Shown in pieces: positions 1 to 64,000 of a stretch of 64,000 bases of DNA. Made by a program: the position numbers and the translations under genes. The DNA is from Pseudomonadota bacterium (GTDB lineage Bacteria > Bdellovibrionota_C > UBA2361 > OMIW01). Each line of letters starts with the position of its first letter. Positions within the stretch are counted from its first letter, which is position 1. The notes beneath the pieces were generated by a model. That model had not been told where the DNA came from, did no database searches, and saw only the letters and a list, made by a program, of their open reading frames with translations. The DNA lies in the NCBI GenBank assembly GCA_900299205.1, contig OMIW01000062.1, positions 10,001-74,000 of the forward strand, read 5' to 3'.

Positions 1-2
1 AG

Positions 3-1478
3 GAGCTGGTCGGCGATATGACACCCGATGACCTCACAGGAGATATCTCTTTTGCCCGGGCTCGTGACAAGTCAGACAAGTCGCTCGAGATATTTAAATT
101 TTATGTGAATGCGCTCTACGTAGGCATTACCCGTGCTCTGACGACGGTGTATGTGGTCGATGAGGTATCCTCATACCAAGAGAGAGCGGAATCACGTTCC
201 CGGAATCGTTATTCTCTTTGGGAATTGCTTCAGATTCCCGTTGCGTCCTCCGATCTCTCCCTGAGTGCTGACTCATCGACCGCAGAGGAGTGGTCGATGG
301 AGGCGCGCCGACTCGAGCTTCAGGGCAAGCTCGAACAGGCGCAAGAAATTCGGGATAAGATCCTCAAGGTGCAAAAAGTGCCGTGGAAGGTACCGACAAG
401 AGAGAGTATTAATACGATGGTCGGAGATGCAGTTGCCTATGATAGCGATCTCAACAAAAGGCGGATGATTGAGCTATTTGAAACTGCGGAGGGTCAAGGG
501 TTGACCCCCATACAGGATTTTATCAATTTAAGGGAGAACGCCCCGACTAAGAGGTGGCTGAGGGCGCGAGACCTGATGATAGAAAAGCACTACAGCCACT
601 ACACCGCCCGCGATCCGCGCCACGTCCTTGCAAATGTCACGAAATTCGGCATCGATTATCAGAATGAGTTCGGTGAGACACCCCTGATGATAGCGTCCCG
701 ACTTTTTAAGAGGGATCTCGTCAAAAAACTTCTTGAAGAAGGCGCGAATCCTCAGCTTTGCACCCATGGAGGACTTACTCCCGTCCGAGGACTCCTTCGG
801 GAGCTCATGCTACGCCACCAGACGATCAGCCGTCGTCAGGCAGACGATGCGTGGGAGATCTGGCGGCTCATCGCTGAGCCACTCCTCCTGAGCGTGGGCG
901 GACGATTGATCAAGCTCTTGCCCCATCAGGGAGAATACACCCTATTCGAGGCGATTGCATCGATGCTGGTGGGCAAATTCTGGCAAACCAAACTCCTCGG
1001 TTTGGCATACGGCATCGAATCGCGTCTTCTCTACCAAGATTATGCCTCTCTTCACCTTTCCCTGCTCCCCGAATATCGGGCTCGCAGAGACTATGTGAAT
1101 GCCCTCCTCGCCAAGAACGAGATTGAACGGGAGGGGCCAACTAATAAGCTCTTGTTTATGCGATTGCGGCGTGGCTCTTATATTCTGAACCCGCTGATTA
1201 AGACTTATCAACCAATCCACTCAGAAAACGGGTCGAACGGGGCATCTTCGGACAGTGCTGATGCAGGTGCTGCGGAGGATGAAAACTGGCGTCCAATATA
1301 CGACGTCCTTGGTGCACCCTTTATGTATAGTCATCAATCTGCGCTCAGATATCCCCTCAAATTCGAAACAGTTTTGGGCCAACATGCAGACGCGGCTCGG
1401 GAGCGGCTCTCTTTGAGGCCTGACATCAGTCCGCCCTCTCAAAATCAGGACGTCGACCCCGCGTTTCAGACCATTTAA
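3..1478 (+). CDS. UvrD/Rep-type helicase C-terminal part with ankyrin region (5' end outside window)
   Basis: The frame is open to the left edge, so the true start lies upstream; the ATG at 18 is probably internal. Near the N-terminus of the visible part, NALYVGITRA matches helicase motif VI of superfamily 1 UvrD/Rep/PcrA enzymes (YVAxTRA), which contacts ATP with its arginine. The rest (about 400 residues) is not a normal UvrD tail. It has a charged helical stretch around residues 85-115, then an ankyrin-like pair beginning at GETPLMIASR and followed by LLEEGANPQL. Inference: an ATP-dependent DNA helicase or helicase-like ATPase with a protein-binding ankyrin tail. The helicase core, Walker motifs and true length cannot be seen here. 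The gene stops 63 bases before ispG. Confidence 0.7.
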   Translation, partial: ELVGDMTPDDLTGDISFARARDKSDKSLEIFKFYVNALYVGITRALTTVYVVDEVSSYQERAESRSRNRYSLWELLQIPVASSDLSLSADSSTAEEWSMEARRLELQGKLEQAQEIRDKILKVQKVPWKVPTRESINTMVGDAVAYDSDLNKRRMIELFETAEGQGLTPIQDFINLRENAPTKRWLRARDLMIEKHYSHYTARDPRHVLANVTKFGIDYQNEFGETPLMIASRLFKRDLVKKLLEEGANPQLCTHGGLTPVRGLLRELMLRHQTISRRQADDAWEIWRLIAEPLLLSVGGRLIKLLPHQGEYTLFEAIASMLVGKFWQTKLLGLAYGIESRLLYQDYASLHLSLLPEYRARRDYVNALLAKNEIEREGPTNKLLFMRLRRGSYILNPLIKTYQPIHSENGSNGASSDSADAGAAEDENWRPIYDVLGAPFMYSHQSALRYPLKFETVLGQHADAARERLSLRPDISPPSQNQDVDPAFQTI

Positions 1479-1541
1479 CCTCCCGCCTGACTTCTGATAT
1501 CATCCATCCGTGTTTCAATTCGCCCTAACCGAAGAGGCCCC

Positions 1542-2696
1542 ATGACCCTTCCTGTAAAAATCCTCCGAAGAAAAACTCGCTCAGTCTTTGTTCGAGACCT
1601 TGGTATCGGCTCCGAGCACCCGATATCAGTGCAGTCGATGTGTGCAACCAAAACGCAAGATGTCGAGGCGACGGCTGAGCAGATCCGCCGGCTTCGCGAA
1701 TACGGGGCCGATGTCGTGCGAGTCGCTGTCGATAGCAAGAAGGATGTTGAAGCACTCGAGGCCGTTCGCAAAGCCGTTCCCGACGCGCGGATCGTTGTCG
1801 ATCTTCAGGAGAGCTATCGGCTCGCCGAAAAGGTTGCCCCTTTTGTTGATAAAATCCGGTATAACCCGGGCCATCTGCATCATCACGAAAAGTCCGTCCC
1901 CGTTCGGGAGAAGGTCGCCTTCATCGTCGGGGCCGCCCAAATCCACGACTGCGCTCTCCGCATCGGAGTCAATTTCGGCTCACTTGATCCGGCGCAGGCG
2001 GGGGCCGATCCCATCGAAGCCGCCCTTTCCTCGGTAACAGAACATATCGGCTATCTCGAAGAGCTCGATTTCACCCGCTACGTCGTTTCGCTCAAGAGCT
2101 CCGACCCCAACGATGTCGTTGCTATCAACACGGAATTCGCAAAGCGATTTCCTGAAATTCCGCTCCATCTCGGGGTAACCGAGGCGGGCTTGCTCCCAAT
2201 GGGTGAAGTAAAAACGCGAGTTGCATTCGAGCACCTCCTTGCGCGGGGAATCGGGGATACCGTTCGCGTTTCTCTCACTCTCCCTAATGAGCGGAAACAC
2301 GAAGAGATCCTCGTCGGAAAATCGATTATCTCGGATGTATATGCGGGTCGCTTCCGCTCAGTCCCAACCTTTGATCACGATGGGATTAACATAATTTCAT
2401 GCCCATCGTGCTCACGAGTCGAGAATAGCGCTTTCGTCGAGCTCGCAGAGAAGGTGCGCACTGCCGTTCAGGACACCGAACAGGAAAAGCTGACGATCGC
2501 GGTCATGGGGTGTCGGGTGAACGGGCCGGGTGAGACCGATGATGCGGATCTCGGGCTCTGGTGTGCTCCAAGTCATGTGAACCTAAAGCGGAAAGGGGAG
2601 CTCGTCGGTTCCTTCTCCTATGAAGAGATCCTCGGTCGGTTTCGTCAGGAGCTGGATTTGATTATCGCGGAACGGAGGGGGCAACTGGACCCTTGA
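1542..2696 (+). CDS. ispG: 4-hydroxy-3-methylbut-2-enyl diphosphate synthase (flavodoxin/ferredoxin)
   Basis: IspG (GcpE) converts MEcPP to HMBPP in the non-mevalonate isoprenoid pathway, using a [4Fe-4S] cluster. The 384-residue protein has the family N-terminus ([16 protein letters not shown]), the TIM-barrel segments ending in KIRYNPGH, and the cluster ligands at the C-terminus: CPSCSR near residue 287 and GCRVNGPGE near residue 325. Its length matches the short bacterial form without the plant insertion. The ATG is preceded by a purine-poor region with no clear Shine-Dalgarno, but the N-terminus fits the family. It stands alone between the helicase and the pseudokinase gene. Its presence implies that the cell makes isoprenoids by the MEP route. 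Confidence 0.96.
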
Positions 2697-2986
2697 CCGG
2701 GCGGGAGATTCGCTTCTCATCTGCTCGGGCTCCGACGGCGGAGCCTCTCAGCCCACCTTCCCATCTAAAATCGTCCCTTGCCTCCTCCTCGGGTAATTGT
2801 GCCAAATGCCCAAGTGCGATAAAGATAGATGCGGAGGTTAGTCCGTGCCGAGATGCCGTCTCTTTATTGAGGGTTCTCGTTCCCACTGCCGTCTAGTAAG
2901 TACAGGGAACTACTCTGGCTCATGGCCGGAAATCGCCGCGACATTGCGGGGTGAGAGCATCGGCGGGTTTTCTAGGAGCATCTCGC

Positions 2987-5236
2987 GTGCAGCGTCGAAT
3001 AATCACCTTAGACGAAGCCACTCCCCGACAGCGACAGGGTGCGAGTGAACTACAGGAGGGAGCCCGCGTCCCAGGCAACCTTACCCGTTTAATGCTCGGA
3101 GACGGACCGTGGGATATCCGAATCATCACCGAAGAGTCAACAGCATCAGGATCTCGGCTCTGGCTCACCCGGGCAGTTGATCCTTCCCTTGCGACTGATA
3201 CTCCGGAGTTCAACCACCTTCGGCTTCTCTTCGGATGGGCAGCAGGTCACAGTCCGGCAAACACCTCGGGCGAGTTCAAGGGACGACTTTGGTACCGTCG
3301 CCTCTATCTGCCCTCCGTCTTGGCAGATGCCCCTTTGCCGACAGACCTTCAGGGCGCCCTCACCCTCTTTCGTCAGTTAGCCGAACTGATTGAGCAGTAT
3401 CACGCAGCCTCGCTGATTCATGGACATCCCTCTCTTTCTAACGTGGCGGTGCACGCCGACGGAACCCTCGCATTGGTGGATCCAGGATTCGCCCTCATGT
3501 GTCCATCCGCGCGCATCGGTAGGGCCAGCCTTTCCCCCGACATCGGCAGTGCCGGCGCGGCAAATTCGGCAACCGACCTCTTCACCCTCGGAAAGGTCGG
3601 AAGAAAACTTTTCCCCAGACTCACCCTCCCTGATGAGCTTGCCGGCCTCCTCGAAGTGTTAGCATCTTCCGACAGCGCGCGTCGACCCTCGATTCACTGG
3701 GTCCTTGGGATCTTGCGCGATCTGAGCGCAGACCTCTCCGGTGCTCAGCCAAGTAGCAGGAGTAAAAGACCAACCCCTCGAGGCTCTCCGATGCTTCGTC
3801 CATCAGTGAGCCCCTCCTCTGAAGGAGAGCCCCCGTTCGAGCCACCACCCCCCGAGCCGTATCAATCTGCGCCGGAACTTCCGCAACCGCAACGAACCTC
3901 TACGCCGTGGATACTGATCATCCTGATCGTATTCGTAGCAGCAGCAATCATCAGTCGGATCCTTTCAACACCCAAGGGCCCCTCGATCCCCTCAGATCAC
4001 TATTGGATGAGTGGCACCCCCTCTTACATGCGGGCGGTCGCCGAGGCGGCGATAATACAGGGCGACCCAGAGGCGCGACTCGCCATTTTCGATGCGGCTC
4101 GTCAGGGATATCAGAATCCACGCGTTAATTCAGAACTTCTCAAGGTCGTTCTCGATTCTCGGTGGGAGGAGCAGCTCACTGAAGATGATCGTACCATAAT
4201 TCTCACCCTTGCAGTCGGCTCGCTCTTAGGACAGCGTCCTCAGCTCACCTTCACTGAGGATGTGCACCCCGGGGTTCTTTACGCCATCATCGCCCGTTCA
4301 CCTCTTGATGCGAGATCGCAAGAGCTTCAGCACTTTCAACCACATCAGCTCGGCACATTACCCGCGCCGATTGGGACTACGTTTACCGCCCTGCAATCTC
4401 TCGGTATTACCTCGATAGAGGATCCGGCATCAAAAGGAGCCGCTCACTTCCTCTCGGGCGATATTCGTGCCCCTGTTATTGAGGCATTCTTCGGGCCATT
4501 TGCGGATGAGGGCAGGCTCCTCGCAAAGCTTGAGCTCATCAAGGATAGCCTTTCGACCAACGAGCAGCTTCGGATAACAACTCTCGCGACTCTGATGTCT
4601 GAGAGCCCCCTGGTGCGCATGCTGATGGGTTGGTTCGATCAGGATGGACTCAATACCTGGAAAGACGTACCTCCTCCAACTCGTTTTCTCATTTCTCTCG
4701 GCGCCGTTCCAGCGGGGCTCTCCTACGAACAGCTCATCGATCTGCTCGTGTTCACCCGCCCCGGCGTGCGGGAGGCTGCAAGTCGCCAAATTCTCGAGAG
4801 CTCCTCATTTGCGGCAGTCCACGACATTCTCCCCGTTCTATCTGCACCAGAGTCGGGCCTCTCCCGAATGCAGCTCCTCTCCTTGGCAGGCGCATTGCAA
4901 ACAACGGGGCGGGATCAGCTTCTTCTCGTTCACAGCTGGCTCAAAAGCCTCCCCCCTCCCCCCTTTGTGGCGAAGCTCTTAATAGCTCGTGATGGCAAGG
5001 GCTCCAAAGATGGCTTCAATCTTGAAGCCGCGCGATATCTCCTCAAATCGAAAGAGACGCAGCTGCCACGGGAGATGATCATCGATCTCTCAACCCACTC
5101 CGAATCGATGGCCCGCGCCTACGCCTACGGCAAATTAAGTGCCGCAAATGAGGATGACCGCCGCATACTCCAAGCAGCTCTCACCACCGAAACCAGCCCC
5201 CGGCTCAAAAAACAGCTGGCACAAACCTTAAAATAG
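2987..5236 (+). CDS. Membrane-anchored Ser/Thr kinase-like protein, probable pseudokinase
   Basis: Residues up to about 265 look like a eukaryotic-type protein kinase C-lobe. The catalytic-loop equivalent reads HGHPSLSN, where active kinases have an Asp (HGDxxxxN), and the magnesium loop reads DPG instead of DFG; so two key catalytic positions are altered while the Asn is kept. A proline-rich linker follows, then one transmembrane helix (WILIILIVFVAAAII, near residue 310), then about 430 residues with HEAT-like helical character on the far side of the membrane. GTG 2987 was chosen because AGGAG lies 8 bases upstream; the longer GTG at 2951 has no ribosome site. Inference: a signalling scaffold or sensor with an inactive kinase head. 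No partner gene is adjacent. Confidence 0.72.
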   Translation: MQRRIITLDEATPRQRQGASELQEGARVPGNLTRLMLGDGPWDIRIITEESTASGSRLWLTRAVDPSLATDTPEFNHLRLLFGWAAGHSPANTSGEFKGRLWYRRLYLPSVLADAPLPTDLQGALTLFRQLAELIEQYHAASLIHGHPSLSNVAVHADGTLALVDPGFALMCPSARIGRASLSPDIGSAGAANSATDLFTLGKVGRKLFPRLTLPDELAGLLEVLASSDSARRPSIHWVLGILRDLSADLSGAQPSSRSKRPTPRGSPMLRPSVSPSSEGEPPFEPPPPEPYQSAPELPQPQRTSTPWILIILIVFVAAAIISRILSTPKGPSIPSDHYWMSGTPSYMRAVAEAAIIQGDPEARLAIFDAARQGYQNPRVNSELLKVVLDSRWEEQLTEDDRTIILTLAVGSLLGQRPQLTFTEDVHPGVLYAIIARSPLDARSQELQHFQPHQLGTLPAPIGTTFTALQSLGITSIEDPASKGAAHFLSGDIRAPVIEAFFGPFADEGRLLAKLELIKDSLSTNEQLRITTLATLMSESPLVRMLMGWFDQDGLNTWKDVPPPTRFLISLGAVPAGLSYEQLIDLLVFTRPGVREAASRQILESSSFAAVHDILPVLSAPESGLSRMQLLSLAGALQTTGRDQLLLVHSWLKSLPPPPFVAKLLIARDGKGSKDGFNLEAARYLLKSKETQLPREMIIDLSTHSESMARAYAYGKLSAANEDDRRILQAALTTETSPRLKKQLAQTLK

Positions 5237-5336
5237 AGCACGGCGATCAGCGATGGGCATCGATAGAGCGCTATCCAATCTTTGAAACTTTTGGCAGGTG
5301 TGATAGAAAAGGGGGGTCGCTCATCGACAGAATGAT

Positions 5337-5419
5337 GCCCGAGTGATGGAATGGTAGACATACAGGACTTAAAATCCTGGGACCGAAAGGTCGTGCGAGT
5401 TCGAGTCTCGCCTTGGGCA
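5337..5419 (+). tRNA. tRNA-Leu (anticodon TAA)
   Basis: An 83-base class II tRNA. The acceptor GCCCGAG pairs with CTTGGGC with one G-T pair, followed by discriminator A. The anticodon stem CAGGA/TCCTG holds the loop CTTAAAA, giving TAA. A variable arm and the T-loop TTCGAGT are present. The CCA end is not encoded. Confidence 0.95.
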
Positions 5420-5458
5420 ATGACGTGGGGAACTCATTACGCAGGAATGTTTTGCTAC

Positions 5459-5490
5459 ATTACCGCTCCTCCGAATTACCGCTCCTCCGA
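5459..5490 (+). repeat. Two exact tandem copies of a 16-base unit
   Basis: The unit ATTACCGCTCCTCCGA occurs twice back to back in the 220-base gap between tRNA-Leu and the protease gene. No gene or RNA structure is evident around it. Confidence 0.8.
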
Positions 5491-5640
5491 TCACACAGCT
5501 CAAATTCTCGTAGCTGAGATTCACAATTCACCAACGCGAGGAACCACCTTTGGTCATTTTTCAAACGAGCCCACGCTCACCCTGTCCCCGATTCCTCCCC
5601 CCGAAACTCACCGTATTTAAATAAATTTTGAGGCACCTAA

Positions 5641-8406
5641 TCAGCCCCACTCATTCCGCCGCCACTCCCCCGCCGAATCTCGGATCAGCTCGTAGCTAGG
5701 CCAGAGCTCAGGATGGGGTATGAGGGTGACCACCCGTTCGATTGAACCATTTTCGAGAAATCGAACGACGACGGGACTTGTGCCCTCTCGCTGACGAGCC
5801 ACGGCGGTAAAGGTGCTGAGATCCGGCGTAGGCTGTCCATTAAGCGAAATTATCTGACTGCCAACCTCGAGCCCGCATCGATAAGAGGGCGATCCGTAAT
5901 TTCCTGACGCAACGTACACGCCACACGCCCCCTCCCCGTGAGTTCTTCGGATCTCCGCATGAGGCGCGTGCACAACGGCTCCGGCCCAATGCACGATATG
6001 GTTGACCCCCTCTCCCGATAGGGTCTCGGGTGCAATCTCAACGGTGATTGCCGTGCCATCGCGCCATGCGATCACTGAGATATTTTCTCGCTGTACCAGC
6101 TCCTCAAGTGAACGATGATCGACGGGAATGGTACCATCAACCGATAAAATAACATCGCCTGGTTCAAGACGCCCCTCGCTTGGACCACCTGGCACGGTAC
6201 GAACGACCCGAAGCAGCTGCCGTCGGCCGCTACCTATCGCCGCGTTTATCTTCGTCAGCCATCCAGCAGGAATCTTCAGTCGGCGAAGCTCGGGCAGACG
6301 AATCGGCGCAAGCTCCGACTCGATCCACCGAAAAACCCGCTCACCCCGTCCGAGCAGTCGCAAATCTGCAAGGACAACCGCAGGAATACCGCTGTAGGTG
6401 AACTCGAACTGCTCGTCGTCCTTGTGGGCGAATATCCCCCAGAAACCCACTACGCCCCCTTCTTCATCAACGATAGCGCCATTAAAGTCAGCGTGACGGG
6501 CGTTGAGCTGAATAAGATCGAGATTTGTTTCCTGAAAGAAGGAATTGGTCGGGGCGCGAGTGGAAGCGGAGCGAATACTGGTAATCGTCGCCTTTTTGCT
6601 ATGCATCGAGCCGTACTCATTTACCCCTATGAGATGCACATCACTGCCAATCAGCGCTCCTTCCGTTACGAGCTCAGCTTCTCCAACCGCCGCATCTCCA
6701 AGAGCCGAAAGATCACACTGGAGAAGCACCACATTATGCAGCGGATGAAGATAGACTACCCGCGCAGGAACCTCCCCCCCCCCCGCAACGGTAACGGTGA
6801 TATCCCCTAATGCGTGCCACACCGTGCTGCGATCAGTTGCAATGAGCCCCCGTTCTTTGTCGATGACTATCCCCGTCCCACGAGGCGAATCATAGCGATG
6901 CCATCCCGCAATAATGTATGGTGACCGAAATTGAAGATGCACCAGGGCAGATTGAACTCGATGCCAGGGCTTAGTTCCTTGCTCGATCGGCTCCACTGGT
7001 TGAGACGAAAGGGGGATCGGCTCAAGTTGAGCAGGAAGAGGTTCACTACGCCACCGTTCGGGGTTCACCACCCGTTGTCCACCACTTTCCATCGACGCAT
7101 GTTCTCGTCTCCACCGGCGACAGGGGAACCATCGGGAAGAGAACACAGCAGACGCCTGTCGCACCGTGGTGGGCTGCTTAAAGTGCCGAAAACGCACCGA
7201 AAACGCTTCTCCTTGCCTCAGCACGCCAAAAACCGCAGCAAGATCATCGAGCGACCGAACCGCCTTGCCCGCGACTGACTCGAGCAACGCCCCTTTTTGC
7301 ATCCATTCATCAACAAGGAGGTACCCAGGGGCAGCCACCACGACCCCTTTGGGAGGTGCATTAAGATGCCACGCATGAACCGAAGAGATAGGATGAAATA
7401 TCGCTTCACCTATTTCGATGAATTCATCAGGGACGAGCGATTCAAGATCCTCAACGGGCAAATCGACAACGAGGGTCGCTCCATCACGAGCAACCACGAG
7501 CGATATGACGCCCCCTATCGAAGAATCTAGTGCCTCCTCAAAAGGCTCAAATGAATCGATCAGCTCGCCGTTTACCCGAATGATAACATCACCCACCCGA
7601 AGCGAACGGGCCGCTGCGGTGGTCGGTAAGATCCGTTCAACGACAAGCAATCCCGTTGAACGGGGAACCGCCACCATGCTCTCTGCGAGGATCGGCTGTG
7701 CGACACCACGTCGGAGAAGCTCGTCGTAAGAACGATGGGAGGCGCGCACGTGTACAGTCCCCCTCGTCACCGGCTCTCCACGCCGAAGCGCCTCGAATGC
7801 TCGAACGATCCGACGCATCGGCAGAAAATACGCAGCAGCTGCCTCTCGATGTCCCCCCGCGTTGAGACCCACGACACGACCCTCTTCATCTATGACCGGT
7901 GAACCCGATGACCCCCCCGAGGTCATCGATGCGGCCTGCATGTAAAAGGTATTCCAGTCAGAGTATTGACCCTCGCCGTAATCAGGGGCCTCGCGGTCGA
8001 GACGACTAAGGGTTCCAGAAAGGATGGAGAACCCCTCTCCCGCATCGTTACCGATAACTCGGATTTCGACCCCCTCGACCGCCCCCTCTGGGTACAGGGA
8101 AAGGCTTCGCGGGACAGATCCCCGAAGGCGAGCCGGGTCGTAGCAAAAAAAACCAAAATCATGGATCGGATCTCGGTAGAGGGGCATCAGTTCGACCTCG
8201 CGCAAGTCTGCGAATATGCCCCGTGCGACCACAGGACCAGCCGTCACGACATGGCGATTAGTGAGCACGATCCCCCGCTCCGCATCGACAACAAAGCCCG
8301 TCGCTTGACCAGAGTTTTGCCAATCATCCTCGAAAGCGCGCGATTGATCGACCATGATTGCAAGAATGGATCCCTTGGTTTCCTCTATTGTCCTTTTCCA
8401 CGACAT
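5641..8406 (-). CDS. Tandem HtrA/Deg-type serine protease with PDZ domains, Nma111/Deg7-like
   Basis: The 921-residue protein holds two trypsin-like/PDZ modules. Module 1 keeps a full triad: His in TNRHVV (about residue 52), Asp in RDPIHDFGFF (about 83), Ser in SGGSSGSPV (about 167), followed by a PDZ segment (GLLVVERILPTTAA to VGDVIIRVNG). Module 2 (from about residue 500) is degenerate: the His region reads ATDRSTVWH and the Ser region reads DFNGAIVDEEG, so it is proteolytically dead; further PDZ-like segments follow at the C-terminus. This order, and phrases such as ATGFVVD, NRHVV, IYRDPxHDFGF-like and GNDAGE, closely parallel yeast Nma111 and plant Deg7. There is no signal peptide, so a cytoplasmic location is likely, unlike bacterial DegP. 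It is the only gene between the tRNA and uvrB. Confidence 0.85.
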   Translation of the reverse strand: MSWKRTIEETKGSILAIMVDQSRAFEDDWQNSGQATGFVVDAERGIVLTNRHVVTAGPVVARGIFADLREVELMPLYRDPIHDFGFFCYDPARLRGSVPRSLSLYPEGAVEGVEIRVIGNDAGEGFSILSGTLSRLDREAPDYGEGQYSDWNTFYMQAASMTSGGSSGSPVIDEEGRVVGLNAGGHREAAAAYFLPMRRIVRAFEALRRGEPVTRGTVHVRASHRSYDELLRRGVAQPILAESMVAVPRSTGLLVVERILPTTAAARSLRVGDVIIRVNGELIDSFEPFEEALDSSIGGVISLVVARDGATLVVDLPVEDLESLVPDEFIEIGEAIFHPISSVHAWHLNAPPKGVVVAAPGYLLVDEWMQKGALLESVAGKAVRSLDDLAAVFGVLRQGEAFSVRFRHFKQPTTVRQASAVFSSRWFPCRRWRREHASMESGGQRVVNPERWRSEPLPAQLEPIPLSSQPVEPIEQGTKPWHRVQSALVHLQFRSPYIIAGWHRYDSPRGTGIVIDKERGLIATDRSTVWHALGDITVTVAGGGEVPARVVYLHPLHNVVLLQCDLSALGDAAVGEAELVTEGALIGSDVHLIGVNEYGSMHSKKATITSIRSASTRAPTNSFFQETNLDLIQLNARHADFNGAIVDEEGGVVGFWGIFAHKDDEQFEFTYSGIPAVVLADLRLLGRGERVFRWIESELAPIRLPELRRLKIPAGWLTKINAAIGSGRRQLLRVVRTVPGGPSEGRLEPGDVILSVDGTIPVDHRSLEELVQRENISVIAWRDGTAITVEIAPETLSGEGVNHIVHWAGAVVHAPHAEIRRTHGEGACGVYVASGNYGSPSYRCGLEVGSQIISLNGQPTPDLSTFTAVARQREGTSPVVVRFLENGSIERVVTLIPHPELWPSYELIRDSAGEWRRNEWG

Positions 8407-8519
8407 GATGACTGCCTTAAACTTAATCAGCGGTACTTATTTCAGAGAGCGCTTCGGACCACGGAGGGTCTAGAAAACTCCGTCAGGCCTTCGAAACTAA
8501 ACACCAGCATCACACCCTA

Positions 8520-10628
8520 TCAAACGAGCAAGGCCCGCTGAATGCGCGTTATCTTATCACGAAGCTCGGCAGCACGCTCATACTCTCTCTTTCCTGCCGC
8601 TTCGAGCATCTCTTTTCTGAGCCCCTCCACCACTTTCTGCTGAGCCTGAGGATCTGCGGGGGGTGGCTCATCGAGCGTCACGATCTCTCCCGTCTCAGGG
8701 TCGATCAGCTCCTCAATCACCGTGGTGAGGGCCCCCTCAAGCCCCCGCCGCGCGGATTGCGGCACGATGCCGTGCTCCGCGTTATACGCCGCCTGAATTG
8801 TTCGTCTCCGCTCCGTTTCCCGAATTGCTCCCTTAATTGAATCGGTCTCCCGATCAGCGTACATGATCACCCGACCATGCACGTTTCTCGCTGCTCGTCC
8901 CATCGTTTGTATCAGGGACCGTTCGGAGCGAAGAAATCCCTCTTTATCTGCGTCGAGTATCGCGACAAGTTGAACTTCGACGAGATCAAGCCCTTCCCGC
9001 AGCAGATTGATCCCAACAAGGACATCAAAATCCCCCCGGCGCAGCCCCCGCAAAATCTCCACCCGCTCTACCGTATTTATATCGGCGTGCAGATAGCGAG
9101 AGCGGATCCCAACTCCCTGGAGGTACGTGGTGAGATCTTCAGCCATACGCTTGGTGAGAGTGGTGACAAGCACCCGCCCCCCGCGATCGACAACCTCTCG
9201 CGCCTCATTGAGGAGATCATCGACCTGATGAAGAGCTGGTCGCACAGAGACTTCTGGATCAAGCAACCCAGTCGGACGATTTATCTGCTCGACAACATGC
9301 GCTCCACTCTCCGACAGCTCAAAATCCGCTGGTGTCGCCGAGACAAAGACCACCTGACCAACCCGCTCCCAGAACTCTTCACCACTAAGAGGCCGATTAT
9401 CAAGCGCGGACGGGAGTCGAAAGCCGTAATCCACGAGGGTTTGCTTTCGCGCCCTATCGCCCCGATACATAGCACCAATCTGTGGCACCGTAACGTGGCT
9501 TTCATCGATAAAGAGGAGAAATCCTTTTGGAAAATAATCAAGAAGAGTCGATGGTGGAGTGCCCGGCTGTCGTTGATCGAGATGTCTGGAATAGTTCTCA
9601 ATCCCTGGGCAAAAACCTATCTCAAAGAGCAGCTCAAGATCATACAGCGTCCGCTGTTCGAGCCGTTGAGCCTCAAAATCCTTCCCCCCACTTCGCAGCT
9701 CCGCCAGTCGTATATCCAATTCCGCCCTGATGCTCTCAGCAGCCGCTATCACTTTCTCTCGAGCAGTGACAAAGTGACTGACCGGATAGACCGCGGTGCT
9801 CGCAAGCTTGCGGAGAACGACCCCCGATATACCATCAATCTGAGCAATCTCTTCGAGTTGATCTCCAAAAAAAATCAGTCGTATCGCGTGAGCGTCCTGA
9901 TCAGAGGGAAAGACATCTATCGTCTCCCCTCGAACCCGGAAAGTTCCCCGATAAAAATCATTATCAGAACGAACATACTGCATCTGGACGAGCTTCCTGA
10001 GCAGTTCCTTTCGGTTGATCCATTCCCCTTGCTCGAGGTAAAGCATCGCTTTAAAGTATTCTTCTGGGGCTCCGAGACCATATATGCAGCTCACACTCGC
10101 GACGATAATCACATCGGTGGACTCGAGCAACGCCTTGGTTGCCGCGTGCCGCATCTTATCAATCTCTTCATTAATAGCGCTGTCTTTCTCAATATAGGTA
10201 TCGGTCGATGGGATGTAAGCTTCGGGCTGGTAGTAGTCGTAGTAGCTCACGAAGTAGCGCACCTGATTATTCGGAAAGAACTCTCGAAACTCAGCGTAAA
10301 GCTGTGCTGCCAACGTTTTGTTCGGCGCGATAATCAGAGCAGGACGGGCTTGTTCACGGATGACATTCGCCATCGTAAAGGTTTTACCCGAACCGGTGAT
10401 GCCCCGTAATGTCTGGAACCGCACCCCAGCCGAAAGATCATCCGAGATCCGGCGAATCGCCTGCGGTTGATCTCCGCGAGGGGTATATGATGATTCCAGG
10501 AGAAAGGCCTCTTGGCGACGAACCGGAAGGGTAAACCCACCGTCTGTCAGTACTCGAGCATTACAATCGAACTGATTTGAAGGAAGGTGCTGACTAGAAC
10601 AGGTCGTTGAAGATGACTTTTTTTTCAC
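8520..10628 (-). CDS. uvrB: Excinuclease ABC subunit B
   Basis: UvrB is the damage-verifying helicase-like subunit of nucleotide excision repair, working with UvrA and UvrC. Visible features are the Walker [10 protein letters not shown] near residue 80, the damage-probing beta-hairpin around [12 protein letters not shown], the DEAD-type FLLFIDESH, the helicase C-terminal domain ([11 protein letters not shown] and QTMGRAARN), and the C-terminal UVR domain that binds UvrC. The 702-residue length is about 30 longer than usual because of a low-complexity N-terminus. The start is GTG at 10628, the only reasonable start codon before the conserved part; no good ribosome site lies in front of it. No uvrA or uvrC is in the window. 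Confidence 0.96.
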
Positions 10629-10814
10629 TGCACAACAACGCCTTATGAACAGGCGCGAAATTCTAATTTATTCTTAACGACCGTGGGGAATCCGTGCTTG
10701 AACGAATTGCAACCCTGAAAAGTGTCGTGCTGCAACGACTGGTCACACAGACCAAATCATCATATCCGCGACTCTGTCCGCCGAGAGTCGCCCTGGAAGG
10801 ACCACTAATGGCTC

Positions 10815-10877
10815 CTTAGGACCAACTAGTCAGCACCACAGCAACTTAGTACCACGGCTACTTAGCACCAACGGTAG
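10815..10877. repeat. Degenerate short repeats of the form TTAGnACCA
   Basis: Three spaced copies of TTAG-N-ACCA(A/C) lie between uvrB and the small lipoprotein gene, the last running into that gene's 3' end. They are too degenerate for a firm class. Confidence 0.35.
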
Positions 10878-11037
10878 GATTCGGCTCCGGTACCACCGAA
10901 TATTCTACTTGCCCCGTAGGCTTTCCTTTACCGCCATAATCGAAAGTATTTCGCTTGCACCCGCCGACAAGTACGAGGACAGCAAGACCTAATATGAGGC
11001 GGGCCCATAACCCCATCGAATGAGCTTGTGTGGACAT
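10858..11037 (-). CDS. Small lipoprotein
   Basis: A 59-residue protein with a short signal peptide (LWARLILGLAVLVLVG) and lipobox LVGGC near residue 27. A short polar tail containing glycine, lysine and proline follows. ATG 11037 was chosen over a TTG at 11067 because AAAGGAG lies 11 bases upstream. It is likely exported by Sec and lipidated on Cys; beyond being a small envelope protein its role is unknown. It sits between tRNA-Leu and uvrB, all on the minus strand. Confidence 0.65.
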   Translation of the reverse strand: MSTQAHSMGLWARLILGLAVLVLVGGCKRNTFDYGGKGKPTGQVEYSVVPEPNPTVGAK

Positions 11038-11185
11038 ACGCTGCGACTCTCCTTTAAGCCTTTTCAAAATCGGCCGACCCCTTGCTGCTTCTCCATCGCT
11101 CCACGATTACCGGAGCAGGTTCGTCGGGGCCTTTCCTGTGACCACGTTCTCTCTATCGATGTACGAGCGGTTGATTTGTATCGAA

Positions 11186-11267
11186 TGCCCAGGGGGAGAC
11201 TCGAACTCCCACACCTTTCGGCACATGAACCTGAATCATGCCTGTCTACCAATTTCAGCACCTGGGC
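11186..11267 (-). tRNA. tRNA-Leu (anticodon CAG)
   Basis: An 82-base class II tRNA. The acceptor GCCCAGG pairs with CCTGGGC, discriminator A. The anticodon stem CATGA/TCATG holds the loop TTCAGGT, giving CAG. The T-arm is GGGAG-TTCGAGT-CTCCC and CCA is not encoded. It lies downstream of minE on the same strand. Confidence 0.95.
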
Positions 11268-11368
11268 GTATCGTTGCGCTTCGTCGCGAATGATACCAGA
11301 TGACCCTTTAACACTCAACTCTCTCATTCCGGCCACCCTTCCGGGCAGCATCCGCTTCTAGACAGGCG

Positions 11369-11428
11369 ATGTGGAGGGAGAAAAAAACCTCTCTTTTTTT
11401 GGAATCATTATTGCCGCTCCCTCCACAT
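11369..11428 (-). terminator. Long inverted repeat after minE, possible terminator
   Basis: ATGTGGAGGGAG (11369-11380) and CTCCCTCCACAT (11417-11428) form a perfect 12-bp stem around a 36-base loop that contains a smaller A/T-rich hairpin (runs of A and T flanking CCTCTC). It lies just past the minE stop. The large loop is unusual for an intrinsic terminator, so the function is uncertain. Confidence 0.45.
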
Positions 11429-11441
11429 GCGCTGACGAGAA

Positions 11442-11759
11442 TTAAGATTTCTTCGAGACCTGCCCCTCCTTCTCAACTTCCTTTTCATGGTCCCGCTTTT
11501 CACTCTCTCGTCGAACAATGATCGGCGAGTTGATAAGGAGTGTCGTCGCATCATCGGTCCGTTGATAATTAACATCGAAACCAGACTCATCGATTACGAA
11601 ATACTTCTGTATCACCTCCATCATCTCGCGCCGAAACTGCGCAAGTTCTTCATTCGGTAACCCCGCCCTGTCTTGGACCAAAACTAACTGGAGCCGACTT
11701 TTTGCGACGACATTACTTTTGCGACGAGCCTGAAATAAATCCCTAATAGTTGCGAACAC
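11442..11759 (-). CDS. minE: Cell division topological specificity factor MinE
   Basis: MinE displaces MinD from the membrane and drives the pole-to-pole oscillation that places the division septum at mid-cell. The 105-residue protein has the MinE N-terminal MinD-binding segment (FQARRKSNVVAKSRLQLVL) and the topological domain (YFVIDESGFDVNYQ). The tail after about residue 82 is highly charged and longer than in E. coli MinE (88 residues). The start is GTG with AGGGGG five bases upstream. It follows minD by 51 bases in a minC-minD-minE operon. Confidence 0.93.
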   Translation of the reverse strand: MFATIRDLFQARRKSNVVAKSRLQLVLVQDRAGLPNEELAQFRREMMEVIQKYFVIDESGFDVNYQRTDDATTLLINSPIIVRRESEKRDHEKEVEKEGQVSKKS

Positions 11760-11810
11760 AATTACCCCCTTTTGGATGAAAGAAAAACTACCTCGGCACA
11801 GGTCTCACTC

Positions 11811-12650
11811 CTACGCTCCGAGCCGACGAGCGAGCCTATGCCAAATCGATTTTGGCGCCAAATGCTCAAGAGGGATATTTTCTCCACTCAGGCGACCAGC
11901 AATTCGATCAAATGACTGCCCTGCCTTTGATTTCGAATTGTAAACGACAGGTTCACCATTATTTGCCGCTATGATTATCGTGTCATCCCGTTCAACTACA
12001 CCTAACAATTCAACACCGAGAATATCTTGGACATCGGTGATCGAGATCATATCCCCTTTCCGAACTAAATCGGGATCAAGGCGATTGATCAGTAACATCG
12101 GCTCCACTCCTTTCGAATTGAGCAATCCAATAACGCGATCTGCATCCCGAATTGCTGACACCTCGGGAGTCGTCACGACCACCGCTCGATCGGCGCCTGC
12201 ACACGCATTTCGAAAGCCCTGCTCTATACCGGCAGGAGAGTCAACGAGGATGAAATGAAACTCCCGCTTGAAAAAGGCGAGTACTTTTCGCATATCCTCC
12301 TCACCGATAACATCTTTGTCATCAGTCTGAGAGGCCGGGAGAAGATAGAGATTATTTGACTTCTTGGATTTTATCGTCGCTTGAGTCGGTTTGCACGTTT
12401 CCCGCGCAACATCAACAAGATTGTAAACGATACGATTCTCCAAACCCAGGATGACATCAAGGTTGCGCAGGCCGATATCAGCATCGATTACCAGAGTCCG
12501 TTTTCCGCGCAAAGCAAGGGCAGCTCCCAGCGTCGCCGTTGTCGTGGTCTTTCCCACCCCACCTTTTCCGGAGGTCACCACCACCACCTGCGCTTGGCCC
12601 TTTTTTGGCAGCGCTGCGCTCGCCTTTTCCCCCGTTATTTCTTCGACCAT
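11811..12650 (-). CDS. minD: Septum-site determining ATPase MinD
   Basis: MinD is a membrane-cycling ATPase that recruits MinC and is released by MinE. The deviant Walker A motif SGKGGVGKTT (about residue 28) is followed by the signature VIDADIGLRNLD and by LVDSPAGIEQG. The C-terminus (IWHRLARRL) is the amphipathic helix used for membrane binding. At 279 residues it is close to E. coli MinD (270), with about 20 extra residues at the N-terminus before the Walker motif; a start further in is possible. Confidence 0.96.
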   Translation of the reverse strand: MVEEITGEKASAALPKKGQAQVVVVTSGKGGVGKTTTTATLGAALALRGKRTLVIDADIGLRNLDVILGLENRIVYNLVDVARETCKPTQATIKSKKSNNLYLLPASQTDDKDVIGEEDMRKVLAFFKREFHFILVDSPAGIEQGFRNACAGADRAVVVTTPEVSAIRDADRVIGLLNSKGVEPMLLINRLDPDLVRKGDMISITDVQDILGVELLGVVERDDTIIIAANNGEPVVYNSKSKAGQSFDRIAGRLSGENIPLEHLAPKSIWHRLARRLGA

Positions 12651-12748
12651 ATTATCTCCCTTCGTTTACACCTTGGCTTGCCCTAAGACCTGATGCAGCA
12701 CCTGATACGAGATAGACTCGACTCAAACACCTCCACCACCTTCCCGAA

Positions 12749-13669
12749 TCATCCCCGCCCCCCTCTCTGTACGATCACTCGCGGGTGATACTTCTCCACG
12801 ACGATGAGATCCCCATCGACTCGCGCGATCTCTGGCCCAGACTCTCCTGAGCTTGCGCGCCCATTACTCCTGCTAATAACCGAGCCTATCCGAAGCTGAG
12901 TCGGCTGCAGACTCAACGCCACTATAAATGCCGGACCATCTGATTCCTCGAAGGCTCCCGCATGAGCCAATCCTCTGAGACTCCCCAACACCACTACGTG
13001 CCCACCCGACACCACTTCAGCTCCAGAATTAACATCACCGAGCACCACCACGGTATGCTCAGACTCAACACGCTGCCCGGAACGGAGGGTAGAGCATACC
13101 ACCTTTGCATTTGCATCATCCCAGGGCGCCACAACACACTCCGGAGATTCGGTTATCGGAGCGGCCCTTTCTTGATCGAACGTACCCACACCTGAAAAGA
13201 GAGAGTGAGGCGCTAATTCCTTATTAAGCTCGATTGATCCAGCAAGAGGGATGGTCGTACGGCTTCCTCCAAGCGACAGAGAACCGTCTTTCGAGGACCT
13301 TTTTCCTGACACTAATTCCCGAACCGGTCGGACCCTAACCTCAAAATCCCTCAACACAACATCCTGAATCCGATCTATATCCAGCTCTGAGGGAAGGCCA
13401 TTAACCCATTCGACTACTACCTCCTGACCCGAGACGAATCGATGCCTAACCACGAGAAAGTCCCGCAATTCATCCTCAAGTGCACCAAGGCCCTGCGAGA
13501 TATCAAGACGAAGCACGAGCCCCTCCTTTGTTCCCCGAGCTACCACCAATCCAGCGTCACCTCCGAGATCACTACCCTCACGACTCGCCGAATCTCCGCG
13601 CTGTCGGGGGGTTGTCGCCACTGATGCTTCCTTTTCTGTCGTGCTTCCCGTATCCATCAATCCCTGCAT
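12749..13669 (-). CDS. minC: Septum site-determining protein MinC
   Basis: MinC inhibits FtsZ assembly away from mid-cell. The C-terminal third carries the MinC beta-helix signature: VVLGDVNSGAEVVSGGHVVVLGSLRGLAHAG-type repeats near residue 215 (EHTVVVLGDVNSGAEV, then GGHVVVLGSL). The N-terminal FtsZ-binding domain is diverged and joined by a long, poorly conserved linker, so the protein is 306 residues against 231 in E. coli. It is first in the min operon. ATG 13669 is used; ATG 13657 with AGGG close upstream is an alternative. Confidence 0.9.
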   Translation of the reverse strand: MQGLMDTGSTTEKEASVATTPRQRGDSASREGSDLGGDAGLVVARGTKEGLVLRLDISQGLGALEDELRDFLVVRHRFVSGQEVVVEWVNGLPSELDIDRIQDVVLRDFEVRVRPVRELVSGKRSSKDGSLSLGGSRTTIPLAGSIELNKELAPHSLFSGVGTFDQERAAPITESPECVVAPWDDANAKVVCSTLRSGQRVESEHTVVVLGDVNSGAEVVSGGHVVVLGSLRGLAHAGAFEESDGPAFIVALSLQPTQLRIGSVISRSNGRASSGESGPEIARVDGDLIVVEKYHPRVIVQRGGRG

Positions 13670-14076
13670 AATTGCTGAGGTAAGCCAAAGCTGCAGTGAA
13701 AGGCACGCTCGCTCATTTTTTTTGCGAACACCCCAAACCCGACAGCCATGAGAAGTCTAATCTCTATTGCCTGTGCATATCCGCTAGTCACCGCGATTGC
13801 CCCACTGTATGATGAAAGGTAGCTAACGAGGCTATAGTTCGGACAAACACCTGTAAACCCTGTCACTACCTGTAAACCTGCCACGATCAAACTCTCCCGC
13901 CAGAGGTCAATCCAGCGGTCAGTCTGGTCGGTGCCACGGAGGCTCGGATAACTCCGAGTGCTGGATGCCCACAAGGCTTCAGCAGTTTTAATCCGGATAT
14001 GTGGCCTTACTTTAAGTGACTTATACCAAGCCTCCCAAAGACCGTCAATGAGAAAGTAACCCATCGACGGTACCAA
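13657..14076 (-). CDS. Hypothetical ORF upstream of minC
   Basis: A 139-codon ORF with no family I recognise. Its 3' end overlaps the minC start by 13 bases in another frame, which would suit translational coupling. The middle is hydrophobic (LIVAGLQVVTGFTGV and a Ser/Tyr-rich stretch), and codon use is not clearly that of the neighbours. It fills an otherwise empty 440-base space between minC and pgpA. It may be a real membrane-associated protein or a chance ORF. Confidence 0.3.
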   Translation of the reverse strand: MVPSMGYFLIDGLWEAWYKSLKVRPHIRIKTAEALWASSTRSYPSLRGTDQTDRWIDLWRESLIVAGLQVVTGFTGVCPNYSLVSYLSSYSGAIAVTSGYAQAIEIRLLMAVGFGVFAKKMSERAFHCSFGLPQQLCRD

Positions 14077-14126
14077 TCAATTGAAAGGCTCAACGTCTGC
14101 TTCCCAAAAACTTGGTCCAATTTTTT

Positions 14127-14615
14127 ATGTACCTCTTCATGGCCTTCTCCACCTTTGCCCGAATAATCGCATCGGGTTTCGGCTCAGGTTACATTCCGAA
14201 ATCACCCGGGACCATGGGAAGCCTCGCGGCGTCGGTCGCATGGGTCGTCTTGGCTCCCCTCAATTTAGTTCAATCCATACTTTATATTTTAGCACTCGGA
14301 TTGATTGGATACCTCGCCTCATCCCATGTGATGTCGGTATCGGAAGGGGGTGCCGATCATCGAATAACGGATCCTCAATGGATCGTCATAGATGAATGGT
14401 GCGGTATGTGGATTGCCCTTGTGTGCTGCCCAGAGCGCAGCTTTCTCTGGGTCGGACTTGCATTCTGTCTGTTTCGTTTCTTCGATATCTGCAAAATTGG
14501 CCCTATAGGGTGGGCAGAGCGGGCTCCTGGCGCGCTTGGCGTCATGCTCGATGACGTTGTGGCGGGAAGCTGCGCTGGAGTGTGTCTCCTTGGAATACAC
14601 TTTCTCCGAGGATAA
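14127..14615 (+). CDS. pgpA: Phosphatidylglycerophosphatase A
   Basis: PgpA removes the phosphate from phosphatidylglycerophosphate to give phosphatidylglycerol in the inner membrane. The protein has the family N-terminus (ASGFGSGYIPKSPGTMGS), the DPQWIVIDEWCGM motif and the C-terminal FRFFDICKIGPIGW ... GVMLDDVVAG. Hydrophobic segments suit three or four membrane helices. ATG 14127 is used; ATG 14139 or TTG 14112 are alternatives, and no strong ribosome site decides. Its stop overlaps the next gene's ATG (TAATG). Confidence 0.92.
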   Translation: MYLFMAFSTFARIIASGFGSGYIPKSPGTMGSLAASVAWVVLAPLNLVQSILYILALGLIGYLASSHVMSVSEGGADHRITDPQWIVIDEWCGMWIALVCCPERSFLWVGLAFCLFRFFDICKIGPIGWAERAPGALGVMLDDVVAGSCAGVCLLGIHFLRG

Positions 14616-15709
14616 TGAGGGTCATGAGCCAATCGCTTTTTGTTAACCTCTTTCGCTCGAGCCTCCTGACCTGCTTGCTTGCTCCCTCTCTATCTGGGTG
14701 CAATCCACTGTATGTGGTAGAGGCCGCATACCATCAGGGTCGCATTCTTCTTAAGCGACAACCCGTTGACGAAGTACTCGATACCCACTCTTTAAACCCT
14801 GCAGAATCTCATGCATTATCTCTCGTACCTCAGGCGCGAAGTTATGCAGAACAACGGGGTCTCACCGTAGGAAAAGCCTTCACTTCCTTCTCGCCACTCG
14901 AGAACGACAACCTCGTGTGGGTTGTCATGGGATGTAAACCTGACTCATTCACCCTCAAGCAATGGTGGTTTCCTATCGTCGGAACCGTCCCCTACAAGGG
15001 ATTTTTCTCCAAATCAGATGCCCTGGCAGCATCAGAGAGGCTCAACGATGATGGATTTGAGACCTTCGTGAGGGGAGCAGCGGCTTTCAGCACCCTCGGC
15101 TGGTTCGATGACCCCGTCCTCACTCCGCTATTAAAGAATCCACCGAGTGTAGTGGTGAATACCATCCTGCACGAGCTGGTACACCGAACCGTCTGGTTCC
15201 CCAATTACACCGCATTCAATGAGAGCCTCGCAAACTTCATCGGACACGCCGAAACAGGACCTTTTTTTTCTAATCAGGAGCCTCGCAACGAGAGCCTTGT
15301 AGCCGATTCGAATCTCCGTCTCCGTCAGGAAATAACCATCTCATCCCTGAGTGAAGAGTTGTATGACTTACTCACTATCATTTATAAGTCCCCCGCGACG
15401 AGAGAGGAGAAACTCGCAAAAAAAAGGGAGGCTTTTACCGCAGCCGCGAGGAAAGCGCGGCATCTTGGTATTGATTTTCCGCTTTTTGAACGGGCGAACA
15501 ATGCGGAGTTTATGCAATTTTTTATTTACGTTCGACATCTAGAGCTATTTGACGCACTCTACCGGGGCGAGCAGGGAGATCTGCCACGATTCATCGCTCG
15601 CATCGAAGCATTTCACGATATTATTGAGCGGGACCAGATTGAGGAATCAAACATCTTCGACTCCTTTGAACAATTCGTTCGTATGACCGTCTCAGAACAG
15701 CCCTCGTAA
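14615..15709 (+). CDS. Putative zinc aminopeptidase lipoprotein (PF10023 type)
   Basis: The ATG overlaps the pgpA stop, which points to coupled translation. The N-terminus is a signal peptide ending in the lipobox LSGC (about residue 29), so the protein should be lipid-anchored in the periplasm. HELVH followed by a downstream NESLANFIGH segment gives an HExxH zinc site with a later Glu, as in the putative aminopeptidase family PF10023 (formerly DUF2265), whose members also carry ASTLGWFxDP-like and CKPDxFTLK-like phrases; both are visible here as FSTLGWFDDP and CKPDSFTLK. Enzymatic activity of the family is inferred from the fold, not proven here. Confidence 0.85.
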   Translation: MRVMSQSLFVNLFRSSLLTCLLAPSLSGCNPLYVVEAAYHQGRILLKRQPVDEVLDTHSLNPAESHALSLVPQARSYAEQRGLTVGKAFTSFSPLENDNLVWVVMGCKPDSFTLKQWWFPIVGTVPYKGFFSKSDALAASERLNDDGFETFVRGAAAFSTLGWFDDPVLTPLLKNPPSVVVNTILHELVHRTVWFPNYTAFNESLANFIGHAETGPFFSNQEPRNESLVADSNLRLRQEITISSLSEELYDLLTIIYKSPATREEKLAKKREAFTAAARKARHLGIDFPLFERANNAEFMQFFIYVRHLELFDALYRGEQGDLPRFIARIEAFHDIIERDQIEESNIFDSFEQFVRMTVSEQPS

Positions 15710-15732
15710 CGCGCACGGTAGCAAGGCACCCT

Positions 15733-16710
15733 ATGTTTGTAGACAATATCACGAAAAGAATATCGACCATAAACAGCCTCTTATGTGCAGGCTTCGATCC
15801 CACCTTCGCCTCACTACCCGCCTTCGCTCTGAGTGAGGCCACGAGAGAGTCCAATCAAGAGGGCTTTCTTTATAAGGTCCTGATGGAAACCTTCACTGCT
15901 GCCCTTGAGGGACTGACACCCCTCGTGGCATGCGTGAAACCAAACGCAGCATTTTTTGAGCAATTTGGCGTTGGTGGTTATCGCGCGCTCAGAGATATAG
16001 CCGGCCTCTGCAAGAGAGCTGGTGTACCCGTTATCCTCGATGCCAAACGGGGGGATATCGCGTCATCTGCGCTCGCTTATGCCAACGCATATCTTGAACC
16101 GCACACGATTAATGGAGAACCGGTTGAGGTAGTATACGCTGATGCGCTTACTATCAATCCGTTTCTCGGCTTTGACACCCTCATTCCGTTCATAGAGTCG
16201 TGCTCGAGGCAAGGTAAGGGGGTTTTCATCCTCGTTAAAACGTCAAATCCGGGCTCGCAGGACATCCAAGATTATCCACTCAATGAGGCCACGATAAGAG
16301 ATGTAACATCCCCCTGGCAGGCTAACAACTTGGATTCGATATCAATGCGAATCGCTCGTGAGGTAGCCCGGCTCGGTGAGCAGTTAGTCGGTGAATCCGG
16401 CCTTTCCTCGGTGGGTGCCGTCATAGGCGCCACTCATCCTGACGAGGCAGTGCTCCTGAGGACCCTGATGCCCCGCGCAATCTTTCTCGTACCCGGTTTT
16501 GGCGCCCAAGGCGGAAGCGCTGAGCAGGCGACGGCGGGGCTTATATCCTCTCGCAGTGGCACCCTCGTAAATATGTCCCGCGGACTATTCCATTTAGACT
16601 CTCAACTCTCTCGCCGAGACTGGATTGAAGAGCTCACCAGGCGAGCAACCGAGGCAAATAGACAACTGGTGGTCGCCGCAGACCTCCATCCTCAAGCTAG
16701 GAATTTATAG
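15733..16710 (+). CDS. pyrF: Orotidine 5'-phosphate decarboxylase (type 2)
   Basis: PyrF makes UMP from OMP, the last step of de novo pyrimidine synthesis. The catalytic Lys/Asp array is in VILDAKRGDIASSA (about residue 98). The N-terminal LCAGFDPTFASLP and the C-terminal phosphate-binding VPGFGAQGG are typical of the longer type 2 enzymes, and 325 residues is long even for them. It starts 23 bases after the aminopeptidase gene and is likely in the same transcript as pgpA. Confidence 0.93.
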   Translation: MFVDNITKRISTINSLLCAGFDPTFASLPAFALSEATRESNQEGFLYKVLMETFTAALEGLTPLVACVKPNAAFFEQFGVGGYRALRDIAGLCKRAGVPVILDAKRGDIASSALAYANAYLEPHTINGEPVEVVYADALTINPFLGFDTLIPFIESCSRQGKGVFILVKTSNPGSQDIQDYPLNEATIRDVTSPWQANNLDSISMRIAREVARLGEQLVGESGLSSVGAVIGATHPDEAVLLRTLMPRAIFLVPGFGAQGGSAEQATAGLISSRSGTLVNMSRGLFHLDSQLSRRDWIEELTRRATEANRQLVVAADLHPQARNL

Positions 16711-16731
16711 CGAACTTTTTCAACTGAGCCT

Positions 16732-16779
16732 CGTTGATCGGGGGTAAAACTGGAAGACACCCGTTCCCAGCTATCAACG
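16732..16779. terminator. Inverted repeat between convergent genes
   Basis: CGTTGAT (16732-16738) pairs with ATCAACG (16773-16779) between the convergent pyrF and lipoprotein genes. The stem is short, the loop is long and there is no T-run, so termination is only a guess. Confidence 0.25.
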
Positions 16780-16793
16780 GGTCATCCGATCAG

Positions 16794-17234
16794 TCAGGGG
16801 CGAATCGCAAAACCGACACCTTCAAGTTCACTCGCCAGAACGCCGTAGGTACGGCTCACAAGCAGGCGAGTGCTTGGTGCATCTGCGGCTGCTTCCAATG
16901 CAAGCCATTGCTCAGAGAGCTCCCCCATAGCGGGACGAGATGTGTAGCCCGCATAACTTGCCAGCTCACCTAACGAGCGGCCTATCTGTTGATATCTATC
17001 GGCAGCAACGGCGCTTCCAGAGGCGCCGACCACCTTCAGCGAATCAACAACAGACCTGAGAGGAACGGAGGCAAACTCAGTCTGCTCAACTTCACTTGAT
17101 ACGTATGCTTGGGAGAATCGCGCCTCTGCGTTGCCCGCAACATCACTGAGAGAGTTAGTCTCACCGCGGGGATTGCACCCAATTGCCCCAAGCCCTGCAG
17201 CCAGCAAAACCGAAAAAACTGATCGACTATTCAT
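16794..17234 (-). CDS. Small lipoprotein, unknown function
   Basis: A 146-residue protein starting with a signal peptide (SVFSVLLAAGLGA) and lipobox AIGC at about residue 20. The mature part is helical and polar with no family I recognise. It stands alone, convergent with pyrF and divergent from dcd. It is likely an envelope lipoprotein. Confidence 0.7.
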   Translation of the reverse strand: MNSRSVFSVLLAAGLGAIGCNPRGETNSLSDVAGNAEARFSQAYVSSEVEQTEFASVPLRSVVDSLKVVGASGSAVAADRYQQIGRSLGELASYAGYTSRPAMGELSEQWLALEAAADAPSTRLLVSRTYGVLASELEGVGFAIRP

Positions 17235-17450
17235 GTTTAGTAATTTTTAAAAAAGGGAGCCTAGACCCCGAAGATAAAGGTTCGGTAAGACGCTCCTCAC
17301 ACCTTCCCGAATAATGCACGAATACAGGCGACAGGTCGAGATATTGCGTACAGTCAATCGACAGATGCATTCGGGTACTCCAAGACCAACGGAGATGACA
17401 AAGGTGCGCAAATTTCGTATAACCCCGCCACTTTTTCGATGGAGAGATTT

Positions 17451-17966
17451 ATGATCAAACCGGACCATTGGATAGAGCAATTCGCGGAAAGCGGAGGTAT
17501 TACCCCGTTTAATCCCGAACAAGTAAACTCTGCCAGTTACGACGTTACCCTCGGTTCGCACTGGATTTGCCCAACTCGAGATCCAGAGGAGGTGGAGGGG
17601 GTTTCATTTACCCTATTTCCAGGGGAGGTCATCCTCGCTACCACAAGAGAGGCCCTTACCATGCCTCGCGATGTCGTTTGTGATTTAAAACTCAAAAGTT
17701 CACTCGGGCGACTCTGGTTAAATCACAGCCTCAGTGGATGGATTGATTGCGGATTCAAGGGCCAGGTGACTCTTGAACTTCAAAATCTGGGTCCATACCC
17801 CCGTGTCCTTACCTCCGGGATGCGAATCGCGCAGCTCGTGTTCATGGGAATGGAATCTCCTCCTCGCGTCGCCTATGGCGAGAAAGGGACCGGTCATTAT
17901 CAGGGGCAGACTGGAGCCACCCGAGCATGGTCGGAACAGTTCTTTCCCGTTAAAGATGGGCGGTAG
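17451..17966 (+). CDS. dcd: dCTP deaminase / dUTPase-family protein
   Basis: Dcd deaminates dCTP to dUTP (some members also hydrolyse dUTP) to feed thymidylate synthesis. Visible family motifs are MPRDVVCDLKLKSSLGRL (active-site Ser-Arg region), WIDCGFKGQVTLELQNLG (with the catalytic Glu) and the C-terminal HYQGQTGATRA lid. The 171-residue length is slightly shorter than E. coli Dcd (193). ATG 17451 is preceded by GGAGAG at 4 bases, so it is preferred over the ATG at 17439. The gene lies upstream of the rpsT promoter. Confidence 0.9.
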   Translation: MIKPDHWIEQFAESGGITPFNPEQVNSASYDVTLGSHWICPTRDPEEVEGVSFTLFPGEVILATTREALTMPRDVVCDLKLKSSLGRLWLNHSLSGWIDCGFKGQVTLELQNLGPYPRVLTSGMRIAQLVFMGMESPPRVAYGEKGTGHYQGQTGATRAWSEQFFPVKDGR

Positions 17967-18030
17967 CGAGGACGAACCCATCTCCAACGGCCCCCTAGCC
18001 CCGAAACTACCCTCGATAACCCGTTTTCTC

Positions 18031-18059
18031 TTGAGGCACCCTGGATTTCATGGTATGCT
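18031..18059 (+). promoter_or_regulatory. Sigma70-type promoter for rpsT
   Basis: TTGAGG at 18031-18036 and TATGCT at 18054-18059 are separated by exactly 17 bases. It would give a transcript with a 5' leader of about 140 bases before rpsT. Confidence 0.6.
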
Positions 18060-18205
18060 CCGCCCCACCTTCGAAAGAGGTCGTTTCAAGACGATAGGGT
18101 TAGCTCTGATGGCCGAGAAGCACTCCACAACATGGAGGCTTTTAACGATAGAGGTCCTAATAAGTCAAAACCAGAAGCAATTGAGAACGTATCGAACATA
18201 AAGTC

Positions 18206-18469
18206 ATGGCAAATCACAAATCAGCTGAGAAGCGTCACAAACAAAGCCTCGTTCGTCGCCAACGAAATAGACTCGTGAAGGCGAAGGTCCGAACTGCAGT
18301 AAAAAAGGCCCGGGTGGCGATATCCGATAAGGCTGAAGACCTCGCACCGCAGCTTAGACTGGCTGAGACTGAACTCGCCAAGGCAGCATCGAAAGGTATC
18401 CTCCACAAGAAGACAGCGGCTCGACTTATCAGCCGTTTGGCGAAAAGGGCCTCTGAGTCCACAAGATAA
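18206..18469 (+). CDS. rpsT: 30S ribosomal protein S20
   Basis: The 87-residue, Lys/Arg-rich all-helical protein begins MANHKSAEKRHKQS, the standard S20 start, and ends KGILHKKTAARLISRLAKRA. S20 binds the 16S rRNA 5' domain and helix 44. It is monocistronic from the promoter at 18031. The weak Shine-Dalgarno and the long leader may reflect the autoregulation known for rpsT, but I cannot see a specific site. Confidence 0.97.
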   Translation: MANHKSAEKRHKQSLVRRQRNRLVKAKVRTAVKKARVAISDKAEDLAPQLRLAETELAKAASKGILHKKTAARLISRLAKRASESTR

Positions 18470-18506
18470 TCGACAATGCTTCTTGGGTCCTCAGCTATCG
18501 AATAGC

Positions 18507-18539
18507 GTGGCGTTAGCGTAACAAACACGAACACGCCAC
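18507..18539. terminator. Inverted repeat downstream of rpsT
   Basis: GTGGCGT (18507-18513) and ACGCCAC (18533-18539) form a 7-bp stem with a 19-base loop about 40 bases after the rpsT stop. No T-run follows. Confidence 0.3.
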
Positions 18540-18585
18540 TACGAGGCGCATACTAAGGTCGCGACTCGAAAGGAGGGGCGTTACA

Positions 18586-18642
18586 ATGGACCCATCGTCG
18601 CCCCTCGCACGGCCCTACACACAAGCGCCAAATGCCCTCTAG
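18586..18642 (+). CDS. Possible 18-residue small ORF downstream of rpsT
   Basis: The ATG is preceded by AAAGGAGGGG with 7 bases of spacing. The ORF reads MDPSSPLARPYTQAPNAL then TAG. The ribosome site and start sit inside a hairpin: GAGGGGCG (18573-18580) pairs with CGCCCCTC (18599-18606), with the ATG in the loop. This may be a small regulated peptide gene, or only an inverted repeat between the convergent rpsT and lptE genes. Confidence 0.25.
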   Translation: MDPSSPLARPYTQAPNAL

Positions 18643-18676
18643 GAATTTTTCCAGTTTCTGCAAAAGGGGGAATCGC

Positions 18677-19276
18677 CTAAAAACTCGGGGCCACAGCCTC
18701 TTCGAAAATTTTACGAGCAGCCGTATCAACGAGGCCTAGTAACGCTGACTGCTGTTGGGACCGAGCCACCTCCCTATCGTTAAGACTGAGAACGTCTGAT
18801 GCGGCCAAACCAGATGACGCAAACTCTGCGGAGCTGGTAACCACGGCCCCTCTAGTCGCCGCCGAACCCCGGAAAACCCTCATCTCAGGGTTGGTCCACA
18901 GCACTTGCCCACTTACCCTCCGAAGAACCCCCGAAACAACCATGGCGTTATCCACTTGCAACGCCTGATTAGTCGCTGAGCTGCTCGTCATAGCCCCACT
19001 CTGGAATTGCCTAATCCGAACCTCCAAAACTGCATCTGCCTCTGAAAGGTTGTCAACGAGAGATATAACCCCACCCCGATCAAACCTATCCCGAAGCGCC
19101 TCTGTCAAAGAACCCGAGATACGAGCGTCCGTGGTACTGTTTGATACGCTTGGAATATAAATTTTGCGCACTGAGCTGGGGAGAATAGAGGACGACCCCT
19201 GAAAGACATACCCACACCCACTAGTGAGAGCAACAACCGCGAGACAGAAAACCTTTGACCACCGCCCCCTACTCAT
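18677..19276 (-). CDS. lptE: LPS-assembly lipoprotein LptE
   Basis: LptE plugs the LptD barrel that inserts lipopolysaccharide in the outer membrane. The start at ATG 19276 overlaps the stop of the upstream gene (ATGA) and gives a compact signal peptide with lipobox LTSGCGY, typical of LptE (GCGY). IYIPSVSNST and LVDNLSEADAVLEVRI are family-like. The longer ATG at 19318 would bury the signal peptide and is rejected. It is the last gene of the long ribosomal block. Confidence 0.85.
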   Translation of the reverse strand: MSRGRWSKVFCLAVVALTSGCGYVFQGSSSILPSSVRKIYIPSVSNSTTDARISGSLTEALRDRFDRGGVISLVDNLSEADAVLEVRIRQFQSGAMTSSSATNQALQVDNAMVVSGVLRRVSGQVLWTNPEMRVFRGSAATRGAVVTSSAEFASSGLAASDVLSLNDREVARSQQQSALLGLVDTAARKIFEEAVAPSF

Positions 19277-19578
19277 CGCTCCCCCTTGACCATTTGCGAT
19301 AAATAGGCTTTCATGCAAAAACGCCTTAGACGCTCGATTTGACCGCCGATAGAAGACCCATTAGCAGCTTCTGAAACAACCTCGATCACGGCCCCATGAA
19401 CCTGAAGAAGCTCATCAAAATCAGACCCTGTGACTTGGACCCCGCCGGCTATAAAATGCTCAAGAAGTGCTGAATACTCTTCAGCACTCTTTAACATTGC
19501 GTCGACTGAACCCGTCTCTTGAAGAACTGCCTTCCCAGCAGATAAGAGTCTCGGGATATCCGACTCGGTCACAATCAT
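19273..19578 (-). CDS. Hypothetical 101-residue protein between rplQ and lptE
   Basis: The start ATG overlaps the rplQ stop and the stop overlaps the lptE ATG, both as ATGA, so translation of all three genes is likely coupled. The protein is acidic and helical without signal peptide or membrane segment. A size and helical pattern like a small chaperone (FliT/FliS style) is possible, but no motif proves it. I do not recognise the family. Confidence 0.7.
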   Translation of the reverse strand: MIVTESDIPRLLSAGKAVLQETGSVDAMLKSAEEYSALLEHFIAGGVQVTGSDFDELLQVHGAVIEVVSEAANGSSIGGQIERLRRFCMKAYLSQMVKGER

Positions 19579-19928
19579 CGCACCAGTTCGATCAACGCCA
19601 TATCAGCACAATCGCCATGGCGGACTCCCCCCTTTACAATCCTCGTATAACCCCCTGGTCGGGTACGATACTGAGGACCAACCTCGGCGAACAACTTGTG
19701 CACCACAGCCTTGTCAGTAATGTAGCCATACGCCTTACGCCTAGCGGGCAGCGTATCCTCTCTACCGAGAGAAATGAATTTCTCAACAATCGGGCGGAGA
19801 TCCTTGGCCTTTTCCACGGTTGTCTCAATGCGACCCTCCCTAATAAAGGAGGTAACCATATTCCGAAACAACGCACGACGATGAGAACTCGAACGCGAAA
19901 ATTTTCTAAAATTCTTTGAATGCCTCAC
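19575..19928 (-). CDS. rplQ: 50S ribosomal protein L17
   Basis: 117 residues beginning MRHSKNFRKFSRSSSHRRALF, the standard L17 N-terminus, and including RKAYGYITDKAVVHKLF. L17 lies at the bottom of the large subunit near the exit tunnel. It is the last ribosomal gene of the alpha operon, downstream of rpoA. Confidence 0.97.
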   Translation of the reverse strand: MRHSKNFRKFSRSSSHRRALFRNMVTSFIREGRIETTVEKAKDLRPIVEKFISLGREDTLPARRKAYGYITDKAVVHKLFAEVGPQYRTRPGGYTRIVKGGVRHGDCADMALIELVR

Positions 19929-19991
19929 AGACCATCCCTCGCTTGAAGTAAGTCAACACCAATCCTCAGCGTTGACCTTATTTTAAAACTT

Positions 19992-21008
19992 TTAATGATC
20001 GCCCGAGTCCCTCAAATTCTCGAGATCACGACGAGCGGGAAAATTCTCTAGCTTCATCCCGAGCGAGAGTCCCATTTCCGTGAGCATATCCTTGATCTCG
20101 TTGAGCGACTTTCGGCCAAAATTCTTAGTCCTGAGCATCTCTGGTTCCGACCTTTGAACCAGTTCTCCGATATACTTGATATCCGCATTCTCTAAACAAT
20201 TCGCTGACCTGACTGAAAGATCTATCTCCTCAATTCGTCTGAAAAGATTTTCGTTCAGCTTTTGTTTAGGCTCATCAAGACGAACCTCCTCCTCTGCAAG
20301 GATAAGGTCCTCCCCAACAAATACCCCAAGTTGTTCAGTTAAAATGTGCGCGGCTTGGGCCAGAGCAGAACGGGGGTCTAACGACCCGTCGGTCCACACC
20401 TCGAGGACCAACTTGTCATAGTCGGTCCGCTGCCCAACTCTCGCATTGGAAACGGTATAATTTACTCGTCTTACTGGTGAAAATATTGAATCGATGAAAA
20501 TGGTGCCCATGGCTGACCCATCTTCCTTATTCCTATCGGAGGGAACATACCCCCGACCTACCCTCACATCAAGCGATAGAGCCACCGATGCCCCTTCCCC
20601 CAAGGTAGCAATGTGAGCGTCTGGATTGACTACCACAACCCCGGGATCGCCTGAGATCATCCCTGCTGTAATGTTACATGGCCCCGTCGCCTCAATTCGC
20701 ACCGTCGACGCATCCTTGTCGTCCATCCTGAGCACGACTTCTTTGAGATTGAGAACTATCTCAGTAACATCCTCCACCACCCCTGGGACAGTTGAAAACT
20801 CATGCATCACCCCATCAAACCTCAACGAGGTTACGGCAGCCCCTTGAAGGGAGGAGAGAAGAACTCGTCGGAGGCTGTTGCCGATCGTTAACCCGAACCC
20901 CCTTTCAAGCGGTTCAGCAACGAACTTGCTGTAATACAGAGCCTTATCGTCTCCCTCAACATCGATCCTCTTGGGGGACATCATGTCCCGCAAGCTAATC
21001 CTTCTCAT
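19992..21008 (-). CDS. rpoA: RNA polymerase subunit alpha
   Basis: 338 residues with the N-terminal dimerisation domain ([20 protein letters not shown], the classic alpha signature) and the C-terminal domain that binds UP elements and activators ([20 protein letters not shown], then [15 protein letters not shown]). It sits in the standard place between rpsD and rplQ. Confidence 0.98.
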
Positions 21009-21107
21009 AACGCATTCTCCTCACCTGACTATTCGGCCGTCAATTCACCCGGCCTATTAAAGTCCCACCAGCTGAATCGGCGACGTCCTCGGCACAGCGG
21101 ACTGATG

Positions 21108-21734
21108 TTAACGTGAATACAACTCTACGACCAGCTGTTCATTTATCGATGCTGGAATCTGCTCTCGAGTAGGCAGGGATATAACGGACCCCTTGAGTGA
21201 CTCGCGGTCGAGAGAGAGCCACCCCGGACTTGGACGCGAAGCAGAAGCCTCGATGCTGGCCCTTACCGACACCGACCCTCTTTTGCTCTCGACGACCTCT
21301 AAAGTATCCCCAACCGAAACGGCATACGAGGGGATAGTCACCCGCGACCCATTGACGAGGATATGGCCATGAGAAACAAGCTGGCGAGACTGAGCACGGG
21401 AAATACCGAAACCTAGGCGAAAAACACAGTTATCTAAGCGTCGTTCTAGCGCGACCAGCATTTCAGTGCCTGTAACTCCACGCCGTTGAGCCGCTTCGGT
21501 GTAGCACCTTCGGAACGCCTGTTCAGTAAGCCCATACATCCGCTTAGCCTTCTGCTTTGCTCTCAGCTGAACCTTGAAGCCAGAAAACGCTTGACGCCCC
21601 CGACCGTGCTGACCCGGCCCCCCCTGCCTACGCTCCATCGCACACTTACTTGTGTAACACCTCTCCCCTTTGAGAAAGAGTTTCTCCCCTTCCCTTCTAC
21701 AAAGCCTGCATACCGCACCGCAATAACGAGCCAT
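21108..21734 (-). CDS. rpsD: 30S ribosomal protein S4
   Basis: 208 residues. The N-terminal CRLCRREG ... RCYTSKC part keeps four cysteines, so this is the zinc-binding (C+) form of S4. The S4 RNA-binding domain (ERRLDNCVFRLGFGISRAQSRQLVSHGHILVNG) follows; the run is family-standard. S4 starts 30S assembly and regulates the alpha operon in E. coli. Confidence 0.97.
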   Translation of the reverse strand: MARYCGAVCRLCRREGEKLFLKGERCYTSKCAMERRQGGPGQHGRGRQAFSGFKVQLRAKQKAKRMYGLTEQAFRRCYTEAAQRRGVTGTEMLVALERRLDNCVFRLGFGISRAQSRQLVSHGHILVNGSRVTIPSYAVSVGDTLEVVESKRGSVSVRASIEASASRPSPGWLSLDRESLKGSVISLPTREQIPASINEQLVVELYSR

Positions 21735-21790
21735 AATTTCCTCGAATATTTTCGAAAATTAACAGAACCTAGCCGAGTTACTCAACCACT

Positions 21791-22201
21791 CTACACGCGA
21801 CGACTCTTGCGAGGCCTACATCCATTATGTGGGACGGGAGTCACATCACGTATCGAAGTAATATTTAGCCCCGAAGAATGCAAGGCCCTAAGCGCAGACT
21901 CCCGACCCGACCCCGGACCCTTGACGAATACGCTAACCGACTTCATCCCGCATTCCCTAGCCTTCCGAGCTGCATTTTCCCCTGCCACCTGGGCAGCAAA
22001 TGGCGTCGACTTCCTAGAGCCCTTGAAGCCACCGCATCCGGCACTCGACCAGCTAACGACGTTACCGCGGGGATCAGAGATCGTGACGATCGTGTTGTTG
22101 AACGTCGCATAGACCTTTGCAACCCCAACAGGAATATTTTTCTTAACTTTCTTTTTCCTGAGAGATGAATTCTTTACTTCAGCCAAGGTGCCTCCTCGCA
22201 T
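21791..22201 (-). CDS. rpsK: 30S ribosomal protein S11
   Basis: S11 of the 30S platform: [17 protein letters not shown] and [23 protein letters not shown] are diagnostic. The ATG at 22201 gives 136 residues. A TTG at 22186, with AGGAGG just upstream and a product starting LAEVKNSS, would be closer to the usual N-terminus, so the start is ambiguous by 5 codons. Confidence 0.95.
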
Positions 22202-22249
22202 CTTTTCTAAAAAATCGACCAGACGGCCGCATTGATCCTGTTGGGATAG

Positions 22250-22633
22250 CTACTTCTTACCGGGAGCCTTCTTGCCAGCAATCGCAGCCTTACGGGGCCC
22301 CTTCCGAGTCCGAGCATTCGTGCGTGTCCTTTGCCCTCGAACAGGGAGATTCCTCCTGTGGCGCATCCCCCTATACGCACCAAGGTCCATCAGACGCTTA
22401 ATGCTCATTTGAACCTCTCGCCGGAGGTCCCCTTCAACCTTCTCACGAGTCTCGATTATCGACCTTATACGAGCTAGCTCGTCCTCTGTCAGGCGATCGG
22501 TCCGGGTGTCTTCCGGTACGTTGGACTCCTGGAGAATCTTCTTGGATTTCGTCAAGCCAATCCCGTAAATATATGTAAGCCCCCGAACGACCCTCTTATT
22601 TTTTGGTAGGTCAACTCCTGCAATCCGCGGCAT
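22250..22633 (-). CDS. rpsM: 30S ribosomal protein S13
   Basis: 127 residues beginning [26 protein letters not shown], then the helix-two-turn-helix core and the C-terminal [18 protein letters not shown] extension that touches P-site tRNA. It lies between rpmJ and rpsK, as in most bacteria. Confidence 0.97.
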
Positions 22634-22701
22634 AACTTTCTCCTGTCCCTGTTCTTTTGCTGCTCTTTATCTCTAACCATCCTATAGGGACGGTTTAGCC
22701 A

Positions 22702-22818
22702 TCACCCTTGACGCTGCTTGTGCTTTGGGCTGCGGCTGCAAATCACATAGACAACCCCTCGCCTGCGTATTACCTTACAGTAGCCGCAAATCGGCTTGAC
22801 TGACGCTCTCACCTTCAT
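22702..22818 (-). CDS. rpmJ: 50S ribosomal protein L36
   Basis: A 38-residue ORF beginning [11 protein letters not shown] with the zinc ligands C-x2-C (CGYC), a later Cys and a His ([12 protein letters not shown]), so the zinc-binding form. GGGGG lies four bases before the ATG. It sits in the usual place just upstream of rpsM. A 211-base gap separates it from adk; in many genomes this space holds infA, but no intact infA is visible. Confidence 0.95.
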
Positions 22819-23029
22819 TCGACCCCCTACCCTTAAATTGGACTCCGACTCTTGCACCCTTACCGGATTTTCATCCCGACATCGCCTAGCTCACCAATCT
22901 ATCCCGGAATGCCGCCCCAAGCCATTGGGCCCATGAGGCTTCCATATAGCTGGGGCGAAACTGTATCGTATTTCTATTGGGGATTCAAGAACGATAACCC
23001 GTAAATTTAAAACTACTAAAAATATCTCC

Positions 23030-23644
23030 TTAGGGTTTCGCGAGACATTGATGGTCCTGAGCACCCACCGCGAGCTTGACTCGACCAAAAACTTCCTCCC
23101 GGGAACCGGCCCCCTCTAAAGAAACAAGGACTCCCAAACGTTCATAGTGATCGATGACCGGTTGAGTCTCACGTTCGAATACAGCCATTCTCGCCACCAC
23201 GACTTCATCCCTATCATCGAGTCTCAGCTGCCCGACATTGCTAGCCTCTCGATACTGAATTCTCTCCGAAGCCACTTGATGCGGGAGCCTTAGCTCGATT
23301 ACCACCAATTGTCGAATTCCAAATTTCAATATCACCTCTTGGAATGCCACAGCTTGGGGAAGAGTTCGCGGAAAACCATCGAAGATAATCCCTGGGATTC
23401 GGCCTACTAACTGATGCATCCTCTCAGAGATTAGAGACAATATAAGAGCATCTGGCACTAGACTACCAGCTTCTACAAACCCCTGAGCCTTCAGACCTAA
23501 TTCAGTATGTTCGCGAATAGCACTTCTAAGAATTTCGCCTGTTGAGATGTGAGCGTATCCGAGTTGCTCTCGTAGCAATTCCCCCTGAGTCCCTTTGCCC
23601 GACCCCGGCCGTCCTAGTAAAATGACTACAGTTGTCTCAGACAT
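23030..23644 (-). CDS. adk: Adenylate kinase
   Basis: Adk interconverts ATP+AMP and 2 ADP. The P-loop GRPGSGKGTQ, the AMP-site phrase GYAHISTGEILR and FDGFPRTLPQA are clear. The LID region (QLRLDDRDE) is short and lacks the zinc cysteines of long-LID enzymes. ATG 23644 (MSETTVVILL) is preferred over 23656. As in many bacteria it follows secY; the usual map gene after it is missing. Confidence 0.95.
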   Translation of the reverse strand: MSETTVVILLGRPGSGKGTQGELLREQLGYAHISTGEILRSAIREHTELGLKAQGFVEAGSLVPDALILSLISERMHQLVGRIPGIIFDGFPRTLPQAVAFQEVILKFGIRQLVVIELRLPHQVASERIQYREASNVGQLRLDDRDEVVVARMAVFERETQPVIDHYERLGVLVSLEGAGSREEVFGRVKLAVGAQDHQCLAKP

Positions 23645-23669
23645 ATGGATCCCCAAAGTAGTAATGGAC

Positions 23670-25001
23670 TCACCCCCGGCGGAGCAAACGCTTGCGCCCG
23701 CTGACCATGGGAGCCCGGATTTTAGAGCTTTTCGACATGAGGTCCTCGTAATTCCTGGCTACCAAAAGAGAATTAATTTGGGCAGCTGTATCGAGCGTAA
23801 CACCCACCACGATTAGAATCGCAGTACCCCCAAAAACGTAGGCGAAATCGCGGACTCCGAACCAGACATAAACCAGCTGAGGGATGATGCAAATCGCCGC
23901 ACAGTAAAAAGCCCCCCAAAGAGTGAGCCTAGACAAAATCCCATAAAGATGATCCGCGGTTTCTCTTCCTGGACGGACACCAGGAATAAAGCCCCCATTC
24001 TTCTTCAAATTCTCAGCCACTTCATCTGGATTGAAAATTATCGAGGTATAAAAGAAACTGAACATGATAATGAGTCCCCCAAACAAAACCTCGTAAAACC
24101 AGGCTCCAGGCGCAAGGGAGGAGGCCGCGTCAGCAAGGAATTGGTTCCCCGAGAAGCCAAGCGCTGTTGACAAAAAAACAATCAGCGCTGAGGCAAAGAT
24201 CGGCGGAATAACACTCGCCATATTTATTTTCAACGGCATGAACTGCATGACCGGCTGGGTAACCCGATTGTTCACCGTTCGACGTGGGTACTGTACCGGG
24301 ACTTTCCTTTGGCACCGCTCCACAAAGACAATACATGCTACCGACAGAACAGAAAAAAGCAGAGTCAGAAGTACCGAAGAGGGCGGCACTGCACCGATCT
24401 GAGCCAATCCCACGGTTCCTATGAGAACGTCGGGCATGCGGGCCACTATCCCGGCGAATATGATAATACTCGTCCCATTACCTATTCCCCTCTCTGATAT
24501 CTGCTCCCCGAGCCACATAACGAATGCCGTCCCGGCAGACAGCGTTATGGCCGTGGTGACCCGAAATAAGGCACCCGATGTAATCACCAGGTCCTGGCGC
24601 TCTAACCCGACCGCGATGAAATAGCCCTGGATGAGCGCGAGAAAGATAGTACCTATCCGAGTGTACCGGGCCAGAACTCGCCTGCCCGATGCCCCTTCTT
24701 TCCTTAGTGCCTCGAGGGCAGGTATCAGAGGGGAAAGCACCTGTACTATAATCGAAACTGAAATATACGGCGAAATTCCTAGAGTGAAAATTGAAAAATT
24801 CTCAAGGGCGCCACCAGAAAACATATTAACAAGGCCGAAGAGGGCCCCCCCGGCGCCCTCAAACTGCCTTCGAAGCCTATCGACATCTATCCCAGGAGTT
24901 GATACGAATACCCCCAATCGGTATACGGCCAACATAGCAAGCGTAAACAACAGCCTTCGTCTGAGGTCAGGTACTTTTAAAAACGCAGCGAAAAAATTCA
25001 T
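23670..25001 (-). CDS. secY: Preprotein translocase channel SecY
   Basis: SecY is the ten-helix core of the SecYEG protein export channel. The 443-residue protein starts with the usual short cytoplasmic tail (FLKVPDLRRRLLFTLA) and includes the plug/TM2 region ISVSIIVQVL, the conserved GIGNGTSIIIFAGIVARMP and the C-terminal loop VAENLKKNGGFIPGVRPG. It is followed by adk and preceded by rplO, the standard spc operon order. Confidence 0.97.
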   Translation of the reverse strand: MNFFAAFLKVPDLRRRLLFTLAMLAVYRLGVFVSTPGIDVDRLRRQFEGAGGALFGLVNMFSGGALENFSIFTLGISPYISVSIIVQVLSPLIPALEALRKEGASGRRVLARYTRIGTIFLALIQGYFIAVGLERQDLVITSGALFRVTTAITLSAGTAFVMWLGEQISERGIGNGTSIIIFAGIVARMPDVLIGTVGLAQIGAVPPSSVLLTLLFSVLSVACIVFVERCQRKVPVQYPRRTVNNRVTQPVMQFMPLKINMASVIPPIFASALIVFLSTALGFSGNQFLADAASSLAPGAWFYEVLFGGLIIMFSFFYTSIIFNPDEVAENLKKNGGFIPGVRPGRETADHLYGILSRLTLWGAFYCAAICIIPQLVYVWFGVRDFAYVFGGTAILIVVGVTLDTAAQINSLLVARNYEDLMSKSSKIRAPMVSGRKRLLRRG

Positions 25002-25146
25002 TTCATAGCCATGAGATCAGCACCGTTGCTCAGCCTATCTCGCCCTTAAACTTTACCTTATCGAGGAGCCGACCACAGAGCCTCAATTTGGGCGATGACT
25101 ACGCCAAGCACGCTGGTTCTAAAAGGGAACTGCTGCAGTCCACGAC

Positions 25147-25614
25147 TTAGGAAATTATCTGAACGTCTCCGCCCAACGCGCGAACTGCCTTGACCGCAGC
25201 ATCCGAAGCTGCCTGAACCCGAACGATAACTCGTTTCGTAACTTCCCCATCATTGAGGAGTTTAAATCCCCCTTTTTCATCCGAACTGGCAGCGAACCCT
25301 AGTGCTCGGAAATTGTCAGCGTCTACTATGGACCCATCATCAAAAAAATTTAGTGCTTCAACGGGAACTAAAGTAAAGAGATTCTTTCCTTTGATACGAA
25401 GAAGCGACTTGAATCCGAACTTACGAACCCGTCGGTAGAGGGGCATTTGTCCCCCTTCAAACCCCGGGCGAATAGTTCCCCCTGACCGTGCTGTCTGCCC
25501 TTTACCCCCGCGGCCACAGGTTTTACCAATCCCGGATGATTCTCCACGACCGACTCTCTTCTTGCGCTTCCGTGCTGCTGGATCGCCTTTCAGTGTGGAA
25601 AGCTGTATTTCCAT
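25147..25614 (-). CDS. rplO: 50S ribosomal protein L15
   Basis: 155 residues with the glycine/arginine-rich N-terminal tail ([20 protein letters not shown]) and the globular part ([14 protein letters not shown]). It is the usual neighbour between rpmD and secY; a 145-base gap before secY is larger than the other gaps of this operon. Confidence 0.96.
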
Positions 25615-25675
25615 GATATTTCCCTTTCGTTTTACTCCGAGGCCAAATCCCCTTCTGTTGTGGACAGGATCAGCG

Positions 25676-25882
25676 CTACTCGACTCTCACAAGCTGCTCC
25701 ACACGACGTACCATTCCGGAAGTCGCTGGATTCACGGGAATGGATGCCCTATCGCCAATCCGACGGAGCCCTAATGCGTGCATAGTACGTACGACTGCCT
25801 TCGTCCGACCGGCAACGCTCCGTACTTGGCGGACAACGATTTTTACCTTAGATTTTTCCCTATTTATCTCTGCGCCCGACAT
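25676..25882 (-). CDS. rpmD: 50S ribosomal protein L30
   Basis: 68 residues; [32 protein letters not shown] matches L30 (IGxxxxVRxTLxxLGLxRI) and the C-terminus reads [13 protein letters not shown]. It lies between rpsE and rplO as expected. Confidence 0.95.
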
Positions 25883-25980
25883 CTCAACTCCGAAATTTAA
25901 AAAGCCCTTCGACTATTCTCCCTCAAACAGGAACTTGAGAAGGGCGTCATCGCCACTTGGACAACCCTCGCCCACCCGTG

Positions 25981-26514
25981 TTAATAAGGGACATAACCGA
26001 GTGCCTCTATTGAACCCCCTCGCTCTGACACTACCTCATTGGGGTCCCTTAGCTGGCTTACCCCCTCGAGCGTTGCCCAAACAACATTGTGTGGGGTATT
26101 AGACCCAATACACTTTGTCCTGACATCCTTCACACCGGAAGCCTCTAAGACTGCCCGCACAGCCCCTCCGGCTATCACTCCTGTTCCTGGGGCAGCTGGC
26201 TTCATAACAACCCGCGTGGGGCCGAAACGGCCTAGGACTTCGTGCGTAAGGGTAGAGCCCTTCATCGGTACCCGAACAAGTCTCTTCCGAGCTTGCTCTC
26301 CCGCCTTCCTGATAGCCTCGGGCACCTCGGCAGCTTTGCCTAATCCGACGCCCACATGGCCCTGACCATCTCCAGTAACTACAAGAGCACTAAAGCTGAA
26401 CCGGCGCCCCCCTTTCACTACCTTCGCCACCCGCCTTATCGAGACCGTCTTGTCAGACAACTCCCCACACTGGGATTGTGATACTCGCTCATTCTGTAAC
26501 TTGCTCGCACGCAT
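25981..26514 (-). CDS. rpsE: 30S ribosomal protein S5
   Basis: 177 residues with the double-stranded RNA-binding-like half ([23 protein letters not shown]-type) and the second half with [21 protein letters not shown] and [13 protein letters not shown]5 is needed for translational accuracy. The residues VKGGRR at the spectinomycin loop look wild type. Confidence 0.96.
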
Positions 26515-26525
26515 GCTTTTTTCCT

Positions 26526-26960
26526 TTAGAAAACGAGTCCACCTTCTCGGGCACCCTCTGCAAGAGCGCGTACCCTACCCCAATAGGCAAATCCATTGCG
26601 GTCAAACACGACCCTACCGTAGCCTGCTCGGAGCGAACGCTCCGCTAGCACGATCCCCACAACCCGAGCAGCCGCAACGCTTTTTTTGCTAGTAGCGGTG
26701 GCACCCTCGACAGCTTCTACCGATTCTCTACTTTTTTCAATCCCAAGCTGCTTTATCCGAGTCTGAACTTCTTCATCCAGCGTCGATGCCGACACGACCG
26801 TACTTCGTGCGTCGTCGAGTATAAGCTGGGCGTACATATGCTTACTACTCCTGAAGACACTGATACGGGGCCTCTCTGAATGACCGGATACCTTTGCTCT
26901 GATCCTAAGTTTACTCCTCTTACGTGGATTCATCTGGGAGCTACGCGACTTTCTTGCCAT
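26526..26960 (-). CDS. rplR: 50S ribosomal protein L18
   Basis: 144 residues; [20 protein letters not shown]-like text and the C-terminal [25 protein letters not shown] are diagnostic. L18 links 5S rRNA to the 23S rRNA. The N-terminal charged tail (about 20 residues) is longer than usual, and a later start is possible. Confidence 0.95.
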
Positions 26961-27014
26961 CTCTTACCTACACGTTGTCAAAAGTCCTTATGCACTGAAA
27001 ACTCTGCTGACCCT

Positions 27015-27551
27015 TTACTTCTTGCCGGTCTTACCCGCCTTGCGCCTAATTACCTCATCCGAATACCGTATACCTTTGCCGAGATACGGCTCCGGCGGCT
27101 GAACATTCCTGATGGTAGCAGCAAAGCGCCCCACGAGTTCCCTGTCACAGGATTGCAATTCGATGCTTGTCTTACCCACTGAGCACCCAACTCCGGACGG
27201 AATCTGCAATCTGACTTCATGGGAAAAACCACAGGAAAGAATAAGCTCTTCCCCAACAAGTTTCGCTCCGAACCCAACACCTGTCATTTCCAAGTTCTTC
27301 TTCCAACCCGAGGACGCCCCAACTACCATCGCCTGTATTAGTGCTCGAGTTGTTCCAAAGTCGGCTGCTGCCTGCTTGTCGGATACCACCTTCGACACAA
27401 CAACACTTTTACCGTCAACAACCACAGAGACGCCAGGAGCAAGACGCTTAGCCAGAGTTCCTTTGGGACCCTTTACTTGTACCTCATTGCCATCAATGGC
27501 TACAGTTACCCCACCGGGAATTTCCACCGGCAGCTTTCCAATCCTCGACAT
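27015..27551 (-). CDS. rplF: 50S ribosomal protein L6
   Basis: 178 residues beginning MSRIGKLPVEIPGGVTV, with the conserved C-terminal PEPYLGKGIRYSDEVIRRKAGKTGKK. L6 supports the factor-binding side of the large subunit near the sarcin-ricin loop. Confidence 0.97.
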   Translation of the reverse strand: MSRIGKLPVEIPGGVTVAIDGNEVQVKGPKGTLAKRLAPGVSVVVDGKSVVVSKVVSDKQAAADFGTTRALIQAMVVGASSGWKKNLEMTGVGFGAKLVGEELILSCGFSHEVRLQIPSGVGCSVGKTSIELQSCDRELVGRFAATIRNVQPPEPYLGKGIRYSDEVIRRKAGKTGKK

Positions 27552-27560
27552 GACAACTCC

Positions 27561-27962
27561 CTAAGATACCGTCATCAAAATTTCACCGCCCACATGAGCC
27601 TTCCGCGCTTGCGAGTCCGTCATCACTCCTTGCGGAGTTGACACGATAGCGACTCCCAATCCTGCTCGAACCTTTTTTAGCTCATCCACACGGGCATACA
27701 CTCGCCTCCCACTTCTACTTACCCTACGACATTCCCGAATCACGGGCCTGCCGGTTTTTCCGTAGCGTAGGGTTACTATAAAGTCAAACCCTCCCCTCCC
27801 CGGGACAGACTCTCGGCGGTACCCTCCGACAAATCTCTCCGACGAAAGAACCTCAAGAACCCGCTCGACTTGGTTTGAGCCCAGTATCCTTACTGTATCG
27901 CTCCCAATCATCTGAGCGTTGCGAATTCGCGTCAGCATGTCGGCTAGTGGATCTAATATCAT
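27561..27962 (-). CDS. rpsH: 30S ribosomal protein S8
   Basis: 133 residues beginning MILDPLADMLTRIRNAQ, with the C-terminal signature VSTPQGVMTDSQARKAHVGGEIL. It follows rplE by 67 bases; the rpsN gene (S14) usually found between them is not present here, so S14 must be encoded elsewhere. Confidence 0.96.
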   Translation of the reverse strand: MILDPLADMLTRIRNAQMIGSDTVRILGSNQVERVLEVLSSERFVGGYRRESVPGRGGFDFIVTLRYGKTGRPVIRECRRVSRSGRRVYARVDELKKVRAGLGVAIVSTPQGVMTDSQARKAHVGGEILMTVS

Positions 27963-28029
27963 ATTTTTCCTTTACTCTCAGCCAATTTTGGCCTCAACAC
28001 CCGATTAACCCAGAACCCCTTGTCGTCCT

Positions 28030-28569
28030 TTACTTCCGGAAAGGCAAACCAAGAAGCCTCAAAAGTTCTCTAGCTTCATCATCACTCTTTGCACTCGTAA
28101 TGATTGAGATATCCATACCCCGGATCCTGTCTAGCTTATCAATATCGATCTCAGGGAAAACTATCTGTTCTTTCAAGCCCATCGTATAATTACCATTACC
28201 GTCGAACCCTTTTTTGGGTATCCCACGGAAATCCCTCAGCCGGGGAAGTGCTACCGAAATGAAACGGTCAAGAAATTCATACATTCTCCGATTCCGGAGA
28301 GTTACCATACAACCAACCGCCGCACCTTGACGGAGTTTGAAACTGGCGATACTCTTCCGCGCCCTTGTTATCATTGGCTTCTGTCCGCTGATCTGCCGCA
28401 TTGCATAGTCGGCAAATTGCATTGCCTTCGGATTCGCCGATGCCTCACCAACACCTGAGTTAAGGACAACCTTAAGAACCCGGGGAACCTCCATGGGGCT
28501 TTTATACTGGAACTCCTTCATTAGGGCGGGGACGACTTCGTTTTTATACCTATCGGATAGCCGAGTCAT
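28030..28569 (-). CDS. rplE: 50S ribosomal protein L5
   Basis: The normal 179-residue L5 starts at ATG 28569 ([16 protein letters not shown]), with GAGG 8 bases upstream, and includes the 5S rRNA-binding loop KITLN-like [16 protein letters not shown] and the C-terminal [20 protein letters not shown]. The frame stays open upstream to an ATG at 28650 that overlaps the rplX stop (TAATG); it would add 27 residues of unusual, Ser/Asn/Arg-rich sequence and is less likely. Confidence 0.95.
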
Positions 28570-28649
28570 GAGCGACCTCACTTTGCTGTTACTTCTGTTG
28601 TAGGCCGATAACCGACCCTTCCTATTTACACCCAATAGTACACCGTCCA

Positions 28650-29027
28650 TTACCTCGGCGATGCCACCTCAGTGAATTCCCTGGTCAATGGATGGCGATA
28701 GCCACGGACCTTGGTTCCGTCCAAACGAATCGACGTGCCTAGCCGCACAGGCCTCTTCAAGTCGTGAACATAGAACATCACGTTCGAGAGATGAATTGAC
28801 CCCTCCTTACGGAGAATCGCACCTTTCTCCCCCGCTCTGCTTGCTCGCTTGTAAAACGCCTTCAGATTCAACCCCTTTACGATTACTCTATCGCCTTGAA
28901 ACTTAAGGATTGTACCCACCTGAGACACCAGGGGGTTTTTTACTTTGTTTCCCCCAGATATCACCATCACCGTATCCCCCACCTTAAGAAGGGTGTGTGT
29001 CCGGCTGTTTTTATCAATACTCTTCAT
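28650..29027 (-). CDS. rplX: 50S ribosomal protein L24
   Basis: 125 residues; the KOW motif region [17 protein letters not shown] and [18 protein letters not shown] are typical of L24, followed by the [11 protein letters not shown] strand. It is about 20 residues longer than E. coli L24, with extra residues at both ends. It sits between rplN and rplE. Confidence 0.94.
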
Positions 29028-29039
29028 AGACTAATCCAA

Positions 29040-29408
29040 TTAAAGAACCTCGGGAGCGAGTGATACTATCTTCATGAACTTCTTTGCACGGAGCTCTCTT
29101 GCAACAGGCCCAAATATACGGGTTCCAACAGGCTCCTTGCTGGCATTGATGAGGACCGCAGAGTTATCATCGAACCGGAGTGACTGACCATCGGCTCGGG
29201 ATATGGAACTCGCGGTCCTTACAACTACCGCCTTATGGACGCTACCCTTTGCGATTTTGCTATTTGCAAGTGCCTCCTTGACTGCCACCACAATTACGTC
29301 ACCGACCCGAGCGTATCTGCGACGCGACCCTCCGAGTACCTTTACACATACCACCTTTCGTGCGCCTGAATTATCTGCCACATCAAGGATGGATTTCATC
29401 TGAATCAT
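29040..29408 (-). CDS. rplN: 50S ribosomal protein L14
   Basis: 122 residues beginning [21 protein letters not shown], the family-standard start, with AGGAG six bases before the [31 protein letters not shown] is the conserved C-terminal half. L14 contributes to the subunit interface. Confidence 0.97.
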
Positions 29409-29481
29409 TTTTTTCTCCTGTAGATTCTGGGCATTTATCCGAAACCGTAACTTCGCTTGGGCCTAAGAGGCCCTTGGGAAG

Positions 29482-29742
29482 CTAGTTAGCCCTCCGAATG
29501 ACCTCCTTGACGATCCACCTCTTCCGGCGACTTAGAGGCCTTGTCTCCTCTATGCGGACAAGGTCACCCACCCCACACTCAAGAAGATCGTTGTGCGCGA
29601 GGAATTTCTTCGTCCTACGAATATATTTTTTATATAGCGGATGCTCGACGCGGCGGGTAACCCCCACAACGACGGTCTTCTCCATCTTGTCGCTTAAAAC
29701 CAACCCCTGTTGACTCTTTCGTGATTTGTTTTCTATTTCCAT
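29482..29742 (-). CDS. rpsQ: 30S ribosomal protein S17
   Basis: 86 residues with S17 phrases [29 protein letters not shown] (OB-fold) and [17 protein letters not shown] 29742 is chosen since GGAGGGG lies five bases upstream; the ATG at 29784 would add 14 unrelated residues. Confidence 0.96.
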
Positions 29743-29789
29743 ATTACCCCTCCGGTTGGCGGTAGGCCCAAATAGAGAAACCATTCAGG

Positions 29790-30017
29790 TCATGCCGTTC
29801 GCTGACCAGCTTGACGCGATAGTTCTCTTTTCCTCAGCTCTGTCTCAATCCGTGCCAAATCCCTCCTAGCTGCTGAGGAAGCCTGGCCCGCCTCTCCCTG
29901 ACCAACAGCAACCCGAAAACGACTCTTCATAAGCCCCTCGGCTGCCTCAATTCTCTTTCTTTTGAGCTCTTCTAGGGATAAGCCCGACAGCTCAGCTAAT
30001 AAATCACGCCTCTTCAT
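29790..30017 (-). CDS. rpmC: 50S ribosomal protein L29
   Basis: 75 residues forming two helices: ELSGLSLEELKRKRIEAAEGLMKSRF and the conserved RRDLARIETELRKRE. L29 lies at the tunnel exit and is part of the docking site for trigger factor and SRP. Confidence 0.95.
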   Translation of the reverse strand: MKRRDLLAELSGLSLEELKRKRIEAAEGLMKSRFRVAVGQGEAGQASSAARRDLARIETELRKRELSRQAGQRTA

Positions 30018-30051
30018 GGCAATCTCCGAAAACTTTAAGTCTGACCATCCC

Positions 30052-30477
30052 CTAAAGTAGCGTCACGCCGCGAGCGACGAACTTCGTCTTGAATGGAAGC
30101 TTCGCCGCTGCAAGACGAAACGCCTCAGCAGCTACACTCTCTGAAACACCTGTCATTTCATAAAGAAGACGACCAGCACGAACCTCGGCAACCCAATATT
30201 CGGGGGACCCTTTCCCGGAGCCCATCCGCGTCTCGGCCGGCTTCTTGGTAATAGGCTTATCAGGAAACACTCGAATCCAAATCTTTCCCCCTCGCTTTAC
30301 ATGACGAGTCATTGCAATACGAGCTGCCTCAATCTGACGGCTAGTAAGCCAAGCGGATTCAACCGCCCTCAAACCGAAATCGCCGAATGAAAGCGAGCAG
30401 CCTCTCGTCTCAACACCCTTCAGGTGCTGAGCCATTTTCATTTGCTTCCTATACTTTGGTTTCCTAGGCGAAAGCAT
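30052..30477 (-). CDS. rplP: 50S ribosomal protein L16
   Basis: 141 residues beginning [14 protein letters not shown], with [27 protein letters not shown] and [16 protein letters not shown], all diagnostic. L16 orders the A-site finger and peptidyl transferase region. Confidence 0.97.
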
Positions 30478-30523
30478 TTTCTGTCTCCTTTAACCAGACT
30501 ACGATTTGGCGCCGCTTGAAATA

Positions 30524-31195
30524 TTATAGTTGAAGCGCCTCAATTCCCCCCTGTTCCCTTTGAGAGAATCGCTCTCCCTTGAAAACCCACGTCTTGACAC
30601 CAATTATACCGTAGGTAGTTTTAGCTTCGGCCGTGCCGTATTCTATATCAGCCCGTAGCGTATGCAATGGTATCCGGCCCTCTTTTTGACTCTCGGACCT
30701 AGCAATGTCGGCCCCGTTGAGACGCCCACCAACTACTACTTTGACCCCCTCAGCCCCGCTCCTCATCGCCTTCCCAACGGCATCCTTCATAGCCCTGCGG
30801 AAGTTTACTCGTCTCTCAAGGCTGAAAGCTATCCCTTCTGCAAGCAGTTGGGCATCCATTTCCGACTTTCGACTCTCGACGATGTTCAGTGCTACCTTCT
30901 CTTTCGATCTTTTTACTAATTCGCAGAGCTCCTTCTTCAGATGCTCTATATCTTTTCCCTTTTTGCCAATAACCAACCCCGGCTTGGCCGCGAATATATT
31001 CACCTTCACCCTTTCCCCGGCGCGCTCTACTTCGACCCGGCTGATACCCGCAGAGACTAGTTTGGATTTTACGAACGCCCGGACCCTTAGGTCCTCACCA
31101 ATGTGGCGAGCGGCATCCCTGGTGGAAAACCACTTCGACTCCCACCCATATAAAATACCGGTTCGAAGCCCGCGTGGATGTGTTTTCTGACCCAT
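30524..31195 (-). CDS. rpsC: 30S ribosomal protein S3
   Basis: 223 residues beginning MGQKTHPRGLRTGILYGWES, with the KH-domain GxxG loop in VIGKKGKDIEHLKKEL and the C-terminal GRLNGADIARSESQKEGRIPLHTLRADI. S3 helps form the mRNA entry channel. Confidence 0.97.
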   Translation of the reverse strand: MGQKTHPRGLRTGILYGWESKWFSTRDAARHIGEDLRVRAFVKSKLVSAGISRVEVERAGERVKVNIFAAKPGLVIGKKGKDIEHLKKELCELVKRSKEKVALNIVESRKSEMDAQLLAEGIAFSLERRVNFRRAMKDAVGKAMRSGAEGVKVVVGGRLNGADIARSESQKEGRIPLHTLRADIEYGTAEAKTTYGIIGVKTWVFKGERFSQREQGGIEALQL

Positions 31196-31243
31196 AGTTT
31201 TTAATCCCGATATATACCCTTCGAATGCCAGCTAGCTTAATCG

Positions 31244-31618
31244 CTATCGATTTCGAGCGCTAAGCACAACTGTAATGTGTGATGACCTCATCCTTATCGG
31301 AGAGGCACTACCACGTGCTCTTGGCATGCTCCTTTTCAGCGTTACGCCGGAATCTACATAAGCCTCGGACACGTACAGTGAATCCACGTCAACTCGACCT
31401 GAACGCGTATCCACGGCGTTCGCTACCGCCGACTGGATTAGCTTCTCGGCTAGCCTAGCGGTCTTTTGCTTTTGGAACCGAAGCGCGTTTAGTGCGTGTG
31501 CCACCGAGGCGCCACGAACCATATCTATGATAAGACGAGCTTTCTGTGGCGACACTCGCGCTCCACGAAGTCGACTCACGGACACCGCACTTTCCATTTT
31601 ACTTTTTTCCCGACCCAT
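31244..31618 (-). CDS. rplV: 50S ribosomal protein L22
   Basis: 124 residues with RGARVSPQKARLIIDMVRG and the tunnel loop ending VTLKRSMPRARGSASPIRMRSSHITVVL. The start ATG 31618 has AAGGA seven bases upstream. L22 lines the nascent peptide tunnel; the loop shows no deletion. Confidence 0.96.
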   Translation of the reverse strand: MGREKSKMESAVSVSRLRGARVSPQKARLIIDMVRGASVAHALNALRFQKQKTARLAEKLIQSAVANAVDTRSGRVDVDSLYVSEAYVDSGVTLKRSMPRARGSASPIRMRSSHITVVLSARNR

Positions 31619-31633
31619 TGCCTGTTCCTTAAT

Positions 31634-31906
31634 TTACTTCTTACCTGATTTTGAAGAATGGCCATGGTAAGCGCGGGTTGGAGAGAACTCCCCAAGCTTG
31701 TGCCCCACCATGTTTTCGGTAACAAATACTGCTTGGAAAGTCTTTCCATTGTGAACCGCAAACGTCAGTCCAATCATCTCCGGGATGATAGTCGACCGTC
31801 GAGACCAGGTCTTTATTGGACCCTTGTGCGCACCCGATTTTGCCCGCCCAATCCACTTGGCAAGACAGTTATCTAAAAATGGACCTTTCTTGACTGACCT
31901 TGGCAT
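31634..31906 (-). CDS. rpsS: 30S ribosomal protein S19
   Basis: 90 residues from [18 protein letters not shown], the standard S19 start, with [20 protein letters not shown] and the C-terminal [19 protein letters not shown]. The ORF is open to ATG 31924, but the six extra residues are not family-like. Confidence 0.97.
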
Positions 31907-31930
31907 GGCTTCCCCCAAATCCAATTAAAT

Positions 31931-32761
31931 CTACTTCTTCGCACCTCTTCGGCGAATGATGAACGCCGCTGTTCTCTTGTTCTTCCTCGTCTTAAAACCT
32001 TTAGCGGGAACGGCTGTCCGAGAAACAGGATGCCGACCACCAGAAGTCTTCCCTTCTCCCCCACCCATCGGGTGATCAACGGGGTTACGGGCGACACCCC
32101 TATTCTTCGGCCGAATACCGAGCCAACGGCTTCTCCCTGCCTTGCCAAACTCCTGATTGGAATGATCGGCGTTCCCCACACCACCGACCGTCGCATAACA
32201 CTCAGATAAAATTTTTCTCATCTCACCAGAAGGTAGCTTGACCAACGCATACTTCCCCTCTTTAGCAACCAATTGCGCCGCATTGCCGGCGGAACGAACT
32301 AGTTGCCCCCCTCGACCAGGCTTCAACTCAAGATTATGGATCGGCTGCCCTGTGGGAATGCTCCGCAAAGGAAGTGCGTTACCCACTCTTACCTCGACCG
32401 ACTCTCCCGCCATTACTGTGCTCCCCACCGACAATCCCTGGGGTGCGAGTATGTAGGTCTTAGCTCCATCAGCATACGACAGGAGAGCAAGATGAGAAGA
32501 GCGATTTGGATCATACTCGAGAGCAACAACCCTTGCAGGAACGTCACGCTTTGAGCGCCGAAAGTCCACCACCCGGTACCGTCTTTTATGCCCTCCGCCT
32601 GTATTAACATTTGTGACTCTTCCCTGCGAGTTACGCCCGCCGGACGAGGAACGTTTGCCAAGCAATCCCTTCTCTGGAGCCTTGTCGGAAAGCTGACTAA
32701 GGTCAACCCTAACGGCGTGTCTCCTTCCTGCCGTCATTGGACGAAAACGTCGCAGCGCCAT
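31931..32761 (-). CDS. rplB: 50S ribosomal protein L2
   Basis: 276 residues beginning [17 protein letters not shown], with [17 protein letters not shown] and the catalytic-centre histidine region [18 protein letters not shown]2 is needed for subunit joining and peptidyl transferase activity. Confidence 0.97.
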
Positions 32762-32763
32762 AC

Positions 32764-33075
32764 TTAAACTCCTTCAAGGACATTAACTTCACTACCCTCA
32801 GCGAGCGTGATATAAGCCTTTTTATATCCCGCCCTCTTCCCAACTGAACGCCCGACTCTTTTCGGCTTGCCCTTGTACCGTACGGTTCGAAGACCTACCA
32901 CCTTAACCTTAAAGACTCTCTCGACGGCAAGCCTAATTTCACTTTTATTCGCCCGTGGATCTACGGTTAGCACCAACAGCCCTGTGGACATAGCCTTCTC
33001 GGTTAAGACTGGCGCCTTTAAAATCGCATAATGATGCGGGTCAGCCTGCTTCCCCTCTTGAATTCTACTATTCAT
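32764..33075 (-). CDS. rplW: 50S ribosomal protein L23
   Basis: 103 residues; [15 protein letters not shown] and [29 protein letters not shown]-like text mark L23. Its 5' end overlaps the rplD 3' end by 8 bases. L23 lies at the tunnel exit and contacts trigger factor and SRP. Confidence 0.96.
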
Positions 33076-33739
33076 TACCAGCCTCCTCTATTCGCGCGCC
33101 CATTCTTTGCTCCACGACACCTTCGATGGACTTGAGGGTCGCCTCCGACATAACGATATAGCGGCTACGAACGAGATCGTACACATTGACCCCCTCTGAG
33201 CCTATTACCGTAACACCCTCAATATTCCTAAATGACAACGCCACCTTGGCTTCTTGCGAGCCCAAAACTATCAGGACAGACCCCTTGGTTGCCCCTAACG
33301 ATTTAAGCAGTGATGCCCCTTCTTTAGTTTTTCCAGTGCAGCAACCTAGGTTGTCTAACACGACGAGACGTTTACCATCAACAACGTCCGTCAATGCAGA
33401 GGTTAGGGCGGTAAGACGAACTTTTTTGTTTAAACTGGTCTCATAGGAACGTGGACGGGGCCCGTGAACAACTGCGCCACCAACCCAAAGTGGAGAAATC
33501 GATGAACCGGCCCTCGCTCGACCTGTACCCTTCTGGCGATAAGGCTTCTTGCCCCCCCCCTTCATCGCACTCCTTTCGAGCGCACTATGTGTCCCAGCGC
33601 GCCGCTTGGCTAATTGCCAAACGACCGTAGCGTGCACGGCGACCTGTGATTTCGGACTTCCAAAGACCCGTGGGGAAAGACCGATCGACCGAGAGACCGA
33701 ACCTCCAGAATTCACCAGGTCATATGTAATTGCATCCAT
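33068..33739 (-). CDS. rplD: 50S ribosomal protein L4
   Basis: About 223 residues with the L4 signature RAGTHSALERSAMKGGGKKPYRQKGTGRARAGS-type loop (KGGGKKPYRQKGTGRAR) and the C-terminal domain (VTVIGSEGVNVYDLVRSRYIV). ATG 33739 (MDAITYDLVN) fits the family; a GTG at 33769 would add ten residues. L4 is the autoregulator of the S10 operon in E. coli. Confidence 0.95.
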   Translation of the reverse strand: MDAITYDLVNSGGSVSRSIGLSPRVFGSPKSQVAVHATVVWQLAKRRAGTHSALERSAMKGGGKKPYRQKGTGRARAGSSISPLWVGGAVVHGPRPRSYETSLNKKVRLTALTSALTDVVDGKRLVVLDNLGCCTGKTKEGASLLKSLGATKGSVLIVLGSQEAKVALSFRNIEGVTVIGSEGVNVYDLVRSRYIVMSEATLKSIEGVVEQRMGARIEEAGNE

Positions 33740-33778
33740 AATTGTTCTCGACCCTAATCTTTTCACCACCGGCCCAGG

Positions 33779-34438
33779 CTAGTTCTTCCTGGCCTTTCTT
33801 ATAACGACAAGACCCCCTTTCGAGCCCGGAATACCGCCCTTTACAATGAGAAGGTTTTCCTCTGCCCTTACCCCCACGACCTGTAGGTTCTGTAAAGTGA
33901 CCGCCTCGCCCCCCATCCGCCCTGGCATTTTTTTGTTCTTAAAAATCCGACCAGGAAACTTACGGCAACCCACCGACCCAATATGCCGACGATATTCGTG
34001 AGTCCCTCTCGTCGCCGGCTGCCCTTTCGTATGGAAGCGCCGTACTACCCCCTGAAAGCCCTTGCCGACCGAAGTCCCAGAAACATCAACCAGATCCCCA
34101 TCCTTAAAAACGTCTCCGACCTTGATTTCGGTTCCGACCGAGTCCCACCCAAAATTCGACGGCGAACACCGTATTTCTCTAACGTGTTCGAAGGCTCCTA
34201 CCCCAGCCTTATCAAATAGGCCTCTCTCTGGCTTTGCCACCCGGGAAGCCTTCCTAGGCTCGAATCCGAGTTGAACACCGTCGTATCCTTGTTTGGCTTT
34301 TTCAAGGACTTGCAGAACATAGCACGGCCCCGTCCTAATAACAGTGACTGGAACTGTTTCACCTTCACCAGTGAAGACCTGCGTCATTCCGACCTTCACC
34401 CCTAGGATGCCTTGTGGGTACACTCTTTCGGTCGTCAT
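33779..34438 (-). CDS. rplC: 50S ribosomal protein L3
   Basis: 219 residues; GILGVKVGMTQVFTGEGETVPVTVI and RRFHTKGQPATRGTHEYRRHIGSVG with GRMGGEAVTLQNLQVV are diagnostic. L3 starts large-subunit assembly and reaches toward the peptidyl transferase centre. Confidence 0.97.
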   Translation of the reverse strand: MTTERVYPQGILGVKVGMTQVFTGEGETVPVTVIRTGPCYVLQVLEKAKQGYDGVQLGFEPRKASRVAKPERGLFDKAGVGAFEHVREIRCSPSNFGWDSVGTEIKVGDVFKDGDLVDVSGTSVGKGFQGVVRRFHTKGQPATRGTHEYRRHIGSVGCRKFPGRIFKNKKMPGRMGGEAVTLQNLQVVGVRAEENLLIVKGGIPGSKGGLVVIRKARKN

Positions 34439-34516
34439 TTGACCCTCTCATGAGTTTCTTTAACTGACATTAATGAGAAACCCTCTTCGGGAACTCAACT
34501 ATAATTTTACAGCTAC

Positions 34517-34834
34517 CTACTGGAGCTTTATCTCCACATCGATACCTGTTGACAATTCAAGCTTTCCAAGTTCATCCAATGTCTGAAGAGTCGGCTCGAG
34601 AATGTCAATGAGGCGCTTATGGATCCTAAGCTCAAATTGCTCGCGGGACTTTTTATCCGCAAAGGTCGACCGCTGGACGGTATACTTTACGGTCCTGGTC
34701 GGTAGAGGGATAGGACCCGCAACACGACCCCCCGTCCTACGAACGATCGTGACGATCTCTGCCACTGCCGTGTCCAGGAGGCCGTGATCAAACCCCTTCA
34801 AACGGACTCTCATCTGTTGATTGCCAACCATCAT
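34517..34834 (-). CDS. rpsJ: 30S ribosomal protein S10
   Basis: 105 residues; [21 protein letters not shown] and [18 protein letters not shown] are diagnostic of S10, which also serves as NusE in antitermination. First or second ATG is possible (MMVGNQQ). It opens the S10 gene order after tuf. Confidence 0.96.
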
Positions 34835-34938
34835 GACTCTATACCTTGCCTAAATTGCCCGCACCCTTTTGGAAACATGGCCTTTAACCACGAATCCCTA
34901 AGGGGGCGGCCAAGTATTACCAATCCTATCTCTCGACC

Positions 34939-36135
34939 CTACTCGATGATTTCGGTAACAACCCCTGAGCCAACGGTTCTACCGCCCTCACGGATTGCGA
35001 ACCGAACTCCGCGCTCCATCGCGATTGGCTGAGCCAACTCGACATCTATGTTGATGTGATCCCCGGGCATAGCCATCTCTACCCCGTCCGGCAACTTGAT
35101 GCTACCTGTCACATCTGTTGTACGAAAATAAAACTGGGGTCTGTACCCTGAGAAGAACGGTTTATGACGTCCACCTTCTTCTTTCTTTAATATATAAGCC
35201 TCTGCTTTGAACTTGGTGTGAGGTTTGATCGAACCCGTCTTAGCTAAGACCTGGCCCCTCTCTATATCGTCGCGCTTCAATCCGCGAAGTAGACACCCGA
35301 CATTATCCCCAGCAAATCCCTCCTCCAGGGACTTGTTGAACATCTCCACACCCGTAACGGTGGTCTTCGTTGTAGCGCGTAGCCCTACAATCTCCACTTC
35401 TTCGCCGACCTTGATCTTACCGCGCTCGATACGACCTGTTGCGACAGTTCCTCTCCCAGCAATGGAGAACACATCTTCTACCGACATCAGGAATGACTTA
35501 TCCACTTCTCGCTCAGGAACAGGAATGTAGTCATCGATTGTCGATAGCAGCCTGTCAATGCAGCCTTTTCCGAGATCTCCCTCTTCGAGGTTAAGGGCCT
35601 TCAATGCGCTACCTCTAATAATAGGGGTGTCATCGCCCGGAAAATCATATTTATTCAGTAGATCACGTACCTCCATTTCTACGAGCTCAAGCAACTCTTC
35701 GTCGTCGACAATGTCAACCTTATTGAGAAACACAACGATTTTCGGGACTCCCACCTGTCGCGCTAGAAGGATGTGCTCCCGTGTCTGAGGCATAGGACCA
35801 TCGGCGGCACTCACAACTAAGATGGCCCCGTCCATTTGAGCAGCTCCAGTAATCATGTTCTTGACATAGTCAGCGTGACCAGGACAATCAACATGAGCGT
35901 AGTGTCGACCAGCGGTCTCGTACTCGACGTGAGCACTCGCGATAGTTACAGTCTTGGTCGCATCACGCACCGTTCCACCTTTCGCGATATCCGCATAGCT
36001 CTTCTCCTTAGCGAGAGCCTTCGAAGCTTGAACTTTAACAAGGGCGGCCGTGAGAGTCGTTTTGCCGTGATCGACATGGCCTATAGTTCCTACGTTCACA
36101 TGATCTTTTGTTCTTTCAAACTTTGCTTTTGACAT
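34939..36135 (-). CDS. tuf: Elongation factor Tu
   Basis: 398 residues with the GTPase motifs GHVDHGKTT (P-loop), [20 protein letters not shown] and SALKAL, and the C-terminal tRNA-binding barrels. EF-Tu delivers aminoacyl-tRNA to the ribosomal A site. Only this copy is in the window; the second tuf normally found upstream of tRNA-Trp/secE is absent there. The His of PGHAD is retained. Confidence 0.98.
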
Positions 36136-36229
36136 AGATATCTCCGTTCACCTGGCTAATATATAAACATGACAGCGGACGACACCGCTTTCTAACTACT
36201 GCTTGAACAGTCTCACATCCCTCACACAC

Positions 36230-37228
36230 TTACTTTTTTATAATTCCTTCAGCAACATGATTCGGAACTGGCGCATAGTGATGGTATTCCATCGTAAAAG
36301 TGGCCCTACCTTGAGAACTTGACCGAAGATCGGTAGAGTAGCCAAACATTTCGGCCAACGGAACCTCTGCCTTGATAGCCTGCGCTCCTGAACGTGGCTC
36401 CATACCCAGAATCCGTGAGCGGCGCCGGTTTATATCCCCAACGATATTACTTACAAAGTCATCCGGACACACGACCTCTACTGACATAATTGGTTCAAGA
36501 AGCTGTGGCCCTGCCTTTCGACAAGCCTCCTTCACACACATCGAACCAGCTATCTTGAAAGCAATTTCGCTGGAGTCAACTTCATGGAAGCTACCAAAAT
36601 AGAGGACGACTTTGGTATCAATCACCGGGAAACCAGCCAATATCCCACCGCCGAGCGCTTCCTTAACACCCTTTTCAACAGCGGGAATGAATTCCTTCGG
36701 AATCACCCCTCCCTTTATCTCATCATGGAATTCGTTCCCCTTTCCAGCTTCAAGAGGACTAACCCTAAGGAATACATGGCCGAACTGCCCCTTACCGCCA
36801 GACTGTTTTGCATACTTAACTTCGTGCTCAACTTCTCGCGTTATTGTCTCCCGGTATGCTACTTGTGGCTTCCCTGCCTTAGTCTCAACCCCATACTCCC
36901 GGAATAGTCGCTGTTGAATGATATCAAGGTGTAATTCTCCCATCCCAGCGATAATCGTTTGGCCGGATTCCTCGTCCGTAAAAACCTTGAGCGACGGATC
37001 TTCTTTTGAGAGTTTCATCAAAGACAGACCCATTTTCTCCTCATCGGCCTTTGTTTTTGGCTCGATAGCTATGCTAATCACCGGGTCCGGCGCATGTATT
37101 GATTCAAGGAGTATTGGCGAACCTTCATCCGATAAAGTATCCCCTGTATAGGTTTCCTTAAGACCAACGGCTGCTCCAATATCTCCAGCCGAGAGTTCCT
37201 TAACCTCTTCTCTCTTGTCTGCATGCAT
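36230..37228 (-). CDS. fusA: Elongation factor G, C-terminal part (frameshifted gene)
   Basis: Domains III to V of EF-G in one frame: [22 protein letters not shown] (domain III), [19 protein letters not shown] (domain IV start), and the C-terminal [24 protein letters not shown]-like tail. The first in-frame ATG is 37228, but the homologous sequence continues upstream to about 37250 ([18 protein letters not shown]), directly behind the stop of the N-terminal ORF. Together the two parts make a normal EF-G of about 700 residues, so this is one gene with a frame change between positions 37251 and 37260. Confidence 0.9.
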
Positions 37229-37256
37229 TTTAACGATTCGACCGATACGCTCCCGC

Positions 37257-38336
37257 TTACCTGCGCGTATTCAAAACAGAAGTCCCTGCCGCAATGGTAC
37301 CTGAGTAAACGCGAAAGAACGTAAGACCTCCAACATATGGATCGCTTACTATCTTGAAAGCAAGCGCAGAAAAGGGCTCTGCTGCGTCTGCCTCTCTTAC
37401 TAGCTTTTCTACAAGCTCGGCTGGCTTATTCGCATCATCCGGAGATATACCCTGAACGGCAGGAATATCAAGCGGAGATGGGAGGTAATCAATAACAGCA
37501 TCAAGGAGCGGTTGTACGCCTTTATTCTTGAAAGCACTCCCACACAGAATTGGGAATATCTCCATGGCTAGAGTTCCCGTACGTAGGGCGGACATAATTT
37601 CAGACGCTGAAACCTCTCCCCCAGCCAGGTATTTTTCCATAATGGAATCATCCAGGTCGGCAACGGCCTCTACAAGCCGTTCTCGAGCCTTCATTGCCTG
37701 GTCCTTCAAATCAGAGGGAACATCTCGAATCTCAAACCGTGCCCCCTTAGTCTCTTCGAGATAAACGACTGCCTTCATGGTGAGCAGATCGATTACTCCT
37801 AGAAATTCAGATTCTGCTCCAATTGGAATCTGTATTGGGACGGCATTAGCGCCTAAGCGCTCTTTTATCGCCTGGACGCACTTCTCAAAGTTGGCGCCCA
37901 TCCGATCCATTTTATTCACAAAGCAAAAACGCGGGACCCGGAACTTGTTCGCTTGACGCCACACAGTCTCCGACTGGGGTTCGACGCCACTCACTCCATC
38001 AAATACAGCCACGGCGCCATCTAGAACGCGCAAACTTCTCTCGACTTCGATTGTGAAATCTACATGACCAGGGGTGTCGATAATATTTATGCGATGGGTT
38101 GGCTTATCCCCAAGCGACCCCGACCACTCGCAAGTAGTGGCAGCGGAGGTAATAGTAATCCCTCTCTCCTGCTCGAGCTCCATGTAATCCATGGTCGCTC
38201 CCCCTTCATGAACTTCCCCTATCTTGTAGTTCTTGCCAGTATAATAGAGAATGCGCTCTGTCGTAGTTGTTTTACCAGCATCAATATGAGCCATGATGCC
38301 TATATTTCGAGTTTTTGATAAATCAATTTTGGCCAC
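37257..38336 (-). CDS. fusA: Elongation factor G, N-terminal part (frameshifted gene)
   Basis: The GTPase domain and most of domain II: P-loop [48 protein letters not shown] and [14 protein letters not shown]. The frame ends ...SVLNTRR then TAA at 37257, where the family continues with a Gly-Lys-Arg-Glu-Arg type turn; that text resumes one base later in the next frame. A loss of two G residues in an AGGGGTAAG-like run would explain it. EF-G drives translocation, so either the sequence has an error here, or a second fusA exists, or ribosomes shift frame. Confidence 0.92.
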
Positions 38337-38463
38337 AGCTCATATCCTGAGAAAAACTATAAAAGCTACGTATGCGACCCTTGGTGGGATTCACAGAGCT
38401 TGAATTCGAGCGTTGAAGTTTTAAATACCTGCCTATACAACTACACTTCGATGATCACACGGA

Positions 38464-38937
38464 CTACCACCTGAAGTGGGCGAAAGCTTTGTTCGCCTCT
38501 GCCATTCTATGGGTGTCTTCTCGCTTCTTCACCGCAGCTCCGCGGTTATTACTTGCATCGATAAGTTCGTTTGCTAACCTATCTGCTAGGGTCCGTTCGC
38601 TCCTCGCATTTGCTGCTGTAATTAACCACCGAAGGGCCAAGGACTGAGCTCGCGCATTCCGAACATCCGTTGGCACTTGGTACGTTGCTCCCCCGACTCT
38701 GCGCGACCTGACTTCTACAACTGGGCGAATATTTCCAAGCGCACCAGTAAATACCTGAACGGGATCAGAACCCGGCAGCTTGTTAGCTATCCGATCCAAG
38801 GCCCCGTACAGCGCACGTTCTGCAACCCCTTTCTTACCGCTCTGCATTATTGCATTTACCGCTTTCGTAATGACGACATTACCAAATTTTGGGTCGGGTA
38901 GAACTTCGCGCGAGAAATCTCTCTTTTTCCTTGACAT
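38464..38937 (-). CDS. rpsG: 30S ribosomal protein S7
   Basis: 157 residues from [20 protein letters not shown], with [28 protein letters not shown] and [20 protein letters not shown] text. The ATG at 38973 would add twelve unrelated residues. S7 starts assembly of the 30S head. It lies between rpsL and fusA as in the str operon. Confidence 0.96.
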
Positions 38938-38999
38938 ATTTGCTCCTTGCCTGAGAACTCGTAATGAAATCAAACCTAGCTAATTCCCGGACAACTAGG

Positions 39000-39371
39000 C
39001 TACTTGGGGCGCTTAGCTCCGTATTTCGACCGAGCCTGACGGCGGTTCTGCACTCCGTGGGCTTCAAGCTTTCCGCGGATAATGTGATAGCGCACCCCAG
39101 GGAGATCCTTCACTCGTCCACCACGAATAAGAACCACCGAGTGCTCTTGAAGATTGTGACCTACTCCGGGGATATAACTAGTTACCTCCATCCCCGTCGT
39201 CAATCGAACTCTTGCGACTTTTCGAAGAGCCGAGTTAGGCTTCTTGGGAGTTTGAGTATAAACTCTCGTACAAACACCTCGCTTTTGAGGACATCCGACA
39301 AGCGCTGGAGATTTAGTCTTCCAGGCCTTAGCTACCCGACTCTTTCTAACGAGCTGATTTATTGTTGGCAT
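39000..39371 (-). CDS. rpsL: 30S ribosomal protein S12
   Basis: 123 residues beginning [20 protein letters not shown]. The decoding-centre loops read [15 protein letters not shown] and [13 protein letters not shown], with the lysines that are changed in streptomycin-resistant mutants still wild type. It is the first gene of the str operon. Confidence 0.97.
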
Positions 39372-39842
39372 ACGAAAAGTTCCTTCTCACGCTTTGTCGT
39401 CTGACTCGCTCCCGATCTCCCCTCAAGAGCTTGTCCCGCCCTTCTCGACGGGCCTCTTACCGCCTAGACCAGACTCTGTTGACTGGCCCACCAGGTGATA
39501 TGGCTTATATAAACAGGATGAGTCTTTTTGAGATGTCCCGTTTACGTTTGCTGAAATAATTCAGCTTTTGAGCCTGCCTACACTATGCGAAATGTTACCT
39601 ACGGGCATAGGCATTGCATTCCATTACGCTAGACTGATTCTTCCGCCTTACTTGCTCATATGGCGGAAGCAACTTTGAAACCTTCAGTTTTCTAGCCATC
39701 TGGCACAGGCCGCTTGAGCAACGGGATTCTGACTCGTGACCACTCCCGTGTCAAGGATTTGGTTCATTTTTTTCCAAATGCTCCTACTTTTTTACTTTCA
39801 TAAAATCAATTTTCTTCTTGCCCCCCTATTCTGGCTCCCGCC
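39372..39842 (-). other. Leader/promoter region of the rpsL operon, no gene
   Basis: About 470 bases without a supportable gene between the rpoC terminator and rpsL. It contains the promoter at 39726-39754 and two hairpins: CTTCCGCC/GGCGGAAG (39640-39647 with 39662-39669) and GCTGAA/TTCAGC (39550-39565). The hairpins fall in the predicted mRNA leader and may be regulatory. Confidence 0.55.
39726..39754 (-). promoter_or_regulatory. Sigma70-type promoter for the rpsL-rpsG-fusA-tuf transcript
   Basis: On the minus strand TTGACA (39754-39749) and CAGAAT (39731-39726) are separated by 17 bases, just after the rpoC terminator. The -35 is perfect; the -10 matches four of six bases. Confidence 0.55.
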
Positions 39843-39845
39843 AAA

Positions 39846-39875
39846 AATAAAAGGGGGCTGATGCCCCCTTTTATT
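39846..39875 (-). terminator. Rho-independent terminator of the rpoBC transcript
   Basis: A perfect 13-bp stem (39846-39858 with 39863-39875), GGGGGC/GCCCCC at its core, with a four-base loop TGAT. Reading in the minus direction it ends in T-rich sequence (TTTTATTTTT). It lies about 60 bases past the rpoC stop. The A/T flanks would also let it work in the plus direction. Confidence 0.9.
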
Positions 39876-39932
39876 CTTAAAGCGCTGTCTCCGTCCGCTG
39901 GCACCCCTCGCCCCGACTCGTGCACTTTAGCC

Positions 39933-42900
39933 CTACAGTAACCCCGATAGGCTCTCAATGGTCGTCTGGGTTAGACGAGCGTCAACACGTGCGCGTGGCT
40001 CTTCGTTCACAACCTTACCCTCCACTTGAACATGTCTATTGGCATACTCGGACATACCCGATCCAGCGGGTATCAACCGGCCCATGATTACGTTCTCTTT
40101 CAATCCACGGAGAGGATCCACCTTCGCAGATACCGCTGCTTCCGTTAAAACTTTCGTCGTTTCTTGGAAGCTCGCCGCTGAAATGAACGAATCGGTTGAT
40201 AAGGAAGCCTTTGTGATACCCAAAAGCAGTGGCTCGTAAGTTGCCGGCCGACCTCCCTTGGCTAGGATCTCCTGATTAGCCTCGATAACTCGAAAACGCT
40301 CTACACTATCCCCAGCCAGGAAATCGGTGTCCCCGAAATCTGCTATCTTTACCCGACGAAGCATCTGCCTGACAATTACTTCGATATGCTTGTCATTTAT
40401 CCTTACCCCCTGCAGGCGATAGATTTCCTGGACTTCATCCACGAGATACCCTGCAAGCGCCTTGACTCCCTCGATACGAAGAATATCGTGCGGATTTACC
40501 GACCCATCCGTAAGCGCCTCACCTGCCTTAACCCTATCCCCTTTCTGCACACCAATATGTTTGGTCTTTGCAACTAAATATTCACGAGGCTCCCCTAGCT
40601 CGGGTGTCACGACAATACGACGCTTTCCCCGGGAGTCGTCACCAAAGTCAACTATTCCATCCACATCGGCCACCACGGCAGGATCCTTCGGTTTGCGAGC
40701 TTCAAAAAGCTCGACTACCCTAGGGAGGCCCCCGGTGATATCTTTCGTCTTTGTTGTCGCCCTTTCCCGCTTGGCAATCACATCACCAGCATCAATATCA
40801 CTGTTATGCTCAACCGTAAGCCGCACACCCACTGGAAGATTGTATACCCGACTTTCCCCTTCGCCCCCGTGAATAACGAGCCGAGGTCGAAGATCGCTCG
40901 TTCGGTCTTTCGCCTGAACAACCTCTTTCTCAACAAACCCCGTTCGTTCATCGGCCCGCTCTTCAAGAGTGTGCTCATTTATATCGACCCATTCTACGCG
41001 GCCCGCAACTTCGCTAAGGATTGGAATTGTAAACGGATCCCATTCACTCAATAATTGCCCCGCTTGAACAGTAGCCCCCTCTCGTACATGCAACCTGGCT
41101 CCATAGACAATTGGGTGACGCTCTCGCTCACGACCATCTTGATCGTCGACTATCACGAGCTCACCCTTTCGGGTCATAACTATCATCCCCCCATCTCGCC
41201 GGGTGGCAACCCTGACATCCTCGAGACGAACCATTCCCGCATATCGAGCCTCAAGCGAGGTCTGTTCTGCGCGCCCCGAAGCTGCACCCCCGATATGAAA
41301 GGTCCTCATAGTCAACTGAGTCCCTGGTTCTCCAATCGACTGAGCTGCTATAACACCGACGGCTTCCCCGATGTTAACAAGATGACCTCTGGCCAGGTCA
41401 CGACCATAGCATAGAGCGCATACCCCGACTTTACTCTCACAAGTCAGCACCGAGCGAATCTGAACCCGATCTAACCCGGAGCCAGAGATGCGTGCGCACC
41501 GCTCCTCGTCAACCTCCTGATTACGCTCGACGAGCACTTCACCGCTGATGGGATCCCTAATATCTTCTCCGGCGACTCTTCCTAAAATCCGAGTTGATAG
41601 CGGCTCGATCTCTTCACCCCCTTCGATAAGTGCTGAGATTTCAGTTGAGTCCGTCGTCCCGCAATCATACTCGGTAACGATACAATCTTGAGCAACATCG
41701 ACGAGTCGCCGTGTCAGATACCCTGAATTAGCCGTTTTGAGGGCTGTATCAGCTAACCCCTTACGTGCACCGTGAGTGGATACAAAATATTGAAGAACAC
41801 TGAGGCCCTCCCTGAGGTTCGCCTTGATCGGCTGCTCAATAATTGAACCGTCAGGCTTTGTAAACAGCCCCCGCATCCCAGCGACCTGTCGAATCTGCGT
41901 GGGCGAACCGCGAGCACCTGAGTCAGCCATGATATAAACCGAATTGAACGATGGTCCTTTCCGAGTCTGGCCCGTTTCTGAATCGGTGAAGGTTGCGAAA
42001 GAGATACGCTGCATCGCATCCTCTGCAACCCTATCTGTTACATCAGACCAGATATCGATTACTTTATTGTAGTGTTCGCCCGCTGTTATCAAACCCTCCT
42101 GATACTGACCATCAATTTCAGCGACCTTGCGATCTGCATCAGCTAGAATTTGTTGCTTGGTGTCCGGGATCACCATGTCGTTGATTCCAATTGAAATACC
42201 CGCAAGTGTCGCGAAGCGGTATCCAATATCTTTTAACTTATCAGCAAGCAACACCGTGGCCTTGTTGCCCCGTACCCGAAAGCATTCGTCAATAAGATTG
42301 GAAATTTCTTTTTTCTTCATCACCTTATTGAAATGCTTAAAGGGGAGCGTATGAGGTGGGCAAAGATGACAGAGCAAGACCCGCCCTACCGTTGTTTCTG
42401 CCAACGCTCCCTCAATTCGGCACTTAATACTGGCCTGAAGGTGGATTTCCCCAGATTCCCAGGCTATCCACACCTCGTCCATATTCGCGAATACCCGACC
42501 CTCACCAAGACTAAAGGGTCGCTCTCGCGTCATATAATAAAGACCGAGCACGATATCCTGAGACGGCACAATTACTGGCTTCCCGAATGCGGGGCTGAGT
42601 ATGTTGTTCGTCGACATCATGAGGACCCGAGACTCGACTTGAGCCTCAATAGAAAGTGGTACATGAACCGCCATCTGGTCGCCGTCGAAGTCAGCGTTAA
42701 ATGCACTACACACGAGCGGATGAAGTTGTATCGCCTTCCCTTCAATCAGAAGGGGTTCGAATGCCTGAATACCAAGCCTATGCAACGTCGGCGCACGGTT
42801 TAGCAGAACCGGGTGTTCTTTGATAACGTCGTCGAGAATATCCCAGACAACTGACTTTTCACTCTCCACCATCTTCTTTGCACTCTTGATGGTGGTTACA

Positions 42901-44069
42901 TAGCCTCGCTCTTCGAGCTTACTGTAGATAAAAGGCTTAAACAGCTCGAGGGCCATTTTTTTTGGCAAACCACATTGATGCAGTCGAAGCTCTGGACCAA
43001 CCACAATGACCGACCGACCGGAATAATCGACCCGCTTTCCAAGTAGGTTTTGTCTGAATCGACCGCCTTTTCCTTTGAGCATATCGCTCAACGACTTAAG
43101 TGGTCGTTTGTTTGGTCCTGTGATAGTCCTTCCTCGTCGGCCATTATCGAAAAGGGCATCTACCGACTCCTGAAGCATCCGTTTTTCATTACGAATGATG
43201 ATATCAGGAGCACTCAGCTCTATCAGACGCTTTAGTCGGTTATTACGATTAATAACCCGACGGTATAGGTCGTTTAGATCGCTGGTCGCAAACCGACCTC
43301 CATCCAACGGAACCAAGGGCCTGAGGTCCGGCGGGATAACAGGTATTACCGTCAAGATCATCCATTCCGGACGGTTACCGCTCTGCTGGAAGGCGGAAAG
43401 GACCTTGAGCCTCTTCGTAAGCTTTTTCTTCTTGGCCTCTGAGGTGACGTTACGGAGTTCCTCCCGCAATTCTAGTGAGAGCCGCGGAACATCTACACCT
43501 TTCAGCATTTTTAATATAGTGTCCGCACCCATCCCAGCTTCGAAGCGTGAACCGTACTTTTCCCTTTGAGTCCGATACTCCTTCTCAGTCAGCAACTCGC
43601 CATACTGAAGATCAGCCTCTCCAGGGTCGGTAACAATGTAGCTTTCGAAATAGAGAATTTTTTCTAGATCCCGAAGCGATACATCCAAAACAGCCCCTAT
43701 TCGAGAAGGAAGGCTCTTCAGGAACCATATATGAGCAACCGGACAGGCTAAGTCAATGTGACCTATCCTCTCACGTCGTACCTTTGATTGTATTACCTCT
43801 ACCCCACACTTCTCACAAACGACTCCTCTATGCCGAAGGCGCTTGTATTTACCACAAATGCACTCGTAATCCTTAACGGGGCCGAAGATTTTTGCACAGA
43901 ACAACCCATCACGTTCAGGTTTAAGTGTTCGATAATTTATCGTCTCGGGCTTTGTCACTTCACCGAATGACCAACTCTTGATGCGCTCGGGACTCGCCAG
44001 AGATATCTTAAGCGCGCTGAAAGAGACGGGGTTCTTAGGTTTCTCAAAAAGAGAGAATAGATTGTCCAT
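39933..44069 (-). CDS. rpoC: RNA polymerase subunit beta'
   Basis: About 1378 residues. N-terminal zinc ribbon CICGKYK...CEKCGVE near residue 60, the catalytic magnesium site [12 protein letters not shown] near 450, the bridge helix/trigger-loop region around [15 protein letters not shown], and the second zinc cluster ([12 protein letters not shown]). It is immediately downstream of rpoB. ATG 44069 ([11 protein letters not shown]) fits the family; a TTG at 44099 would add ten residues. Confidence 0.98.
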
Positions 44070-44154
44070 GCTGTTGTATATACCCTTTCTATTGAACAAG
44101 TCGTCTGTGGCCTTGATGATTTTTTTGGGGCAAGTTCGCCGAGGGACTTCCCGT

Positions 44155-47100
44155 CTACATCACCCCGTAAGCTCGGCCCCCATCTAGATCGATATCCGAT
44201 TCCGCTGATGGCTGCGCCGCTTCGACCAGCTCTACATCAAGTCCAAGCGATTGCAACTCTTTCATCATAACATTGAACGACTCGGGCAGCCCCGGTTCGA
44301 GCACATGCTCTCCCTTCACAATCGACTCGTACATCCGAGTTCTTCCAGCTACATCGTCAGATTTAACCGTGAGGAACTCCTGAAGGGTAAAGGCCGCCCC
44401 ATACGCCTCGAGCGCCCAAACCTCCATTTCACCAAGCCGCTGTCCCCCCATCTGAGCCTTCCCCCCCAGAGGCTGTTGGGTCACAAGCGAATATGGTCCG
44501 ATCGAGCGGGCATGAATCTTGTCATCCACCAAATGGTCGAGTTTCAGCATGTACATGATCCCGACAGTAACTTTCTCCTTAAATGCCTCTCCCGTCCGAC
44601 CATCATACAGCTGGACCTGCCCTGATTCCGAGACCCCTAGGCCCGACAACAAGCTTCGGATCTCCGGCTCAGTCGCAGGATCGAAGACGGGTGTCGCGAG
44701 ATGCACGCCCTTTCGTTGACGACGGGCAACTTCTAGCAATTCGGGGTCAGAAAGCTCTGAGAGGTGTTGACCTTCCTTGGAGTCTCCAAAAACAACTTTC
44801 ATGACCAACCTTAGCTCCCGAACTGCTTGACTTCGAACCGTCTCGTCAACATCATCCCGTAGAACTCCGGTCGCCGGGTCCATCACTTTCTCCAAAACCT
44901 CCTCAAATCTTCGACCGGTGACATAAGCCGCTAAACCTAAATGAGTCTCGAGTAGCTGGCCTACATTCATTCGAGATGGTACACCGAGGGGGTTGAGCAC
45001 GACATCCACAGGTCGGCCGTCTGCCATGTAGGGCATGTCCTCCTTGGGGAGCACTCTTGAGAGAACTCCTTTGTTTCCGTGCCGTCCTGCCAACTTATCT
45101 CCAACTTGAAGCTTCCGCTTTATGGCAATAAAAACTTTGACCATTTTTATTACACCGGGAGCGAGCTCATCCCCTTCGCTGAGGCGCTTTGTCTTCTCCT
45201 GCAAAAGAGCTCGTTTGCTGTTTATCAGCTGTCCCGTTCTAACAACTACCCGATTTATGATTTCTCGTATCGACTGGTCCCCAACATCGAAGCTCAGAAG
45301 ATATTCAAAAGGCACTGAATCTAATAAAGGCTCATCGACTACCACACCGCGCTCTACTAGAATTCGGCGATACTCATCTATAACGGGTACAGCTGTGGTC
45401 TTTCCTACCAACAGCTCTTTGATCTCCTTGAGCGCTGTATCGCGTATGATATTTATTTCATCCCTTTGATCCTGCTCCAGCTTTTGGATCTCCCGTCGTT
45501 CAATCGCCAAGGTCCGCTCATCTTTCTCAGTGCCCTTTCTTGAGAATACTTGGGCAGCGACCACGGTACCCTCCACGCCTGGAGGCAGCTTCAGACTAGT
45601 ATCACGAACCTCCCCTGCCTTCTCGCCAAAAATTGCTCGCAAAAGCTTCTCTTCTGGACTGAGCTGGGTCTCGCTTTTTGGGGTAATTTTGCCAACCAAT
45701 ATATCCCCTGGTGCAACTTCGGCACCGATCCTGATTATTCCGGATTCATCCAGATTCCTCAGCGCCTCTTCCCCGACGTTTGGAATATCGCGGGTAATTT
45801 CCTCCCGTCCTAACTTCGTATCTCTCGCAACGCATTCAAACTCTTCAATGTGTATAGAGGTGAAGAAGTCGTTCTTTACCATCTCCTCGCTGATGAGGAT
45901 TGAATCCTCAAAGTTGTACCCGCCCCACGGCATAAAAGCAACTAAACAATTCTGCCCGAGGGCCAACTCCGCCATCTCGGTGCTAGGTCCATCGGCTATT
46001 ACTTCACCGGCTGATATCACTTCACCTGGACGTACTATTGGTCTCTGATTAATACATGTGTTTTGGTTGGAACGGCGATACTTTACTAAGTTGTAAATAT
46101 CAACCCCAGTGTCTAACTCATTATCCGAGGTTTGATCTGCTCGGATCACTATTCTCTCTGAATCAACCGCGACCACTCGTCCTGACCGAGAGGCCACCAC
46201 CGTTGCCTTACTGTCCCGGCCCACCGGCTTTTCCATGCCAGTACCAACCAGAGGTGCCTGCGCTCGAAGACAGGGCACCGCCTGTCGTTGCATGTTCGAC
46301 CCCATTAGAGCTCGGTTGGCGTCATCATTTTCAAGGAACGGGATTAGAGCTGCCGCAACACTAACTATCTGCTTGGGGCTCACATCCATTCGTGTAACAT
46401 CGCCACCAGAAGCGAGTACATATTCCCCATTCTTCCGGCAGGAAACCGCACCAACAAATCGACCCTCATCATCCAAGGGGGCGCTGGCTTGCGCGATCGT
46501 CTCCCGCTCCTCTTCCAGGGCGGAGAGGTAAACAATGTCTGAGGAAACCCGACTTACGTTATCCACAACTCGGTAGGGAGTTTCGACGAACCCAAACTCG
46601 TTTACCCTTGCGTAAACTGCAAGGGAGGCTATGAGACCTATATTCGGTCCCTCAGGAGTCTCAATCGGACAAATCCGACCGTAGTGGGTTGGGTTTACAT
46701 CCCTAACTTCAAAACCCGCTCTGTCCCGAGTAAGGCCCCCTGGACCCAACGCCGACAGACGGCGCTTATGAGTGATTTCCGACAAGGGGTTAGTCTGGTC
46801 CATGAACTGAGACAGCTGTGACGAACCGAAGAACTCTTTGACAACGGCAGCGACCGGCTTGTAATTTATCAAATCCTGTGGCACGAGAGTATCGACATCT
46901 TGCATGCCGATCCGCTCTTTTACCGCCCTCTCCATCCGGACAAGGCCTACCCGGTACTGGTTTTCAATCAGCTCCCCTACTGCCCGAACCCTACGGTTCC
47001 CAAGATGATCGATATCATCCACCGCGAATCGGACCGAATCTGATGAGGTCCTCAGGTGAAGCAGATATCGAATTGTTTCCTTAATATCAGCGCTAGTAAG

Positions 47101-48636
47101 CGCACTCTCGGTTAATGGGGGCGGCTCCTTCCCCTGAGAGATAAAGAGTTTATGATTTATCTTGTAGCGCCCTATATCCGACAGGTCGTACCGCTCTGGG
47201 TTAAAGAAAAGGTTCCTGAATGTTGCATGTGCAGTCTCGGCACGCGGAGGGTCGCCCGGACGAAGCCGACGATATATCTCGATCACAGCTTCGGTAGAGC
47301 CTTTGTTCAATAAGCGATCGGATATCGATGTTCTATCCACCTCGACTTTATCCGTCAGGAGCGTTCTCAGCAGGGAGTCACCGATATGATGATCATCAAG
47401 ATAAAGAACTCTCAGGGATTCAATACCCGCATCTCGGAGAAGGGATAAAGTTCCTGACTCAAGGATGTCACCCTTGACGTTGACCTTGTCAGCCGTCAGC
47501 TCACCCCCAGCATGCACGATAACTGACAGGCCCTCACACAACGCTGCTACTTCCGCCTCGTTACCAACCTCAATCAGCTCGCCAAACCGCTCCTTAATGA
47601 TATCCCATCCGATCAACACCTCGCCCGCCTCAGCAATTACTTCACCGGTCCGGCGATTAATCAACTCTTGATTGGCTCGAACAATCGTGTCGGCACTGAC
47701 CATCCCTATCACTGAGTCCGGGGCAACTTCTATAGAGACCACTTCCGCCTCTCTTAATCGTCGTATCACCGCCCGATTAAGCTTACCGCCCTGCCGAACG
47801 AGGACCCGCCCCCCGACCTTAATCTCTTGAAAGGACTTTTGCCCTTCGAGCTGGTCGGCTTTGAAATCCTTGGTTACAATCCCTCTTTTTCCAAAACGAA
47901 TAGTGTCCGTTTTATAGTATTCAGAGAGAATCTCGTCGGGAGACATCCCAATTGCACGAAGAAGTACCGAAGCTCCAAGCTTTCGTCGTCGATCTATTCG
48001 GACGTGCAGGATATCCTTTATGTCGAATTCAAAGTCTATCCACGAGCCACGGTACGGTATGATGCGCGCTGAATAAAGCAGCTTACCCGAGACATGGCTC
48101 TTCCCATCATCGTGATCGAAGAAAGCCCCCGGCGACCGGTGGAGCTGGCTAACGATTACTCGTTCCGTGCCGTTGATGATAAAAGTCCCCTTTTCAGTCA
48201 TAAGGGGAATCTCGCCGAAATAAACGACATCCTCTTTGAGAGCGCTTAGAGTCCGTTGACCCGTTTCACTCGCAACATCCCAGAGCTCAAGCTGAATTGT
48301 AACACGAAGAGGCGCAGCCCAGGTCATACCCCGCTGCCGGCACTCCTCTTGGTCGTATTTTGGATTTCCGAGCGAATATCCGACAAAGGTGAGGGAGGTT
48401 GTATCGTTGTAGTCCTTGATCGGAAAAACAGACCTGAATACTCTTTGAAGCCCGATATCCAGACGTCGATCTGGCTCCACATCGGCCTGCAGAAATCTCT
48501 CGTATGAATTGCGCTGGATCCCAATGAGGTTGGGTAACTCGGTGACCTCCTGGATTTTGGAGTAGCTCCGCCTGAGCCGAAAATTGGTTTTTACTCTCGA
48601 TGTTTGCGATTTCGTGGTCTGTACTTTTTGACTCAT
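44155..48636 (-). CDS. rpoB: RNA polymerase subunit beta
   Basis: 1493 residues, about 100-150 longer than common. Conserved marks are the rifampicin pocket ([21 protein letters not shown] then LSALGPGGL, wild type), [11 protein letters not shown], and the catalytic lysine region [16 protein letters not shown]. The extra length lies between about residues 270 and 420, before [14 protein letters not shown]-like text, where E. coli has a shorter stretch; here repeated VxAxxGEVL-type units suggest an internally duplicated lineage insertion. Confidence 0.97.
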
Positions 48637-49236
48637 CGTTTCTGGACTCGACGGTAGAGGGTCCGACTGTCTTTGACGGCTCCCCTTTTTAAATTTATCA
48701 CGACAAAGTGACCGAGGTACCTCCCCCAGGGTCTCTATGCCAGACGGATACTAAGGCTCACTTAAATCGTTTAGTGCCTCCCCCAATTAAGGAACATACT
48801 CCCATCTCCTTCGTCTTCGAAGGCCGGTCAAATCTCTGCTGCCCGAATTTTCTTCCATGCTCAGGGATGATCTGAAGACTATCGCAACCAACAAATTTGG
48901 TGGCGCTCCGGTGATCTCGCCCTATCATGCATTCCCCTTCGAACGCCCCCGATCCTGCCCGCTTGAAAAAACCCCTCCAATAAGGCGAGGCTGCTGTCCG
49001 TCCGGAGCCCATCTTCTAAAGGGCGCTACGTATGCGACGCGTTCCGTGGCAACACTCCGGCGGTTATCTTGGCATACTGGGATGATGCCCCAATACTTTA
49101 TCGTATTTGCCTAGCTTTGAACAGAACCTAGAAGTCTGTGACCGACGGGCTAGGTATTGAGTAGCGGACTGCTCGACCGTATCATCAAATTTCGATTTCT
49201 CGGCCGAGCTATTCCGACTGTGCGACCGAAGAACTC
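48637..49236 (-). other. 600-base rplL-rpoB intergenic region
   Basis: No supportable gene. An 84-codon ORF (48758-49012, minus) has no recognisable character. The region is the place of the partial terminator and RNase III site in E. coli; a terminator-like hairpin is present here at 48966-48990. Confidence 0.5.
48966..48990 (-). terminator. Attenuator-like terminator between rplL and rpoB
   Basis: Minus-strand CCTCGCC-TTATT-GGAGGGG followed by TTTTTT: a 7-bp stem with one G-A mismatch and a T-run of six. A leaky terminator here would lower rpoBC relative to rplJL expression, as known in E. coli. Confidence 0.55.
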
Positions 49237-49620
49237 CTACTTCATTCCGGCTTTCGCGCCAGCTTCGGCAAACTTTTTGACCGCCGTCTCTGCGTCGCCC
49301 TTCGACAGGCCCTCCTTGACCGGCTTAGGAGCTGCATCCACTAGGTCTTTTGCCTCTTTGAGGCCCAATCCTGTCAACTCGCGCACAATCTTAATCACAT
49401 CGACCCTTTTTGCCCCAGCGTCTTCGAGCACTACCGTGAACTCAGTCTGCTCCTCCACCGGAGCTGCAGCTGCCCCGGCCGCCCCGCCCGCTACCATAGC
49501 AACAGGAGCAGCCGCAGAAACACCAAGTTCCTCCTCGAGGTCCTTCACGAGCTTTGCTGCGTCCATGAGGGTGAGGTTTTTGATAAAGGTCTTAACCTGA
49601 TCCATGCTTACTTCACTCAT
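49237..49620 (-). CDS. rplL: 50S ribosomal protein L7/L12
   Basis: 127 residues: N-terminal L10-binding/dimer helix, an alanine/glycine-rich hinge around residues 35-55, and the C-terminal factor-binding domain ([22 protein letters not shown], then [18 protein letters not shown]). It is the multi-copy stalk protein that recruits translation GTPases. Confidence 0.97.
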
Positions 49621-49775
49621 CGTCTACTCCGTCTTTTCCGTTTCTGGTTATTAGTACGACCCTGCCTGAAGGTACGGAATCGTCAGGCATCGCCTTTAAA
49701 TTACAACTTTTCTCCAATCGACTCTGCGATCCCTTTCTGACAAGCGAGACCTCGGAGTCCTCAATCTCTTCCAAT

Positions 49776-50330
49776 TTATCCCGCCGCCAATTTTTCCCGA
49801 TACGCGTCAACCACCCGAACGACCTGAGTGCTCGGGGCTGCCAGCAATCTGACTAGGTTGGTCGCAGGAGTATTCATCAGCCTGAGGAGCTGTGCCAAGA
49901 CCTCCTCGCGTCCAGGCATCTTCGATAACTCATCGACTCCTTTCTCGTCTAGAAACTGTCCGTCGAGAAAGGCTCCCTTAACCGAAAATGCCTCGATGTC
50001 CTTTGCGGCCTTTGCGATTATCTTGGTCGGGGCTACCGGGTCCGAAAAGGAGTAGATTATTAGAGTTGGCCCCTTCAGCACCTCTAAAAAACGGCCGATT
50101 TCCGCATCTGACCGCCCTTTTAGGGCCTCTCGTGCGCTCCGACGAGCGAGAGTATTCTTGACTACCCGAGCCTTACCTCCAGAGGCCCTTATTTCCCTTC
50201 TCAGTGAAGACAACTGAGCGACAGTCATCCCGCGGTAATCAGCACACACTGCCACCTGAGAATTGCTAAACCACTCGGTCAGAGTCCCAATTTCTTCTCT
50301 TTTTTCTGCACGGTCCATCTTTAACCCCAT
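49776..50330 (-). CDS. rplJ: 50S ribosomal protein L10
   Basis: 184 residues; VAVCADYRGMTVAQLSSLRREIRASG and KVVKNTLARRA-like text are diagnostic, and the C-terminal helix ends LVRVVDAYREKL. L10 anchors the L7/L12 stalk. ATG 50330 has AGGAG only three bases away; ATG 50318 (MDRAEKREEI) is an alternative. Only 6 bases separate it from rplA, so no long L10 leader exists here. Confidence 0.95.
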   Translation of the reverse strand: MGLKMDRAEKREEIGTLTEWFSNSQVAVCADYRGMTVAQLSSLRREIRASGGKARVVKNTLARRSAREALKGRSDAEIGRFLEVLKGPTLIIYSFSDPVAPTKIIAKAAKDIEAFSVKGAFLDGQFLDEKGVDELSKMPGREEVLAQLLRLMNTPATNLVRLLAAPSTQVVRVVDAYREKLAAG

Positions 50331-50336
50331 AATCTC

Positions 50337-51035
50337 CTAGACTGTCCTGAGCGGAGCGACATCGAGACGAATCCCGGGACCCATCGTTAAACTAATCGCT
50401 GCATTCTTGAGATATATCCCCTTGGAGGTTGAGGGCTTTGCCTTGTTAATCGCCCCCATCACTGCATTGAGATTATCAAGAAGCTGCTCCGGCTTAAACG
50501 ATCCCTTCCCCAGAGGAACGTGGATGATCCCAGTCTTATCAACTTTGTAATCGGCTCGGCCGGCTTTCACCGCACGAACGGTATCAGCAACGTCGAATGT
50601 GACCGTCCCTATCTTAGGGGAAGGCATCAACCCTCGAGGTCCTAAAATTTTTCCAATTTTCCCGACCTGGACCATCATGTCTGGGGTTGCGATAACCGAG
50701 TCGAAGTCTTGAAAACCCTCTTGGACCCTTTGAACGAGATCCTCGGCTCCAACAATATCAGCTCCGGCCGACTGCGCCTCGACTGCTTTTTCGCCACGGG
50801 CAAAGACCGCCACACGAACTGACTTCCCGAGCCCGTGAGGTAATGCAACACTGCCCCTCACATTCTGATCGGCTTTTCGCGGGTCAACGCCAAGACCTAC
50901 CGCGAGCTCAACCGTCTCGTCGAACTTCGCCGATGCCGTCTTACTTAAAAGTTGGCATCCTTCCTCCACCGAATAAAGCTTTGCCTTGTCGACGAGGGCT
51001 GCCACCCTTTTGAATCGCTTTCCCTTTTGAGCCAT
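50337..51035 (-). CDS. rplA: 50S ribosomal protein L1
   Basis: 232 residues from [17 protein letters not shown], with GGGAG five bases before the [28 protein letters not shown] and the [21 protein letters not shown] signature identify L1, the mobile stalk protein near the E site and, in many bacteria, repressor of its own operon. Confidence 0.97.
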
Positions 51036-51163
51036 CACTTCTCCCTTGTTTGTAGACACCTCTTTGGTGCCTCCTTGATCGATAAATGCGGCTTCAGACA
51101 GATCTTCACTGCTCTTCGAATCAGTGGCAGCCTCTACCCAGCCCCAGAAGGTACCTATCCCGT

Positions 51164-51589
51164 CTAATCGATGATATCCACCCCCATACTCCGAGCGGTG
51201 CCTTGGACAATCCGGAACGCCGCATCTTCGTCGTTTGCGTTAAGATCGATAAGCTTGGCTCGAGCAATTTCGTATGCTTGGCTTCGCTTCAACCGACCCA
51301 CTTTTGTTTTATTGGGAACCGCCGAGCCCGATTCAATCCCAACTGCCTTCTTAATAAGATATGAAACTGGGGGAGTCTTAATCTCGAACGTGAATGACCT
51401 ATCCTTGTAAACGGTAAGCAGGACAGGAGTGACCTCCCCTAGCTTACTTTGAGTCCTTGCATTGAACTCCTTACAGAATTGCATGATATTAACCCCATGC
51501 TGTCCAAGAACCGGGCCTACCGGGGGCGCCGGATTAGCTTGTCCTGCCTTGAGCTGCAACTTCACTATCGCTGTTACCTCTTTTGCCAC
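51164..51589 (-). CDS. rplK: 50S ribosomal protein L11
   Basis: 141 residues from a GTG start directly after the nusG stop (TAA-C-GTG), giving the family N-terminus [25 protein letters not shown]. The thiostrepton-region motif [21 protein letters not shown] is present. The upstream extension to 51619 lies inside nusG and is rejected. Confidence 0.96.
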
Positions 51590-51590
51590 G

Positions 51591-52154
51591 TTAGCACTTC
51601 TCCACTTGCATAAAATCAAGCTCTACGGGGGTTGCCCTCCCGAAGATGCTAATTAACACCTTAACTTTACCCTTTTCAGGCCTCACCTCTTCCACAGTAC
51701 CGCTAAAGTCGGCAAATGGCCCATCCACGACCTTGACTGTCTCTCCCTGTTCGAATGAGAATCTCGCTCGAGGGGAGGAGGCCCCCTCCTCTACCTGCGA
51801 TATGATTCGCAGCACTTCCTCGTCCGAGAGGGGAGAAGGGTCCGTAGCATCCCCGATAAAGCCTGTTATCTTTGGAGTCTCCTTCACCAAATGCCATGTG
51901 TCTTGGTTCAAGACCATTTGGACGAGCATATATCCGGGGAAAAACTTTCTGTTGCTTGTCTTCTTCTGGCCTTTGACGAGTTCCACTACCTTTTCTTGCG
52001 GAACGTGAATATCACCAAACCAGCTGTCCATCTTTGCTAATCGGATCCGCTCCTCGAGAGCCTGCTTAGCCTTGAGCTCAAATCCTGAGTACGCATGCAC
52101 TACATACCATGAGAGCTTTGCCTCATGCTTATGTTCAGCCTGTTCTTCCCCCAT
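51591..52154 (-). CDS. nusG: Transcription termination/antitermination factor NusG
   Basis: 187 residues from [12 protein letters not shown] with GGGGG four bases before the ATG. The NGN domain ([33 protein letters not shown]) and the C-terminal KOW domain ([24 protein letters not shown]) are intact. NusG links RNA polymerase with Rho or ribosome-bound S10. It lies between secE and rplK as usual. Confidence 0.97.
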
Positions 52155-52254
52155 ATTGCCCCCTTTGTGCTTCAGAAAGCCGGCACAAGCCAATACGCAT
52201 CCATTTCAAAAAATCACCCCTCGCCCTCAACCGGCGACAGCATCTCAATGCCGA

Positions 52255-52473
52255 CTAGACAATCCAGGACATGACCACATTGAATAGGCCATCCATGACC
52301 GCAAGAACGGCTGAAAACATCGCTATTAGACCCAATACCACCAAAGTTTGAAGGCGGGTTTCCTGCCTTGAAGGGGGCTGAACCTTCTTCAACTCTCCAA
52401 GACTCTCGCCAAAATACGACGATGCGCGACGATACGCACTTTGAGAAATCATTTCTTGGGCTACTTTAGCCAT
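52255..52473 (-). CDS. secE: Preprotein translocase subunit SecE
   Basis: 72 residues from MAKVAQEMISQSAYRRA, with GAGG five bases before the ATG; the longer frame to 52542 adds non-family sequence. The amphipathic helix (FGESLGELKKVQPPSRQETRLQT) and a single membrane helix (LVVLGLIAMFSAVLAVMDGLF) are the minimal SecE core that clamps SecY. Confidence 0.92.
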   Translation of the reverse strand: MAKVAQEMISQSAYRRASSYFGESLGELKKVQPPSRQETRLQTLVVLGLIAMFSAVLAVMDGLFNVVMSWIV

Positions 52474-52947
52474 CTTAGCCTCTCTAATCTTCGGAAGCCG
52501 ACTGTGGCTAGCGACCGACCAATACTTCTGCCTGTGAGCCAATCAAAGCTTACACCTTGACAGATTATCTTTCATTGCCGAGGTTTACCTTGGGGCTGTC
52601 AGCATATCTGCCGCCACCTTAGAGGTCTCAACGGCTATCGACTCGACGAGATACGAGAGATTACCCCGTCGGACCCTGCTGTCACCAGCTTTCACTTTGT
52701 TGTAGACCGCCCCCCGCCAAAGGGGCCCGCCTATCCTTGCTGGAGCAGACCTGACTACGTTCGAAACGCCGGGAGCTTAGCAGAAGGCTGAGGCACCGAC
52801 AACCCCTTTCCGTGATTTTTTGGCCAAATCCCCCGCTAAACACGCCGTAGGAGGACTTTTCTTCCCCCCTCCGAATACATGGGGACACACGAAAGGCTCT
52901 CAGCTGTCCGGGTTTTCTTCCAATGAGCGATTCGGGCAAAATGAGCT
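52474..52947 (-). other. Gap upstream of secE, no gene seen
   Basis: About 470 bases between tRNA-Tyr and secE. The rpmG and tRNA-Trp genes commonly found here are not present; no CxxC-containing short ORF like L33 was found on either strand. Confidence 0.5.
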
Positions 52948-53030
52948 TGGTGAGAGAGGGATTCGAACCCCCGTAGGCGCAAGCCAGCAGATTTACAGTC
53001 TGCCCCCATTAGCCACTCGGGCATCTCACC
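52948..53030 (-). tRNA. tRNA-Tyr (anticodon GTA)
   Basis: An 83-base class II tRNA. The acceptor GGTGAGA pairs with TCTCACC, discriminator A. Anticodon loop CTGTAAA in the stem around GCAGA/TCTGC gives GTA. It has a long variable arm and the T-loop TTCGAAT. CCA is not encoded. Confidence 0.95.
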
Positions 53031-53140
53031 GAATTTATGGTCCTTCTTCTAACTCTAGCTGACCATCTGCGCCCTCGCGTCGCGTGAATAGTCCGCTATC
53101 ATACTACCTGACCGGCCTGTATATTATGATACTTCTTAAA

Positions 53141-53214
53141 AGCGGGAGACGAGACTCGAACTCGCGACTTTCAGCTTGGAAGGCTGACGCTCTAGCCAAC
53201 TGAGCTACTCCCGC
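53141..53214 (-). tRNA. tRNA-Gly (anticodon TCC)
   Basis: The acceptor GCGGGAG pairs with CTCCCGC, discriminator T as usual for glycine. The anticodon stem TCAGC/GCTGA holds loop CTTCCAA, giving TCC. T-loop TTCGAGT. CCA not encoded. Confidence 0.95.
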
Positions 53215-53352
53215 AGCTTTCTACAATGGCCAAACGTATGTTGCACAAAATTACCTGAGATGTAAACGGTGATCGACCCATTAACGGGTACTTAAGAAAA
53301 ATACCGTGATTATTCAAATGTCGCACGCCTCCGAACCCGTCCCCTAGCCCTG

Positions 53353-53385
53353 GTCCGGGGCCCGAGACAGCCCTCAACCCCGGAC
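53353..53385 (-). terminator. Inverted repeat downstream of the HerA gene
   Basis: GTCCGGGG (53353-53360) and CCCCGGAC (53378-53385) form a perfect 8-bp GC-rich stem with a 17-base loop, about 110 bases past the HerA stop. No T-run follows, so it may instead be an mRNA 3' structure. Confidence 0.4.
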
Positions 53386-53495
53386 TCTCTGGCTAAAGGC
53401 TTGCTTCCTCCATCCAATAATCTTTTTCAGTGTCGTTCAGTTGACGGGGTGCACAGTCGAGGGCCCCCGGGTATCCGTCGGAATGGAATCGGCAC

Positions 53496-55172
53496 TCATA
53501 TCCAGTACTTTTGAAAATCTGGGCCCTGCGATTCGGGACTTTCCCAAGGTGCTTGTATTCTTATCCTTGTTGGCATCGGAAAATCGACGCCCAAAAGTAT
53601 TGCCTCGCCAGTTCGAAGACATGGAACTCCAGATGCAACCATCCCATGAAGCCCTCCCGCAGCTCGCTCGACAATCGATAAGTCGTGATGATTGACTAGT
53701 CGATGTATAATCATGGTGCCCATCTGACTCAGGATGTCCTCAGGAATATCGCGGGGCCTTTGAGTCACTAGACACATGGTTAGTCCGTATTTTCTCCCCT
53801 CCTTCGCCAATAACGCGAAAGAATCCAATCGATTATCTTTACTGTCTGGAATCAATGTATTGTTGAGAAACTGATGGGCCTCATCGACGATGGCGAGGAG
53901 TGGCTTTTTTCTGAAAACGTCGAGGCGAGCAGCTTCCATTAGATAACGTCCGATTGCATTTGCGACGATCTCACGCGCGTGGTGCGCGAAGGAAAGATAC
54001 TGAAGATTGATTCTTAACACCGATTCATCTTCAGCTTGCAGAAAATTTAGTATCTCGTCGAATAGCGCGGGCTCATCTCTCGGGGAGAAGATAGGGTTGA
54101 GACTCGGAAGGCGAATCACATCCTGAATTCTGTTAATTAAGGCGACACAATGGGAATAATCGACCGCATTCTGCCCCCCCCAATACATCGGCTCGCTCGG
54201 ACTTTGCTGAGCATCAACACATTCATTCTGGATTTGGGCACACAGGACTCTAATGTCAAATAAGGCGCGAGGATCCTCCAGCTCTTGCGCATAGTCACTC
54301 CGTGCCGCAAAGAAATCTTTCTTCGAACGATGTGCCTTTAAAATCATCCCATTGGGGGCCAGGCCCGGTTCAAGCCGAGCAAGTCGCAAACTCTCTATCG
54401 CAGCCCGAAGCTTGGCAGCCTGACTTTGTCCTACGGGTTGGAAGATAGCGAAGAGATCGCTTTCATTGAGATCCGAGTATGGAATCGATACGGGAACAGC
54501 ATAAGGGGGGGCGTAAGGATCATCTCCGATATACACATGACGGGCCCCTTGCCTCAATGGACGAAATTCACCCGTTGCATCGAATAAAATTACCTTTGAG
54601 CGAAATTTCGCACACTCCGAGACGATTCGTCCCAAAGTCCAGCTCTTTCCCGACCCCGAAGCTCCGACAACCGCCAGATGGCGTCCAAAAAGATGCTCGG
54701 GGATGAATGACAAGCTAACCGACTCGTCGTGAGGCAAGGTTGCCAGATTAATTGCAACGTTTGTCGACAAAACTTCCCTCGACTGAGTGACTTTTTTTGC
54801 AAGATTCACATCCGCTGCCAAAACTGGGCTCCCGACCAGTGGCGGTCGACTCACGCCCGGTTCGACCCGACCTGAGCCTTTTTGGATGGTTGCAACCAAA
54901 TCACCCCTCGCCGTTGATCCCTCGATAGCGGACTGAACCGATGAAATGGTTCCTATTATGGTCCCAGAGTCGATTTCTATCGCGAAGAAAGCCCCCGCAA
55001 AGAGACCCGATTGTTCGATTGCATCAGGTTCAGCATGAATCACAACCGAATTGATTCTAACGTCGGTGACGAATCCCAGCCTTTTGCTGATTGAAGGCGG
55101 TTTTGGCGGTTCGAGCGGGGTGTTCAACCTCTTCTCGGATCCCCTATCTCTCCTGAATCGGTTTTTTGGCAT
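53496..55172 (-). CDS. HerA-type hexameric ATPase/translocase
   Basis: 558 residues. The N-terminal about 130 residues fit the HAS-barrel of HerA. The Walker A is VVGASGSGKSWT (about residue 170), Walker B LLAIVDEAHQFL (about 425), followed by KEGRKYGLTMCLVTQRPRDIP and the sensor-like MGTMIIHRLVNHHDLSIVERA, the HerA/FtsK-like order. HerA proteins pump DNA and usually work with a nuclease (NurA) or, in defence loci, SIR2 or DUF4297 proteins; no such partner is next to this gene. ATG 55172 follows GGGGAGAG closely; TTG 55196 is an alternative. It stands alone among tRNA genes. Confidence 0.88.
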   Translation of the reverse strand: MPKNRFRRDRGSEKRLNTPLEPPKPPSISKRLGFVTDVRINSVVIHAEPDAIEQSGLFAGAFFAIEIDSGTIIGTISSVQSAIEGSTARGDLVATIQKGSGRVEPGVSRPPLVGSPVLAADVNLAKKVTQSREVLSTNVAINLATLPHDESVSLSFIPEHLFGRHLAVVGASGSGKSWTLGRIVSECAKFRSKVILFDATGEFRPLRQGARHVYIGDDPYAPPYAVPVSIPYSDLNESDLFAIFQPVGQSQAAKLRAAIESLRLARLEPGLAPNGMILKAHRSKKDFFAARSDYAQELEDPRALFDIRVLCAQIQNECVDAQQSPSEPMYWGGQNAVDYSHCVALINRIQDVIRLPSLNPIFSPRDEPALFDEILNFLQAEDESVLRINLQYLSFAHHAREIVANAIGRYLMEAARLDVFRKKPLLAIVDEAHQFLNNTLIPDSKDNRLDSFALLAKEGRKYGLTMCLVTQRPRDIPEDILSQMGTMIIHRLVNHHDLSIVERAAGGLHGMVASGVPCLRTGEAILLGVDFPMPTRIRIQAPWESPESQGPDFQKYWI

Positions 55173-55196
55173 CTCTCTCCCCGACCTAAAATTCAA

Positions 55197-55539
55197 GACA
55201 AACAGAAACCTTAATAAAGCCAGCTGAAGCCCCCACAGGTCTGCTTAAGCTCGACTCAACGCTCCATGCCTGAAATTTTAACCCCGGATTAACATCCAGG
55301 TGGAGCACAGCCACGCATGCTGAGTCGAGCGGACGTGGAGCATCAGCACCGACCCTAGATATCGGCACCTGCCGGCACTCAACCGCATTTTTTCTCATTT
55401 TTCTACTCAGGCGCTAAGGGTCCCACCTCCAAAATCGGGTTTGATAGCAAGGCATCGGGCTGGAAGGTGAGGGCATCAGGCCTGACGCCTGATTTCGGTG
55501 TGAAAGGAGGTTGGGATGGCGCCAGAGGACTGAGGGGAA
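55197..55539 (-). other. Gap between HerA gene and tRNA-Trp, no gene seen
   Basis: About 340 bases. A 7-bp hairpin ATCAGGC/GCCTGAT (55475-55481 with 55487-55493) lies about 50 bases after the tRNA-Trp end and could mark the end of the tRNA transcript. A 70-codon ORF in this gap has no coding character. Confidence 0.4.
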
Positions 55540-55613
55540 CACGCCCGGAGGGAATCGAACCCCCAACCTACGGATTTGGAATCCGTTGCTCTACCTAGTT
55601 GAGCTACAGGCGT
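55540..55613 (-). tRNA. tRNA-Trp (anticodon CCA)
   Basis: The acceptor ACGCCTG pairs with CGGGCGT (one G-T), discriminator G as expected for tryptophan. The anticodon stem ACGGA/TCCGT holds the loop TTCCAAA, giving CCA. T-arm GGGGG-TTCGATT-CCCTC. The 3' CCA is not encoded. Confidence 0.95.
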
Positions 55614-55654
55614 ACAGGCTCTTTTGATGCGAGCCGCGCACAGAAAATCAAACA

Positions 55655-55727
<73 letters not shown>

Positions 55728-55930
55728 GCAGGAAGGAGTATCGCGGATTTCAACCAAGAAGTAAATGGTGCGGCACTCACGGCCAGCTTAGAGATCAAAT
55801 TCAAAGTGGCGCGGGGGTTTTAATCTATTCATTCAACTTGACGATTCAAGTAAGCGCCTTGAGGAAGTTTTGAGTGGCCCTTGCAGACTCTTTACAAGAC
55901 ACGAAGAACCCTTTACCCTCCTTACGTCTT

Positions 55931-56006
55931 GCTGGCATAGCTCAATTGGTAGAGCAGCTGATTTGTAATCAGCAGGTTACGGGTTCAATTCCTGTTGCCA
56001 GCTCCA
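55931..56006 (+). tRNA. tRNA-Thr (anticodon TGT)
   Basis: A 76-base tRNA on the strand opposite to its neighbours. The acceptor GCTGGCA pairs with TGCCAGC, discriminator T, and CCA is encoded. The anticodon stem GCTGA/TCAGC holds the loop TTTGTAA, giving TGT. T-loop TTCAATT. Confidence 0.95.
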
Positions 56007-56055
56007 GAAATTCAGAGGTTTTTATATTCCTGCAATCGATTCGGCACCTGCCTCT

Positions 56056-56109
56056 TCAGAGTCACCATCTAAGTCAGAGTCACCATCTAAGTCAGAGTCA
56101 CCATCTAAG
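56056..56109 (+). repeat. Three perfect tandem copies of an 18-base unit
   Basis: The unit TCAGAGTCACCATCTAAG is repeated three times without mismatch, 50 bases after tRNA-Thr. The period is a multiple of three, but no real gene seems to cover it. Confidence 0.9.
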
Positions 56110-56683
56110 GGGCCGACCAATTCTGTTCGGAAGGATTGTAGATTGGCATGCAAGAAAGGACGGTCAGTCAGCGATTGGAGGAAGGCAACGCTTTCGGTTC
56201 GTTGCTTACCGTTACATTTCTTACCGTTGTATTGCTAATATCAAAAGCTACTATTTAAAAACCCACATAAGAAAAACCTACACAAGAAAAAGGCGCCTTC
56301 AGGACCGCAGCTCGAAGCGTGCTCCCCAACTCCCTTCTCAATATAGAGAAGCCTCCTCCCCACCAGTCTCACCATGCTCCCAGCTTGATATTCGACACTA
56401 CTTCCCTTCTCATCTTAATTCGTCTGAGATCCCTCCCCTCTCGGAGCTGCCGTTTTCCGTTAGCTTGGCAAGCTCGTTCGAGTAGCGACCTTTTGAGAAC
56501 TTGGCACCCGCCACCTGCCGAACTGGTGACAGAGCGGGTACCGATGAGAAATAAAGAGTCTTCCAAATCAAGAGAGAACTGAGCGATGGAAGGGGAAGGA
56601 GGAGAGTCGTCAATCACACCAGGGACAGAACCCTTGTGCTACAGCTCTCCTTCTCAGCGCCCGCCAGATGCGACGAACCGCCT

Positions 56684-56737
56684 CTAAAAGAGAACGGGCA
56701 CGTCCTCGCTGACTAGAGTAATTCCTAAGAATTCCAC
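56684..56737 (-). CDS. 17-codon small ORF behind a maximal Shine-Dalgarno
   Basis: GTG start at 56737, seven bases after GGAGG within AAAGGAGGTGATCCAG, which is fully complementary to the 16S rRNA 3' tail. The ORF reads MEFLGITLVSEDVPVLF and ends TAG. It could be a leader peptide, a small protein or a chance frame beside a 16S fragment; no clear downstream gene follows on this strand. Confidence 0.3.
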   Translation of the reverse strand: MEFLGITLVSEDVPVLF

Positions 56738-56752
56738 TGGATCACCTCCTTT
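56737..56752 (+). other. Exact 16-base match to the 16S rRNA 3' end (anti-Shine-Dalgarno)
   Basis: CTGGATCACCTCCTTT equals the universal last bases of bacterial 16S rRNA. The bases before it do not resemble helix 45 or helix 44 of 16S rRNA, so this is not the end of an intact rRNA gene. Confidence 0.7.
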
Positions 56753-57124
56753 AGAAGAAGGTCCCGCCTCTAGCACAGGGGGGCTACCTTAGCTGTGTTT
56801 ACTGTGTCAACCACGGAGCTGGAACATCGGAGGCAATCGGTGAGAAAACTGTCCGATTCGCTGCACCTCCTGTCCACCACCGAGGGGCTTCCTCTATCAT
56901 TATGATGACACAGCGGGATAAATGTTTCCAGAACAAAAAAATAAGGCTCCCTTTCGCATTCGGAGTGTACTCTCCTCGCTGGGAACCTTACACATGGGCT
57001 GCAACTCGCAAATGCACACCGAGGATAATCGATACCTCAGTCCTCCATGATTCGAAAATCAGCATATCCACTTTTGGCTGGAGCTCAGTGCAAACGACTC
57101 GTTCAACGAGGACCCAAACAAGAC

Positions 57125-57511
57125 CTAGTTCATCGTGAATCCGCTAGTTACCGATCCTCGCATCATTGTCGCGTCCCGAACCAACGCTTCTGCCGCTCGT
57201 TCGATATAACGACATCGAACTTCACCGAGCCCCTCTGCTCCACAATCTTCGACGACCAGCGATAGAGCCTTTACGAGAGCCTGCGCGAGCACTATAAGCG
57301 AATCAAGCTGAATATCCTCACCAAAAATTGATAGAAGATAGGCTGAAACCCGCTCTACACGAGATTCAAATGGCTCCCATTTAAGCACCCCTTGCAACTC
57401 TCGTTCGGCTGGAGAGCGCTGCATCTCGCGGGCGATTTGGTTATCGATGGCCTGCAGGGCCTGCCTCAGCCCAACTTCGAGGGGCTCACTTTCGATTCTC
57501 TGTTTGGTCAT
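57125..57511 (-). CDS. Hypothetical helical protein
   Basis: 128 residues from ATG 57511 (AAGGG nine bases upstream); the ORF remains open to 57568 but with poor N-terminal sequence. It is helical and acidic (PAERELQGVLKWEPFESRVERV, then LVVLAQALVKAL-like helices), without signal peptide or membrane segment. I recognise no family. It is divergent from the small ORF/Cys-rich pair, so the 120-base space between may hold two promoters. Confidence 0.6.
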   Translation of the reverse strand: MTKQRIESEPLEVGLRQALQAIDNQIAREMQRSPAERELQGVLKWEPFESRVERVSAYLLSIFGEDIQLDSLIVLAQALVKALSLVVEDCGAEGLGEVRCRYIERAAEALVRDATMMRGSVTSGFTMN

Positions 57512-57633
57512 AATCGGCAACCCTTCGTGAAAAAACTTTGGTAAAACTCGCCTTTCGGTTCGAAACAACCCTCTCCTCCGTAGGATACTCCCGTTAAGGT
57601 TCCAATGAAAGGAGATAGCGAAGGCAGGTAGGT

Positions 57634-57723
57634 ATGTATTTGCAATTCCCTAGAATCACTGATTCAGTCATGATAGACGGAGAGACGCTATTCGTCTTAC
57701 CATCCCATCGAGAGCTCAAATAA
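57634..57723 (+). CDS. 29-residue small ORF just upstream of the Cys-rich protein gene
   Basis: Reads MYLQFPRITDSVMIDGETLF and nine more residues, stopping at TAA 57721, 12 bases before the next ATG; AGGT lies just before its ATG. An even shorter frame (ATG 57605, eight codons) precedes it. Spacing suggests a cotranslated small gene or an upstream regulatory ORF; protein identity is unknown. Confidence 0.35.
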   Translation: MYLQFPRITDSVMIDGETLFVLPSHRELK

Positions 57724-57735
57724 AAAAGGGGGCGG

Positions 57736-58164
57736 ATGATTCGCCGTTCAAAACCACTCTCAATTCGGCTTACCCCTTATTTCGCCGGTATCGGTGCAAG
57801 CTCCTTCGTTTTTATGGCATCGGAGGGCATTACGATGCCTCCTCTCGATACCGCGCAGGAAAGGACAACGGTCGTTGAATCTTCCGCCAGCGATCCTTCA
57901 GAGACAGAGGCGCGCGCGGGCTGCCTGCGGCGAGGTGGTCTCTGGATGAATGATCATCCAGCCGGTTTTCTAAAACGCTCCGGATGCAATGAGCCGACCA
58001 CTGATGGGGGGAAGCCATGTGCAGATTCATCGGAATGTGAAAGCGCTTGTGTTGGTGATGAACGTATCCCCTCGGGAGGAAAATGCCACGGCTATCGATC
58101 TTTTTTTGGTTGCGGCAAACGGGTGAAGAGGGGTGATTCTGTCGCTATTCTGTGTATCGATTAG
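57736..58164 (+). CDS. Secreted cysteine-rich protein
   Basis: 142 residues. Residues 1-30 form a signal-peptide-like start (two Arg, then a hydrophobic segment FAGIGASSFVFMA). The mature part has at least eight cysteines in the second half: GCLRRGG, SGCNEP, GKPCADSSECESACVGD, GKCHGYRSFFGCGKR and LCID at the end, suggesting a small disulfide-bonded domain. GGGGGCGG lies just before the ATG. Similar short Cys-rich exported proteins occur in many proteobacteria, function unknown. Confidence 0.7.
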   Translation: MIRRSKPLSIRLTPYFAGIGASSFVFMASEGITMPPLDTAQERTTVVESSASDPSETEARAGCLRRGGLWMNDHPAGFLKRSGCNEPTTDGGKPCADSSECESACVGDERIPSGGKCHGYRSFFGCGKRVKRGDSVAILCID

Positions 58165-58223
58165 AAAGCCCGTCGGAGAAAAAATGGCTTAGATCTGAAG
58201 AAAATCAGGGAAACGGCTCTGAA

Positions 58224-59462
58224 TCAATCCAGTCCGGTGCCCAATTCGAGCCACCTCCGCTCGCTCGGCATCGCCTGAGGCCCTGCAGACATTCCGATTG
58301 AAACGGTACTTCTCGACTGAAATAGAAATCGTATCTTCCCATCTGCAGCAGCTGCCCCCTTGGGAGGATTCGGGTCACTCACTGAGCGACGAACCGCCGC
58401 TTCGACCAATCGATCGAATTGGATACTACCCGATGGTTGCTGAATGCTTGCAGTGACGAACGCCCCGTCGAGGGATAACTCGGCTACGACTATCACCGGT
58501 TGCCCGATTGCCCGTATATGAGCCGCCGCGAGAGATTGCCATCCCATCTCGCGTAACGAGGTAAAGACTCGATAGGCAACTCGTCGAACAAAGACCGCAT
58601 ACCTGTCGGCTTTCGTATTGAGAAGCGTAACTGTCCCGTCCCGTATACCCGTTATCGCGTCGGCCGAGCCCGCGCCTCCGAGCGATCCACCAATCGCAGA
58701 CCCGAGCGCAGCATCGAGCCGAGCATTCGACTGAGCTTCTGCGGAGGGTGGCTCCTTTTCAAGATTCCGAAGCACCGACGAATTCGCTGCGTTCGACGCA
58801 TTTCTCCCCGAATTATTGGTGCCCAGCTTTGAGAGAACCGCCCTAGGATCCAGACGCAAACTATCTGCACTAAAGGCCGTGACTTTTCGTATTCTCTCAA
58901 CTGGGCCTGATGCCCCTCCCTTGGCTGAGATTTTCCCTTTGGTCCCATCCCGACGATCTGTCGCATCTTTGGCCTGAGCATCTTCCCGCTTATGAGAAAC
59001 AACCTCACGTTTGACGGCTCGAGATGGGCCATTTGCGGCCACCCTATCAGCTTTTGAAACTCGGGCCGTGTGCACCACGGGGGACGCTCCGCGTCCCGAA
59101 TCATTCGCAACCCCCCGCGCGAGCTGTTCTTTATCGGTGCGATGATCCCGCTCGGCAAATCGGTGTGTTTGCGGGGGCGGTTCGCTCATCTGCGAGGCGG
59201 GCTCCGCGACGATCTGACGAGGGTTCGGACGGCTCGGGGCTTCTATCCTCTGCGGCTCTTCAAACGACACCAAGAGAGCCGACGGCTCATCCCCTTTTTG
59301 CCAATCATAACCGCCAAAACCGAATGCTATCGCAACGATAAGGTGTACCACCAAAGAACCAGCGACCGCCCAACTCAAGACACGCCGTTCTTCCCGAGAA
59401 TGAGAGAAAAAAAGGGCTGCCTCGTAGGGAGAAAAAGCCGTGATTGGCGGCACAGAACTCAT
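58224..59462 (-). CDS. TonB/TolA-like envelope protein
   Basis: 412 residues. A single N-terminal membrane helix (LSWAVAGSLVVHLIVAIAFGFGG, about 30-52) is preceded by a cytoplasmic stretch; a long charged Ala/Arg/Lys/Asp-rich linker follows. The C-terminal 100 residues (YRVFTSLREMGWQ ... GQPVIVVAELSLDGAFVTASIQ, then FDRLVEAAVRRS) have the TonB-C fold pattern. Inference: transmits energy or makes contacts across the periplasm, TonB- or TolA-like; no exbBD or tolQR is in the window. Confidence 0.75.
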   Translation of the reverse strand: MSSVPPITAFSPYEAALFFSHSREERRVLSWAVAGSLVVHLIVAIAFGFGGYDWQKGDEPSALLVSFEEPQRIEAPSRPNPRQIVAEPASQMSEPPPQTHRFAERDHRTDKEQLARGVANDSGRGASPVVHTARVSKADRVAANGPSRAVKREVVSHKREDAQAKDATDRRDGTKGKISAKGGASGPVERIRKVTAFSADSLRLDPRAVLSKLGTNNSGRNASNAANSSVLRNLEKEPPSAEAQSNARLDAALGSAIGGSLGGAGSADAITGIRDGTVTLLNTKADRYAVFVRRVAYRVFTSLREMGWQSLAAAHIRAIGQPVIVVAELSLDGAFVTASIQQPSGSIQFDRLVEAAVRRSVSDPNPPKGAAAADGKIRFLFQSRSTVSIGMSAGPQAMPSERRWLELGTGLD

Positions 59463-59604
59463 ATTGTCTCCGGTCTAGGAAGCACCCTCTCCGATAGGCT
59501 TCTCCATCTCTTGGCATCCTAGCACACGAACCATTGATGGCGCACACCTCCATCGAATCGAAATAACCGCACCCTTTATTCTCGGTACCGACGGCCCCAT
59601 TTTC

Positions 59605-59633
59605 TTGTCATATCAATTAAAAAGCTCCACAAT
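59605..59633 (+). promoter_or_regulatory. Sigma70-type promoter for tatA
   Basis: TTGTCA (59605-59610) and CACAAT (59628-59633) with a 17-base spacer, 32 bases before the tatA start codon. Confidence 0.45.
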
Positions 59634-59665
59634 GAAGTACGGCATCAATGCGTGGAGGAATCGTC

Positions 59666-59905
59666 ATGTTTAATCTTGGGGGTCTAGAATTAGGCGTTAT
59701 CGCAATGCTCGTGGTGCTGCTCTTTGGGGTGAAGCGGATTCCAGAGCTCGGCTCAGGACTCGGCCTCGGTATCAGCAACTTCCGTAAAGCATATCGCGAT
59801 GGTATGGCTATTGACGTGACTGCAGAGAGTTCGACCTCTGGAGGAAAGCAATCAGAGACGATGGGCAACACAGAGGCCCCAAAACAGGCGAAGAAAGAGG
59901 TCTAG
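59666..59905 (+). CDS. tatA: Twin-arginine translocase subunit TatA
   Basis: 79 residues from ATG 59666 with GGAGG seven bases upstream. One membrane helix ([15 protein letters not shown]), the [14 protein letters not shown] hinge and amphipathic helix (FRKAYRDG) are TatA/TatB family features; the short length favours TatA. TatA forms the pore for folded proteins. tatC is not in the window. The next gene is convergent and only 17 bases away. Confidence 0.88.
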
Positions 59906-59922
59906 AGCGTCCCCGGGCCCAC

Positions 59923-61224
59923 CTAACGACTGGGCCCTGAAGAACCCTTTGACACCGCATACACACGCGCTGAAAAGAATGCGGGGTTTCCGTTCGCTGA
60001 CGAACGATCTTTCTGATTGGATAGAATGTTTGAGTCGAGGGGCAAAAGCACCCGGAAATTACTACTACCCCCTGCCACAATCGGCGCCTTGCCCTTGAGC
60101 GATACCTCCTGCATCTCAAGATTTTTTTTCGCCGAAAAACTTACGAAGCGAGCACTTGAAAAAAGAGACCCAGCCAGTGCGACCCCCTTTTGTAGAGGGA
60201 ATCCCCGATCATCAAAGGTAAGGGCCTGCACCTGAATCTGCGACAATGTAGTGGACGCGGTCCCGTTTTTGACTCGCCCCTCAACAACATAAAGAGATTC
60301 GCCACTCTCGAGATCCACTTTTCGAAAGGTCACTTCCTCAACCCGAACCTCCGGAGGAGGCATCTTAAGAGGGGAAGCAAAGATAGGTGCCAACAAGCCA
60401 CCTTGCTCTCCCTTCCCGATCCTCTGTGGAGTCCGAACCACCGCAGCCGTCAACCCAACGAGTATCAGTTGGACTATGACCACGGGAGCAGCAGCTATCA
60501 AGGTCGCCCGAGCAGCGAAACGCCGGGTCGAACTCCGGCTGGAAGAGATGGTCGTTCCTGTCGCTTCCACCAATTCTGACCGCTCAGAAAAGTCCGCCGA
60601 CCTCGGAGGCGACCGATCCTCGCAGGAGGCGGATTCCGATGGCGATGGAGGAATGTCTTCCCGCTGGGGATTGTCTCGGTTACTCGCCGAATCTGCCCAT
60701 ACATCCCGAGGCTTCTCCGCTGATCGACCACCGTCAGGGATGCGTTCAGCTGAGGATTCTCTCACCGAATGGGGAGGCACCATGATCGTTGCCTCTGACA
60801 CGGAGTGCGGTGTATGCGGAAACGATGGCTGAGAAGAGTCGAATAAAGGGTCACGGCCATCGCTTTGTCCACCAAGCAGCTCTGGCTCGGGACGTATCAT
60901 TGATGTACGAGCGGCTAAGAGGGGGGAGTTTGAAAGTTCGAGAGAAGACGCCCCTGCGGGTGGCCCCGCGTACCCCTCTCGTGAGTCTCTACCTCGACTA
61001 TCGGCGACTCCACCCCGCTCAGCTCGTCGCCCCCCCGCACCCCGAGCTCGATCGACAGCGGTCATGATTGAGGCGAGAGACTGGGAGAAGGTCGTATCAC
61101 ACTTCGAACAGTGAAACCGGGGACGGGCGACCTGTCCAAGGACCTGTGAATCTACCCCGAACCTCGTCTTACACGAGGGGCACTGTATCGCCACGATTGC
61201 GCCACTGGTCCGCCCTTCACTCAT
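59923..61224 (-). CDS. Zinc-ribbon (MJ0042) membrane protein with DUF3426-like end
   Basis: 433 residues. The N-terminal zinc ribbon is CPSCKTRFGV ... FHCSKCDTTFS (about residues 15-45). A long, low-complexity Ser/Arg/Pro-rich middle follows, then a membrane helix (ATLIAAAPVVIVQLILVGLTAAVV), then a periplasmic beta domain of the DUF3426 type (VEGRVKNGTASTTLSQIQVQALTFD, then FSAKKNLEMQEVSLKG). Such proteins are common in Myxococcota-like genomes; function unknown. Confidence 0.8.
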   Translation of the reverse strand: MSEGRTSGAIVAIQCPSCKTRFGVDSQVLGQVARPRFHCSKCDTTFSQSLASIMTAVDRARGAGGRRAERGGVADSRGRDSREGYAGPPAGASSLELSNSPLLAARTSMIRPEPELLGGQSDGRDPLFDSSQPSFPHTPHSVSEATIMVPPHSVRESSAERIPDGGRSAEKPRDVWADSASNRDNPQREDIPPSPSESASCEDRSPPRSADFSERSELVEATGTTISSSRSSTRRFAARATLIAAAPVVIVQLILVGLTAAVVRTPQRIGKGEQGGLLAPIFASPLKMPPPEVRVEEVTFRKVDLESGESLYVVEGRVKNGTASTTLSQIQVQALTFDDRGFPLQKGVALAGSLFSSARFVSFSAKKNLEMQEVSLKGKAPIVAGGSSNFRVLLPLDSNILSNQKDRSSANGNPAFFSARVYAVSKGSSGPSR

Positions 61225-61473
61225 TCCATTTTCTCCTCAAATAACCCTCCTTCATTACCACAAAATCAAGCCCCACAACACATATGCGGAGTATAAAATT
61301 GTTCTCCCGCGAACCCTCTCATCCTTCGACAACTAACGGGGCTTCCCAATGTACCTGCCGATTATTGATGCTTACTGAGATTGGGAGACTTTGGCGGCAC
61401 CACCAAGCTCCCCCCTTATTTTGACGGAGACACCCTCCTCGAGGTAGCCTTTGGTATTACCTTTGGAGTTTTC

Positions 61474-62421
61474 ATGTCGCCAAAAAAAACGTCTCAACGC
61501 TCTGTGCGGTCAGGAGCAATCCCCAAACCGATCTCCCAGCAGTCAACGAAAGATAGTCGTTCGAGGGGCAATCATCGAACTCCAAACCGGAGCCCATCTC
61601 CGCTCAGGGCCCAAGCGCCGTTTGACCGTCAAAACCGAGGCCCGCATTCCTCTGTAAAGCGGGCAGGCCGCGCAGGTAGTGGCCCCGTTGGATATTGGGT
61701 CATGGGTCGCAATGCGGTGGCTGAACTGATTCGCGTCGCCCCTGAACGGGTGCTCGAGGTGTGGTGTACCCCTGAAAGTGCCTCTCTTCTCTCCGGCCTT
61801 TCGCGTCAGGTACCCATCCATGCTGACACCGAGCGCGGTCGACTTACCGCACTCGTAAACTCCGATAGTCATCAGGGCATCGTGGTTCGTGCAACACCCC
61901 GAACCCTCCTTGGCCTCGCCGAGATTCTCGCGGCCATGCCGCCGGATTCCCCCGCTCTTCTTGTCTTGCCCGATGCGATAAACGATCCCCAGAATCTTGG
62001 GGCGATTCTTCGCGCCGCTGAATGCTTCGGCGCTGATGGTGTCATTCTCAATCGCAACCGGGGATGCCCGGTAACCCCCGTTGTCACAAAATCGGGGGTA
62101 GGTGCAACAGAGTTGATACCGCTCATCGAGGTCTCGAACGCAGATCACGCGCTTCGCCTTTGTCAGCAGCACCATTTTTGGGTCGTGGCTGCCTCTCGCG
62201 GGCATAACGCTCAACCCCTTGAGCACTTTACTTTTCCTTCGAGGACTCTTCTCATCGTGGGCTCTGAGGGTGATGGGATCCAACCCCTTTTAGTGAAGCG
62301 TGCCGATCACCTCGTCTCCATCACACAGTATGGAGCGATAGACTCGTTGAATGTCTCCCAAGCTACTGCCGTGTTGTGCCACGAATATCGGCGACACCAT
62401 GTAACACGCGCACGGTCGTGA
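61474..62421 (+). CDS. rlmB: TrmH/RlmB-family 2'-O-ribose RNA methyltransferase
   Basis: SpoU motifs are clear: NDPQNLGAILRAAECFGADGVI (motif 1), LLIVGSEGDGI (motif 2) and DSLNVSQATAVLCHEY (motif 3, the knot). The N-terminal substrate-binding domain starts at VMGRNAVAELIR. These enzymes methylate a 23S rRNA guanosine (RlmB) or tRNA G18 (TrmH); the presence of the N-terminal domain favours RlmB. ATG 61474 has TGGAG five bases upstream; the frame is open to 61381 with no good start. A basic, low-complexity leader of about 70 residues precedes the first domain. Confidence 0.85.
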   Translation: MSPKKTSQRSVRSGAIPKPISQQSTKDSRSRGNHRTPNRSPSPLRAQAPFDRQNRGPHSSVKRAGRAGSGPVGYWVMGRNAVAELIRVAPERVLEVWCTPESASLLSGLSRQVPIHADTERGRLTALVNSDSHQGIVVRATPRTLLGLAEILAAMPPDSPALLVLPDAINDPQNLGAILRAAECFGADGVILNRNRGCPVTPVVTKSGVGATELIPLIEVSNADHALRLCQQHHFWVVAASRGHNAQPLEHFTFPSRTLLIVGSEGDGIQPLLVKRADHLVSITQYGAIDSLNVSQATAVLCHEYRRHHVTRARS

Positions 62422-62627
62422 ATGGCCAACGGAGGGGTTGTCCGAGCGCGAATCAGGTCGGATCGAGACCTCGTTGAAACCCTATATTCATGAGGTCAGT
62501 CTCCCCGTAGACAACCTCACCCCTTTCGAGTAACCTCGTTTCATGCGGTCTACTGTAATGGAGTATTCGCAACTCGCTCGCCGGCGAATACATCCATTCG
62601 CCCCTCCCTCCTCGGTGAAAAGCCAGC

Positions 62628-63662
62628 ATGAATGACCTTTCGCTCGTTGATATCCCCGAGAACCGCTACGACCTCTCGGAGAACGGTACGGGCGCCCCCG
62701 CGCTTTCGCACGACCCTCATAAGCCTCCCACGATCGCGCGCGTCGATGACGATGCGCCTCACTACCTCTTCTCCGTCAACCTCGATCTCTTCGACGGCCC
62801 GATGGATCTCCTCCTCCATCTCGTCAAGCAGCACGAGCTTCCGATTGAGCGAGTTTCCCTTGCACTAGTCGCTGAACAATACATGGCGATTCTCGACGAA
62901 GCCGTCGAGCTCGACTTCGAACTTGCAGGCGAGTACCTCGTCGTTGCCGCAACCTTGCTCGCGATTAAATCCTCCATCCTTCTGAACAAACCTGTTGAGG
63001 TGCAGATTGATCAGGCCGAAGAGGGGCCGGACCCCGAAGAGGAGCTTTTGCAGCGATTACGAGAGCTCGAGCGTTTTCGGGAAAGCGCGCTGCAGCTCGG
63101 TGCTCGCCCTCTTCTCGGTGTTGATGTTTTCGCTCCGGTTCCTGAGCCATTTGCCCCCGGACCGCCAGTGCTACGCGATCACGATGCGCTTCTCCTTGGG
63201 AGGGCGTTGCGTCGCCTCATAGACCGTGCCCCTGCTGAGCTCCGCTCACTCGTCATAACCACCGATTCCGTGCCGATAGCCGCTCGGATGGTTCAGGTCA
63301 TTGAACGACTTACGACGGCCCATCTCGGGCTATCCTTTAGCGAGCTAGTTGGTGACAGCGCTACCGTCCCTACTATTATCGCCACCTTCCTTGCACTGCT
63401 CGAGCTGTGTAAAAGACAGGCCATTCAGGTTGAACAATCCGCCGTATTCGGAGATATCCTCATATCGCTCGCTCCCCTGGCCAATTCAGCTGAACCTCTC
63501 TCGGCCACAACCGTGCTCGTCTCTGAATTTGACGAGCAGGACGAATCGGTCGAAGATGTTGGGGACGAAACTCACATTGATGACGGCGAGATAGACGAGC
63601 GCTCTATCGATGACGAAGCGGCTGAGTACCTCGAAGAAGAAGGTGCCCGAGGGACCGCATAG
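62628..63662 (+). CDS. scpA: Segregation and condensation protein A
   Basis: 344 residues. ScpA is the kleisin that bridges the Smc dimer; it works with ScpB in chromosome segregation. The family phrases FDGPMDLLLHLVKQHELPI and EYLVVAATLLAIKSSILL are near residues 55-115, and the C-terminal winged-helix region that binds Smc lies near 215-260. The N-terminal about 40 residues and the acidic C-terminal tail (EDVGDETHIDDGEID) are extensions beyond the usual 250 residues. scpB follows 37 bases later. Confidence 0.93.
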   Translation: MNDLSLVDIPENRYDLSENGTGAPALSHDPHKPPTIARVDDDAPHYLFSVNLDLFDGPMDLLLHLVKQHELPIERVSLALVAEQYMAILDEAVELDFELAGEYLVVAATLLAIKSSILLNKPVEVQIDQAEEGPDPEEELLQRLRELERFRESALQLGARPLLGVDVFAPVPEPFAPGPPVLRDHDALLLGRALRRLIDRAPAELRSLVITTDSVPIAARMVQVIERLTTAHLGLSFSELVGDSATVPTIIATFLALLELCKRQAIQVEQSAVFGDILISLAPLANSAEPLSATTVLVSEFDEQDESVEDVGDETHIDDGEIDERSIDDEAAEYLEEEGARGTA

Positions 63663-63699
63663 ATCGGGACTGACAATCAAGACCATCAACCGCGCAACA

Positions 63700-64000
63700 T
63701 GACTACACACCTGACTGATCACACCACCGCCAATGAGTCGACGGAAGAGGGCCTCATGTCCAGAGTCGAGCCCGAGGCCACCGACAGCGCTGCCGCTTTT
63801 GATGCGATATCACAGGAAGTAGCTCCCGACTCCATCGGAGAAGAATCCCTCGACAGTAGGGATGCTGATGCTGGCTTATCCTTCGAGGAACGAGTCCCCC
63901 TCCTTCAAGCGCTTCTGATATCTCATGGCGATCCCCTGACAATGGAACAGCTTGTCGAGGTAACCCGCCTTGAACCCGATATGATACTTGCATCGCTCAG
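63700..64000 (+). CDS. scpB: Segregation and condensation protein B (3' end outside window)
   Basis: Open frame from ATG 63700 to the window edge. An acidic N-terminal stretch of about 60 residues precedes ERVPLLQALLISHGDPLTMEQLVEVTRLEPDMI, the start of the ScpB winged-helix domain (family EALLFxxGEPLsxeeL). It follows scpA by 37 bases, the usual scpAB order. Confidence 0.85.

Follow-up and report, generated by a model that had tools for sequence, protein, structure and literature searches.

A tandem HtrA protease of the Nma111/Deg7 type without a signal peptide, encoded in a bacterium outside the Gammaproteobacteria

The origin of the Nma111/Deg7 proteases, which carry two HtrA modules in tandem, is usually told from the eukaryotes. 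A gene of this type in a 64,000-nucleotide stretch of bacterial DNA (the window) raises the question of where it came from and in which compartment its product works. An initial annotation had described the product as a cytoplasmic-looking protein with an active trypsin-PDZ module followed by a dead one, and had proposed that it represents either the bacterial relatives from which the eukaryotic family came, or a transfer.

The open reading frame (positions 5641–8406, minus strand, as are all features within it) is complete, starts with ATG and encodes 921 residues in the order protease-PDZ-PDZ-dead protease-PDZ-PDZ. Pfam searches identified two Trypsin_2 domains, PDZ domains in each half, and PF12812 (PDZ_1) twice, all above cut-off. 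An alignment of one half against the other also extends over 394 residues (25% identity, E = 6e-13) and, since both carry the Pfam domains, the tandem is real. The protease domain of module 1 (Trypsin_2, PF13365, residues 35–181; 7864–8304) has a predicted fold like that of DegP, DegQ and DegS. By alignment its triad is intact, consisting of His52 (8251–8253), which aligns with the histidine of all other module 1 domains and of single-module HtrA proteins, Asp83 (8158–8160) and Ser167 (7906–7908, within GGSSGSP), and these residues are invariant in the tandem family. PDZ domain 1 (residues ≈252–317; 7456–7653; PDZ_6/PDZ_2) is followed by PDZ domain 2 of the PF12812 type (7225–7437; 34.3 bits, above the family cut-off). 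In the degenerate protease domain of module 2 (residues 510–654; 6445–6879; Trypsin_2, 3e-7), the alignment places Ser527 (6826–6828), Asn558 (6733–6735) and Phe641 (6484–6486) at the positions of the catalytic His, Asp and Ser, respectively. Among the 16 module 2 sequences compared, the His and Ser positions were kept in none and the Asp position in two. PDZ domain 3 (residues ≈730–793; 6028–6219) was assigned from Pfam and the secondary structure of the model, and PDZ domain 4 (5794–6000; 38.4 bits) is again of the PF12812 type.

A structure model was built from 54 sequences (the window protein and the fetched homolog loci), and the predicted structure of the window protein had a mean pLDDT of 81.9. 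Residues 1–421 match the structures of DegP, DegQ and DegS, and residues 474–896 match the HtrA structures of H. pylori and M. tuberculosis, in both cases with Z ≈22–24. The second module, for which the initial annotation had proposed a structure prediction, is thus predicted to have the HtrA fold, and the sequence of an active and a dead module was borne out by the triads, the Pfam matches and the self-alignment. The motifs by which the protein had been likened to Nma111 and Deg7 (ATGFVVD, NRHVV, YRDPIHDFGF, GNDAGE and GGSSGSP) are present and near-invariant across the tandem family.

Assignment to the Nma111/Deg7 type also held, from the six-domain order, the two PF12812 domains and the module tree described below. 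Like these Deg clade III proteases, the window protein combines an active and a degenerate module, has four PDZ domains in two tandems with PF12812 second in each, has modules that group with their counterparts rather than with single HtrA proteins (in trees with approximate eukaryotic rows) and, as judged from its sequence, is not exported. Arabidopsis Deg7 is organized as PD-PDZ-PDZ-inactive PD-PDZ-PDZ, the inactive domain serving trimerisation (PMC3473262), and its location is uncertain, with stroma, cytosol, nucleus or mitochondrion reported (PMC4130198). It shares architecture and non-secretion with the window protein (≈36–39% identity to an approximate sequence), but has a longer linker between the modules and belongs to a different host domain, and trimerisation has been reported for Deg7 only. 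The fungal branch carries a PDZ1 domain, and some bacterial proteins are more closely related to the yeast one than to human HtrA (PMC5982838). Yeast Nma111/Ynm3 is of the same tandem type, with PF12812 and no export signal (≈31% identity to an approximate sequence). Nma111 differs from the window protein in being nuclear, in its N-terminal extension and in its tie to cell death through Bir1, of which we know no bacterial counterpart.

Among bacterial proteins, DegP, DegQ and DegS share the fold of the individual modules (Z up to ≈24) and the catalytic triad, but they are single-module, exported and form a separate clade in the module tree. Against the DegP/DegQ model of the Do family (TIGR02037; NCBIfam degP_htrA_DO), the window protein, which is tandem and signal-less, scored 110.8 bits versus a cut-off of 416.2. 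Much closer are tandem HtrA proteins of Steroidobacteraceae, Woeseiaceae, Chromatiales and other Gammaproteobacteria (loci L047, L051 and L053, for example), which have the same six domains, the same triad and a module 2 dead at all three positions, with 38–42% identity over the whole length. They differ in having a Sec-type or lipoprotein signal and a cysteine pair, both of which the window protein lacks, and many are encoded beside gcvT-gcvH-gcvP, whereas the window gene follows uvrB.

The window protein has no signal peptide and begins at the protease domain itself. Ten codons before the ATG there is an in-frame TAA, and none of the frames of the 113-bp gap that separates the start codon from the uvrB stop (8407–8519, minus strand) codes for a signal. 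The gammaproteobacterial homologs start 25–100 residues ahead of the protease domain. In 67 of the 80 best homologs, the residues directly before the domain include a hydrophobic core that exceeds a fixed cut-off, mostly with an AxA-like site after it, and the N-termini of a further 19 homolog loci (18 distinct, L156 and L128 being the same gene) looked signal-like or lipoprotein-like by eye. (L128 and L142, gammaproteobacterial members from one family, have a lipoprotein signal rather than the cleaved soluble type, and these two proteins may be anchored to the membrane.) All 99 bacterial homologs have a cysteine pair where the window protein has W432 and S454, within a predicted β-hairpin (residues 429–456; 7039–7122), and 91 of the 99 have no cysteine beyond the pair in the mature part. 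The pair is missing from the window protein, which has an insertion in the turn of the hairpin and cysteines at 88, 429, 564, 828 and 844 instead. The gammaproteobacterial proteins look periplasmic, with a disulfide-like pair. The two ordinary HtrA proteins of the window's genome have N-terminal hydrophobic segments.

Because the absence of a signal and the loss of the pair, together with five scattered cysteines, are independent pointers, the window protein is probably cytoplasmic. Its cytoplasmic look is therefore supported, and the hidden export signal that the initial annotation had named as a possible refutation was sought in all frames of the gap and is absent. We also considered whether the protein might nevertheless be exported, either because its true start lies farther upstream, because an assembly error has removed the signal, or by a non-classical pathway. 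Every other bacterial member found is exported or looks so, and in the draft assembly (206 contigs) the frame of at least one essential gene, fusA, is broken. However, no frame of the upstream gap could supply a signal, and the cysteine content points independently to a reducing compartment, making export quite improbable. The fusA gene (EF-G; 36230–38336, minus strand) is divided into two open reading frames (37257–38336 and 36230–37228). The frame is interrupted between domains II and III, which in an essential gene is probably an assembly error.

The spread of the family was determined by a scan covering a single genome for each species. The conserved peptides used came from an alignment with approximate Nma111 and Deg7 sequences, and matches were confirmed against the window protein. 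At least 484 loci encode a relative. The best 80 of these cover the full length at 38–42% identity and are all from Pseudomonadota; where a class is stated, nearly all are Gammaproteobacteria, and three are metagenome-assembled genomes labelled Rhodospirillaceae. About 99 full-length bacterial homologs were compared (29–42% identity), essentially all of them gammaproteobacterial. (Loci L157–L162 form a deep, divergent gammaproteobacterial subgroup, with a clade support of 100/100.) An even draw of gammaproteobacterial genomes had the gene in 18 of 274. No other member was found in 45 genomes of the window's own phylum, its class likewise being without the family, nor in three other sampled phyla. 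Some 340 genomes spread over the bacteria yielded a single match (G326), which sits at the same place as in a genome of the gammaproteobacterial draw. Outside the Gammaproteobacteria, the several hundred genomes sampled, in draws that partly overlap, thus had no member, which leaves room for rare members elsewhere. Viral contigs had no homolog, plasmids carried single-module HtrA only, and the genomes sampled included no relative close enough to show when the signal was lost or to gauge selection.

This distribution bears on vertical inheritance, by which an old bacterial tandem family would have been lost nearly everywhere except in the Gammaproteobacteria and this organism. The long branch of the window protein and the attachment of its module 2 outside the other module 2 sequences (support 80) are consistent with such a history. 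However, neither the 45 genomes of the phylum nor the several hundred other non-gammaproteobacterial genomes have another member, and in the rooted module 1 tree, gammaproteobacterial sequences branch more deeply than the window protein (95/92). We consider vertical inheritance improbable.

The eukaryotic rows in all trees are two approximate sequences, Nma111 and Deg7, not taken from a database, in which single residues are unreliable. Both align over the full length and are closer to the gammaproteobacterial proteins than to the window protein. Contamination of these rows by the window protein is thus unlikely, since they were set down after the window protein was known but before the gammaproteobacterial proteins were. 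With these rows included, a tree of the separate modules resolved module 1, module 2 and the single HtrA proteins as three clades (SH-aLRT 99, 100 and 99), and the modules of the window protein fell in the first two. The initial annotation had named a placement of the modules among ordinary DegP proteins as grounds for rejection; they group with the tandem family instead. The same result refutes a recent duplication of an ordinary DegP-like protein in this lineage, with a merely convergent likeness to Nma111/Deg7: both modules have HtrA folds and the genome has two ordinary HtrA genes, but the separation of the three clades leaves this reading next to no chance.

The window protein grouped with the main gammaproteobacterial cluster both in the full-length tree (93/96) and in the module tree (85). 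Its branch is long, however (2.36 changes per column in the full-length tree), so that its exact position is unsure. When the module 1 tree was rooted on the single HtrA proteins, the deepest branches were gammaproteobacterial, and the window protein was nested further in, as were the eukaryotic rows (95/92 and 93/94). Because the best trees nest the window protein within gammaproteobacterial diversity, transfer from Gammaproteobacteria into this lineage is favoured, although not proved. Of the two origins offered by the initial annotation, transfer thus gained ground, whereas the view of this protein as a scarce bacterial representative of the eukaryotic family's forebears was not supported as worded, as the type is widespread and exported in Gammaproteobacteria. 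The spread in related bacteria, also raised there, gave the same picture of a family common in Gammaproteobacteria and otherwise missing from the window's phylum.

Could the window protein and eukaryotic Nma111/Deg7 instead share one non-exported ancestor, with the common traits inherited, either because the gene reached this bacterium from a eukaryote or because the bacterium's own lineage stands near the bacterial donor? Both lack the signal and the cysteine pair (the eukaryotic sequences being approximate), and there was no clear rejection in AU tests that forced the window protein together with the eukaryotic rows (p = 0.054 at full length and 0.27 for module 1) or with Deg7 alone (p = 0.36). 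However, the best trees place it with the main gammaproteobacterial cluster, and its identity is higher to gammaproteobacterial proteins (41%) than to Deg7 (36–39%) or Nma111 (31%). No shared insertion was seen by eye, and the comparison depends on approximate eukaryotic sequences not taken from a database. A move to the cytosol would account for losing both the signal and the disulfide, which makes convergence with the eukaryotes easy. We regard a joint ancestor as unlikely. Slightly more doubtful still is the reading in which the window protein lies on the same non-exported branch as the eukaryotic proteins, bacteria already had a cytoplasmic tandem HtrA ahead of the eukaryotes or exchanged one with them, and this lineage keeps the bacterial side.

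The contig itself is native to the genome. The uvrB gene (8520–10628, minus strand), only 113 bp upstream, is 63–70% identical to that of its own order and 47–61% identical to that of genomes from other phyla, ruling out a misbinned contig. The G+C content of the tandem HtrA gene (57%) is only slightly above that of its neighbours (50–57%), which counts against the transfer reading. Sequence scanning of the gap revealed neither a sigma-70-like promoter nor a terminator-like site, and since the latter is missing, co-transcription with uvrB is possible. No conserved neighbourhood was found within 1.5 kb of uvrB in the window's order.

We therefore favour, with a probability of about 0.6, horizontal acquisition of the tandem HtrA gene, the donor most likely belonging to the gammaproteobacterial radiation, after which the protein would have turned cytoplasmic as a chaperone-protease with module 2 as its scaffold. 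By analogy with HtrA and Deg7, the PDZ domains would capture damaged proteins by their exposed hydrophobic or C-terminal segments, and module 1, acting as an ATP-independent serine protease, would cut the bound proteins through H52, D83 and S167. The dead module 2 may join three subunits, as reported for plant Deg7. An ATP-independent chaperone-protease of this kind would serve in protein quality control in the cytoplasm.

The tandem type itself is known, and the novelty is a stray copy outside the Gammaproteobacteria without signal or cysteine pair. Among the papers searched, none names Nma111 together with Gammaproteobacteria, where the analysis brought out a large family with exactly this six-domain plan. 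The approximate eukaryotic sequences and this bacterial stray both lack the signal and the pair, unlike the gammaproteobacterial members, and they offer a concrete, testable case of a periplasmic chaperone-protease being relocated to a reducing compartment, possibly on several occasions.

An anti-phage role was considered and rejected, as PADLOC gave only weak protease-domain matches. Elsewhere in the window, a 761-residue reading frame (2951–5236, plus strand) resembles kinases weakly in one stretch (LanL/Bud32 profiles, E ≈1e-3) and has one hydrophobic segment, with no Pfam match. A 486-residue frame (18–1478, plus strand) adjoins gcpE/ispG and has one sub-threshold ankyrin repeat match, and a HerA-like helicase (DUF87; 53496–55196, minus strand) lies among tRNA genes near 53–56 kb. 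At the 80 gammaproteobacterial loci L047–L126, the tandem HtrA gene often follows gcvT, gcvH and gcvP on the same strand (up to 54 of the 80), and in 18 it is itself followed by a Sua5-like gene.
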